The notes beneath the pieces were generated by a model, which had not been told where the DNA came from, did not search any database, and saw nothing but the letters and a program-made list of their open reading frames with translations. The translations under genes were made by a program, and so were the position numbers. A stretch of 64,000 nucleotides of DNA from Sclerotinia nivalis (Eukaryota; Ascomycota; Leotiomycetes; Helotiales; Sclerotiniaceae): contig JAPEIS010000001.1 of NCBI GenBank assembly GCA_029531795.1, forward strand, positions 5,828,001 to 5,892,000. Direction: 5' to 3'. Within the stretch, counting starts at the first letter, position 1, and every line of letters begins with the position of its first letter. Shown here in pieces: positions 1 through 64,000 of this stretch.

Positions 1-810
1 GAGGCTTGGATTATTTCTGTATGATTTCGTGAGATGATCGCGGAAAAGAGAATGAAATGCGGGTTATCGTGATTCGCTGCAAGTTGGACTGTCACGGCAG
101 TAAATAGGTGAAGCTGCAGTATAATGTCTTGGTATCGAATTAATGTTTGGTTGAACGAATGGATGCCCGTTAAATGGCGAAAAAGTCCTAAAAAGGAGGA
201 GAGTTGAAGTTTCACCAAACGATTGAGAAATTATTGAAATGAGTTGGTTGATGGAAGGAAAGATTCAATCTTTCAATTGTTTGAAAGGTAGAAGTGAAAA
301 AGTTAAGAGCGGGGGAGCAGCTTAGCAGCTTAGCAGCGGGAACGAATGAATGAAATGATAATGTTGGCTCCAACCAGTGACCCAGCCAAAGATTCTTGAA
401 TCTTTAATTTTTGGAAGGAAGAATGATTTGAGGTCGAAGAAATGACTTTGAAGAGGTTCACCAGATGGTCCACGAGGGTCAAGTAGGAAGGGGAATACAA
501 AAAGGAAGTTTAAAGCATCAACCCCTGCCTACCTTTTGGGGGGTGATATCACCTTTTTCTTATACTTTGCCTACATGTTAGAAATTATGAACATTCTACC
601 GTTCCTCGAGACGGTGGCGTCCGTGGGTCTTCACAGGTATACAACTACACTGCATTAGGTAGAAGTAGAAGAAGCTGAGATGAATAAGAAGTAACGATTG
701 GATTCTTGGCGTTGATGGATTTTTCCAAATTTCAGCATATAAAAGTGATTGAAGCGAGAAGAAGTGGAAAAGGTTAAGGCATGGTATGAAATTGATACCT
801 CTTTTGGTAT

Positions 811-862
811 GGATTAAATGGATTAAATGGATTAGATGGATTAGATGGATTAGATGGATTAA
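811..862. repeat. 9-bp tandem repeat
   Basis: Direct reading shows nearly six copies of a 9-bp unit, ggattaaat changing to ggattagat. It is a minisatellite-like tract in non-coding DNA; the minus-strand frame through it only encodes a Pro-Ser-Asn run and is not taken as a gene. Confidence 0.8.
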
Positions 863-1080
863 TTTTACTACTAGGTATACGGAGTATGTGCTTACTGTAT
901 GGAATAGAGTACAGGACCAAGCGCTTTGATGATCGTGGGGGATGGGATGTGATGTGGAATACCGAATACCCTAGTACTCTGAGTTTTCCCGCCAAAGTTC
1001 AACCCACACTTATTAATAAGTTGTATGGCCTTCCGCTGGTGTGTGCTCGGGCACTTTTCTTCTCAAGTGGGGTAGAAAAT

Positions 1081-1141
1081 ACCTACCTACACCTATCTAC
1101 ACCTCCTACCTACACCTACCTACACCTACCTACACCTGCCT
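1081..1141. repeat. CTACACCTAC-type short tandem repeat
   Basis: A run of imperfect ctacctacac / ctacaccta units. It is not the TTAGGG-type telomere repeat. No gene is associated with it. Confidence 0.7.
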
Positions 1142-2554
1142 AGTAATATCCCATGTTCCAACAATTCTTATTGGTCAAAATGCTGGCCGATCTTAAATGC
1201 ATATCCCCAATCATTTATTGAGAAGTTGCCATTTTTAGCACGTAAGCGAACTGTTCATGATGCGGGTTTGAAAAAGTTAAAAAAATATCCTATCGGTACT
1301 ACTACACTCCCTTGTTTATTTTGAATGTAAGGGTATCGACTGGTCAGTTTCATCTAAGAAGCGACTGCAGCTTTTCAAGGTTTGCAGCCAAACGACCTTC
1401 CAACGCGGTTACAAAAAACACAACATCCAATCTTTGCAAATATATTGAATTACCTTTGCATGCATTACATGACTAGCTTAGGAAATCTCTTTTCTTTCCA
1501 TGTACCAAGGTATCTTCTACCAAACATCATTCGTTCAAGGGTTTTCCGCTTGGGAAGACTTGGTCGGTTAAATGTCCATCAGCTTTCCATGTTTTGGCGT
1601 CAAAGAGCGACTATTTTCCCAGCTTACTTACTCATGATGATTTGCTTTGGTCCAGTCAAATAAGGGTCAAATTATCCTCTTTTCTGCCATTAACTCGTTG
1701 TAGTTTGGATATTCCATCAAACTAATTTCTTGGGCGGTTGGACCCTGACTCTCGACTTTCAACGAGTCTACATGCGATGAAGGTACAGCAGTAGAGCATG
1801 CATGATTACTGGTACTAGGTAGTAACAACATAGGAGAACAAGAAAACTATCCGAAATGGAAATCTTCAGAATTTTCAGACCAAAATTTCGATCTGGAGTT
1901 ACCCTCTACCACATCCCAGTATCATGAATTCTCTCGAAATTCACGTACATTTTGTGGAGAGTTTTGCCATATCTTTTTTTCGCCAAGCTGCATACACGAA
2001 CTGCCATTCAAAGGATTATACTAGAAGCATTTAAACGATTGGCTTTTTAACAGTACCATACGATCAATCAATGAAGGTATGAGCATGTTTCTATCCTCTT
2101 CGTCCTACAAGGATGACAAGTCTATTCAGCTATTTGTTACATTTTTTACATTTCCCTTCTTCCTGGTATCATCAGTGTAGCCCTCGACGATAAAAAACGG
2201 TTGCGCCAATACAACCTGTCCCGACCTTCATCCACCGGGAGATGTCAGCCGTCAGCATTTATGTATCACATCTTTTACTTTCCGCATTGCACGTTTTCTA
2301 AATATCAAGCCTCAAAACAAGGAAATCGTTAAACGATGAGGATTAGAGTTTGTGTTCGAAAAGTGTCCATCTACGCCACAAGGGGCATGTTGTTAAGCCT
2401 CTCAGATCCCTTCCGTTGGCACTGACCGTCCTCAGACCTTTTTGACACCTGCGCAGCAAACTTTCCAATGTACCAGCATTTTTAAGGATTGTGATTTCAG
2501 ATACCACCTAACCGGCATCTAACCACCACCCGAGGAAATTTATTATGGACCATA

Positions 2555-3104
2555 TCAAACCTCATTGATTATTCCCGTTGGTACAACATCAAGATAGGGG
2601 AACTTCAAAATTCGATCCTCCAGCCAAAAGACCTTCACTTCAACATATTTCCTTCCCCTCGGCTTAACCGAGATGGCATTTTTCGCTTCCTTTATCAAAC
2701 CAAGGATACATTCAAGGATCATCAGAACAGCATCTCGGGTCACCATAAAATCCATGTGGTGTTCCCCCAAAAGATCATCAAAGCCTCATTCAAAATTTGG
2801 AGAACGGGAATCGGAGTTTTTTGGATGGGCATTCATCAAAACTCAATCTGACCTTCATCTCATCAATACGATTCTGTACTTCTACGCCATATGGAATCCT
2901 GGATTTGGTATACAACATTGAGTAAATAAATAATTCAACAGCTAAAGACCCAAACACAGCCCAAAGTCGTGCACATATAAAACACATAATATCGATATGA
3001 CGCTCATCAGGTCGCAGAATAAACATCAGACGGATACCTAGGATAGTAGTTTTGATACCATCCACAATTAAGAGTTCGGTATCATTCTGAAACAAGAACC
3101 GCAA
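2555..3104 (-). pseudogene. possible degraded orphan gene (relic)
   Basis: Two minus-strand open frames, 3104-2790 (about 104 codons) and 2770-2555 (about 71 codons), abut but lie in different frames, and neither has a convincing ATG. Their translations look protein-like: a hydrophobic middle segment, then IDEMKVRLSFDE, then RDAVLMILECILG in the second frame. The third frame across the junction contains LQILNEALMIFWGNTTW, which resembles the NEAL-xxxW-xNT signature common in fungal orphan proteins that follow 2EXR-like domains. I infer a frameshifted relic. It may equally be chance. Confidence 0.2.
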
Positions 3105-5058
3105 GGAAGTTTCCGGAAAATGCTTTCACCGCCTCCCGCCCAACTCATCGTCCACATGAGTCAAATTTTTCTTTTTTTTTCTTTCATAACTTTTGAATTC
3201 TCCCAGTGGTGGAGTTTCGTACTGCGTTGGCATGTTTCTTTGTGCGAGCTGTCGAGACTATGGAATCTTATATGCATAATGTATTAACACATCTCATATA
3301 CATATGGATTTATGTAGGTACAGTACGATATACCGGGTAATGCTTGCATTTAGCACCGGTAGAAATGAATGAACGTATGACAAGCGAGTGCTCGTGCTTT
3401 TATTAGACGATTAGACGATCTGGGCGCAATGAGTGGATTTTGAGGGCTAGATCGTAGTCGAATAATCACAGTTTTTATCTTTTGTATGAAAACGACTGGC
3501 AACTTTTTTATGTCTAGATTTTAGATTCCATGCTTCCATTGCATGTGTTTCTTGCACATCGTTGAGGCCTGTTCACATTTTCAGTCTTTACTGTCTCAAA
3601 CGCATCACTCAGCATCCAAATATAAGATTACTCTTCTCGCATGCAGCAGTAGCCAGCCTTTCAGTATTCTCCGATGCCTCTCATTGGGAATCCAATCGTC
3701 GAATGATTAGCGCCTGTTTATCAGATCACAAGGACTGCAATTCCTCTCGATCCTAAATATCAAAGTAACTTTTATGAAAAACGTGACGGGTAGAATTATG
3801 TCCTCAAATTTCAATCCTTCTTCTACTCGTGTGCCAATGTCGACTGTAAGCCCGTTTTACGTTTTACGGCATCTGTCTGGCTGGTACAGGAATTATCTAA
3901 TTTGTCACACATGATCAGATCAACAAACAGTTCCTATGAGTACTCCTTCACAATGTCTACTCCTGACCGCGGTACTCTCTCCCCTTCCCACTACTTTTTC
4001 TAATTCTACTGTCAAACGCTCACACAACACTGCAAATCCGTAATACTTATATACATACATACCCATCCCAAGAAAAACAAGTAGATAAATATACTTCTCC
4101 CTCTCCCTCTCTCCTTCACCAACCGCCTACCACCAACCAACTAATTAATAACAATCCCACCAAAAACCATTCTCATACCTTTTCACCACCCCTCATCCCC
4201 TTCTCACCTTCTTCTCACCACCTCTCATCCTTTTCACCATTTCCTTCTTATCTCCAAAGATATACCCCAGGAACATATCAACATATCAACATATCAACAT
4301 ATCAATCATCCAAAGAAATACACACTCAATAAATACACACTCAATAAATACACTTCCAAACCATCTCCCAAACCATCTCCCAAACCATCTCCCCAAATAC
4401 TATAATATCCCTAATTATTAATCATTTGAGTAAAATACTAGATACTTTGTATAATTTCCATTTAATTCATTTCATTTCATTTCTTTTCCTTTCCTCTATA
4501 ACCTATTCGATATATTCAACACACCCCATCTCCAAATCTCCAAATACTATAATGATAATAATAGTAATAGATAGTGATACAAGAGGCCATCCATACATAC
4601 ATAGCCCGATATCCCAAGTATCCCAAGTATTTACAGGATCCCAAGGAGCAATATACCGTATACACCCAGTTGCACCCAATTACACACATACTCCTTTTAA
4701 TTAAAATATCCGTTCGACATACGATACTAGACTAGGTAATCTTACTATCAAGAAGAAATACTCATCATAGATGCATCCTATCTACCAGGATATCCAGCCG
4801 TAATTCAAAGCTATATCCTGTCCTGTCCTATCCTATCTTATCCAATCCAATCCGATCGAGCCGAAAAGCCATGCCGTACCATACCATGCCAAACCATTCC
4901 CATTCCATTCCATTCCTATGCAATGCTGCCATGCTGATATATATCGATATCCAAAAGACGAAAGCCAAGCCGAGCCAAGCTCAAACCAATACCTGGTTTA
5001 TACTTCATGAAATCACCAAAATTCACAAAATTCCACCAATTTCCACATGCCTATTGAT
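3105..5058. other. intergenic, low complexity
   Basis: No supportable gene. From about 3960 to 4420 the plus strand is strikingly C/T/A-rich with almost no G, then grades into AT-rich sequence with short tandem repeats. This could be a pyrimidine-rich leader or promoter on the plus strand with no gene following, or simply the 3' flank of the convergent Atos-type gene that ends at 5059. Confidence 0.5.
4273..4395. repeat. cluster of three short tandem repeats
   Basis: Three adjoining simple repeats can be read directly: catatcaa (8 bp, four copies, about 4274-4305), an aatacacactcaat-type unit (about 4316-4352), and caaaccatctcc (12 bp, three copies, about 4357-4393). All are non-coding. Confidence 0.8.
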
Positions 5059-7546
5059 TTAAATCAAACCCTCATTCATATCCTCGCTTCTAGGTCCCAC
5101 TTTCCCTTCATCTCCTCCACTCATCTCCATCGATAATCCTACGCCTAATTCCCTCAATCTCGTTGCCAATAAACCTTCAGCTGGAGATTGTCTCCCCTCT
5201 CTACTAGAACTATTTCCTCTTGCAGACGAGTATGCATTACCACCGTAACCCCGATCTCCTTCACTCAACTTATCATAGAAACTCATACCAGCACCCACAT
5301 CCATTCCACCCATTTCTACCTCCCCAAACGCTGTACCCGGTCTCAGAGTCTCTGAAGATATTGATGATTGACCCGATTCCAAATCTAGCGGTCCAAGATT
5401 CCTCTCTATGTCCATCGCATCCCTTTTTGAAGGGAACTGAAAAGGAATAGGACCCACCACTCCTCCTCTCGATCCACCATCATCGCCGCCAAAATCAAAA
5501 TTCTTATTTCCACTCAAAGGAAACCCCGAGCTCCTCCTTCGAAATGCCTTTTCCGCTGCCAATGCCGCGCCCGCAACCCCAAAGTTCGAATCCCGCACTG
5601 CTTTGTAAGTAGTAAATCTCGGTTCTGGGAATGTGATATCATTGCGTAGTTTTTCTTTGCCATCCGGTACGCGGTTGGCGAAGACGACACGGATACTTTT
5701 GTAAAGGTAGTAGCGACCTCGAGTTGGAGAGCAAATATGAATATGGACGAGATAGCGGAGGGTGGGTCTTTCAACGAGTGGATCGATGGTCGGTGCTGAT
5801 AAATGAGGCGAGGAGGAAAGTGCTGAATCAATTATCGGTCCAGCAGAGTAGCTACGCTGACGAATGAACGTCTTCGTGCCCGGTTCCATACCCGTTAGAT
5901 CATATGGGACGAGGAATAATTTGACAGCTGTTTTGTTAGGATTCTTGATGATGATTTGTAATTGGCCCTTTTCGGGGATACGATAGCTACCCCCTGGCGG
6001 TGCTCGCGGGGAAGTTGATCGACGTTTTTGTTTTTCTGCCCTACGTAATTCTCGTTCTGAGACTTGTCCTGAATTTTGAGGGTCGGTGTCAAAATCATCC
6101 AAATGTGTTCGGTCCAGGGTAGCATTTCTCCTCCTCTTTTGACTATCCTTTGTCTTTTCGGGACTTGGCAACCCATTTTCTAGATCAATACAACCAACGT
6201 ACGGACTAGGCCCATCTTCAGACTTTCCTCTTCGACCATGGTTTGTGGATTCATAGTCATAGAATACTGCTGGAAAAGGCAAGGTCACATGGGGTGGACA
6301 TTTTAGACTCGATTTGCATTTTCCGAAACCCAGCACCCCTATCTGAGCAACAAAGTCGAGTGGTTTTGAGGGCGTAGTAGACATTCGTCCCCGGAGAATA
6401 CTCTCTTCGTATGATCCGACCATTGAAGCATGCAAAGGTGATACGTCAGAAAATGAAGGTCTCCTTGACCGGGAGAAAATCGGTGTTTGCGGGGAAGAAG
6501 TCGAGTGTGGCATCGTGTTAGAAGCGAGGGATTTCCTAGGTTGATGGGCTTGGTAGGGGTATGAATTATCTCTCCTGAGACTCGGTAAAGGTTTGTTAAA
6601 TGTAGCGGACGTCGGTATAGAAGGATTTGAATGTATTGAATGTGAAGCTTGTAAAGTATGACGTCTTGAATTAGTTCTGGGTGTCCCGGGACTAATGTCT
6701 ATCGGATTTAATTGGGAACTAAATTCTAAATCGTCGTTACTTTCTGATTGTACTAAAGGACTTGTTGGTGCTTTGAGTACAAAGCTCGAAGAGAATGAGG
6801 AGGATAGTGATGGAGCACGAGTTCTTGATCCCAGATCTGGTTCGAGTCTATACACCGATGGAAACCGCGGATCGAGTTGGAAAGGAGTAAAGTTTCGCGG
6901 AGGAGATGTAGCAAGCCATGGTAAATTTCCTGCGCCAAAATTCTTTATATTCTGTCCTAAACCACCAGATATGTTTTGTTGTGGCCCATCTGTAAAATCC
7001 CCACTGTGTAAAGCGGATCTTGGTCGTTCAATTTCTAGACCGGCTTGAGATCTCTGTTTATCTACCGAAGAGGGTCTCACAATATTGGATATTTCGGCAG
7101 ATGGCAATAGAGGAGATGAATTCGTTTGATTCGAGGAAGTCTTTCGAGGAGGAGTTTCCGCGCTCTGACCACAAAGTAGGGACTCAAACTGTATTCACCG
7201 TCAATACAACATCACAAGAACCAGCGTTTAATGATTCACATACATTGTAATTCGGTAACCAATTTGGACTTTCGCCCCTTTTCAACCTCTCCATAAACTC
7301 TCCTCTATCTGATGTGCCGTTGTATAAATTGAAGCTTGTATCCAACCCCAATGTCGGTATAGGTTTTGATCCCTCCGGAGTATCTGGCACAGGACCTTCA
7401 CATAATTCCGTCCTAATGCTTTCCTCACTGTCTTTCCTCACAATCGTTCTTCTCCCCGGTGGCGTCGTAGAGGTAGGTGACATTTTCGATTTTTGAATGG
7501 GCAATATCTCTCGGCCGTCACCGAGGTCATCTTGAAAAATGGGCAT
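5059..7546 (-). CDS. Atos/FAM214-type conserved-domain protein (DUF4210 + Chromosome_seg)
   Basis: A two-exon gene: 7546-7244 and 7164-5059. The intron of about 79 nt has a GTATGT donor and a GGTCAG acceptor, joins in phase 0, and gives about 802 residues. Residues 352-405 hold SYEESILRGRM followed by VAQIGVLGFGKCK and HVTLPFPAVFYD, the pattern of the Atos-like DUF4210 domain. Residues 494-620 hold SYRIPEKGQLQIIIKNPNKT, VKLFLVPYDLTGM and LRYLVHIHICSPTRGRYYL, the C-terminal Chromosome_seg domain. Metazoan members (FAM214A/B, Drosophila Atossa) are nuclear regulators; a fission-yeast relative is annotated as a meiotic chromosome segregation protein. The N-terminal 350 residues are Ser/Pro-rich and probably disordered. 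A second in-frame ATG lies 21 codons downstream. It is divergent from FYV7 across about 680 bp. Family assignment is firm; the cellular role in this fungus is not known from sequence. Confidence 0.88.
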
Positions 7547-8226
7547 GATGAATGGTGTATGAATGGAGCCTTTGGTTTTGCTCCTTTTCGTTTGGTTACG
7601 AGGACATTTTAACTTAATTTCGAAATAATCCGGATAGGAAGAGAGGTTTTATGTGTAGAAGTATTGGAGGAATGATGTCGTAAACGAAGCGGGGACGAGC
7701 GTTCCTATTCCTTTGTCCCTGCCGATGTGATGTAGTATTGTATGCAGGAGCTTGTACAGAGTACAAATGAAAGAAAGGATAAGATAATGATCTGATATTT
7801 TGATAGGAATATATGTAACAACAGAGGATTTTAAACCATTTTCGTTCAATAACTTAAGTAATAAGAATGCAATACTTCCATATAAACGCATATGTAGTTA
7901 TGTAAATCTTATAGAGGAGAAATGAATGTGTATAACAAGACAAGAAGACAACAATCTTTATGCTGTATGATGACTTCTGATACTTGATTACTTGCGCGGG
8001 ATGCCCACCAATTCCCACTATTCTGCCGTTATTGGCTCTAGCGTGTCCGGGTATCATGTCATGCGAATTGGGGTGCTGAGCAAATTCCTGCAGGCTGTAC
8101 CCACTAAAATTTTCTCAAGCACACGACCCTTCCAATTCGATTCATTCCACCAAAAACCATACCACGTCCTCGATCCTCGTATTCCCATTCCAATATCAGA
8201 ACACTTTTGACTCAACAAATTCCACA
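7547..8226. promoter_or_regulatory. divergent intergenic region, Atos-type gene / FYV7
   Basis: The 680-bp space between two outward-reading start codons must contain both promoters. I see AT-rich sequence near 7740-7960 and no motif I would name with confidence. Confidence 0.45.
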
Positions 8227-8898
8227 ATGGCCCCCACCAAACGCCCCCGCGAAGAAGATACCACATCACGCTCAACCACCAAAAAGCCTCGCCATGGCTT
8301 CAAGGTTGGTCCTGACAATTTGCCTGATGGAACTTGGCGTCGGAAGGTTATTGCGATTAAGAAGGATTTAATCCATAAGGCAAAAGTCAAGAAGGCGTAT
8401 GCGAAATTGAAGGCGAAGGAACCCTTGAAGGAGGATAGGAATTTGTACGTCGAGAATGAGAAAAAGGAAGACGAGTTAGAAAGGAATGAGGAAGGTGAGG
8501 AGGTCGCCGAAGGAGAAGAAGCAGTGGAGCTACATCCGCAAAGAAAAGCTATGCTTGATGAGCCGGAAACCGACACCGTTGCCAAAGGCGTTCCACGGTA
8601 TTCGAACAATTCTGAAGATGTGAAGGACAAGAAGAGGGAAAGAGGTGAAAAGAGAGGGGCAAAGCCGGCATATTTTGCAAAAGAATTAGCATTTGCGGAA
8701 AAGCAAAAGGCAGAACAGATGGCCAAAAGAGAAGATTTTGAGAGGAAGGAAAGGGAGAAGAAGACTAAGATTGAGGAGAGGGAGAGATTTAGAAGGCAGA
8801 TGGCTAAGGCTAGGAGCGGGGGCAAGAACGGTCAGAGGAAATTAGGGAGGGAGAGCCAGGTTTTATTGGAGAAGGTCAAGAAGGTTGTTGGTAATTGA
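8227..8898 (+). CDS. FYV7: rRNA-processing protein Fyv7
   Basis: A single-exon frame of 223 residues with ATG in a CACAATGGC context. The start reads MAPTKRPREED, followed by the HGFKVGPDNLPDGTWRRK block typical of fungal Fyv7. The rest is very Lys/Glu/Arg-rich with predicted coiled coil and repeated KxKK motifs, and KPAYFAKELAFAEKQK near the C-terminus. Fyv7 is a nucleolar factor needed for early 35S pre-rRNA cleavage and 18S rRNA production in the small-subunit processome. Length and charge profile fit the family. The long minus-strand frame opposite it (8196-8825) mirrors its codon use and is not a gene. Confidence 0.88.
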   Translation: MAPTKRPREEDTTSRSTTKKPRHGFKVGPDNLPDGTWRRKVIAIKKDLIHKAKVKKAYAKLKAKEPLKEDRNLYVENEKKEDELERNEEGEEVAEGEEAVELHPQRKAMLDEPETDTVAKGVPRYSNNSEDVKDKKRERGEKRGAKPAYFAKELAFAEKQKAEQMAKREDFERKEREKKTKIEERERFRRQMAKARSGGKNGQRKLGRESQVLLEKVKKVVGN

Positions 8899-9350
8899 GA
8901 CAATAGTGGTAATATGGGAAAGGAAAAGAAAGGAAGTGCGGAAAGCTTAGTGTTCGAACGGCAATACAGGGTTCACGGTATTAATGGATGTTAAGGCAGT
9001 TGCAGGTAGCGAGGGAAAGATTGGAGAGACTTATGATACCCATGAAAGTCATCGCAGATGAACTGCACGGAGATTTCTTCTCTAGGTTTATGGCGTTATG
9101 GCCGATGCTCCTAACAAGCGTTTATGTATGCACCATGGCGCTTGATTGAAGGCACATTCAGTCTCCTATATCGAATAGAGGTTTGGGATTATATCTTCAC
9201 GGAAATCTGCAATTTGGGTTGACAGGATATCTCATTAAATCATCGCTATGCTATATATGCTGTGTTCTTCACTGTACTATCCTACAGTTCATATATTCCT
9301 CCCTCTGTTCTGGGCTAGTTCATCCAGATTTCTCCTTCCCTCCTGTGAGA
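8899..9350. other. intergenic, 3' flank of FYV7
   Basis: Nothing beyond the expected 3' flank is visible. Composition changes abruptly near 9340, where the AT-rich block begins. Confidence 0.4.
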
Positions 9351-9870
9351 ATTCCTAATAAGTTATTAAATCACTTAATAATATTTACCGAACCAATGGT
9401 TATATGATCACGTGATATATTAATAATATGATTTCATTTTATTAAATTTTATTATTATATAAAATTTCGATCATATATTATATCAGAATGATTTATAGTG
9501 GAATAGAATGAAATGGAAGCATATAGAATTTTCTTATTCTCAGATTGAATACTATTGGTTATTATTTCCTTTTATTATACAAAATGATTCTATAAGATTC
9601 GATTTAAATCGATCCTATTTATAATCATAGAATAGTGTAGAATCTCATTAAAATCTATAAATACGAAGATCTTCTTCAAAGAATTCTTCGAAAAAGCAAG
9701 CAGATAAAATTCAATATTCAATATATATATACAATTCTGACTTCAACTCTATTATTCATATATTCGATCACTCCTAAGCTAAATACGACTAAGTCTTCCA
9801 CTATTATAGTAAATAATATTATAGTATTATTATTATATTATTTATTATTATCCGATCAACCTCCTCCGAG
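9351..9870. mobile_element. AT-rich block, possible solo LTR or TE remnant
   Basis: About 500 bp of sharply AT-rich DNA lies between FYV7 and the 3' end of the CCCH protein gene. It contains a perfect atcacgtgat palindrome near its left edge and a stretch around 9660-9810 whose words (cttcttcaaagaattcttc, aagcaagcagataaaattc, ctaagctaaatacgac) resemble the 3' parts of copia-type LTRs in Sclerotiniaceae as I remember them. No clear terminal inverted bases or target duplication could be fixed. RIP is an alternative explanation. Confidence 0.3.
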
Positions 9871-9884
9871 ACCTCCATCCTAAT

Positions 9885-12162
9885 TTACTTACTTGTTCGA
9901 TTCAGTACTTTAGTCATTCCTACCTGAAATTGTTCCTTGGAAGCTTCTTTCTTCTTGATTTCCTCCTCCAGTCTTTGGATCTCGGTCATATTGTCGGCAT
10001 GGCTCTTCTTCAAAGCATCTCCCATCATGATCAAATTTTCAATGGCGACAACAATTTTCTTTTCTGTGTCTGCGTTCTCTCTTCTGGATTGGAGTAAACT
10101 TGTTTGCAGATTGGAAATCTCTGAGTTGGCTTGTTCCAGCTTCTTTTGCAAGATTCCCTTTAAAACGATGTCGTCAGTCTCGATACCATCCATCGGAGTC
10201 GATTGAGATGAATGTGAATTATCCACCATTTGCTCATCTGGCGATGCAGAATTTTCAGCAGTGAGCGTAGGTGTAGCAAAAATGTTAAAATTGGTCGAAG
10301 TTGTTTGTGACGGCTGCGGAACATCCATTGTCTCGTCTGATACCATGGAATCATCTTCAATGAGCGAAGGTGTCTTTGATAAGCGAGATCCGGTCGCACC
10401 CGTGTCTGATGGGACGACAGCTGACTCCTCTCGTCTCATGGTTACTGCTGGACGACGAGTTCTATTGTTCGTATTGTCTTCTTTGCCGGTGTATTCTGCG
10501 AAATTCTGACTGTCTGCAAAGCTCCGACGCTGGGGAGTTTCAGGCCCAAACAACCCGAGGGCTTCTTCAGCTGCATCCAAAATAGGAGTCGATTCCCTGT
10601 CCGACGACTGTTCAATCGACCGCGTGGCTCGTTCTGCTGGTTGTTGGGAGATAGGCGAAGGGGGTGCAGGAAGCCCCATTTGCTGTGCAGCCTCGTGCAA
10701 AAGTGGGCTGTTGGGCGGGCTAGGGCTGGCTGGAGGCTCGGGGGGTTCAGGTGGTCGATTGTAAGGAGTGAATCTCTCACCAGCAGATGGTATGATTAAT
10801 TCAATTGGGTGATCATTTGCATTCTTCGCTGTATAGTCTTTCTCCTTGCACCTGCTTTTTCTGTAGGTTACCATATCAGTAAGCATCTGTGGCTTTGGAC
10901 ACTTTTTCGGCTTATATTCATCAGGATCTGAACGTCTTTTCTTGCCTTTATTCTGCTGGATTGGAGAATCCGCGCTCATCACTCCTTGCCCAGGGTTGTT
11001 CCTCCTTGCGGATAGTCTGATCCGATTGGCAGGGCTTTTTAGACTGGTAGGATTGGTCTGCTTTGTCGCCATATTTTTGATGAGTCTTGTGAAATATGGT
11101 CTTTCATCATAAGTGAACTCCTGTCGACCATCCTTCTCCCAATATTCACGTTGCTTATGTCGATCATGAGCATATCCAGCTTGATTCATAGCTTCTTCAA
11201 CTTCCTTCCAAAATGTTTCTACTGACATACCATACTGGTTGCTTTTCTTCTTTTTGATCACCTCACAGAGATGCTCCCTTTGCTCTTTTGGCAAAAGCAC
11301 AGAGGCCCTTGTGGCAGGTACTGCAACTTGTACCATAACTGCGTCTGGAGCTCTTCGGATGCGCTCAAACGCCATCACTTCCTCATCGACTTCTTCTGAC
11401 TCTGGAGGCCAATCACGAGCGATAGCACTTTGGTTCCTACCCCTGTAGGACCAATATATCCAACAGTCACGTGCTGAGTGAATGATACCGAGTCTCATCA
11501 TTACGGCTCCGCTAGCTTTTTCGAGGATAGCAATAGCATCGAGGTCATTATTTTGGAAATTCTCCTCGATGATTTGGGTAATGAGAGCACATTCTGTCTT
11601 CAGGAAGCGTTTCGTTTTTTTTAGACGAGGCTCATATATCAAGATGTCATCAGACTCTTTCTCGGGCGTTGAAGAGGATGCTTCATTTGCAGAAGTCGTT
11701 GAAGAGGATGCTTCATTTGCAGAAGTCGTTGAAGAGGATGCTTCATTTGCAGAAGTCGTTGAAGGTTCTGCTGCTTCCCCTGTAGGAGCGGCGACCAAAA
11801 TACTTGGCTCTGTCTCCCTTACAGCACTTGCAGTACTTGCAGCCCTCCTCAGCTCAGTATTTCTCGAAGTTTCCAGGCGTAGATTTTGCAACCGAGTAGC
11901 TGGAGTAGGAGCGGCAGAATTAATGCGTTGGAGACCTCGGGCTGGAGGAGGGATGCGGGTGACCGGATACCCTCCTCTATACGACCGGCTCGAATCCCTT
12001 CTATCTTCAGGATAGTAGACAGAACTGTTGTTTGTGTGATACCCGACGTGGTAATATCGACATGCTTCTGCAAAACATTAGTTAAGGTCTTCATCATAAA
12101 ATTCGGGAGAGAATCATACCTCCGTTATGGCAGGTGCCCCGTTGCCAATATCTGCATGTCAT
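9885..12162 (-). CDS. CCCH zinc-finger protein with Myb/SANT-like region, lineage-specific
   Basis: Two exons: 12162-12120 (43 nt) and 12067-9885. The 52-nt intron has a GTATGA donor, a TTAACTAAT branch point and a TTTTGCAG acceptor. The product is about 741 residues. Joining the exons makes an N-terminal C-x7-C-x5-C-x3-H finger starting at residue 3, with the intron inside it; neither exon alone shows it. CCCH fingers usually bind RNA. Around residues 270-345 the pattern EHLCEVIKKKK ... FWKEVEEAM ... YWEKDGRQEFTYDER resembles a Myb/SANT-like module frequent in Sclerotiniaceae proteins ending in W-x4-GRQxFxxDER. An exact 30-bp triplication (11671-11760) encodes Ser/Thr/Asn/Glu/Ala repeats. 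The C-terminal 80 residues form a coiled coil. Function is unknown; RNA or chromatin association is inferred. Confidence 0.75.
11671..11760 (-). repeat. coding minisatellite, 3 exact copies of 30 bp
   Basis: Three identical 30-bp units (gaagaggatgcttcatttgc plus agaagtcgtt) lie in frame in the CCCH gene, each giving a ten-residue Ser/Thr-rich unit. Perfect identity indicates recent expansion or gene-conversion homogenisation, and probable length polymorphism between strains. Confidence 0.9.
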
Positions 12163-12589
12163 ATGGATTCGACGATGTTCCATGTTGAAAATTTCGAGGT
12201 ATTGGCTGTTTATTCACACACTGGAGTTTCCCGACCTCGAAACGGGAAGATTTCCCTTGCTACGAATTTTGATAGCGGAAGCGCGGAGCAATTGCTCCGA
12301 AAAGAATTGATCGATTGAGTGGGCTGATGTGGCAAGTGTAGGAGAAGTCGAACTTGATTGTGTTTGGAAGGGGGTTGTTGTTGTTGGTTGTAGGTGGAAA
12401 GGAAGAGGTATTGCAAAAGCAATATTGGGAGTGCTTAGGTATGTCTCCAACCCTCGCATAGCAACGGGGAAACCGTACAAATAATGGATAAATGGATGTA
12501 TCAAGTACAGAAGTAATTGCCCTTAATTATTTTCAGAGACTTGAGTTGTTGTGTGATGTGGGAAGAAAAAATCTTCTGGAGCGATGTGA

Positions 12590-12911
12590 ACAGTTCTTAA
12601 ATACATCTTGAAAACTCTAGCCTAGCAGCCAGAAACTCGTGTCAACTGTATAGATTGCAGTGAGAAACACGCTAGTGCTCCTGCGTATATCTTCAAAACT
12701 CGCCTCATGACGAAATGAATCGTATAAACCGTACATGCCGTAGTGCGCGCTCGCTAGTGCTCGAAGTATATCTTCAAAATTTGCATTGTGATGAAATAAT
12801 CCTATGAACCGTACAAATCACCATAAACAACGCGCTGGCGCTCTTGAGTATACCTGCAACGCTCACATCGCGATGGAAAGAATCATATGAAACCGTGTAG
12901 GCCGTAGTGGT
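12590..12911. repeat. diverged tandem repeat, period about 82 bp
   Basis: Units begin with gctagtgctc at 12671, the same word at 12753, and gctggcgctc at 12834, spaced 82 and 81 bp. Each continues with a gtatatcttcaaaa-like word, then atgaaat, then aaccgta and a tgccgtagtg-type end. A fourth, more diverged unit precedes them near 12590-12670 (catcttgaaaactc). It is a minisatellite in the upstream flank of the CCCH gene. Confidence 0.65.
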
Positions 12912-14182
12912 TGAGAGACTGAGTTGAGGTTTTTTCCGAATGGAAAAATCCGCTCTATTAACCCGTAGGAGACTGAATCTTCAATATAGTGAATTGCGTT
13001 CATTTCTTTTTTTTTTGGGAGGAATGCGAACTTTCTCTTCACCTTGGGATGATGTACAAGCCTTTCATTCACTTCTCTACTACAAGTTGCTGCAGCTATC
13101 TGAGATATATTTGTAAGCAATTCACTTTTTTTTATCCAATTTGATGATGCTTGCTAAGCGCCTACGCTCGTTTGGATTCATCAGGCTGAGAAGTGGTTGA
13201 CTATCATCTCGCTAGCAAGCCTGATAGATCTATAAATTGCTCAATATAAGTAAATCGGCTAATTCCCGTTTCTTGATGCCGAAAGCCACGAATATAGCCA
13301 TTGACTTGAAAGTTTTGATGGTTCAGAAGGGGTTATATAGAAAGGGCAGTATTGCAGCACCAACATCATGAACTCGCACTGCGAACGTGGCTCTTGAATA
13401 CCCTGAAAGCCGGTTAGCAGAATTCCAGGTTCCAAGTGTCCGTATCCCCACAACAGAGGCTGATCATCTCTCAGGTTGACCTAGAATTCACGCTTTTTGC
13501 CCGATTATGTTCATATCACTGGACAGAAATACCCTTCTCAGTTGCGAATAAAATGAAGAAGTTCATAGACGCTTGAAATGTGTGCTCATCCGATGCAATC
13601 AGCAGAAGGCTGCCATTTCCCTCCCATACTCTTTTTTCGGCTCGTGGTCAGGGCCGGGATACAACCGTCTAATATAAATGCACTGTCAGATGTTGGCATG
13701 TTGCAGTGGTTGGTTGGGCTGTTGAAGGTCAAATCTATAATATTGATGACAGGTGTGAAGTATGGAAATGAATGAGTATTAGTGTTCTTTGACGTTTGAG
13801 GGTATCTAACAAGTCACGTGGTTTATATGATGTAGAGTGAGTCTTTAGGTTTGTCAATCAAATCATGTTTTTCGTCTTGTTGTTTTGACCGCTATGTTAA
13901 TTTTACAACCTGCCACGCAATGGACCGAATAAATCATATACCGAAGTCGATCATGTTTTCACTCAAAAATACTCCTTAAAATCCTAATTCAGATTTAGAA
14001 CATTGGCCCTTCAAACTAAGATATTTAGGATTTCGTTTTGGTGCGGGATCGATTTGTGTCTCTATTGCCAGTAGTCTATCGCGTGGCTACTCATCATTCA
14101 CCAAGTCTCTTCAGCCTTCTCCGATTTATCTCACCAGTAAGCTATGGAGCGACGAGATACCAAAAAATTTCCTATAAACAAT

Positions 14183-14321
14183 AAAAAAAAACACAAAAGA
14201 AATCCCACCCCCGGGCAGGCGGAACCCAGAAACCTTGCAAATCGTTGTCTGTGGCAATGAAACATCCAAGTCGAAGTTCCAGAGGAAAGCTGGCCAGGCT
14301 AGCCACTAGACCATCGGGTCC
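14183..14321 (-). mobile_element. tRNA-derived SINE-like element (or tRNA pseudogene)
   Basis: On the minus strand, gacccgatggtctagtggct contains an exact Pol III A box (tggtctagtgg, 14313-14303) in the context of fungal tRNA-Glu-type 5' ends. About 80 bp on, tgggttccgcctgcc (B-box region, 14226-14216) looks like GGTTCGANTCC with a few bases lost. It is followed by cccgggggtggga and a run of nine T (14191-14183), a Pol III terminator. Order and spacing fit a tRNA-headed SINE; no full cloverleaf can be folded, so it is not a functional tRNA. Confidence 0.5.
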
Positions 14322-14799
14322 TGGATGTTTATTGAGGGGAGTGGAGTTATGTGGACATATGTCGTTTGGTGATAGAGGATTCACTGCTGGATGTTTGGGA
14401 GTAAGAGGTTAGGTCATCTTTGGCGAAAATCATACATCTCCCTGCTCAGCCATCGATGAAAGCACGTAATCCAGGAAATCATAGAAATAAAGATGAGAAA
14501 CCTGGAGCCCGCAAAAAGTGCGTCCCATATGTAGGGACAGGACTACAAGAAGAATGTGACGAATGTCTAGTTTGCAATCCCGAAGGTATATCAGCGACTT
14601 ATACATGAGTAGTACTTTTGCTATGAAATGAGATGATGAGACGTTGTATTTGTCAGGATACATAGAAACAAAGGAGCAACAATATGGTAGCAAGAAGACT
14701 AATGGGATAGTGATCGGAAGCAGGTTACTGAGATCACCAAAGTAACTTAAAGCTCAATTCACTTGCACTTGATTAGGTCTGGTTTCCACTAATAACTTG

Positions 14800-14970
14800 T
14801 TGAAAGTTGCTAACTAGTAGGTTTTTTGATAAATAACTCGGGTCATAAAACTAGAAATCATAAAAGCAAAGGTAAAAACACTTGCTAACAACGATTTTCC
14901 ACAGTCATTAAACGAGCTCAGATCATAAAACTAGAAGTCATAAAAGTGAAAAACAATTAACTTGCTGGCT
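14800..14970. repeat. 80-bp imperfect direct repeat
   Basis: The word cataaaactagaaatcataa near 14844 recurs as cataaaactagaagtcataa near 14924, and cttgct at 14881 recurs at 14961, giving an 80-bp period over about two copies. It lies just past the 3' end of the GTPase fusion gene. Confidence 0.65.
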
Positions 14971-15121
14971 GCAGTTCAAATGAGTGTGTGATGGTTTTTC
15001 CCGCCCATCATAAGTTCCCCGTTGTTTCAATTTGAGCCCATATTTTCCTCTCACAACTCTACCAATTTTCCTCGGACTGTGGATGACCTTCTCTGGTTCA
15101 ATTGACCCTTTTTGGAAGACT

Positions 15122-18100
15122 TTAGGAAGGAGGTAGTAAAGTGGTCAAAGTATTTTTAGGTGTCACAGTCGTAACTGCATACTTCCCAGTGATCCCTTCC
15201 CATTTGCCTTTGACAAAAACTTCATAGTTTGATGCTTGGGTAAGGCTATCAAGGACGGATCTTAGGTCCGGATTGCGCTGCATACAGAGTGACCACTGTT
15301 GATTATATAAACTAGTAATAAGATAGTGAAGAACACGGAGTTACTTACCTCCCAAGGATCCGCGTTACTTAGAGCATCATCCCGAATCTCATCGGTTCTT
15401 CTGAACTCAAAGGTACTTTGCGCCTTTGAGCAATCTTCAAGATCAAAAGGTCAGCATTTAGTTATAACAGATTTTTTTTGCAAATGATGATTTGTCTAAG
15501 TTGAGAAGTATGTAGATACTTAAACATAAGGATAGACAATACTTAAACATAAGGATAGACATGAATCCCGAGATTAGAGAGGATGTGATGAAAGAACTTG
15601 GTATACTCACAAACTCTGTCTGATTTTTTGAAGGCAGGCTTCCGAGCAGCTGTATTGGGATTTGAGGCGTAACTTCCTCCGTTACCTTGGTTGTAGATGA
15701 GAGTAAGCATACATAAATGGAGCGACTTATGGAATTCACCCACCCCATATTGTGTATCCATTTTGAAATCTCAATCTAGGAACAACCTTCACGCGAGCTG
15801 TATATGGCAACGAAGTTCTTTGATCGAAAACCATCTGATTAACACAATTCACACGGTTGGCTGGGAGTGAAATCTGTGTAGATGTCGAGGTGGTGTAACT
15901 AGATGCTTCTGAGTGAGACGAAATGTTTGAAAAATTCCCATTGGATGTTGCCTTCATGTTAGCTTCCCAGGTATCTTTTACTCCATATTTGTAGCCGACT
16001 ATTGCATAATGTTAGTAACTACTTACTATGAGACTTATAGGTGCTGTCATCTTGTTCAATTCTCATCCTCGACTAACGCAGCAAGAAAATTTAGAATATC
16101 GTGGAACAATCGCTGTTCTCACTACCGATATTTGGTGAAAATATCGCTACAAGTTCACTTGTAGGACCCATAGTCTTGAGAACAGTGCTTGTCATACCAC
16201 TTTCCAAATATCCAGCTGCATGAGCGGGATCTTGTGCTTCAGGAACTTAACATACCTTCAACTCCAGCATTCACACCCCAACTTTGACTATCTGTGATAG
16301 TACTTGTCACACTGCTAATTGAGCCTATTGTCACAGTTATACTAGGAAATGTTAGCTCGTTTTATCAAAGAAGCTTCGAGGTAAGACTTACGGAGTGGCT
16401 TGCGCGGGATATTCGGTCGTGTCAAGCTATATCATTCAAGTGAGCAGGCAGTCCAGGTGGTAAAGCAGACAGTTGTTTCTACCTTCAAAGGTTTAAGATC
16501 AGTTATAATTGGTTTACCCCATATAATATCCGAGACCTAAAAGCATCAGTACAAATTCAGCTCGCACTAATATGGGGATTGGATGATTTACCTCGACAAC
16601 CCAATCGAAGAACTCAAGATTTGTACTATGGTTTGCCTTTATCCAAATCAGTAAAGTTTGGATAATTTGGAAAACAGAACTTACATCATAAGCACCGCCA
16701 GGCGGATTGTTTAAGCGCATGGTTCGAGAGTTTTGCTGGTTTGGTTTCGTAGGGTCTGTGACAGACATACCCATATCTTGAGGTTTTATACCATCTAACC
16801 TTCCACCATACAGGTACGACATGCCTAAATCTCCACCCATTGCACAGCAATCAAAGTTGATATTATTGATAACCTAGGAGAATATTGTAAGCATTCATCT
16901 TAATCATAGTCAGGTTGCTAAAGGTAGAAGGGCGAGGAAAGTTTGATACATGTTCTTGAATAGCTTTTGTGGCAGCTAGATTACCCTCCAGACCTTCCAC
17001 TCTGTATGAATTGTTGCGCTGTACTACTTCAACGAGAGCAGGATAGGTTTTTGCCTTCCACTCGTCCCATTTCTATTGTATTATTAGCTTTCTATGTATC
17101 CACTAAGAAAAGGAGTAAATATAATACGGCTTGAGCCAATGCTTGTTCGCCTTTCTTCTTAGCTATAAAGAACATCAATTGCCTTGTTATGCTGGTATCT
17201 AAAGCCGCCGTGCTGGTGAAATTGTTTGCAAGAGTCTGGCATAGTTAGTCTTTTGGAAGGAATGGTATAATTCTGATCAACTCACTTGATCAACTATAGG
17301 TATAACCATTTCGGTAAGAAGTGCCTTGTTGTACACAGACACGACCTCATCATACTTGTCAACTTTCGCCTTTCTATCAAGCTCGAGTCCCATGTCAAGT
17401 TGTAACTGGTAAGTCTGTATCGTTGTGCTTGAAATTGTTCCATTTTGCAGGGCATTGAGTTTGCCTTTGGCCATGGTGAATTTGTTTCTAGCATCTGTAA
17501 CAGCCGCATTGGATGTCACAGTCTGTTACATTTTATCAGTCAAGCTTAAGAGATTTGGGGGTGGTAATCATACAATCTGGTCTCTTGTGGTGGTTGGTGA
17601 ATCCAAGTTGAGATCAATGAGATCTAGTTGATTCCGACAAGCTTGAAGAATAAGAGGCACTTGGGCAGCCAGCTCGCTGCTAATATAGCTCTTGTAAGTA
17701 TCACATGCTATAATGATCAGCAGTTAGTAGTTACTCTCATTGATCTTTGCAGGCCAGTTTAACGTACCTAGGTTGTAAGTTGTGACAAAATTCGACTTTT
17801 TCTCAGAAACGAAAACATCGAAATCCGATCCAATCTTGGTAGTCATTGTTGTTGAAAGACTATTTTGTGAGCAAAATAGAAGCAATGCATCCTAGAAAAC
17901 ATTTTTAGTACAATTAAGTGAGGATCAGAGAAATATGTACTAACTTTGATCGGGGTAGGGTTAGTGATTGTGGTAAATGATTGAGGCTCGTTCTGTGGCA
18001 CGATAGAATTCTGAAGTTGCATGACATATGTTTGCTTGAGACTCTCGAAAATGACATTGAGACTGGCCTTGACATCTTCTTCGTTTTTTAACCAAAGTGC

Positions 18101-20244
18101 CTTTTGGGTATTCATTGCGTTATCTGCCGAAGTTGTGAAAAAGTCTTTTTTGTCTTGCTTATCAGACCATAGATATTCATTATCGAGTTTTTGACCGAAG
18201 CTTGATTTTTCTGTGCTACAAGCAGAGGTAGCACTAGCAGTGTATTGACTTTCATTACCAACTTGTATATTTCTTCCAAGTATTACCAAGGTATCTGTCA
18301 GAGTTTTTATGCTGGCCTGAATCAAATCTGTAGCCCAGACACCCCAAGAACTAGCAGCCTTCGATTGAATGCCAGATTTGTGCAGATCGAGAGCTGACTG
18401 TATAGTAGCTTCGTAGTCATTGGGCAAAGCCTGAGGATCGTACGTGTCACCTCTGTTCTTCAAGGTGCTTGAAAGACTGTTGAACAAAATGACAAAAGCG
18501 TTATCAATGTCTGTTGGTGATTGTAGGATGTTGTTTGTTGGGAAGACCTTTGATAACTCGGTTCCAATTGAGCCAATTAAATTGGTCAAGGAAGTGGACA
18601 TCAAAGTCTTGATCCTACTCAGATTTATTGCAATGAGATTGACTTTGACGGCAGTAGCGGAGTTCGAGGCATCATCCTGAGCCCTCTTCACAGTGTCGAG
18701 TGGCATGTATGAGATGGAATTAGCAAGTTGACTGAGAAGTAGCGTCACATTGCTATCAAATCTAGTGGAAAGTAATTGAGTTGATAAGACAGGATCGCTG
18801 AGTATGCTGTCTGAGACAATACTCAAGGCATTTGTGAAAGTAATCTGTACTTTGTTCAAAGCATTGTTCTGAGACAATTCAAAGATTGATGGCAAGTTCA
18901 ATGGCTGTGAACGATTGATAGCATCTGCAAATGAGGGCATAAAGTCAGCAATTGTGCCCCCTGTTAGTGGTACTCCAGTAGTAAACTCTCGAGGGGAGAC
19001 TAAGGCTTTAGAGAGCCCATCCCGAAGTAGTTTGAAGTATTCCAGATACTTTGGGGTGAAGTCTGTGAGTAAGATAAAATCTTTGATGCCATCAGCAAGA
19101 TTATCACGAGCCTCGCTTTTGAGGCTATCAGGCAGGATGAAGACTTGGATAGATTCGAAGACGGATGTTAGAAGTTTTCGGATGTTGTTCCTGTTGGTCG
19201 AGTTTGAATCGGTTTCTGGCTCCTGGTTCATGAGAGCATTTTTGAGCGTGGTAACCGTATCAACCTTATTCGTTCGAAACTGATTAAATATGATGAAAAG
19301 ATGCCCAAACAGTGGGCTTGTCGAAGCTGTCCTAGGTTTTCTAGGTGTTCCATGATTTGCCGAGTCATCGGATCTAGCGTTTCCACCTGCACGAAGCCTT
19401 TGTGCTGCTTGGGTCATCATACCAAGCTGTGAAAGGATCTCTTCGGTGAGCAGACCTCCGGTTCGGTTGTAGATGATGACTCGAGACGTGACCAATGCGG
19501 GGCTAAAAAGATCCATGCTAGGAGAAGTCAGGCAAGAAAAAGAGAACTTCATGTGAGAATCTTCATATATCAGTCCCCGAAAGCTTCATACGTGGTACAT
19601 GTAATCGTACACTTTCATGGTAGAATGTAGCCAGATCCTTGATACGGTCCTCTGAACGACTTCAATTTAAGGAATATGATCTACTCATAATTGTCTCCTA
19701 CGGCGCCTTGCCCTTCCGTATCGACGAAAGTCACCTTGACATTCTCGGTAGTTGAATCAACAGTTGTTTCCCCTTCTAGTGAGGAAAACTGAGGAAGTGT
19801 CTTGGATAACATTTAGCCGCGTGACTTTGAGTTTCGTGATCAATCTTACCAATACTCTGGTTGGAATTTGAATTCCTTTAGTAAAAGTCTCCATGCCTGG
19901 ATACGTTGCAAATAGCTCTGTAGCACTGCAGCCAGCAAGAATGTTCATCAGAGTAGACTTTCCGGAACGCGCAGGGCCCATCACGCTAATCAGGTTCAAA
20001 GGGTCTTTGATCAGTCGTATAAAGTTGTTGGTAGGATCTTCGATGACCTTCAAGGCGTATGCTTGATGAGCCGACCTGCCATCGATTGGATTAGAAGAAG
20101 AGTCTGAGAGACTCATATCGAGCCATCGCATGGAATGAGAGGCTTCATCGCCCAGTGCTGCGATGCCTTCGGCTGTGAGTCCAGCTACTGGGAAAGTTGA
20201 TTAGCATTGTATAATTGCGGGTCGAGAGACGAAGGCATACCCAT
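15122..20244 (-). CDS. GBP-type GTPase fused to a putative aerolysin/ETX-MTX2-like C-terminal domain
   Basis: Twenty exons: 20244-20241, 20187-19850, 19788-19685, 19517-17945, 17891-17768, 17707-17574, 17522-17286, 17235-17128, 17072-16950, 16873-16685, 16636-16592, 16536-16483, 16426-16392, 16341-16256, 16215-16126, 16050-16027, 15998-15744, 15685-15611, 15434-15349, 15295-15122. All phases agree and the total is 3858 nt (1285 residues). Exon 2 has the GBP P-loop GPARSGKST (residue ~71) and GMETFTKGI; exon 3 has the G3 motif DTEGQG (~137); exon 4 opens with DLFSPALVTSRVIIYNRTGG, diagnostic of GBP/atlastin-class dynamin-like GTPases. Residues ~200-915 are mostly helical. From ~978 the protein turns beta-rich; exon 17 carries a Ser/Thr/Asn-alternating stretch, then ISLPANRV and LPYTARVKV, the pattern around the membrane-inserting hairpin of aerolysin/ETX-MTX2 beta-pore formers. 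The GTPase call is firm; the pore-former call is by pattern only. No signal peptide is evident, so it is probably cytosolic. A self-recognition or defence role is inference. The donor of exon 15 could lie a few bases further on. Confidence 0.75.
15518..15561 (-). repeat. 23-bp tandem duplication inside an intron
   Basis: acttaaacataaggatagac occurs twice in direct tandem within intron 18 of the GTPase fusion gene, which lengthens that intron well beyond its neighbours. Confidence 0.85.
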
Positions 20245-21639
20245 TGTAAGGGGGTGTTGGCTTGAAAGAAATGACCAATTTCAAGGAACTTGATCGAATG
20301 AATAATGGTTGATTATGAGAAATTGAGTTCATGAAATGAGAATTTTGACTCTTTAGTACAAACATTGAGAGAATCAACGTCAATCTTATAACTTCTAAAT
20401 CCCTCACCAAAAAGAGACGATAGCGCGAAATTTTCACGAAGCAGGGATGGTACAAATTAACAGCAGCAACATTCAATACATTCATGCCACGATTACGTCG
20501 TTCAGCCGGCAGTGTTCCTCGCGAAACTCAAGCGTTCCCCGCACAATATGGTTGTACAGACCTAGTAATTCTTCACAACAATCGCTCAATTGCTTCTTCA
20601 AATGCTTTTAATTTCTCAACCAAAACTCTCCCTCTTCTTTGCACCCCTGACCCAAGATACCAACCTCCATCAAAATAACAATGTAGAAAATGAACCTATA
20701 AACTGTGAACAATATTTACATCCTTGAGGTCTGGGAAAGGGGTTTAAGGAACTGTGTCGATGTTCAGCCAATACTCCATAGTGAAATAATTGTGTTGAAT
20801 AGTATTGATATATTTAATACTAGGATGAGTATTTCATTTATATTAACAGAGACAGCGAAAGATAGCTATCGATAATTATACATGCAGTGGTTGGTAGAGC
20901 TCCATGACGGCGAAAAGTCTTGGCTTCGATATTCATGTTTGTCACGGATCTCATGTAAATCCATCACCACGAATCTAAAGTTAGAATTCCAGCAATCACT
21001 ACATTCACAATTGCATATATACATAAATATTCCTCACTATCAACAGGCTGCGACATCACGTTGCCAACTCATTGAATATTGTTAAAAAGTAGATCCACGC
21101 ATGTCATCCAACCCCATCCGAGAAGAAAAAGACAACGAGGTGTTAAGCATCAGTATTTGTATGCGGAAGTCTCGCGAATCCATCACAGACCTAGGGTTTA
21201 AAAAGAAACAAATCCATCGAGAAATCCATCGTACAAAACAGGGGACCAAATACATTTTTACCATCCATGTATAACCGTTACTACCAATTTCTCCTTAAAC
21301 ATCTTCTATCCCTGTAGGAATTGAGTACTCTGTTTGTGTATAACTCTTGCTGTGTATATGGTCATCCTGTGACTATCGCCGTTGAAATCAAATTGTGGTG
21401 TGTAGTTTTTGGTGTTGTTGAAGGGAATGTAAATACATCGATTCGCTAAGAAAGGTCATGCTAAAGGAGAGATTTGATTTGGTGAATGCGAAAGAAAAAT
21501 GCCACAGTATAAATCCACCACAATGCTGGAACGCCGAATAAGAATATGTGGGTTGGAGTAGATCGGTGAAGTGGCACACCTCGCTGCGACGAAGTTGCAA
21601 GCGCAACCATTGACAGCTGAGAATTTTTCGGCAAGAAAA
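20245..21639. other. intergenic, promoter of GTPase fusion gene and 3' flank of Myb-like gene
   Basis: About 1.4 kb without a supportable gene. The right part is the 3' flank of the Myb/SANT-like gene, the left part the upstream region of the GTPase fusion. A short plus-strand frame at 20484 has no recognisable content. Confidence 0.45.
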
Positions 21640-23878
21640 TTAGAGTGCTGCATAGCGCTTGGCACAGGCTGTAGCATCATGCACAGCCTGGCCATTGTAA
21701 AGATCCAAGTTCAACTTTCGTGCAACATTCGTCCATTTCTCAGCCTCGACCTGCTTGACGATATCGACCAACCTATCCTCAGCTTCGGTAGTCCATCCGG
21801 CTTTGCTAGTTGACGACCCGTGTTTTGCAGTACCACCGGCCTTCCTACGTTCACTCAAAGGAACAAATTTGAGGCCCTGTGTGGCGAATAGAATAGGCGC
21901 AGTACGATTGTAGCGTCCGTTGACACCACAGACGGTAAGACCTGGTTTTAATCCGGCTGATACACGCTTCGCATTGAGAGACTCGGCAATCTCAGCGAAA
22001 GTTTTGCCCTCATTCTCTTTCATGTTGACAATTGCAACGTTCTCCGGATCATTGGCGCCATAACTTCTCTTGCCAACCTTTTCTCCTGGCGGAGGACGTT
22101 TGAGACCTCTCTTCTTGAGGTGTGCATCCGAGACTGTCTCCTGATCAACCAATACAGGCTGTTGATTAATACCCCACGGCATAATAGCTCCAGAGTATCT
22201 GGATGGAGCCAAATCTTCGCCTGGATTATTAAAAAAGATGCGAGGCTTGCCTGCATTTTTACCACGTCGGGCCATGGCTGGGTGGGAATGAAGAGCACCC
22301 TTGGATACCGTACCGTTTGTGGTTGGTCGTATATTTGATGAACGTAAAACACCAGCACGGTTCTTTTCGACACGATTTGAACGGCGAAAACCAGGCTCGG
22401 AAACAAACATATACTCGTCTTCGTCCCCATCGTATTCCTCAACTTCAGCCATGGATGTATCATAATCGGGACTTTCATCTTGATGATATCTAGCCTGCTC
22501 ATAGTATTCATCCTCATCCATGTTACTATCTTGGTAGTCGGAGGTTTCAAGAGTTGCATCTTCGTTATCACTCACTTCGGCGAATGGTCTGTCACCGCGT
22601 CGCAAAGTTTGCTTGACAACTCGACCTTTGACAGCAGGAGTAGTTGGAACAACAGGGAAGCGAGGCTCTGGAAGACCTGATGTAAGTGTGACTCGCTGAA
22701 ATTGTCGGGAGGCGTAACCGTCATTTTCATGGCTATCATCCATTTTGCCAAAATCATCACCACTATCACCATTTGGCCGAGACTGACCCCGAATGTTGCG
22801 TTCGTTTCTCCCATTACGCTGTTCTTGTAGGTATCGACTGGCAATACGACGATCATTTCGACTCGCAGATGGACTATCAAAATCACTGATACTACCTTGG
22901 CCGCCGCGGATCATCTCAGAAGGATGCATTAAGTTAAGATATCCGTCATCGCTCTGACCTTCAAAAGGGTAGGAATAGTGGCGGGCATCTACTCTGACAC
23001 GTCCGGTAATGTTGTCATGACCCTCATCACCATTGTCATTGTGCTGTTGGAACTGGCCCATGGGACGACGACCTACTCCATCACCAAGTTTCGATTGATT
23101 CGCATTGCGGCGAGTGTTCCGACCAGCAGGTGAACCCTCAGGATCAGCAGTATTGGGTTGTTTGGTTGAAGCGTTGATGACACCAGTTGTGGCTTTGCTA
23201 ATGTTCATATATGCTAGTGAAATGTTAGCTACGAAGATTGAATTTTGCCAACCATCACAAAAATAAATGAGGTTATAAGATTGTAAGTGGACAGCTACGA
23301 CATTGTGCGCTTCCGCCAAATTTTAATGACTGATTTTGAGTTTGAGATGGAGTAGCTCAACCGATGATAAAAAGCTAGGAGCACATCCACCTATAGAATA
23401 TTTATCATGGCATGAAATTAGCCAGATGATATATTAGAGGCACAGGTAATCCTCCAACTACAGATGGGATGAAGGCAAGGATAAGTGATGATTGGGCCAA
23501 GAGTGATGTCCAGAGAGTGTGAAAGGGTTATTATCGACAGCCTCAAATGATTAAAACATAATGTACACAGATGAATGCAAGGGAAGCGGGAGACAAGGGC
23601 AATATATGACAGACAAAACGTGTGATAGTAAACTAGAAACAGTGAAACTTACCATTTTGATAATGTCCATCGGGATCGAAGCCACCACCTCCATGTATTT
23701 CCAATGACGCAGTTTGGTCTTGCTCCATGATGCGTGGATCGATAGGTGATTGTGCCTGTGAGATTTTATTGTCGGAGGGAGGTTGCGCGGTGGTCGGTGG
23801 AGTTTGCGACATGGTGATGACAGGGGAGAGCGCAATCTCTGGAGGAAAATCAGTTTGACATTGGCTTGTTTCAGTCAT
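21640..23878 (-). CDS. Myb/SANT-like HTH protein, probable transcription regulator
   Basis: Exons 23878-23653 and 23213-21640, joined in phase 1 across a 439-nt intron (GTAAGT donor, GCTAAC branch, TCACTAG acceptor), give about 599 residues. The N-terminal two thirds are acidic and disordered, rich in Asp, Asn, Arg and Gly. The last 140 residues hold two helical modules: NVAIVNMKENEGKTFAEIAE with SLNAKRVSAGLKPGLTVCGV, an HTH-like pattern, and GWTTEAEDRLVDIV with KWTNVARKLNLD, a Myb/SANT-like repeat ending in ACAKRYAAL. A DNA-binding nuclear role is inferred. A strong acceptor at 23891 just upstream of the ATG implies an additional 5' exon (see 24529-24597), which would add 27 residues. Confidence 0.75.
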
Positions 23879-24528
23879 TTTGATTGTCTGCTAAAAGATT
23901 TAGTATCAAATTTAGATAATAAACGTGTCGTCAAAAGAAAATGGAAGTATGATTAGAAAGGCAGTGTTGGAAAGAACCCAAAGGTTGGAAGTTGTTGTTT
24001 TGTTGTTGATAAAAAGTAGTTATTTGCAGCAAGATAACTCTCAAGTAGACAAGTTTGAGATGCCAAACCGCGCTAGTCAACAATGCACCTGAGTGTTTTC
24101 AATAGTCAAATTTTTTTGACGGAGAGCACATGGTCGAATTGGAGGTAAGACTCCGCAAATATATTCACTGAAGGCGGGGAAAATAAAAAGCTTCAGATTA
24201 AACATGCTTGTGGAAGAAGAGTTGATAGTATGGCTCTCTTGTACTATAAATATAGCTCGAGAAATGTTCGAGGCTTCCATCAGAATCAGACGATTTACAA
24301 TGCCGTACCTTACCATCAGAACAAGTTGGAAGCCTCTATTATTCAGATACGAAAAAGAGACTATAAGATCATTTTCGAACACTTCGAAAAATAGAGCAGC
24401 ACAGCAATACATCAAAATTGTAACCAGATTTCCAAGAGATAACTAGGTGCAAAAGTTATACAGGTAAAGGCTAGGAATTTGCTATGCGAGGAACAAATTA
24501 TCCTTAAAATGATCGAAGAATGACATAC

Positions 24529-24597
24529 CTTTGATGGATTAGAGAATATAGGATAGTCAGCACCGGGCAACATGATCCTAACACGGCAACGACTCAT
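24529..24597 (-). other. candidate upstream first exon of the Myb/SANT-like gene
   Basis: A 69-nt minus-strand frame starts with ATG (24597) and ends exactly at a perfect GTATGT donor. The next strong acceptor (TACTAAAT branch, CTTTTAG) is at 23891, and joining them continues in frame into the ATG at 23878 through four codons. The intron would be 637 nt. Alternatively it is an unrelated small frame. Confidence 0.35.
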
Positions 24598-25564
24598 TTT
24601 GCAGCTTATGGGATAATAAATTCCACTCTATTAAAACTTAAAACAAGTCTTGGAAGCTTCGCTGTGATACATCACAAAACTTGTTGGAGAGGAGGTGATG
24701 GAAGGCCAGGTCCGTTTTAATGATATGTCGGTCGTATCTTTCTAGGCCTAAAAATAAGTTGTTAAAGAAGAATCTTAATTAAGGAAAATATGGCTATAAT
24801 TGTGATAGTGGTAAAGGGCGGTACGCTGCGACACAACTTGTGATTCGTAGAGAGTGATGATGTTTCCTTCAAATCCTGCCCTGAAAGCATATACTCAAGT
24901 TGAGCCCGTATTCATGGTCCGTGAATTAAAAACATGTTTTCGTCTGAGAGATACCTATTGACTGTCCCAGAAAGTTCTGCACATTTAGTAGATCATTCAC
25001 TCGTAGTCACGAGTAGATTGACGTGCTCATGAACACCCACAGGTCCAGGATTTTAAGGTTGCAACGACAATAGATCAATTATCGCTGCCGTGGTCCGGTT
25101 CCCTAATCATCTGTAGTGTCATCGAGAAAAGTATGTATTGGATCTGCATCATCAGGATGAATTAATACACACCTCAGTCATTATGAAAAAAGCATTCATG
25201 AAATATTGTTGCTTGCTTCGGAGATTCTCGGTAATGCAGACTTTTATCTGGCATTATATATAGGAAAGCAAAAATTTAAAGGCCTGCCTTCGCGGGATGT
25301 TGCCTGGCACTGGAAAGATGGTAAATGAATCTTGGATCCTGGAATGAATGAATCAAGTCTTTAGTATCAAAAAGTGCACACACAAGTTACAAAGAATCAG
25401 ATAATATTCTCAAATACCAATGTATACAAGAACATCTGCCTCGAACATCACAATGAATGTATGCTGTCCAACATACTGAAGTTGTCCTTTAGCATCAATC
25501 GAGAAATGTCTTATTCACTGCATAACATTGTGATTGTGCCAACATGCTAATAATTTGGCAAACC
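24598..25564. other. intergenic, nothing notable
   Basis: No frame, structured RNA signal or repeat that I can support. It is the upstream region of the Myb-like gene and the 3' flank of the TatD-family gene. Confidence 0.4.
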
Positions 25565-26719
25565 TCAAGCAAGCACGAAACGCTTCCAATTTTCTGCCAA
25601 TCTAGTCACACCATGTTCAAGGTCCCAGCCTTTGATCTCGCAGATCTTCCGACACATGTCCTCCAGCATATTATCCATTTTTTCACCAGCAATGTGGAGG
25701 TCACTCTCAATGAGAACACGGTCATCGGGCACCGCTTTAATGACTTCAATTGCTTTAGCACTAGCTGGTGAGGACATATTGATGGCTGCTGAGAACGAAA
25801 AGTATATCTCAGCGGGGACTGAAGGGTGAAAATATTGTTTAAGGGTATCCGGAGGTCCAGAATATGAATGGAGGCAAATACGCGGAGGAAATGGTTTAAA
25901 TATCTCATTTTTTGTATCCTCCTCATCATCCGTATCATCTAATGGGGGTGGTACCCCAGCAGTCTTTTTCTTCTCTCGTTTGCTAAGGACCTTTCGCTCA
26001 TGGCCCTTCCAAGTCTCCTGCAACGTATCAAATAGGACGCCATGAGCTTGCACACCATGGACAGATACAGACCGCTGCATTTCACCTGCAAGCTTCAACT
26101 GCGCCTTAAGAATCACCCTTTGATGGTCCATCTGGACTCGGTATGGCGTAAGACGTCGACCTTCTCTTCCACCAGATGTGAGGCCTGCATCTCGAGACTC
26201 TTCGGCATCCTCAGACCACTCTCTGGGCAAGCGAAATTGCTTGTCTAGGCCAACCTCCCCTACCAATGCTAACGGGTACTTCAAAAGATACTCTTTCGTT
26301 TGACGAAGAAATTGCGTAAGTGGTCGAGGAGGTGGTAATGATACCAGAAATTGTTTGTCGTCTGGTTTTGGCGTCAGAACCTTTCCATAATGATCGATCT
26401 TAAATTTTTCTGTATTAGGCAGAGATGAATCAAACGAGTCGTCGGTGTCATCAAAAATTTGGTATGAGAACCAAGGATGCCATCCAAAACAAGGGATCAT
26501 GCATTCCGTATTTGAGTGATTGTTGGGTTGCAGTTTTTTTAGGCCATAAATATCAGCGACTTGGGCAACAAGCTCTTGATCTTGTGCTCTAGTAGCCATG
26601 ACTGTAAGAACTCTTGACTTCATCGAAGGCATATATTGGATAGAATCCATGGTATCTGTTGGATGGCAATGGGCATCATAAACACCAATATGCCAAGGAA
26701 ATTCGATATTTTCGGCCAT
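25565..26719 (-). CDS. scn1: TatD-family metal-dependent hydrolase, Cut9-interacting protein Scn1 type
   Basis: A single exon of 384 residues with an ATG start. The metal-site motifs of the TatD family occur in order: YDAHCHPTD (HxH, residue ~14), [11 protein letters not shown] (catalytic Glu), SVHGVQAHG and ICLHSYSG (ligand His), and LIESDLH (terminal Asp). A longer acidic and Lys-rich insert ([22 protein letters not shown]) is typical of the fungal Scn1 group. In fission yeast Scn1 interacts genetically and physically with the APC subunit Cut9; TatD enzymes otherwise act as 3'-5' exo-DNases. It is divergent from the small membrane protein gene at 27075. Confidence 0.85.
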
Positions 26720-27074
26720 TTCTGTTTAAGTCGGTAAAGTAGATTTGTCAAAGGAGAGAGAGTGAGACAGTCTCCAAGTCTTCCTCATGAATTTATGCTT
26801 TACAGGGAAATTCCTGCATAGCTTGACAAGTGAGGTCAAAAAGTAGATCAACATGATCTACCATTCGAGACGGGTCACAAGGTGGACCGAGCTTTGGCGG
26901 CCGCATTACCCACATGGAATCCGCAAGCAATCACCCCACACATTTCACATGTAAATCATATCATATCAAAAACAAAGCCTCATCATCATGAGCTTCAACT
27001 TTTCAATTGGAGAAGAACTTCATTCCACTTTTCCACGCTAATGTGTTTTGACATTTGATTATTTAGTTAAAATC
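26720..27074. promoter_or_regulatory. divergent promoter, scn1 / membrane-protein gene
   Basis: A 355-bp space between two outward-reading ATGs. It includes a NotI-type palindrome gcggccgc near 26898, one of two such sites in short divergent promoters of this window (the other is near 29105). Confidence 0.5.
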
Positions 27075-27809
27075 ATGAAGTTATTCAGCGCTTTTTACGC
27101 CACAATCTTACCTTTTCTTTTCTTCTTCACAGTTCCTATTGCAATATTCGCATCCATCACTACAACTTTTGCTTTTTGCATCCTGTGCTTTCGAGTCGTT
27201 ATCGTGTACATTGAACTCACCCTCGCCGTCATTCCATACTATCTTTGTGGTCCCAAAGATGATATCAAAGTCTCACAATCCAAAAGGGCAATTTACAACC
27301 CTCCAACTTCAACCTTTCGACGTAAGAAACGAAGAAGCAGCGCTAGCAGCAGTCAATCAGCCACTGGTTCTATCACACTAGTACCAGCTCGCATCCTAAA
27401 GGGCTCGGAGTCGATGCTTGGGTTAGGTCAAAGTGTTGGAATCACTAGAGACTATGAGGGTGTAGGTGGATGGCGTCTCGACGACAGCGGCTCTGATGAT
27501 GATGCGCTGTGGACAAATATGAACTCTAGACTAGAATTGCCTGCGAATCATGGAAGGAGACATCATCAGAGATCTTCGACATCCAGTAGTCTGCCTTCAG
27601 AAGAGCTGAAAAGTCGTAGTCCGGAGGCGACGATGAATACGTCAAAGGCTAGAACACCAACTTCAATAGGATTGGGTTTGGGAGGAGAGACTTATTTTCC
27701 AACAATGACTTCAAGTCCGAAAACTAAGAAGAAACCGTCTTTTGGGTCTGCGTCCGGATCGCCTACTAGTTCGAAGGCTAGTTCTGTTGTGAATATGAAG
27801 CAGATATGA
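27075..27809 (+). CDS. small N-terminally anchored membrane protein, unknown function
   Basis: A single exon of 244 residues; the in-frame TTG upstream is not used as a start. Residues 4-60 contain two adjoining hydrophobic helices (ATILPFLFFFTVPIAIFAS and CFRVVIVYIELTLAVIPYYL), ending in CGPKDD. The rest is hydrophilic, with a basic RRKKRRSS patch, acidic DDSGSDDDA and a Ser/Thr/Gly/Lys-rich tail ending SSVVNMKQI. A hairpin membrane anchor with a cytosolic disordered tail is inferred. Similar short proteins occur widely in ascomycetes as hypotheticals. I recognise no named family. Confidence 0.7.
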   Translation: MKLFSAFYATILPFLFFFTVPIAIFASITTTFAFCILCFRVVIVYIELTLAVIPYYLCGPKDDIKVSQSKRAIYNPPTSTFRRKKRRSSASSSQSATGSITLVPARILKGSESMLGLGQSVGITRDYEGVGGWRLDDSGSDDDALWTNMNSRLELPANHGRRHHQRSSTSSSLPSEELKSRSPEATMNTSKARTPTSIGLGLGGETYFPTMTSSPKTKKKPSFGSASGSPTSSKASSVVNMKQI

Positions 27810-28289
27810 GGCATTGCTGGGTTGGCTTATTAGGATTTTTGTCGGAAAAACGGTCCACAGCACGTATCTCTGGCGTTCTTAATATGGAGCTTTATGCTAT
27901 CCTATAGTGTAAACTGTAGCCCAAATAGTGGGATCCTCGGACTTGTTGGTATTTAAATGAAGCACTAGGGTTTTATTTACGTCAAAATTGGCAGCTTTCA
28001 AATATTGCAAACATTTTTATTCGAACTACAGCCCGAGCTATTGGGAAACCTCTATGATTTTAGATTACGGGGCAGGAAGGCGTTGGGCTTTTGGGCCACT
28101 TATATGTGATGATGTTTATACATTGGAACTATTGCTCATAAATTTCATACAGCACTCTATGTCTGCTAACTGCGGTATCAACCAAACCTCATCTGCAAGT
28201 TAATGCATTAACCAAGAATCCTAGCACCGGAACTCCAGCCCAACTCCCAAATTCTTCCCGAATCATCCATCAAACCCTTCAACTCATCT
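27810..28289. other. intergenic, convergent 3' flanks
   Basis: The space between the stop codons of the membrane-protein gene and SPC24, which converge here. Nothing beyond 3' untranslated sequence is expected or seen. Confidence 0.4.
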
Positions 28290-28940
28290 CTACAAAGTCT
28301 GCCAAAAGTAATTCGCGTAGAAAAACTTCGAGAACTTGTTGTCCATGTTCACCACATGCACATCTCCCTTCTTTCCATTTCGAATAATAGCCTTAGAGTA
28401 TTCTCCACTCTCTCTATCCCTCTCAATATCGATCCCCAACCCTCTATAGACTTTTAATTTGAGACTAATTTCGTCATCCACCTGGCCTCTCTTAACATTC
28501 TCCCCTCCTTCCATCCCCTGCTGTTCTAATTCTTGCAATCGAGCCTGAAGATCTGCAAGTTGTGAAGAGAGACGTTCAGATTCTATCTCCAAGTCACTCG
28601 CTGCTTTTGCAATGCGGAACTTTTGTGTGTCGAGAGTTGCTATTTCGGAGGCGTGTGCTGTGGGAGAGTGGGCGGAAACGGTTTCAAGATGATTATTATT
28701 TAGAGTGTTTAGATTCCTCGATAGTTCTGGGTGTTATTAGTATACGGATTTGATTTTTGATGCCAGAATTAGTCGCTCACTTTTCAATGCGCTCTCCGCT
28801 TCTCTTATTCGGAGGTCTCGAGCTTGTTGTAATGTTGACAGAGATTCATTGATGCGAGCAACAGCGGATTTGTCGGGGACGATGTTAAAATTGCCAATTG
28901 TATGACGGATAAGAGTCGCGGGATCTTCGTCGAGAAGCAT
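28290..28940 (-). CDS. SPC24: kinetochore protein Spc24 (Ndc80 complex)
   Basis: Exons 28940-28781 and 28726-28290, joined in phase 1 across a 54-nt intron, give 198 residues, the usual length. The N-terminal half starts [20 protein letters not shown] and continues into a long heptad coiled coil. The C-terminal globular domain has [16 protein letters not shown], the acidic/basic [19 protein letters not shown] strand pair and the conserved end [14 protein letters not shown]. Spc24 pairs with Spc25 to form the inner-kinetochore end of the Ndc80 complex, which binds the Mis12 complex and CENP-T. It is divergent from FIS1, with 305 bp between the start codons. Confidence 0.92.
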
Positions 28941-29245
28941 TTTATGTATATTTTGAGTGTCAAATGTGGATTTTATTTGTTGTAGGTTTGTGAATGTGAT
29001 AGTGAAGCCAAAAGTTGGGGGTGTTAAGCTCCAAAGTAAACAAACTTTAACGAGCCCACTTCTTGGAACGGCAACCAAAAAAAGGCAACAACCTAAAAGT
29101 CCCACGCGGCCGCGCCACACATGACGCCACAGCTACCCAAGATCAAGCAAACCTAAAGCACCTTCAATCACTTCAGTTAAATAGCTTCATATCGCAACTT
29201 CCATATTGTCTTTTGAAGAATACTAAATTTGAAATATAATTGAAG
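28941..29245. promoter_or_regulatory. divergent promoter, SPC24 / FIS1
   Basis: 305 bp between the two start codons. It contains a palindromic gcggccgc core near 29105, in an otherwise AT-leaning sequence. Confidence 0.5.
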
Positions 29246-29946
29246 ATGAGTGGCGGACTTCCATGTAAGTACAAATATGGCTACCGAAATATTGGATACC
29301 AGGCTCCATACTCTTTTTACAATATTCCTTTACACCTTTCGCCTCGAATCAGTGATGCTAATGAATCTGGCTATACTAGATGCTGCGGATGCCGAAAGGT
29401 TAGTTTTGTTTGGGAGGGGGAACTGGGGAGGTCTTAAAACGCCGAGACTAATAAGATATCAGCCCTTTAAAACCTGCAGAACTTCAGGTTTTGAGAGCAC
29501 AATATGAGAAAGAGGGCGAGCATGTTGGTGTGCAGACACAGTTCAACTACGCATGGGTTTGTCTATTCTACACTCTCACAGTTTCTATGATCAATCGCTG
29601 ACAGGATCAGGGTTTGATCAAATCGAATTCTCGACACGAACAACAAGAAGGAGTTCGACTCCTCTCAGACATATTCCGCATATCTCCAGAACGAAGGAGA
29701 GAATGTCTCTACTACCTCGCCCTCGGCAATTACAAATTAGGAAACTATTCGGAAGCACGACGATACAATGATTTGTTAATAGAAAAGGAACCGGAGAATC
29801 TACAAGCGAGCAGTCTCAAGGGGTTGATCGATGATAAGGTTGCGAAGGAAGGTTTAATAGGTGTTGCTATTCTCAGTGGAGTTGCTATTGCTGCTGGAGT
29901 TGTTGGCTCGATGCTATTCAGAGGCGTGAGTAGAAATAATAGATAA
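29246..29946 (+). CDS. FIS1: mitochondrial fission 1 protein Fis1
   Basis: Four exons: 29246-29264, 29380-29398, 29463-29556 and 29611-29946, giving 155 residues, the family length. The first two exons are only 19 nt each. The TPR-like bundle shows [50 protein letters not shown] and [20 protein letters not shown]. The C-terminal tail anchor is [20 protein letters not shown] followed by a short basic end, as required for outer mitochondrial membrane and peroxisome insertion. Fis1 recruits the dynamin Dnm1 through adaptors for organelle division. The last acceptor was chosen at 29610, giving W-GLIKSNS as in homologues; an acceptor six bases earlier would insert two residues. Confidence 0.93.
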
Positions 29947-30968
29947 TCGGTGGGTTTGAATTCTGAGAAGGTCGATTAAGGAGAATGAATGTGTTTATGT
30001 ATAAATTTGGGGGACTGTGTTTGATATACCATTGGAAGCGAAAGTGCGATCCTACAACATGAGAATAACTTCACTATTCGTTTTGTTCAATATTGGACTT
30101 GAAATGAGTGAATGGATATGTTCCATTTTGTGTTTGTGATTCATCACTCCTTTCAGCATTGACTCCTCAATCCTCTGTTTCATTCTCAGCCTCGGAAGTT
30201 ATCAGAATCAACAAGAATTTTATCGAACGTGGCAATATAATACGTATTCCCTCATCCTGCAAGCAAATTCAAATCGATTTCATTGTACGAATCTTTTACA
30301 TTCATCTGAGGTTACACTTGTAAATACCATTTGGGATACAGATCCTTATCACACTTTTCAGATCTGGAAAAATCCATGGCTACCTAACTATGTAGTCTGA
30401 GATGAAAGGGACCCAACATAGCATAGCATAGCCTTGCCACCACTCACAAACCCATGTCATATATGACAGAGCCAACCACTTTTGCGTCACCGACCCAATC
30501 GCATGGAACCTGTTAGATTCCAATGATTCAACTACTACTTTAACAATCTTCAAGAAAATCCAAAAGAGTGACTTCTTCACCTTTTACTTACATTTACCAT
30601 TGCATGATTAGTTATCAAAAACAAAGTTTGATAATCATAATACGAAGTTTACTTTCTTTCCCTGCCCATACAAATAAATTTCCGGTTTTCAATCTAACGA
30701 GGCAGTTTCCCGAACTGCAGTGCAAGCTTACGCCACAACAACTGTGGGTTGATTTGTGCGTACACACATATCTTAAAGCAATCACACACAACCACACCGA
30801 TTACGATCTCTACAAACCCCCTGCCAGTAGGGATAAAGGTCAACAGTCAGAAGTCGAAGCAAGCACGTTTGATTAACCACTCTGGCTTTCCGGGCGCTGC
30901 GCACCACCGGCCTGGCATTTTCTCTCGGTCTGACTGCCCTTGGGGCATACCAAACCATCAGAGACGCC
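29947..30968. other. intergenic, upstream of RING ligase
   Basis: About 1 kb including the FIS1 3' flank and the promoter/leader of the RING gene. No supportable gene; short frames on both strands have no protein-like content. Confidence 0.4.
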
Positions 30969-32992
30969 ATGGCAGATCCCAGAAATACAAGTGGTGGGAT
31001 TGATAATGGTGGTGGCGGAAGACATTTGGATGCTACCGGTCCTAGGGAAGTGGTTTATTGTCATCAATGTGAGAACGAGTGGTATCAGGATGAACATGGC
31101 TTAGTATGTCCGGCGTGTGAGGGAGAGATTATTGAAATAGTAAGTCTGTTCAAAGTTGCCCCTCTTTTCACTCTTCATCCGATCTTGTTTCTGATAGTTT
31201 CATCTAGGTGGATCCAAATAGTGACCCTCGTCGTGGGATGGACAATTCTCGTAATATTTCGCCATTGCGCGATCTTGCTAACCACAACCCTTGGGCCGAT
31301 GACTCAGATCCGGAAGAAGCAGATATTGAGGAACATATTACACATGGCCCAAATGGCTCTATATTGATTTCACAAACAATAAGAACTACGAGGCCAGGAC
31401 CATTTGGAGGAACCATCAATACAAATACAGGTGGGATGCGTCGAAGGCGGAGCCCAGGTGGCGCTGCAGGAGATGATGATACAATGCGAGATTTCCAGAG
31501 TATGCTGGGGAATCTATTGGGTCCTGATCTGAGATCAAGTCGCACCGGTCGATCTGGTAATGACGACTTATTTCCACGCGCTGAAGAATTTCATACGGGT
31601 GGTGGTGGAGCTGGCTTTGGAATGGGTGGCGGTCGAGGACCTCATATTGTCGGTGGTCGTTACACTTTCGAAGGGAGATTTGAAAACGGTCGATTACGGC
31701 CAAGAGATGCAAACAGTCCCCAGGCTCAGGGAGCACCCGTTGAGGATTTGGCTACGTATGTACCCTTCGGTGATCCTTTTGTTAATTTTTATGAGCTGGT
31801 GCGCCTGCGCAGAGCTCGACCCCTTTCTATTCCCAACTACATGGACGAGTTCCAGGTTATACAAAATCTGGGAACGCGGACCTTTCCCTAATCTTCGTCC
31901 CCATCTTCGTGCTCGTCTCGCTCGATGCCAATTTTCTTTCTATGTTTGCTTAGACAATTTGCTGACCAGACTATCAGACTAATCTCTCATTTGTTTGCTC
32001 AAATAGGTGCGGTGCCCGCACCTGGAACACCTGGTGAAGATGGCGAGCCTCGTCGCGCCGGTATGCCTTTTCCGGGTGTTATAGGCTTACCAGGACTTCT
32101 TCAAACACTTTTCAGTCACCAAAATGCAGTACATGGTGATGCTGTCTATTCGCAAGAGGCATTCGATCAGATCATGTCTCAGCTGATGGAACAGCATCAA
32201 CAATCCAACGCGCCCGGCCCTGCCTCCCCGGACGCCATTTCGGCACTTCCAAAGAAAGCCCTCGACGAAAAGATGCTTGGCCCGGAAGGCAGAGGCGAAT
32301 GTAGCGTTTGCATGGATGATGTATTTCTTACTACTGAAGTTGTCGTACTACCTTGCACTCACTGGTTCCATGAAGCTTGCGCCAGTGCCTGGCTCAGCGA
32401 GCACAACACCTGTCCTATCTGTCGCAAAGGCATTGGAGCCGAAGAGGCACCCTCGTCTCGTCATGCCCATACCAGTAGATCAAGCAATTCAACGACTCCA
32501 CAATCCGCCAATTCTCCAACTAATCGTCGTGCTCGTCTTTCTCGTCTGAATTCAGAACAAAATGAATGGATGGCCCGAAACGAAGCTCGTTTGGAATCTA
32601 TCCGGAATGGTCGCTTCACAGGCCCCTCTTCAGCATCTGCTTCATCAGAAAGAAGGGAAGCGGAAAGACATGCAGAGAGAGTAGCAGAACAAGCCATTGA
32701 AGATAGTCTATTTTCTAATCCTTCATCTCGAAGCGAACACATGCCGGGTTTATTTCCAGGTAGTACTGCATCGACGCCTACGCCGACATTGCACAGAAGA
32801 GATTCGGGCTTGAGTACGGGTACGAATGAGCAACGAAGAGGAATTGGAAGTTCCGGTCCGAGTTTGTCGAGAGATAGGCCAAGGAGTGAGAGGAGTGAAA
32901 GTGATAGCTCAGTTAGGGGAGAGGGAAACGGAAATGGAAATGGAGGGTTGACTGGATGGTTTAGGGAGCGTTGGAATAGGAGGCAGGAATAA
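30969..32992 (+). CDS. RING-H2 E3 ubiquitin ligase, RNF126/RNF115-like
   Basis: Exons 30969-31139, 31208-31755 and 31978-32992 give 577 residues. The start is ATG in a GCCATGGC context. Residues 30-51 form an N-terminal zinc ribbon (YCHQCENEW and LVCPACEGE; C31, C34, C47, C50), as in RNF126/RNF115. The centre is Gly/Arg-rich with SMLGNLLGP and LPGLLQTLFS helices. A RING-H2 domain lies at about 348-388 with spacing C-x2-C-x14-C-x-H-x2-H-x2-C-x10-C-x2-C (CSVCMDD, PCTHWFHEAC, CPICRKG). The C-terminus is Ser/Arg/Glu-rich. It probably ubiquitinates cytosolic quality-control or trafficking substrates. The second intron (222 nt) is long and could hide a small extra exon; its ends fit in frame as given. 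Confidence 0.85.
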
Positions 32993-33376
32993 ATTGGGTG
33001 ATATGTTGAAGGATTTAAAATTTTCTAGAATGGGTTTATGATTCATAGTGTGGTGGAGGAATATAAGGAATATGGAAGTGTTTCCCAAACCACACTATAC
33101 AATCTTCCTACCTTTCTTTCTCCACCACTTACTTTACTACATTACGATATGATACACACAGCACTTGAGAGACAGTAAGCAAGCATGGGATTTGAAATTT
33201 TATGATACGTGCTTTTCTTGTATGATTTTCTTTTAGCTAAGGTAGTCTGAGCGATGATGCTTGGCGTTTTTTACTTATTTATCTATTTATTTACTCTTTC
33301 TTAAGAGATACTGTCTTTTTTTGAACTTTGATTGAGAAGATGGCCGGATGGAAAGAAGGGTTGTGGAAGGTTGCGG

Positions 33377-33495
33377 GGATGGGTGGGTGGATGGATGGAT
33401 GGATGGATGGATGGATGGATGGATGGAGGTGGATGGAGGTGGATGGAGGTGGATGGATGGATGGATGGATGGATGGGTGGATAGAAGACTGGATG
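33377..33495. repeat. (GGAT)n microsatellite
   Basis: About 100 bp of tggatgga repeats interrupted by ggtggatgga units. The open frames through it encode only Trp-Met-Asp-Gly repeats and are not genes. Confidence 0.95.
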
Positions 33496-34124
33496 GATAA
33501 GAATGGTTGAAGGAAGTAGAAAGTTATTAGTAGCTAGATAGTGGCTAGGTAGTGGCTAGGTAGTAGCTAATGGAATAGTTAGTGGAATAGTCAGTGGAAC
33601 AACATAATATAACCGCAAAGTAAAGTAGAGAAAGGGGAGGGGAAAGGAAAGGAAACAAGGAAAGGGAGAAAAAGGATAAGATAGAATGGATAAGATAGAA
33701 CAAATAGGAATTGTATAGATAGTGTTTGTTTAATTACTAGGTATCTATTAGGTATCTATTAGATGAGTGAACTTCAAATGGATCAGTGACGTGATGATAT
33801 TTGATGAGTGGGATGGATGAGATGGGCTGAATATGAAGCTGGATGGATGGAAATAGATGAGTGAGGGAATGAAATGAAATGAAATGATTAAGATGAATGA
33901 GATGAGATTGAGATGAGTGAGGGGACAAAAATAAGATAGAATGGGATGAGGATGGGATGAGTAAATTGAGATAGGCTGAGATAGGCTGAGTATAAGATGG
34001 GAGTGAGATGGGAGTGAGATGATTTGAAACTGTTGGTATCAAATGGTAAGGTTCAAAGTGTAAAGTACTTTAGTCTATTTGATAAAACTTATTCTTGATT
34101 ATTCCTATTCTATATTGAAAGAAC

Positions 34125-34154
34125 GAGCTTCTTAAATAGATATTTAAGAAGCTC
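34125..34154. repeat. perfect 14-bp-arm palindrome
   Basis: gagcttcttaaata, a 2-base loop (ga), then its exact reverse complement. It is followed within 60 bp by two atcacatgat-type sites and a catatga site. It could be a transcription-terminating or recombination-prone hairpin, or part of a decayed LTR. Confidence 0.85.
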
Positions 34155-34590
34155 ATACGGTCCCTTATAAATCACATGATCTAATACGATCACATGATTT
34201 AACTACGCACGATCATATGACCATGATCCCGACAGAAACTAAATAAATAAATGAACTCCACCGCTACCTCCACAGTTCTTCCTATTCTTTTTATTCGTTC
34301 ACTCGTTGTTCTTACTTTCTATTCAATCCTATCATGTATTTATGTATGTATGTACGTACGTACATGTGTGTGTGTATATCTGTGTATGTGTTCATTCATA
34401 CTGTAGATATCCTAATTTCTCGTTCTATTCGTATTCATATCCATACCCATCCCTATCCTATCCATACCCATCCTGACAAAATTACCCAATTATATAATAA
34501 TTTTTTTCGCAACTATATTCCCTTTCCAACCCATCTTCTCTCTTATCTTTTATCTCCATATGATTTAGGTAGTTTGCAACTGAAAATACC

Positions 34591-37024
34591 TCATACATAA
34601 TCACTTAAAACCTGGACCCTCGTCCTCGCCACTTGTGATCCATTTTCCCCTTCGCCTACTTTGGTCATTATTTCAATCATGCGTACTATCATCCCGGGGT
34701 TTATTAGCACAGTCCATCCAACAAGAACAGAGCCAAGTAGAAAAATGCCAAGTAGTAAAAAAGAAAAGAAAACATACCAATATCCCCCTTAGCTCTCACA
34801 AACAACGGATCTTTCGCTAATTTCTCCGCTCCATCTTCATCCTTTCCAACATCCTGCAACATGTTTCCAATCATCATACATTCCAAAAATGCTCGATGAT
34901 TAAAGACCCACCAAACTTTACTTTCACTCTCGAAAAGTTCGTAGAGGAGAAAGAAAGCTTTGATAGCTTCATGAGCTGCATCTAAAGTTCCTCGAACATG
35001 TGGTGGGACTTCTGGACTTTCGCTTGCGTGAAGTAACATTACATTATGGTAGTAATTGCTGGTTAAGAAAAGAGTTTGTCGTACAAGTCGTTTATTAGTT
35101 TGTGCTTGGAGGGCAATAGAATCGTGGTCCCAGGAGCGAAAGACATCGGGGAAAGAACGATAGACGGCGCGAAATTCGGAGAGGAGTTTGTGCTTTTGGC
35201 GGGCGCCGGCACAGATGGGAAGGTCCAGGGAGCGCGGAGAACAAATACTTTCCTGGACGAGATTGGCGAGAGCCCAGCATCCACGGATATAAGCCATATC
35301 GTTGGGATCGCTATTAGCGATGGAGCTGGAATCATCGATGAGGTCATCTACGTTGACGTCTGTGTGTGTTGCACTTGGTGGGAGAGAAAGGAGAACGGTG
35401 AGAAAGGTATCTTGAAGAAGAACTGCTTGCCAAAGTTTTCGACGTTGTTGCTTGTCAAAGATAGAGGCATTTGGGGTGACGATATTGGGATCGCGATGAA
35501 GACCCATAGCGTAAGATTGTCGAATTAGTATACCAGCAAAAGCCCAGCCATCAGAAGCATGATTGTCATTGATGAGGAAATATGTAATGAGAACCATAGC
35601 TTGAATTGAACGCATTGAAGCTTTGTTGAGATAAGAACCCAAGCGAAGCGACTGGTGAGCCGCAGAAACATAAAATTCGGCAGTTTGTTGTCGTTCTTTT
35701 GGTGGAGAATTGTTGACGAATTGAGTTCCTAAAGCCATCATGGAGAATATCATGGCAACTAAAGCAGCATCCGTTCTACCTCTTTCCGACGCTGGTAATG
35801 CCCAGAAATGCTCATAATCTGCATAAAAGGTTTGTCTATGAAGCATAGGATAAACCGGATCGACACATTCAAAATATCTTTCCATCAAGATATCTGCTTG
35901 GTCCTTGGCTGGTAACACTGAAATCACCTCTGGGAGTCCACCTTGACATGTCCAATAATTCGCAAAGGGATGCTCAGAGCCAATGCCGAAGACATTCGAG
36001 GCTTTAGGGTGTGAATAGGGTACATTAGAAAGCAAACCAGTTGAGGATGAAACGGAGCCTCTAGATGCACTCCTTTCGTTAGGATCCGGTGCTTGTCTTG
36101 GTCTTTCGACAACATTGCTTGCCCCAGAACTTAACTTTTTTGGCGGCTTGGTCATACGTCGAGCATTTGCCGTGGATCTATTTGTTTCCCTAAAGATGTT
36201 GTTAGTTGCCATACAGAAATTTTGATTCTAATACTTACTCCAGGATATTTGCTGTTAGGTGATATTCACAATCCGATTGTCGTTTTATACCTATAGCCCA
36301 TGTCAACATAAACATATAACCAAAACATTGCTTATACTTACATGCAAGGCAATGTGGTCGACCTCGGTCGCACTAAACGTAAATTAGTATTGATTCGTAG
36401 AGAAGTATGGATGAATAGAAAGATTCATAAATGGTTGTATAAATTTTTGGAAAAAGGAAAAATGATAGCATGGGCACCTTAAAGAAGAAGTGAGGGGGAT
36501 GCTTATGTAGAAGAATGAGGTTACATCAGTACCAGTACAACCGGGAAAATTTCATTCTCGCCCTTATTCTCCGATGTACTTCATAAATGCATGATCAAAT
36601 CGAAAGTGCTTATAGCGAAGAAGAGGAATCACGATATGTCTCCAACTTTGACTAGAACCACGAGATACAGTGTAATGAAGAGTAAAAGCAACTTTGCTGA
36701 GAACCTTACTATGAAATGAAATGAAATGAAATGTAGATGATTGAAATCCATGAGTTTGAGAAAGATATTACACAAACTAACCTTTGTTTTCCGTTCTACA
36801 CACTCGACACATGATAATGTAGGTTTATTACGCTTTTGCCTCTTCTTTGGAGGTTCGGTCAATCCCTCTTCTGTCTTGATTGAAGTTGTTACTGGACTTG
36901 TTACTGGAGATGCATTGAAAGTTGAATTCGAGACAGTCGGGGAAATGGTTGAAGGATATGAGATGGTCGCATTATATACAAGTGCAGGGGAGAGAGGTCC
37001 AATTGGTATAGTTCTTTGATCCAT
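34591..37024 (-). CDS. Zn2Cys6 transcription factor with fungal-specific TF domain
   Basis: Five exons: 37024-36782, 36372-36342, 36290-36239, 36189-34778 and 34655-34591, in frame, 600 residues. The binuclear zinc cluster is assembled across exons 1-3 with spacing C-x2-C-x6-C-x6-C-x2-C-x6-C, starting at SCVEC (residue ~72) after a basic KKRQKRNK patch. The first intron is 409 nt. The large exon carries the fungal_trans domain (PF04082 type): YFECVDPVYPMLHRQTFYAD, MIFSMMALGTQFV, SYAMGLHRDP and RRKLWQAVLLQDTFL. It is a nuclear DNA-binding regulator; the target pathway cannot be told from sequence. It is divergent from CTF18 across 732 bp. Confidence 0.87.
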
Positions 37025-37556
37025 TTTAGGGATTGGGATTGGGATTGGGATTGAATTGCAGCTGCACCTTTCGGTTTTCCCCTGTTATTTGGTACTTTGG
37101 ATATCTTGGCTTACGATATAAAATATATCTCCGATGTCTTCTTAGGCCGTTGCTGGGTCTTTCAATGTACAAGGAGGGAAACTGGTTGATGGAAATAAGA
37201 AGAATGCGACCAGATGGTTATGCGATTGCTCGGGAATATTAGAAGGTAGGTACACCGTAATCCGTATTAGTTCTAATGCTAATTCACCCTTCAATAAAAC
37301 AAAAACAAAAAGCGGGGAAACTTCACCTTATTCAGAATAACAAATGCAAAAATAGATATATTCACGTGATGATATATATCTATGTGTAGGTAAATATAGC
37401 CTAGATGGTGAGATGAAAGTCATAGATATCTAAATCTTGAGTAGAAAATTTTTAAAGAATTATTTACATGTTGTACGTAAGGATGAGATTTTCTACTGCA
37501 TTACAGAAATATTAGTCTCCGAGGGAAGTCCCCGATAAGTTGCATTACAGACTGTA

Positions 37557-37624
37557 CAGTATGTCTACCTTTAACCCGCTTATGTAATGACAGTATGTCT
37601 ACCTTTAACCCGCTTATGTAATGT
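37557..37624. repeat. exact 34-bp tandem duplication in promoter
   Basis: The unit begins cagtatgtctacctttaacc and recurs directly 34 bp later with no visible mismatch. It lies 130-200 bp upstream of the CTF18 start and would double any factor site it contains. Confidence 0.9.
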
Positions 37625-37670
37625 ACTATCTTTATCCTTTTAGTGCTACTTTCACGTCGCGTTATCCACA

Positions 37671-37688
37671 GACGCGTTGATTCGCGTC
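37671..37688. promoter_or_regulatory. MCB-like cell-cycle element upstream of CTF18
   Basis: gacgcgttgattcgcgtc contains ACGCGT and two inverted GACGCG half sites, with another cgtcgcgt about 15 bp upstream. ACGCGT is the MluI cell-cycle box bound by MBF (Mbp1/Swi6), which drives G1/S replication genes. It sits about 70-85 bp before the CTF18 start. Binding is inferred. Confidence 0.5.
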
Positions 37689-37756
37689 TTCGATAAGGAA
37701 ATACAAATCAATCAATCGTTAATGGGGTCATGGAATTTTAGATTTAGATTCATTCA

Positions 37757-40700
37757 ATGGAATTTACTTCAGCGCCAGATTTACCTCCAACATCCGATCC
37801 GGCATTATTAGAAGATTGGGAGGATTCATTGGATCCTTTGATTTTACCTTCACATCCTGAATCGGACGAATTTGAAACATTACACTTGGTTGAGGAGGAA
37901 ATTCGGCTTAGAAAGAATAGAGAAAAGGAGGTTATTCAACATAGAGCTTGGAAAGTTGCTGAGGCATTTCGAAGTGAGGCGGATCATATCCAGGGTAAAG
38001 ACCTATCTTTTGAGGAAGATATTGGACAAAACAGTACAGATCCTAATACTATACTTCTGCAGAAACCCCAGTCCGAATAAAATCCTCGAAGCATCAACAC
38101 TCCTTCTTCATACCTTCCTCCCCACCAAATCTCAAAATGCCGTTAATATCTTCACCAATTGAATATCCCCAAAGTTCTTCACCACCTCCATTGAAAAGGT
38201 CACATCCAGTCAAAGCCTCGGACCTTAGAAAGCCACTAAAAGTTGGAGGGTTTCTTCTAGATGATGGCTCAGATGTTGAGGAGGACTTTGAACAACCTGC
38301 GGCTAAGCGACGAATGACCGAGAAAGCAACCGATCCAATTCTGATACCAGAAGAAAATTCACAGAAAGACTCCGCAAACGAATCTGGAATACCACCATTG
38401 AGTACTAGACCACGCCAGACTGTTGGTGGATTCATGATCTATGATGATGACGAAGAGGACGAGGAAGATTCAGGACTGGAGATTTTGCGAGAGACTCAAT
38501 TGCCAAAACTTGCCCCTGGACCTTTAACGAATTTCAATGAGGGTAACAGTCATACTTCAACATTTCCAGCATTTTTGAATAACATAACGACAAAAGCTGG
38601 GGATATACAGACATGTTCGGGGAAATCCTTTTCGATAAATCTAAAAAAGAAGAGTGCACCCATATCATTTGAGAAATTGGTAGCAGCAAGATCTGTCACG
38701 AAAGCTGGACGAGCGAAGAAGAGTTATTATGGGATAAATATACATGAGTTGGTCGAGGAAGCTTCGAAAGAGACGAAGGCAAAAGAATTACAAAAAGCTG
38801 AAACCCAGAATGGAATCATACCTTCGATTGAGAACCTTGTAGGGAAGAAACCACGAAAATCATTGATGTGGACTGAAAAGTATCGAGCAAGACATTTCAT
38901 GGAACTTTGTGGTGATGATCGCACACATCGCCAGGTATTACGATGGCTCAAAGCCTGGGATCCTATTGTTTTCCCTAAGGCAGGAAAGCCTAAAGTAGCG
39001 CCGACAAAGAAATTTGGGGAACTAGAAGATGAAAAGCCTCATCGCAAGATTTTAATGCTTACAGGACCTCCCGGTCTTGGTAAAACTACTTTAGCACATG
39101 TTTGTGCAAGACAAGCTGGTTACGAAGTTATGGAAATCAATGCCAGTGATGAACGAAGTCGAGATGTGGTTAAAGGCCGAATTCGAACTAGTGTGGGCAC
39201 GGAAAACGTCAAGACTGGTTCAACCGTTACATCAAAATCTGGGCACGTATCGAAGAATGCCCACCCACTTTGCGTGGTTGTGGATGAGGTTGATGGAGTT
39301 GTAGGTGGTGCCGGTGGATCAGGTGAGGGTGGATTTATCAAGGCTTTAATAGATCTAGTACTTCTGGATCAAAAGAATTCTTCCACAGTGGGCACGAATA
39401 CCAATTACTCGAAGAAAAAGAAAGGTGATGATTTTCGACTTCTGAGGCCACTAATCTTAATCTGCAACGATGTATATCATCCATCCTTACGACCACTACG
39501 TAATTCGAGTTTTGCCGAAGTCATACATATCCGAAAACCACCATTAGACGCTGTTGTTCAGCGAACGCAAACAGTTTTCGAGAAGGAAGGAGTGTCATGT
39601 GATAGTGACGCCATTCGTCGATTATGTGAAGCAACATGGGGAATAAGTCCGATGGATTCCAAGAAAGGGGCCGAAGGAACTGGAGAGGGTGATCTACGTA
39701 GCATTATGGTAGTAGGAGAATGGGCAGCAGGAAAACTTAAAACCGAGTCCAAAGGCCAAAGACCTCGCCTAACTCGAAAGTGGGTTGAACAGAATATGAC
39801 AAGTGATCTATCCCATGGTGGAGGTGGTTCTCGCGCCGTTGGGCGAGGAGGTATTAAAGAAGTTGTGAACCGTGTTTTTCTAGAGGGAGCCGGTTTCCCT
39901 CGACCTACAAGTTTTAAAAACATAATACCAGATGACACGTTCAATTCGGAGCCCAAAACACAACTTGGTGTTGCTGAACTTGCTCGAAAAGCAGGAATGG
40001 AACGCCTCGGATCCATGATCGAGACCAGCGGCGATACTGATAGGATCATGACTGATATTTTCGGCGAATATCCTAACCAACCCTTCAACGACGATTCCAT
40101 TCTCTCAAAACCGGATGCTGCATACGAGTGGTTACATTTCCATGATAGTTGTTCATCACGCGTCTTTTCAGGCCAAGAATGGGAATTAGCTGGTTATCTC
40201 ACTCAGCCCATTCTCGCATGGCATCACCTATTCGCCTCTCCTGCCCGTCATTATTTCCGCTCCGACAACCAGCCAAACAAGAAGTGGAATAAAAACGACG
40301 AAGATGCCGAACCCGAAACCGAACCTCTACCATTCACAGGCCCTCGCGCCGATTTCTCAGCCTACGAAATGGAAAAATTAAATAGAAGTACAATTCAAGG
40401 ATTACAAGCTCAACTTGACGCAAAACTCCTAAGGAGTTTTAGAAGTTGCGAGGATATAGCTATGGATTTATTGCCATATGTAGTTCGTATGATAAGTCCC
40501 GATGTAAAACCTATTATCGTGGGTGGAAGTGGCGAAACGAAGGGTGTAGCCAGTGTACGCAAAGATACGGAAAAAAGAATGGTGAAGAGAGCTGTGGATA
40601 TCATGAGCGAGATTGGTGTTGTGTATGAGAGGGGTAGATTAGAGGGTAATGATACTGGCGCGGGAAAATGGGGAGCAAGTGAGTGGGTTTATAGGATGGA

Positions 40701-41157
40701 ACCACCGCTTGATACGTTGGTTACTTTCTTGACTTCACCGTCGAAAAGTGATGCTACGAGTGTTCGGTATGCGGTGAGACAGGTTCTCGATCAGGAATAT
40801 CAGAAAAACATTATCGTGAGGGAGAATGCGGCGAGACAGGCGAGGTTTAAAGCGGGGAATTTGGATGGAGGCGATGAGGAGTATTCTTTTGAAAAAGCAA
40901 AATTTGGGAAGGGGAAAAGTGATAAGAAAGTACTGGGGGTGGGTACAGGGAATGAAGTCAAGAAGGATTTCTTCGGGAGGGTATTGGAAGATAGGGGGTT
41001 AGGGAGGAGGGATGGGAATGCGGGAGCGGGAGAGAATAGGGAAAATGGAAAGGGGAGGGGGAAGGAGGAAAAGAAGGTTTGGGTTACGTTTCATGAGGGG
41101 TTTTCAAATGCAGTTAGGAAACCGATTACGGTTGCGGAATTGATGAGGGGGTTGTAG
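37757..41157 (+). CDS. CTF18: chromosome transmission fidelity protein 18 (alternative RFC large subunit)
   Basis: Two exons: 37757-37994 and 38063-41157, giving 1110 residues. The 68-nt intron (GTAAAG donor, CCTAATAC branch, TTCTGCAG acceptor) joins in phase 1, and the upstream frame then runs open into the large frame past its first ATG (38137, here residue 105). The AAA+ clamp-loader core shows SLMWTEKYRARHFMELCGDD, Walker A GPPGLGKTT (~414), INASDERS, Walker B VVVDEVDGVVGG (~485) and the sensor-1 segment LRPLILICNDVYHPSLRPLR. The Lys-rich C-terminus and the ending RKPITVAELMRGL fit Ctf18. It loads PCNA with Rfc2-5, Dcc1 and Ctf8 and supports sister-chromatid cohesion and the replication checkpoint. 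MCB-like sites precede it. Confidence 0.92.
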
Positions 41158-41551
41158 AGGATTTGCTGGATGTGGGGGTTGGATTGGATTGGATTGGATG
41201 CTAGTACTTGCTTGTAGTGTTAGTATTAGTATTAGATACCTGGAAGAAGTACTCTAGTAATGAGTTATGAATAAGAAGACGAAATATTGCCCATTGTACT
41301 ATCCATCATATACACACAAGAATGAGAAAAAGAATCTCTTTACCTCCCTCCCGTGGTAAATGATATTCTTATTTATCCATCTCAAAATTTCAATGCCAAT
41401 TCTTATCTAGATGGAAATTCATAATTCTAAACTGAGAGATCTTTGTAAAGAAAATTGAAAAACAAACGACAGTTTGTTTCTCATTTAGCTATAATTTCTT
41501 TAATTTTAGGGTTTATTTTGGAGGGTGTAATTGAGTAGCAGGAATATGGGA

Positions 41552-41622
41552 TGAGGAGTGTAGGGAGGAGTGTAGAGAGGAGTGTAGAGAGGAGTGTAGA
41601 GAGGAGTGTAGAGAGGAGTGGA
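41552..41622. repeat. 12-bp tandem repeat (gaggagtgtaga)n
   Basis: About five copies of gaggagtgtaga lie 400 bp past the CTF18 stop. The frames crossing it (Tyr-Thr-Pro-Leu repeats) are not genes. Confidence 0.85.
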
Positions 41623-44600
41623 TAGGGTAGAAATAAAGTTAAGAGAAAAGACTGGAGCGGTATTCGATTTATTTAGATTTGATTCAACTTTGTGCTTTAT
41701 TAAAATCAAGAAACTCGGTGTGCTTCTTATTGTAAGATATCCCGTTTCAATAATTGAATAATTACCAGACAAGAGTGACAAGAGCCTCGGTAATGAGCTG
41801 GTTCTTAGAGGTCTTCCGGAGTTCATATTAGGTCTTGGGTATGGATTAGTTTTCATTTTCCTTCATTTCTAATTTTCGGAAAGGTGAGAGTAGGGGATAT
41901 TAGTCTGCTCCTATAAGGATCAGATTAGAGTAATGATTAGCACTCTTATCTGCTATCTAGTAGAATATTTCCAGCATTGTCGTTTAATCCGCGGTTATAA
42001 ACTATTTAGATATATTTGAAAATTTCAGTGTAAGTTCAAGCCTCTTATGGCTCTAAGGAACACGAGCTTCTACCGCATTTTCTTCAGCATCTATCTCTGT
42101 CTGCGGCTGTTGGAATCTTGCAATGCTGGCATGAGAGTTTTATATGTAGATACGGAGGAAGTTATTCACTTTTCTTGTACTATCTTCGTATGGCTAAAAG
42201 TAGCGCATCGTGGTTAGCTTAAGTTCTCTCTGTTCTATTCTTTTGTGATTAATTCCGCTATCAAATATAATGGAACAGCTCAGAATGGAGAATGTAGCAT
42301 ATCTAGACAAATCGCCGTCTATCTGTACATGTAAGCATCTGCAAACTATACTCCAAAACTTTCACCTTGACAATTCGCATATGTGAAATATTTCAGATAG
42401 CGAGTGAAGCGAGCGACAACATATAGATAAGATCAACAGCAAAAAGCCATGCCGGAATTGGCCGCGAACATAGGAGCTCTTTCTCATATATATGTTCAAT
42501 ACTATACGTACCTAAAATCTCTTCTATGATCGAGAGATGATTCTAGCACTAAGTCTTGCAACGATAAATTTTTCGAGTCTAGATTTTTCTCGAATACTAA
42601 GGATTTGTTCCAGCTAGAATACTAGAACCTTATATAGACATCAAAGCTCGTATCTCATAGATCCTCCGCTATTTTGTTTTCGCAAGACCCCTCTTCTTTT
42701 CATCATATTCACTTTTTCCTGATTCACATGCCCAGGAGGATCGCGGGTGCCCCTCATTCTGTCACTTATGAGTTAGTCATAACTTCTTGTACACTCGCGT
42801 TTTAACGGAGTTATCTATATCAATGAGTGATCTATAGCTTTGAATATAATCGCTTTCAAAGCTCTATGAGTCCACATTATCAAGAAAACATGGTGGTATT
42901 GGCGGGAGAGTATGTTGTTGCTGAGTTTTGTAGTTGTCGAGAAATCGCTGTGGAAATTATTTGAAATTGAAGCTTTGCTGATGGGAATCGTATGAATATT
43001 GTTAGCTCTGATCTTTTTCACTGGAAGTTTAGAATATTCATGTTACTATCCCTTGATTTAGGAGTTATCATTCATCCGATCTGCAGATGAGACAGAGTAA
43101 TCACAGCTGCCTTGAATAAACACAGCTTTCGGTATTATCTCCCCGGTTTCCCATTGGATATTTTTGTCAAAGCAACAGATCATCTCGCAAAAAGAGTTCG
43201 AAATTTCTCCCAGTCCACAGTCGTTCTCGCCTTCTTTCAATACAAATATATAAGCACTGAACTCAGTTTCTATCTGCTGAGCTATCAATGGGCCTTTTCG
43301 TTAATAGCGTTGCATAATATGCAACTCTTCAATACAAATTATTTTAAAATGGTAAAAATAAAATCAGATTGAGAGCAGGCTTACTGTCCTTGAAGAAGAC
43401 GCTTTTGCGGTTCAATTCTTGGGGAAATGGAGGGCGCGGTCAGAGAGTATTTGTTTTCTCATCTCAGATCAAGATTTCGTCTTTGCGTCTTGTAATTTGA
43501 ATGCTGTCGATAGTGCGATAATTATAGAAATGACAGTAATAATGTATAGATTAACGAGTAGGAGGTATAGTATAATCCATCAAAGTGAAGCCATAGTTGT
43601 GTATTTGTACTTCCAACCTCTCCTATCTTTATAGCTAGCCTAGTGTTTCTTCTAAGATACTCATAGAAATTAACATCTGTGTATACCTAGGGGCTTGCTT
43701 TCTTATTATCTTCCAGCTTGCCGATGGTTCGACAAGAAATGAATATAGATACATCTTATAAAGGCTATTACTATCCATATCTAATCAATATTCTGCTTTG
43801 CTTGTCTATTATCCTCCCTGCCGAATTCACCATCTGGTGGCTCACATGCGCGCTTCCATATTCAATGTTCTTTTTAGCCACAGTCTCACCTGCGCACCAC
43901 TTTTCGTTCTTTTTACAAGTGACTAGTGCTCATTAGAATCTCAATGTGCGTTCATGGATGACATTTCCGTAGATCAATAATCGGAAACTTAAGGCACTCC
44001 TGTCACAGGGCGAAAATATACTCTTCCTTTTTTCGAGAATGCCGAGATATGTGCGGTCTAAACCATTTAGAGAACTATGTTGGGGTGGCATAGTATAGCC
44101 TCTGACTATAAGAAACGTGGATGGTACTCTGCAAGCTGATATTACTTGCCATTTATCCAAATACTCTCAAAGGCAAATAATGTGATCTTAATGCGATATG
44201 ATAGAAAAGAAATGGGGTTTTGTCGTTGGCTGAACAATTACCGCCGTTGTCTTTTCGGTAATAGTCATGAATTAAGCACTATGCCGAGGAAAGACATTGG
44301 GAGCCGTAGTGCTCATGTCAATTCCCCTATGACCTATCCCTACCTAGGTCATCAATGCCTTCTTCAAAATACTCCAAGTCTTGCACTAGGAGTTATTGGA
44401 GATGTTGTACTATTTACATCAACAGTCCTCTGGGAGATGTGACATATAAATAACTCAAAATGGTAGCCAACGAGGTATACCAATCTTTTTTTTCTTCTTG
44501 TAATTAAATTCACTACTCGTGATTCACACTCCTGATTGCTCTTTGCCAACATGGTGGCCCACACAAGCGTACTTTCTAAAGAATTTATTAACCTCACAAT

Positions 44601-46927
44601 CGACGGTAACCTTCAATATGATAATGTCAATTTTGTGATTGAACAGATGTGTATGCAAGGATTAAACCTTGGATATCTTACTTTACCTTTAACATTGCGG
44701 CTTCATTGTTTGGATTGGGTTTAAGTATTGAGCCGTGATTATGATCTCATCTTTGAATAATGGCACTTCACTATCTGAGTTGATATTGGACATTGGGTTT
44801 CTTACAGAGTAGTCATAATACAAGGTTATGATTCACAATTAAGGACTCGGAATAGAGCAATTCATCAAAGGCTGGAACTCGCGTGACACAGTAATAGATT
44901 CATCGACCTACGTTTGTCTTCTGAAGCAGGCTGATCTACCCATGAGAAGCATGCAGGACAAAAACTTGGACGACCAATTCACCTGCCGGAAGAGCATATG
45001 ATTCAAATAAAACCTTCTGCAGTTGTCTCTACCTACCCATTATATAGAACCTATTTCCTCCCATTTAAAGAAATCTAACCTCCTTATGCGACAACCATAA
45101 TCCTCATCACTTAGTTGTCGTCAGGAAATTGCGAACAAGTAGAGTATTTGCCTGAAAATCAGCACAAAGTTGTGGTAATTGACGTATAGTCGTGTCAAAC
45201 CCAAGTTGTAACGTAAGTATGGCCCAAAATTTCTCTATCTTATTCACTTGTGCGCATATATCGACTTTATTCACCATCTAGATCGACGGCAATTGATTTC
45301 GTAAATTATCGATCTGCTATGGAATTTGTTCTGGTGTTGTGATCGAGATACTTAAGTATGGAAACGTTAAGTGTACAGGCTGATATCTAAGCGAGTCCGA
45401 ACAATCGCTTATCTGATCGAAGCGAGGTGTAATGAACGATTAGAAAGGTGGAAGTAGATATGAATAGATCGCGTCTCTGTTAGGTTCTCCGAAACTGATA
45501 GTTGCTTGTACCCATGCACAGCTCTTTATGACCTGCCAAGCGCCATTTTTTTTGATCAGTGAATGATTCACACATCCGCTCCTTATCTTCTCGCTATATT
45601 CCGTTCACATGGAAATCACTTCCCTCTAGATTTATCTAATCATACACTTGAGGTTAGTCCAAAATCCCTGAAGATCATGTAATTGAATACGAGTAAGGGG
45701 AGCTCTTGCATCATATGTATGGAGGTTTTGTGTTCGGCTAACTTGGGTTACATTAGAGAAAATTAAAATTTATTTATCCTTCAATTAACTAAGACAGAAA
45801 GGGCAAGAGAGCATTTGCGTTGTCGACTAGCACAAAACTTTGCTGTCTTGGATATACAGATTATAGTCTAGATCTGTAAATCGGGGTGTATTAGACGGGA
45901 CTCTTGAATGTGACATTGTTGTCGTACTTGAGTTAAGGCACTTGGATCAAACAACATTACCGAGTAATTACATCTGTAGCTTCTTTCGGCTCTCTTACAC
46001 CTTCCATATCAATGGCGATCCGCTTGACTTTGATTACGGAGCGTTGTTGCATATGCTTTGAAGCGACTCTATTATAGACAGACGACAGAAGATCGAATGA
46101 GGAACTAGCATCTGACAGCTCATATATATAGTGAATTTAATGAGATGTAAATGGGCTGTGCTAGAATTGTATTGGTTCATTGCAACATCTAGTACATACA
46201 ATTCATGGCGTGTATAACAGTTAAATTGAGCCATGGACTTTTGCTACCAAGGTAGAATAGATGTGAATCGTCACTCATAGTTACATTCACTTCTTGATGA
46301 TTCACAAGCACATCGTATCTTCCCCGCTCCCTGGTTTAAGCTACTCAAATAATTCATATATTCTCTATGTACTGTTTGAGCTTTCTAGTAATTATCATAG
46401 AAAGCTTATCTTGCACTACTGCTCCCAATTTTCAAACCTTGCACAGCGACTGAGAAAATTCTACGTGCAAGAGGCAGAAAGCTTGCATCATGGGACTGTA
46501 AATTACTTGTGGTCAATCAAAGTGGTCACGGTGCTTCACTTCTAGGAACGCCCGATGAAAAGGCTGTCAAGGAGAAGTCAATTCCATGGGATTCTTCAAG
46601 TACTTTTCCACTAAAAGCTATTTTGTCTCAAGTAGACAGCCATAAGAAGCAAGAAAACTCATATATATATCTGAACTAGGGCAAAAACTCGTTTGCCATT
46701 CTCGGTTGATAGGATTATTGCAGTGTTAACACCAAATCAATGCCAATCTAAAACAACAGATTAGGTTGAGAGGGGGCCAAGAGATTAGTCTTGAAGCCGA
46801 AACGGAATGACACAAAATTCAGTGTAGGGGTTCTTGAACTAGCAGATTGTCAGGCTGTAATTTAGATGGCCGTTGAAATGGTATAAATTAAATTACTAGT
46901 TTAACCCGGTCACTAGTACTAGTTGAA

Positions 46928-47152
46928 CTGCCACTTTGGTTTGAAATCACTAAAATAAGCTGGCTGCTAATCAGTGCACTACTACTCGGTGCGGCCAAAA
47001 GATATGCCAAACTCCACTCTTAACCACATAATTTTACCACAAGATGGTAAAATACATGGGGGATAGTGGCCAAAATTTATGTGGAGTGTGACATACTTTC
47101 TCGCGGCACAAGCAGAGCACTAGCTCAATTAGTGAACTGTTGGCCACACTGC
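46928..47152. mobile_element. foldback / MITE-like element
   Basis: The core is a perfect inverted repeat, attttacca-caaga-tggtaaaat (47031-47053). Outside it, imperfect arms of about 100 bp pair: aactccac (left) with gtggagtgt (right), agatatgcca with tgacatactt, cagtgcactact with agcagagcact, aatcacta with tagtgaac. The whole forms a long imperfect hairpin of about 225 bp with no coding content, as in non-autonomous MITEs or foldback elements. Terminal bases and target duplication are not resolved. Confidence 0.5.
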
Positions 47153-50100
47153 AAAGAATTCAAGAGAGTCGCAGTTACAACTTAAAACTCGCGTACCTTC
47201 AGGCTCTTACACATTTTCTCTATCTATACGTTTCTACAACCACATGCAGTGAGCACTTATTTGACTGGCAGATCAGTGCTCGCCTCATTGTCATTGAATC
47301 TCAAAGTTATTATAGACTTTAGACGGTAGTCTTGATTCTTTTGCTGTTTACACAAAATTCCCGTAGTTAGGATGTAGCAGGGCTATCTGAAATCTGAAAC
47401 CTGATATAAGAGTCGTTTCAACAAGTTCCGCAACCAGATCTGCCCAGCGTCTGAGTATGACGATCATTCCTTGCGATGGAGTTCTTCCCTTGAAAATGGC
47501 CGCTTATATATCAAAATTTATACGTACATTGATCTCATTTTCCAGGCTGGTCTCCGAATACCGAATATGTATTCACTAGTGATTTGACAGATGTATATGT
47601 GTGTCGAGATAGAATCAAAAATGGTTATAAAAGGGGACAGAAGCTTTTCCACTGCCAGGATAACTAGTACGAAACCATAACATAGAGCAACTCCAGGAGT
47701 AAGGATCGGATATCTCCCCACAGGGCTTCTTTATATGATTCTATTGAAAGGTATACCAGTTCAATTCGTGACAATTCCAGAATTTCGAAAGTTGGACTTT
47801 ATTATTATCAATCCCTGAAATGACATATATATCATCACTTTTCCACAACTCGGACGAATGTTTGGTCAAGATACACCAAGATGTTTACTCCAACGTGGAA
47901 GTTGTACCGTGAATGTCATTGATGATAGTCCGGCAGAAAGAGACTCAATGAATTTCTGGAGCATGGCTGCCTTCCTTATAACACTTTCTGAATCCTATAG
48001 TAGAGATCTCAAGTATATTTAAGCATTTTGCACAATTTCCTAGCAGAAGAATAATCCCACGTTTTGCCAGGAATTTGGATTGACCCTTGGATGATTCACA
48101 CACTTATGCTATGTGACACTACCTAGGCAGTTTCCCATCACTCCTTTAAAGATCTCTCCGTTCCGTCCAGACTTGGTATATAGGACTTCTTTACTATCTC
48201 TTTTTGAGGAATCATCTTCCCAGAGAAACTACAGTGGTGACTTCCCATGCTTTGTATGGCTCCAGACACAGATATAGGTTGCAGAAGTACTATTTACGAC
48301 AACTCTCAGTAGCCATCTCAATAGACAGGTAGTGCATATCGAGCATGAAAATGTAGGATAAGACATCTAGCTATAGTAAAGTGTCCTGCTGCATGATGGA
48401 ACTTTGGTCTTGGGAATGATGGCGACAAATTTTTTGCTGAGAGTGGCAAGTAATAAGACGGCAGGCAATATGGATCATATAATGAGACGAGGTTGATCCA
48501 TATCAGATGAGCTAGATTATATGAGCGAGTGTGAGGTAAGATAAGGTATAAAAACACACCAAAACAAAGCAAAAGCGCAGGGCAAACTCACTATTTTTAA
48601 TTTCCAATTTCCAGCTAATGGAAGCTATCTTCCCTTGCGTGAGCAAATTTCTATTCTTCAACTATACCTCCCTCACAGCAAGTCAATTGCAGACGGAGGA
48701 AATGCAGATCTGAAAGCTCTTATGCTGATAATGGGAGGCCGCCGTACAGAGCTAAAAGTCCATCTCAGCAAGTATTGTCCAAAGAGACATACTTATGTAA
48801 GTTATTTACTCCACTTCAATATCCCTCTGAAAGTTTACAGGCTAAGATTAATAAAGCTCGAAGAAATTTTCTCCCTCTTCTGCCGGTTTTCCACGGTGCG
48901 CGAAAAAGAATGAAGAGGTGGAACACAAGAAATCCAGATAAAGCAACGGGTTGTACCATCATGGCCATTTTCTGCCATCTCACGTCATCAAGGACATAGA
49001 AAATACAGTCTGGTTTGAGGAATTGGGATGACCTCCTGTGTAGTTGAGTGTCGTCCCACGGCATCTTGCGAAGATACCACATCAATGGTTGGTAATATTG
49101 CATATATGGTTGCTAATTGAACGACCATATCTCCAAATTTGGGATCTTTGACGCGAGATACCATTTTCTAATCGGCGGACTCCGATGAGTGATATTATGT
49201 GAAGAATGAAAATGTCGCCTGGAGAAGGGAGTTAAATTTGTTCGTTCTTATCCATTCGTATATGAGATGACGATGTCGTGGATGTTTGAGAAGCTAGGTT
49301 TAGTAGGTTATAATTAGTTTCACACAGCTCTATTTAGTAGTGGCACGCTATCGAGAATCCTAGCCGAAGTTTTCTCAACCAAGTAGGGTCTTATATTCAA
49401 GTCAGCTCTGAAAATGCAAGAATCCCAATTGAATAAGCAAAGAAAAGCAGATACACAAATATATATTGCTGATATTTGATTTCAGGTAAACTCTTCATTT
49501 TTGTAGTATCGCTTACATGTCGAAAGAAGAACCGGATCGACTTGGCTACTGGTGATGTTTGAAGCCAAAAGCAACGCGTAATAGACAGAAGTTCGCACAA
49601 AGGCTAGAAAAAGTCGCTATAGTCCTAAGCGTATTACTCCCTCCCCGTCTAGCGCCCCTAACAACCTTACAACCGCAACTAAACGTAATTCTGTAAGGAT
49701 TGATTGGAAGATTTCTGAACACTAATTACAAGTAGCGCTATGATTTACTTTTCTCAGAAGAGAATGCAATAGTAAGGTGAGGAGCAGAAGATGGGAAGGT
49801 GGAGGAGCTAAAATCTCCTTCTGACACAGATAGACTAGGAAAGCAGTGCGCACAAATTCATAGAACTACTCGCACAATTGCCAGCATAAGCCTTGTAATT
49901 TTGAAATGTAGACATGCAACACATTCTCTTTTAAAGGCGTTGAATGGATAAAAATTCGCAATGCTAGTGACAGTAGAAAAATAGCTCCAGATCAAAGTTT
50001 TTGGTGTTGTTAGCGGGCGACACACCGATAATCGAAGAAACGACAAAAAATGGTTCGAGTACTAGTCAGACTTATTATACAAACTGCTCAAATACAAAAT

Positions 50101-51453
50101 CAAATGCTTGGAAAGAATGTCGACATTCGACTTCGCCTTTACCATGACCCAAGATTACTTTAGGTTGTAGATATTTTTGAAAATAACTTATGTATTGATG
50201 CTCTACTTTATTTCTCATGCAAGTCATCAGGACAGAATCTCCACACTTGCGGTCTAAAGAACTCTTTGAAGCACTCATACCACTCCATCCATCTTTCCAT
50301 CCAAAAGTCCTACTTTAGAATATCGCGGTAACAAAATTTTACTTTCAAATTGACCATCCTGTAATAATTAGTCACCCCTCTTAAGAGATTGGTAGCACGG
50401 CGCTCACGCAGTGTTATCCTATCCACTGATATGCGGTGCTCGTATGGAACATCCGGCATGCAGGTCCCATATCACAGTAGGCTATAGCCAGGGCGGGATT
50501 CAAAGTTGCCATGTTACCATGATTACCACTCAAAATTAAGTAGACACAAATGGAAAATTAGTGCTGCCCTTTTTGATTGTTCCAATACTATAGATATTGA
50601 TGAAAGGGTTTCAAACTGCATGATAGGACCGTATGAGGCGGGACGAGTTAAGACGAGGCACAAGAGGCATATTGAAAGAAAATTATGGGCATTGAGGATC
50701 AAGGAGAACCTCTAGGGCCATGATGAAATGTCATTTTAGGAAGTGTACTGTAGTGTTTGATATTGAGCGAGTTGAGTTGAGTATTTCAAGATGACGACCC
50801 AAGTTTCCAATCTCTAAAAGTTTGAGGCGGCCCATCCAATCTTCCACGTGGTGTTTGTGGCGACTGTTTCCTTCTCCACACTCCAGACTAGAGTCACGAC
50901 CAATATCCCTCGTCTTCCGGTTCTGCCACTATTCCTCTCATCTCCGTAGCCTCTTGGCATCGCTAGTACCATGTTAGATCATGGTAGACCAATGGACCGG
51001 ATGATATTCACCTCGCATAGTCCTTTCGTATCTTCAATCTCCTGCCTCAAAAAGATACCACCACAGTCTTTAGAAGGCTGGTTGCATGGAACGTCTATCG
51101 AGGGGCTGTGGTGACCACACTCAAATAACCGGATGACTTGATAACACATTGTGATTGCTTGGGACGTGACTTGCGGTGATCAAGAGGCCGATTTGTAGTT
51201 GTTGCCAATCGAGGTAGCTGATGTATCGTCGTTCGTAAGGCGGAGTGAATCTTGTGGAGGAGAAGAGATGAAGGTACATAGAAATCCCTCCCAAAAGATG
51301 TGTTCTCAGCACAAATATTGTCATGCGTGGAACAAAGATAGCAAGCAACTTGCTGAAGCGATTGCTCATCTTCCCGGAATTCACAAGCAAGCGATCCGTC
51401 TATTGTCTCTTATCTGCAGTGTGGGCCAAACTTTTGTCGCACTAGACAACGTT

Positions 51454-52161
51454 TCAGTTTTTGATAGCCTTTCCCTTGTGTGTCAAAATGACTTCCTTTT
51501 CATTCCGATCACCGCCAGTATACTGCATCTCAACTTCTAAGCCCCCCAAGCCTTCATCAGCTGCTTTTCGGTTCCACAACATCTGCATAATCTTTCCATC
51601 CGCCCCGCACAGTACATAACCCATCGGCCATTGACTCCTGCCTAGAGCTTCTCTCACACCTTTGGTAGCTGCTTGCTGCGAGACTAAAAATGCCAATACA
51701 CTTGATGCTCTCCATCCTTGCGGAGCACCTACAAAAGTTCCTTCTAGTTCTCGAGCTTGAGCTGGCTTTATTTTGGCTGCAAATGCTTTGCATTGTATGA
51801 GGACTTTCAAAGGTTGAGGAGCGGTGGGTAATGACCATGTTCCAAGTAGATCAATTCCACAATCTGATTTTCCACCAACCTGCTTGAGAGACATGCCTAA
51901 CCGCTCTAGTGCTTGTTTGGCCATATACTCATAATGAGTTCCTACATATGTAGTACTGCCTGTGTCCATATTGTTGCGTGATGCATATTCCAGAAAACTG
52001 GGCAGATCATGATGCTCTGCATTCTGTGAGTCAGGATATGTCAACTCATCCGCTTCGGTAGTAGTTTCAGGTGCAGTTGCAGTCGCACCGTTTGCAAAAC
52101 ATCGGCGCAATGATTGCTTTCCTAGTTGCAAGAGACGCCGCTGAGGACGTGCTGAAAACAT
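51454..52161 (-). CDS. RRG7: mitochondrial protein Rrg7 (required for respiratory growth 7)
   Basis: A single exon of 235 residues. The N-terminus MFSARPQRRLLQLGKQSLRR is a typical mitochondrial presequence. The core has the Rrg7/DUF2034 signature GTHYEYMAKQALERLGMSL, GGKSDCGIDLLGTWSLP, LKVLIQCKAF and KPAQARELEGTF. This is a restriction-endonuclease-like fold; the GID...QCK residues match the metal-binding D/QxK pattern of Mrr-type nucleases. In yeast, loss of RRG7 impairs respiratory growth and mitochondrial DNA maintenance; the reaction is not established. It is divergent from MED21 across 357 bp. Confidence 0.88.
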   Translation of the reverse strand: MFSARPQRRLLQLGKQSLRRCFANGATATAPETTTEADELTYPDSQNAEHHDLPSFLEYASRNNMDTGSTTYVGTHYEYMAKQALERLGMSLKQVGGKSDCGIDLLGTWSLPTAPQPLKVLIQCKAFAAKIKPAQARELEGTFVGAPQGWRASSVLAFLVSQQAATKGVREALGRSQWPMGYVLCGADGKIMQMLWNRKAADEGLGGLEVEMQYTGGDRNEKEVILTHKGKAIKN

Positions 52162-52518
52162 GGAGATTGGTTGTGTTTGTCAGTATCATGTGACTAGCAT
52201 GATTTTTCACGGGTAGTTCGTCCGATGTGATGCAAAACGGGAGCAGAGACGGACTACCTGCATGCACTTAACCAGCAAGAAGAAAAGCGGTAGCGATAAA
52301 TATGTATCGTGAGAAAGTTCTCTACAATTTTTTTGATAGTGATGCACGGGAGTCGGAGATTATGCAAGGCTACGCCAATTAACTTCGGCAAGCTAAGCCC
52401 TTTATGGTCAACTCCCCGCAAAGGATTATCTGCAAGGCTGACATTTTCGCAACCTACCTGAGAACATCTCTTTGAAATCCATCAGCATTGAATCCCGTTT
52501 ATCTCCCACCAACGAGTT
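52162..52518. promoter_or_regulatory. divergent promoter, RRG7 / MED21
   Basis: 357 bp between the outward-reading start codons. No motif I would name. Confidence 0.4.
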
Positions 52519-53064
52519 ATGGCCGATCGATTGACCCAACTTCAAGATGCTATTGATGAGGTCTAGTCCACTATTAAAAACATATACTCTTTGTCTCCTT
52601 GCTGACTTTAATTAGCTCGCTCTTCAATTTGTCGCATCGCTCGTCTGGGTTAACAAGCATCATGATTACCAAACTCTCAGCCCCACCGACATCGTTCGAA
52701 AGGACACCAAGAAAGATGAATCAGGTGAAGCATTGCCAAATGAAGACGGCTGTGAGAATCCTAGCTCTTTCCCTCTCCTGAGTTCGACTGACCTCCCTTT
52801 GTAGTAGAGCCATTACCCGCGGACAAATTCAAAGAAGGCCAGGTGGAATTGGCACGGGATCTTATTGTCAAGGAACAACAAATTGAGGTACTTATCACAG
52901 CATTGCCAGGCTTGGAAAATAGCGAAAAGGAGCAACAGCAGACAATTCAACGATTAGAGCGGGAACTGAAAGAGGAAGAAGAGAGGAGGAAAGAGGCTTT
53001 GAAGGAGAAAGAGGCTGTTTTGGCTAGGTTGGAGGGAGTTATTCGGAGTATCAAAAGACCCTGA
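52519..53064 (+). CDS. MED21: Mediator complex subunit 21
   Basis: Three exons: 52519-52560, 52616-52751 and 52805-53064, in frame, 145 residues, the family length. It begins MADRLTQLQDAIDE and continues through ALQFVASLVWVNKHHDYQTL, EPLPADKFKEGQVELARDLI, VKEQQIEVLITALPGLENSE and a long coiled coil ending LEGVIRSIKRP, all standard Med21 (Srb7) landmarks. It heterodimerises with Med7 in the Mediator middle module and is essential for RNA polymerase II transcription. The first donor is an unusual GTCTAG; the frame and homologue-like junction support it. Confidence 0.92.
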
Positions 53065-53590
53065 ATTAATCGCCATTCAATCCTTTCTTCGTATCTATCT
53101 ATAACTGCGAGATTTGGCGTTTGGGTGAGGGGAAGGCGTTTGGTAATAGAGAAATGGGTCGGGCTGTGGGGTCAAGTGGATTTTCAACAGTGAACAAGTC
53201 TGGGGAAACGCGGGAGGTGTAAAGTACCCCATCGCTTTAAACTACCTCTAAGGCAGACGGCCATCCTAGACTCTTGCATGGCCTACATACACAAATGTCA
53301 ATTTGATCGGACTGTGACATGGAGCGCCCTGTTGAAGGAATGGAAGATCAATTCCGCAGGAAAAGAATACCATGTTACCGGGGAATGTCAAATGAGAGAA
53401 GAACTGCGGAAATTTATAGCTCAGGACAGTCAAGGTATCATTGAAGAAGCTTGGGAAGGGATATCTATTATTCTTGACCTAGTCTATTCTATTGAAGAAC
53501 AAACTCTTTGCTCTCTATCGTCGCCCACTTGATTAATGAAAACTATTTTCCGAGGTTGTATTGTATGCTTCTAAGCACATCATCTATCCA
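53065..53590. other. tail-to-tail intergenic region with an unsupported 84-codon frame
   Basis: This lies between the stops of MED21 and the nucleotidase gene. An ATG frame at 53278-53532 (84 codons; MAYIHKCQFDRTVTW, MREELRKFIAQDSQG) has protein-like composition but no recognisable domain and no obvious promoter space. It could be a short orphan gene or chance. Confidence 0.3.
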
Positions 53591-54598
53591 TTATGTAGTA
53601 ATGAAGAATTGCGGGTAAACAGTCCTCAACTCTTCCAAAGTGCTGATTTGAAAATCGGCAACCGGCTTAGGAGGTGATTTTACACCTTCCTCAACCAAAT
53701 GTGCTGCTGTCCAACCAAGTTTATAAGCTGCCTCGCAGTTTACGAGCGAGTCATCTAAAATGTGTAAGTATCAATATCGATGAACTCGGGCCGAAAAAAA
53801 ACTTACCAACAAAATAACAATCTTTATACTCCTTCACTCCAGCCTCTCTCATGGCCTTCTCGAATGATTCCTTATAAGGTTTGCAAATCATCTTCTCCTG
53901 AGCATAATCACAATACGTCATACCCTCAAATAAATCCTCTACCTCTAGTAAACGGACGACACGTCTCCCATGGGTGACATAAGCATTGGTAAAGAGCCAT
54001 AGCTTGACCTTGGACCGATCGATATCCTCGAGAAGCTTGCGGAGTTTTGGATCCGGCGAGAGAATGGTTTCTAATGGCACGGCATCATCTACTTGACGAT
54101 TGTATTCCAGAGCGTCAATCTTGTGATGACGTACTAAACCTTCGATGGCGAGACCGTAGGTTTTGTAGTATTCTTGATGAAGATTGTAGGCATCTTCTCG
54201 ACTGAGCTCTAGATGTTTCATGAAATATGCATCGATCAGAGCGGTCATGTGGTCATGGACATTCTTGCCTGAATGTGATCCGTCAGTTGATGTGGTAGAA
54301 GATAATTTATAGCAGTGGCAAGAAAGAGGTTCGTACTCTTGGAATAAAGCTGTGAGGAGGTTAGCAATCATGAAATTATACCAAACAATAACACGTAGTA
54401 TTAGCTTACACAATTATCAATATCAAAGAAGAACACCGGTCGTGTATCCGCCATTTTGTTGGTGAAGCGAGAATTAATAGAGGCGGGTTTAGAGGAAGTA
54501 GTAATTGACCTACTTGCCCTAGGAATGGTGTATTTGTAAGTTGTAGTAGGAAGTGAAAAGGCGGTGCGAGTTCTAGCACACTTGAAGATGCTATACAT
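53591..54598 (-). CDS. HAD-superfamily pyrimidine 5'-nucleotidase (Sdt1/Phm8 type)
   Basis: Four exons: 54598-54410, 54349-54337 (13 nt), 54268-53807 and 53754-53591, in frame, 275 residues. HAD motif I is FFFDIDNC at the end of exon 1, continuing into the short exon; motif II is LWLFTNAYVTHG; the motif III Lys is in MICKPYKESF; motif IV spans the last junction (CYFV + DDS). The family dephosphorylates UMP/CMP and related nucleotides or lysophosphatidic acid. A second in-frame ATG (residue 49, MADTRPVFFFD) starts right before the catalytic core, and the 48 residues before it are Arg/Ser/Thr-rich like a mitochondrial presequence. Two localisations by alternative starts are possible. Upstream it is divergent from the gene at 55052. 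Confidence 0.85.
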
Positions 54599-55051
54599 TG
54601 ATTAATAAAACTAAGAGAGTGTGGAGTGGAGAGAGATCGGGTTATGATAATTGTCTAAAGAGTCATTCGGGAAACATTTATACCGGCCGATCGGGCTTTC
54701 ATTTCAAGTACCTCTCAAGTATTCCATACCAACCATTCAGGTACCAAATTGAACTCCACAGCCACCTTTGTCATGCCGTATCATATCATCATATCATTCG
54801 TTGGAGAATCTCTGCTTAGTCATACAAGTTTGCACCTACCAACCTTTAATCTTCTAGCCTGAACACAATTTCCCGACCTTCTTTACATCCCATCCAACTT
54901 TGCACTTCAAAACCTACAACGAGAAATTATTCAAACACAACTTGGCAATTATAGTCAATCTTCACTCCATCTGTTAGACTTGATACTTGCAGATGCAAGA
55001 AGTCAATTTCTTTTATTCTTTAATTAGTTTAATTGCTCGCTTTTCTCAGTT
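54599..55051. promoter_or_regulatory. divergent promoter, nucleotidase / 867-residue protein
   Basis: 453 bp between outward-reading ATGs. The plus-strand part becomes C/T/A-rich before the ATG at 55052, as in a fungal leader. No named motif. Confidence 0.4.
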
Positions 55052-57655
55052 ATGGCCCAAGGGGCTGTTGCTTCTGTGCCCATCAATGGCACAAATGGTG
55101 TAACACTGACAACAGAGAATATTCGTGAAATTCGGGAGTACGAAAAGATAATTTCATTTCGAGATGCTGTTCTTGCAGGGACTCATCCTCGTGTCAAAGT
55201 CCCTTCACATATTTTAGGAGTGGGAAAACAGAGCAGTTTGGCTCGTAATAATTTATCACCCAACACATCAGCAGTACGCGCAAATGCGCAAGCAGCCACC
55301 GACTCGGCGCCATCCTCGAATAACCATTCACCAGTCAATTATCGTGCTGCAGCGACAATTGGCCAGCTTACGAAACAGTCTGTATCTACGAGTTCTACTA
55401 AATCTGTGAAAACTTCGGAGATTAATCCAATTCTGTTGGAAAAGTCTGATGATCTTATAAAGGCGGAAATACAATTGCAGAGGCAGAGATTGGAAAGAGC
55501 TCTTAGGGATCAAATGGACCAACATCGTCTGGCCCAGAAAGCTTTGCTTCAGACATCTGAATCCCTCCCCAATTTTGATCTTACCGAAGTCTTGCAAAAA
55601 GCTCTTGCTATAGTTCATCCCGCCACGGCTCCAGAAGTCGAGCCTTCTGTGGGTGCTGGAAGTGATTCGTTTGATGAAAATTCTTTCTATTCTAGTCAGC
55701 ATGATACTCCAGAGCCATCCAATTCATCGCATAGCCACAAGCCAACCCTTAATGGGCAAGTCCGCGGTGAGGTATCAATTGAAGAGCAAGCAGCACACGC
55801 TGATCCTGCCATCAACCAGGTTGAAGACAATGAAGTGGTTATGACTGGTAGTTCACTATCCCAAAATAATCATTTAGCATCTGAGAGGCATTCACAATCA
55901 CAGTATCGCCCTCCAGGAATTCAGAACAGACATCCTGCCGAACAACAATCTCCAAATAGTTATCGTGGAAAGGTCACCCAAGAACCGCCATATCCCAGGG
56001 GTGTGCAAAGTAGAGTATCTGGCATTGTTGATCTTTCCCAGGATAGTACAGGTTCTGAAAGCACAGGTTCTCAACAGATGGGTGATCGAGTGGCCCCACC
56101 AAAGGCATCCGAAATAGATGTGCAACAACCGCTGAACACCCGAGCCCATAACCTATCTCCCTTAGCACCACAACCTGCCCGAGTGTCACCATTAGCTACT
56201 GCAAGAGATCCTCCCATCCTGCGAGATGCCCTCCCTGTCCATGAGGCACAGCCACCTCAGGTTGCTGCCCTCCGAAATGCGGCTTCGGGCTTATCAAGTG
56301 CAGAGAGTTCCCCTAGTGGGCCAAAGATTTCAGAGAAAAAGAAAGGAAAGAAGAAGAAGCGTAAGGTTAATGATAATGGCCAAACCGATACACCAGATTC
56401 TCCATACATTAAGGCAGAACCTCGCTCGCCATCTCCCTTCGCTGCTGCGACTTTGCCACGACCACAAAAGAGACAGCGACAGTCAGGTCACGCGTCAGAG
56501 CTCAACTATGATGAGCCTAGGTATGAGCCACTCGAAGTGATCCCGGAAGCTACTCCTAAAAGATATGAAGACGCTCGAGCTCCCGTGCGTTACGAAGGTC
56601 GATATGCAGATCAATATGCAGAAATTCGACGACCAGAACCTGTGTATCAGCGTGTGGAGCGGGATGACGTGGAATATCAAAGAGTTGAGAGTGGAGGTCA
56701 GTACACAAGAAGGCAAGCATCTCCAGTTTATGCTTTACCATACTCTCGGCCAATTAGAGAAAGCTCTCATGCCATCGTGGACCGACACATTATCGAGGAA
56801 CCCAGATATTACACTGAAAGAGAACGACCTGTATTGTCCAGGATGAGTGTCCGCCCAGATGCTGATCGCGAGAGGTCTCGCTCGCCGATTATGAGAGAAA
56901 GAAGATCGCCAATTCCGATGGGACCTCCACGCCAGCCTGTTAGGATTATTGTTGATGCATACGGCCGTGAGTATATTGATCCTACACCCGCACCTTCCAT
57001 GCGTCAGTCAGTTGCACCAATTGCCAGGAGACATGACGATGGAGAGCTTTATTATGAGCGTGCCCCTGTGAGAACAATGTCTACACGCCCACCGGTAGAA
57101 ACATTTGAAGAGGATGGAGTCTTGTACAGGAGAGCTTCCCCCGTCCTTGCCGCCCCACGACGTGTCATCACACAACCAGAGTACGCCCAACCAGACTATC
57201 GTTCATACCGTGAACGGGAATACTCCGTCCGCCCAACTCCGATGGGACCACCAGGCGAAGGGTATGTTAGGGTTGGAGCTCAGCCTGAACGTCGTCAAGT
57301 CAGCCATTACGACGAAGCCCCTCGAGAGTATATTTCCCGACCACAAAGCGTTCGGCCAGAAGCTATCAGATATGAGGTACCAAGAGAATATGTCGGAAGA
57401 CTTTCAAGTGTTCGGCCTGAGGCTCCTCTAAGGGAATATCCAGAAGTTCGTCGCGAAGTTATGGCTCCTCCACGTCGGGAGTTTAGCGTCCGTCCTACGG
57501 AAATCATTCCTCGTAGTCATCAACCGACAGCAGCAGAAGGAGAAAGATATTACGAGGTGGAGAACCATAGGCCGGCTATAATTGAGCGGCCTCGGGAAAG
57601 AGAAGGGTCAGTGTTTGTTTATGCGGATGATCTTCCAAGGAAAGTGTACCATTGA
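55052..57655 (+). CDS. 867-residue disordered protein, probably nuclear, unknown family
   Basis: A single exon with ATG in a TTATGGC context. Residues 20-60 form the only ordered-looking N-terminal motif (NIREIREYEKIISFRDAVLA, then GTHPRVKVP). A charged helix follows at about 130-180 (LIKAEIQLQRQRLERALRDQ MDQHRLAQ). Near residue 430 a KKKGKKKKRKV run is a strong nuclear localisation signal. The C-terminal half is rich in Arg, Tyr, Pro and Glu, with recurring SVRP, YEGR and REY words and SRSP-type dipeptides, as in RNA-binding or chromatin-associated low-complexity proteins. I do not recognise the family; the ordered N-terminal motif is the part to search with. Confidence 0.8.
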   Translation: MAQGAVASVPINGTNGVTLTTENIREIREYEKIISFRDAVLAGTHPRVKVPSHILGVGKQSSLARNNLSPNTSAVRANAQAATDSAPSSNNHSPVNYRAAATIGQLTKQSVSTSSTKSVKTSEINPILLEKSDDLIKAEIQLQRQRLERALRDQMDQHRLAQKALLQTSESLPNFDLTEVLQKALAIVHPATAPEVEPSVGAGSDSFDENSFYSSQHDTPEPSNSSHSHKPTLNGQVRGEVSIEEQAAHADPAINQVEDNEVVMTGSSLSQNNHLASERHSQSQYRPPGIQNRHPAEQQSPNSYRGKVTQEPPYPRGVQSRVSGIVDLSQDSTGSESTGSQQMGDRVAPPKASEIDVQQPLNTRAHNLSPLAPQPARVSPLATARDPPILRDALPVHEAQPPQVAALRNAASGLSSAESSPSGPKISEKKKGKKKKRKVNDNGQTDTPDSPYIKAEPRSPSPFAAATLPRPQKRQRQSGHASELNYDEPRYEPLEVIPEATPKRYEDARAPVRYEGRYADQYAEIRRPEPVYQRVERDDVEYQRVESGGQYTRRQASPVYALPYSRPIRESSHAIVDRHIIEEPRYYTERERPVLSRMSVRPDADRERSRSPIMRERRSPIPMGPPRQPVRIIVDAYGREYIDPTPAPSMRQSVAPIARRHDDGELYYERAPVRTMSTRPPVETFEEDGVLYRRASPVLAAPRRVITQPEYAQPDYRSYREREYSVRPTPMGPPGEGYVRVGAQPERRQVSHYDEAPREYISRPQSVRPEAIRYEVPREYVGRLSSVRPEAPLREYPEVRREVMAPPRREFSVRPTEIIPRSHQPTAAEGERYYEVENHRPAIIERPREREGSVFVYADDLPRKVYH

Positions 57656-60600
57656 AAGCTGTGATACTAAATGAAAGCCAAGACTCGGTCTGGTGGACCA
57701 TCTACCGGCCGTCTGTTCCGAATCGGTTGTGGCTGGTGTTACACTACCGTATGTAGTGGGGAATCATGCAGTTTTAAGATAACGTAATTAATTTAGGGGA
57801 TTTTGTACGAGTGTGTTCACTCAACAGCAGTCTTGGAATTGGATATCTAGCCTGTAGATCATTATTGCATGCAGAAGTGAGGACTAAATTCAAATGTATG
57901 TTATTGTACTACTATCAAAAGCCAGAAATTATCACATTATCACATTCAATGTATAATGGACGTGAAAGATTCCCATTTCTAGAGGCAGCAATGATGAAAC
58001 AAACTACTTTAGCAAGTAAACCAAGCCAAATATCTCAACCAAGAAACAAGTATAAGCCTTTTAAAATAAAGTCTGGGGTCTAGAACGAACTTTTTTCTTT
58101 TTACTAGTTTCTACAGAAGTAGCTAGGTATCGGGTGATTATTTCAGTCTGCGAGATTTCGGATCTTTGACCGATGATTGTGATATTGAGGCGAAAGATTA
58201 TGGAGCTAAATGTTTAGTGTTGGTTGGATGGTCTTTACTGGATTGGATTGGGTTGGGTTGGGTGGGAGGAGGTTGGATGGTGGATGGTGGATGGGGGATG
58301 GGTGATGGGTGATGGGTGATCTTGGAGATGGGTTTTGATGTTTGGTGAGGAAGTGGAGTTTGATGGTGAGTGAGGTGGTGATTGGTGGGTGGGGTTTGAT
58401 GATCGGGGTTTGATGGATTGATGGTGCTTGATATGCGTGGAAGTTGAAATAATTTTGGGGGTTTTGCCTGATGAAGATTCTGAATTTCTTGGGTGTGGGT
58501 GGTGGGTGAGTGAATAGAAGAATTTGAGATTGAGATGATGATATTGGTTTTGCTTAATGGGCTGGAGGATGAATGATTTGTGATATCTAGATTAATATCT
58601 ACGTCAATAACTTGCTTCTGGCTTCGGCTACTTATTAGTACTCAGGCATTTGAAGAGGTCAGGGCCGGTACAGACGATCTTTGAAAATCTTGAAATTCGA
58701 ATATACTCTCACCTTTTATCAATATCGTATAAGTTTATTACGAAGATATCAATCAAATATATATCAAGTCTTGATTTCCAAATTTCTAAAACTAATTTAG
58801 ATTGAATTTACAAATAAATGAATTATACTTGATTTTGACAAGGAAGTTGATCAAATTCTAAGTTTCGGATTTCTTCAAATACCGCTTTGTAACTTGGGTG
58901 GTCCATGTTTGGGTGTGTGTGGAGTGAGTGGTGGACTGATTGATATTGTTAGAGCGGCGATGGGTGAGGGAAATTTGGTGCCCTGTTTGATTGATAGTGA
59001 TGATGTAAATTTGGATGTTTAGAAGTTGATAGGAAGTGACATTATTAACGTCAGAATTATCGAGAGCAGGGAAGGGGCAACAATTAGGAAGGACTATTAT
59101 TTTTTGGACATCTGAAAGAAGGGTCTAGAGGGTTGAGAAGTACATGAACATTGATGATTTATGACAACCGTATTGTAGATCTTGAGACCTTTGATATCGA
59201 GTCAGCTATCGAGAGGTACCAAACAAAAACGATAATACCATACGATATTGGGTTTTTTTAGATTCAAGAATATATCCATCTTTCCACAGAGCAAGTACTC
59301 GAAGTAGTCTACTGCTGTAGATCCCATGACTACTGCTCGTCATTGACTCCCCTCTAAATAAAATATAGTATTCGAACTACTTTTCTATTTCAATACTCTA
59401 AATGCCTTGTTGTCCATTCAGCTAGGCTAGGTCTTGGATCACCTTAGTACATACTTTGAACTTTCAAAGTTTCCTCATCTACCAATCACATCAAAAGCCT
59501 TCAAGCTTTCTTACCATTCACGCTCAGGCATTTATCATCTTTCGATACATCGAAGTGGAATTGGGTATAGTACTAGGAGCCCCCACAAACTTTTCAAAAC
59601 GCTCTCTACCAGTCAAGTCAATCAAATCGAAAGTCGAAAAATCTTAAGTCTTGAACGGGTCGCTCGCATTCTTTGTATCCTTTGTGCATGCGTCGCTGTT
59701 GTTCAAACATCTCCTAGTCGTGTACATGAACAAAAAACCCTTGATGGAGAAGTTCAAGCTCACTCTAAGCTCACTCTAAGCCCTGGCTCTTTTACGTCGC
59801 TCTCATACGATACTACACTGCGACTTCACCAATTGAAGGACGAATTGAATGACAACGATAGCTGGAGCTTTACAACTATTACTACTGCTGGCTGGTTTGG
59901 ACGGTATTGGAATAGTACGAAAGTGTAAAGAGGGACTTGTAAACTGCTCAATAGGAACACTACCACCTCCTTGAACCATTTTCATTTATCGTCGAACAGT
60001 TATCTTTGGATCATTCTCTCCACACACACCATACTATAAAAACCCTGACCACTACGAATCGTACGAATAAGTGCCCAATACTTCGTACCCAAGCCTGTTT
60101 CTTTCACCAATCATGAATATCATTAGACTACACATAAAATAGGTACATTTATTTAATATTATCCTCTCCCCCCTCTCGATATCTTTATTACTTTTCTGCT
60201 ACATTGTACTTGGCTGGCTTTACTGTACAATTTATTATTAAGATAAGATACGCGTACTGTACTTATCTGGTCCCTCAAATATTAGTGGTGTGTAACTATT
60301 TCATTTCCTCGAACCCTTTTCCAAAGTATCGTTCGTCTGTACCTACCTGCTAGCTACATATATACCCAACAAATCGAGAATTGATGAGATGACGATGTAA
60401 TTGTCAATAATATATCGTACATTTTGTCTCATCCACTTAAGTACTTACTACGGTACCTTAATTCACTCCAGTCCATTCCCCCTCACTTCACACCGTTCTC
60501 CGCTTTATCTTTTGACCTCTCTACCTCTTTCCTTTTACCTCTGCATTTCACCTATGCATCACCTTCACAACAAGTACACACATCCTCGACCTTTCAACTA

Positions 60601-60926
60601 TTGCTTTACGGAGTGCTTGACTTTTGCTTTGTCTCAGGCCGCTTTAACATTGTTTCCCTTGTCTTTCCCACTTCGATTTCAATCATCATACAACACAGAC
60701 CATTCATCAGTCCAAAGTCCCTCGCTTGTCATTACCGAACCGGTCTGGCTCACTTTACACAGCTTACTTACATATCAAAAGCAGCAGCCCGGTCTTTCTC
60801 TTACATTATCTCTAGTACCCCAAATATCTTATTTGGTCTGCTTTCCCTTTGACCTTCTTCGACTCTCCACATCTCAACCCCAATTTGTGTGGTCGAGTTT
60901 GTCAACAACGAAAACACACAATAAGG
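57656..60926. other. gene-free region and long upstream region of the KH gene
   Basis: About 3.3 kb. A G-rich tract with ggatggt / gggtgat repeats lies at 58240-58325, followed by AT-rich sequence to 58860. The frame at 59434-59928 lacks any ATG. From about 60420 to 60900 the plus strand is very pyrimidine-rich, consistent with a long leader of the KH gene, and two overlapping frames there read as Ser/Leu/Pro/Phe-rich translation of that bias. Confidence 0.45.
58240..58325. repeat. G-rich short tandem repeats
   Basis: Successive runs of ggttg, tggatgg and gggtgat units, with several runs of three or more G on the plus strand. Non-coding. Confidence 0.75.
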
Positions 60927-63900
60927 ATGAATAAATTATCAAACCTCGGTCGCGATATGAGGCACTGGTCCGGTCCAGGATTCGGCATGTCGCGACAGAA
61001 TCAAATGAATGGCATGTCATCAATGCCGCCTCATACAAAACCGACACCTTCACCAGCGCTGGCACCGACCCCTGCGGACTCTACTATCCACTATTCATTC
61101 AACATTCCCTTCGCTTCTGATCTCGCCGGTCCAAATACAGAGGATATACTTTACGCCACGGCCAATGCTGTTCTAAGATGGACACATCCCGAAGACGCGC
61201 CTGATGACATTCCAGTATGGAAATTACCGGTACATACCTCAAATATCGATATTCTCTCCAAGCTTTGCTTAGATATTACCAATGGACCTTTGCCCATCTT
61301 GGCCAATGTCGCCGTCACTACGCCCAAGCGTCCAGGTGCCTCCCCAGCACAAGTTACGACGGTCACTCTCTCGGGAAGCCCGGAATTGGTACACAAGAGC
61401 AGAGAAACCATCTTGAATGATACTCCTATCGCATTGGTATGATTAAGACTGTTGTCCCTGGTAATTTCAAGTATTGACGTCCATGTAGCGTTGCTCGGTT
61501 ATCGACGTTGACGGAGATTTGATTCTCGATTCCACGAAGTCGGGCTTGAAGGCATCTGTTATTGAACATCTGGATAACGTTGCCGCGTTCTGCGGAGTCG
61601 ATATATTCCTACTAGGTCCGAAATTCACTTCTTCGTTGACCGACGGACTTAGCAGCAATGGCGAGGCAGGAAGGGATCAGCGCTGGAGAGTTGCAGTTTA
61701 TGGAGATATGGAGAGTGCTGAACACGGAAAGACGAGAGTCTTGGTTTACATTGACAGACTAGTATGTATCTTTGCGTACCGCTCGTCGCAAACTGTACAC
61801 TGACATTTTGATTTAGCTTGGACGCATTGTTGACGCGGCATCCCTCGAGCTCTCCCTTCACACTGTCATCTGTGGACGATCCCGAAAGAACATTAAAGTA
61901 ATTGAATCCGCTACGAACACAGCTATCTATTTCCCACCTCCCTTCTCGCAAGTATACAAATATTGTCCAAAGGGTGCCCACCGACGAAACCCCGAGGAGA
62001 TATTCATTACGGGCGACAGACCAGAAAACATAGCCGCAGCGAAAAGCAGAATCCACGAACTTGTTAGAATGACGAGGCTCTTCATGAAAGATGCCCATGT
62101 GACTGCGGCTAAGATTGACAGCATCCTCCTTACTAGAATGGACAAGGTCCGTAGAGTTATGGAGACGCACGGAACATTTATCCAGTTCCCAGCTCTTGCT
62201 TCTCAACGTAGCATGATCAGAATTCAAGGAACAGAAGGCCTCCATGTGGAACGAACTGTCCGGGAACTCATGTTAATGGTACGTGTTATCAATGATTTCC
62301 TCTTGGGCTGCGACTAACGAATATTGCAGGGTGTACAATTTTACAGCGCATCATGGTGGATCCAACAACCACCAAATCAGGCACCTCTACAACCAGCTCC
62401 ACACGCAATAAGGGCAATGCTGGTTGATATCTGCTCATATTCCTCAGCAGATGTAACATACGATAAGCTACAATGGACAATTACTGGTTCCGATGAAGCT
62501 GTAAAAGACGCATTGATTATCATTAGCAACATCGCATTGAACAAGCGAGGTTGTGCCTATCAGATTCGAGTCAAGCTTGAATTAGCAAATGAGCACAAGG
62601 AGTTCGTTAGTGGAAAGAAGAATGGAAAGATTAACAAGATCATGGGCCAAAGTAAGGGTTTTGAAGTTTTAGTTCGTTTGATTTACTAATATTTTACTCA
62701 GGCAACGTTCAAATCATATTTGATGGATTCAACGAGTACAATTTCAATATAGATGTTTGCGGCAATAACTACGACCAAATGGTTACTGGCCTAGGCCTTG
62801 TCGAACAAGAAATGCCAGCTCAAATATCGTTCCATGTTCCAGATCAGTATCATAAGCGTATCATCGGCATTGGTGGTCAGCACATCCAAAGAATCATGAA
62901 GAAGCACTCGGTTTTCGTCAAATTCTCCAATGTCATGGATCGTGGTGGGCCCAATCGCGAGGATGATGACATCAAGTCCGACAATGTTATCTGCCGAACT
63001 CCAGCTCGTAACGCCCATAATCTAGAGCTTGTGAAGGCTGAAATTCTTGATATGGTCGATCGAGTTGATTCGGAGTTCACTTCCCAAACTGTCAATGTTG
63101 ACCGATTGTACCATCGACAACTCCTGGCTCGTCTCAACCAGATCGAAGAATTGGAAAAGAAATGGAACTGCAAAGTTATATTCCCAAGTACCGAGCAAGC
63201 TAGTGACGATGTCACAATTTCAGGACCGGAATGGCAAGTTCCTCATTGTGTTGATGAGTTTCTTGGGATGGTTCCGGACAGCCATGAGCTTGTTTTGGCT
63301 CGTACCCCGGAACTCATGAAATTCTTCGGCTCCAAGGCTTTCAAGACAGAAATGGCGCCAAAGCTCAAGTCTCAATATGTGGTCGAGGTCCAAGTTAATG
63401 AAGACTCTTCCGAACGTACTGGAGACGATGGACCGACAATCATTCTCCTTTGGACTTTCACCAGAAACAATGCTGGTGGAGTTCGAGATGCAATTGATTT
63501 CTTGTTCTCTAATATCGCCGCAGCTGGTATTGAAGTTACCACTGTCAAGGGAACAATTCCTCGTCCCAAGTCCGATTCATTCGAGGAATCTTTGCCATAC
63601 TTTGATTCTAAACTCTTACAGCACGCACCTGCACCAATGGCAACTGATTCACCCACCAAATCTTCTTTCGGTGATGATGTTGCGAGGGAGAGAAGCAACA
63701 TTTTTGATAAACTTCGCAAACCTGGTAGCATGTCATCAATTTCTTCATTCTTAAATGGCCGCAAGAATAGCTCCCAATCTCCTGCCGGTTCTTTCTTCAG
63801 AAACGGATCTCGCAATGCATCAAGAACTTCTTTGATCTCCATCGAATCTACACGAAGCTTTAACGCAGACCGTAATCCATGGAACGATAGTGGTGTCAAC

Positions 63901-64000
63901 TTGCCGGACGATGACACCACACCATGGCCAACTCGCCAATTTGGAAATGGCAGTGGTAGTATCCACGATGGTAAGCACACGCATGGACATCCAGGCGATG
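60927..64000 (+). CDS. multi-KH-domain RNA-binding protein, 3' end beyond the window
   Basis: Exons 60927-61436, 61489-61761, 61817-62278, 62330-62651 and 62702 onward, all in phase, give over 900 residues. Exon 5 probably ends at a GTAAGC donor near 63971, 30 bp before the window edge. KH-type segments recur: LGRIVDAASLELSLHTVICG with NIKVIESATNTAIYFPPPFS; KVRRVMETHGTFIQFPALAS; KNGKINKIMGQ; and a canonical KRIIGIGGQHIQRIMKKHSV, where the GxxG loop is degenerate as GIGGQH. The C-terminal part is Ser/Asn-rich. The organisation fits fungal Khd4/vigilin-like multi-KH proteins, which bind mRNA and affect polar growth in Ustilago. The Khd4 link is tentative. The start follows a long pyrimidine-rich leader. 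Confidence 0.83.

Follow-up and report, generated by a model that had tools for sequence, protein, structure and literature searches.

A single reading frame on the minus strand of the window (the whole 64,000-nucleotide stretch of Sclerotinia nivalis DNA that was analysed) runs from position 20244 to position 15122 and, with its splicing curated by hand, comprises 19 exons encoding a protein of 1272 amino acids. The frame joins a GTPase head of the guanylate-binding protein (GBP) type to an aerolysin-like C-terminal domain, both of which score above the cut-offs of their Pfam families. The observation in the earlier note, which had placed these two parts in one frame, is thereby upheld as a whole. 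Its coordinates, strand, motifs, and the exon at 15998-15744 were all recovered when the DNA and the curated translation were read; the continuity of the frame also stands, but the 20 exons and approximately 1285 residues given there do not agree with the curated model. The window also encodes genes with families such as Fungal_trans and RRG7, and its 64,000 nucleotides contain no tRNA and no Rfam match. The features of the locus are as follows:

15122..20244, minus strand: whole gene, 19 exons (curated splicing, frame bias, chain score against shuffles)
20244-20241, 20187-19850, 19788-19685, 19517-17945, 17891-17768, 17707-17574, 17522-17286, minus strand: exons 1-7 (curated splicing)
17235-17128, 17072-16950, 16873-16685, 16636-16592, 16536-16483, 16426-16392, 16341-16256, minus strand: exons 8-14 (curated splicing)
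16215-16123, 15998-15744, 15685-15611, 15434-15349, 15277-15122, minus strand: exons 15-19 (curated splicing)
19055..20023, minus strand: GBP-type GTPase head, residues 57-303, exons 2-4 (PF02263 and PDB matches)
16950..19054, minus strand: middle region, residues 304-915, without assigned family, perhaps helical (no Pfam match; low-confidence model of exon 4)
15406..16705, minus strand: aerolysin-like domain, residues 972-1202, exons 10-18 (PF01117)
15744..15998, minus strand: exon 16 with a Ser/Thr/Asn-rich stretch, ISLPANRV (1125-1132), and LPYTARVKV (1146-1154) (PF01117 below cut-off; hairpin in the AlphaFold model)
15122..15405, minus strand: C-terminal tail, residues 1203-1272, without Pfam family (whole-protein Pfam scan)

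All 18 introns have GT-AG borders and lengths of 40 to 176 bases, and the frame is open across all 19 exons of the model, with the first stop at the end of the gene. One of seven branch-site-like pentamers is present in the last 60 bases of 14 of the 18 introns, a raw count without a chance baseline. Codon bias, for which exon 1 (4 bases) is too short, favours the chosen frame over the two alternative sense frames in 17 of the 18 scorable exons (the exception is exon 6), but an antisense frame is equal or higher in five of the 18 (exons 2, 5, 6, 11, and 16). By domain, the bias ranges from -0.001 to 0.042 bits per codon and lies at the bottom of the range of the training set or under it; this set consists of eight further long frames from the window (0.033 to 0.195 when scored on themselves). 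In addition, one frame scores positive in six of the 18 introns.

A stronger test for a gene than codon bias is the comparison of exon chains with shuffled sequence. The best chain on the real strand of exons 5-19 scores 44.0 with 1560 coding bases, whereas 60 dinucleotide shuffles, a chain being possible in 49, give a mean of -11.1 (sd 7.4) and a maximum of 6.9; the antisense strand scores -2.7. Because this best chain differs from the curated chain of the same exons, which has 1797 coding bases, the shuffle control supports the existence of a gene-like chain and not the individual splice sites. Single splice sites of the curated model are uncertain, and the 4-base exon 1 is its least certain part; the next in-frame Met after the model start is residue 21, ahead of the first domain. 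Automatic splice models missed or misplaced small exons in both the GTPase and the C-terminus, and the splice sites were curated with the expected families already in mind; as a control, uncurated models were therefore scored over their C-terminal part (see below).

The same evidence bears on the possibility that the gene model has merged two neighbouring genes, one GBP-like and the other aerolysin-like. Three introns (167, 124, and 176 bases) do exceed the other 15 (40 to 76 bases), but separate genes appear unlikely because the largest gap between exons is only 176 bases. The open frame in every exon and the chain score of exons 5-19, which lies far above all shuffles, also speak against a merger, which is the least likely of the rival explanations and highly improbable.

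The head matches the Pfam family GBP (PF02263) over residues 57-303 with an E-value of 4e-16 and 59.4 bits, above the curated cut-off of 21.1. The best match among PDB sequences is 6vkj (guanylate-binding protein 2; residues 56-203, E 8.8e-6), and chains of GBP1 and GBP5 are matched as well, which bears out the assignment to GBP-type GTPases in the earlier note. The motifs of the head comprise the P-loop GPARSGKST (72-80), T104 (in ETFTKG), DTEGQG (137-142), and DLFSPALVTSRV (151-162); the P-loop, the switch Thr, and DTEG align with the PDB chains named GBP1 and GBP2. The 23 NCBIfam matches of residues 1-330 are weak, belong by name to ABC-type or other P-loop proteins, and all lie far below their cut-offs. 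GBP_C, the helical C-domain of GBPs, is not matched in Pfam up to E 1, whether the entire protein or only its residues 322-916 are scored, so that the known route of GBP assembly may not apply.

The guanine motif at the G4 position of GBPs and atlastins is RD. Residues 227-228 of the fungal head, directly after the strand-like LFIIF, are NQ, whereas in Sey1 from the same genome LLFFVI is followed by RD; the position was placed by eye and not by profile alignment, and the PDB alignments stop short of it. If the placement is right, the head, with NQ in place of RD, may bind GTP differently or not at all, or its nucleotide preference may have changed. The substitution would favour a nucleotide-independent effector, whose degenerate head would act only as a scaffold that oligomerizes or inhibits the pore domain. 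This explanation is improbable in view of the intact P-loop Lys and Ser, switch Thr, and DTEG, and of a G4 site that was assigned by eye.

The middle region has no recognizable family: residues 322-916 have no match in Pfam when scored alone, the scan of the whole protein is likewise empty there, and PADLOC returned nothing for residues 1-916. A long helical middle, as proposed in the earlier note, is at most suggested by the AlphaFold model of exon 4 alone, which shows strands and helices and then mainly helices past the GTPase part, with all 524 of its 524 residues at pLDDT <50. By contrast, Chou-Fasman propensities of the middle do not favour helix (0.016 above 1 for helix versus 0.025 for strand). 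The Kyte-Doolittle maximum in 19-residue windows is 1.18 (strongest at 818-819), too low for a membrane-spanning helix to be expected. By eye, a hydrophobic run is absent from the first 25 residues, and a signal peptide therefore seems improbable.

At the C-terminus, the Pfam family Aerolysin (PF01117) matches residues 972-1202 with E 9e-6 and 25.6 bits when the whole protein is searched, and scores E 2.6e-7 and 30.7 bits with the last 357 residues (916-1272) alone; both scores pass the cut-off of 24.3, and the match spans profile positions 62-262 of 365. When the C-terminal part is taken instead from uncurated splice models (two were scored, one automatic model and one of three from a second automatic run), Aerolysin is the sole match but remains below the cut-off (20.7 and 17.8 bits; E 2.8e-4 and 0.002). 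The score therefore exceeds the cut-off only with the curated splice sites. One reversed and two shuffled copies of the C-terminal part gave no aerolysin matches, and one of the shuffles produced a chance match to SUR7 (E 0.15). Of the aerolysin/ETX-MTX2 affiliation claimed in the earlier note, the first half is matched in Pfam, whereas ETX_MTX2 is absent from the matches up to E 1 of both the whole protein and its C-terminal part. Neither NCBIfam, with no match to the C-terminus, nor a phmmer search of residues 916-1272 against PDB sequences, with two chance-level matches (best E 0.33), identified an aerolysin.

Exon 16 alone reaches 16.1 bits with PF01117 (E 0.0071), which is the top of two matches but below the cut-off. 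The AlphaFold model of this exon contains one beta-hairpin (1133-1141 / 1146-1154) with a local pLDDT of approximately 73, at a mean of 49 and with 52 of 84 residues <50; like the model of exon 4, it is too weak for a fold search. The hydrophobic moment, scored without a control, is higher for strand than for helix throughout the six windows between 1091 and 1132, with the reverse at 1127-1144.

Many proteins with an aerolysin fold are non-lytic, the fold often being reused without lytic activity, and dynamin-superfamily GTPases typically remodel membranes. The C-terminus may accordingly be a membrane- or glycan-binding module that forms no pore and serves membrane trafficking or remodelling by anchoring the GTPase, a reading that would also accommodate the divergence of the domain (25.6 bits for the whole protein, the cut-off being 24.3). 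This reading is rather unlikely; against it speak the Ser/Thr-rich stretch, which resembles the barrel-forming stretch of aerolysins, and the predominance of strand-type over helix-type moments in the windows from 1091 to 1132, with the limits given above.

The gene appears to be alone in its genome (50.3 Mb on 31 contigs, with the gene on contig 1). A search with the protein gave 15 exon-wise matches, all inside the same gene, and found no second copy among the best candidates scored. The sole other match to the GBP family is Sey1 on contig 11 (C11:652960-655379), which has Pfam matches to Sey1_3HB (E 9.8e-128) and RHD3_GTPase (E 6e-67) and no aerolysin match at E 0.01. A six-frame scan of the genome for Pfam Aerolysin found no match even at the present gene, because its exons are scored apart, and is therefore silent on other aerolysin genes. 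No relatives were found among viral contigs, for which the full protein served as query, or among prokaryote genome contigs, for which residues 974-1192 were used in addition to it; such scans reach close relatives only.

Searches of the open-licence literature yielded no description of a fusion of GBP and aerolysin, as judged by titles and the beginnings of abstracts. Three papers on fungal cell death that treat NLR, HeLo, and gasdermin, among others, contain no occurrence of GTPase, guanylate, dynamin, or aerolysin. As far as seen, both domains are already known and their combination is new.

The best-supported statement is that one predicted fungal protein combines a GBP-type GTPase head with an aerolysin-like tail. 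Judged from the sequence, both domains lie in one frame, the P-loop, the switch Thr, and DTEG are present, and there is no membrane-spanning stretch. The independent family models and the exon-chain controls support the earlier note in its interpretation of two domains united in a single frame, whereas we infer nucleotide gating or assembly, an intracellular site, pore formation, the trigger, and a part in defence or incompatibility. In the available parts of two papers on fungal cell death, a sensor is commonly paired with a pore-forming protein (PMC12881547, PMC10197012). This pattern, together with the two families, underlies the tentative proposal, plausible if not quite probable, that a single intracellular protein uses its GBP-type (dynamin-superfamily) head to control a C-terminal pore module of the aerolysin type in cell death or defence.

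In such a nucleotide-controlled pore-former, the nucleotide-dependent head-to-head assembly of the protein would most likely be set off by a trigger, for example a non-self partner or a membrane that is foreign or damaged, and would bring several C-terminal modules side by side. The Ser/Thr-rich hairpins of the aligned modules could then insert as a beta-barrel, which would either kill the hyphal compartment or permeabilize an internal target membrane. The boldest version, a fungal immune executioner in one protein whose GBP-type nucleotide cycle directly assembles its own intracellular aerolysin pore, is more doubtful and on balance unlikely.

The fusion of an immunity-type GTPase with a domain resembling pore-forming toxins suggests a nucleotide-controlled membrane attacker inside the cell. 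In animals, GBPs act upstream of a separate pore-former. If the proposal holds, the cell-autonomous immunity of animals, with GBP and gasdermin as two proteins, would be merged here into a single polypeptide whose pore fold is unrelated, and the cell-death systems of fungi would gain an additional, GTPase-controlled class. A protein with both parts would also be a simple system in which to study pore triggering by a GTPase of the dynamin type.

The fungal protein shares with animal guanylate-binding proteins the PF02263 head, in which the P-loop, the switch Thr, and DTEG with the following segment are aligned. It differs from them by NQ in place of RD (by eye), the lack of a GBP_C match, the long middle region, and the aerolysin-like C-terminus. 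A further difference is that the fungal protein ends in LTTLLPPS and is thus without a CaaX-type end. Sey1 of the same genome also matches Pfam GBP but has RHD3_GTPase and Sey1_3HB, keeps RD, and is devoid of an aerolysin match at E 0.01.

Aerolysin-type proteins are usually secreted. The fungal protein resembles the Aerolysin family (PF01117) in the matched portion of the profile but is fused to a GTPase and has no signal-like stretch (by eye). An ascomycete counterpart is Pa_5_2020 of Podospora, an aerolysin-like protein with jacalin and LysM that, in the available part of its source, is induced approximately 18-fold in incompatibility (PMC3689799). The same part gives a length of 447 amino acids and, in the last column of its table, a "Yes" taken to mean secreted (PMC3689799). 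The two proteins have in common their occurrence in ascomycetes and the aerolysin-like domain, which in Pa_5_2020 is tied to incompatibility by induction; they differ by the jacalin and LysM architecture of Pa_5_2020, for which the same part of the source names no GTPase (PMC3689799). The fungal protein differs from the NLR/HeLo and gasdermin systems of fungi by the lack of Pfam matches to NACHT, NB-ARC, HeLo, and gasdermin up to E 1, but a possible analogy lies in a switch protein that governs a membrane-permeabilizing effector.

Beyond the GBP/aerolysin-like gene, the only match to the GBP family (PF02263) in a genome-wide family scan was Sey1, which lies on contig 11 of the same genome. This and the further features considered here are as follows.

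G000:C11:652960-655379 (= L019:4960-7379): Sey1, GBP-family match
Window 15516-15560, minus: head-to-tail duplication in intron 17 (DNA sequence)
Window 14841-14946, minus: 26-base repeat pair (DNA sequence)
Window 9888-12077: open frame, 730 aa (Pfam scan, repeat TTSANEASSS)
Window 51457-52179: RRG7 family frame (Pfam RRG7 and Mrr_cat)

Intron 17, the longest of the GBP/aerolysin-like gene, carries gtctatccttatgtttaagtat duplicated with a 23-base period, and a short way downstream of the gene stand two copies of cttttatgayttctagttttatgayc, 80 bases apart.

The 730-aa frame, which had no match over the cut-off in the Pfam scan, contains three tandem copies of TTSANEASSS. The RRG7 frame also matches the restriction-endonuclease family Mrr_cat (26 bits versus a cut-off of 21).
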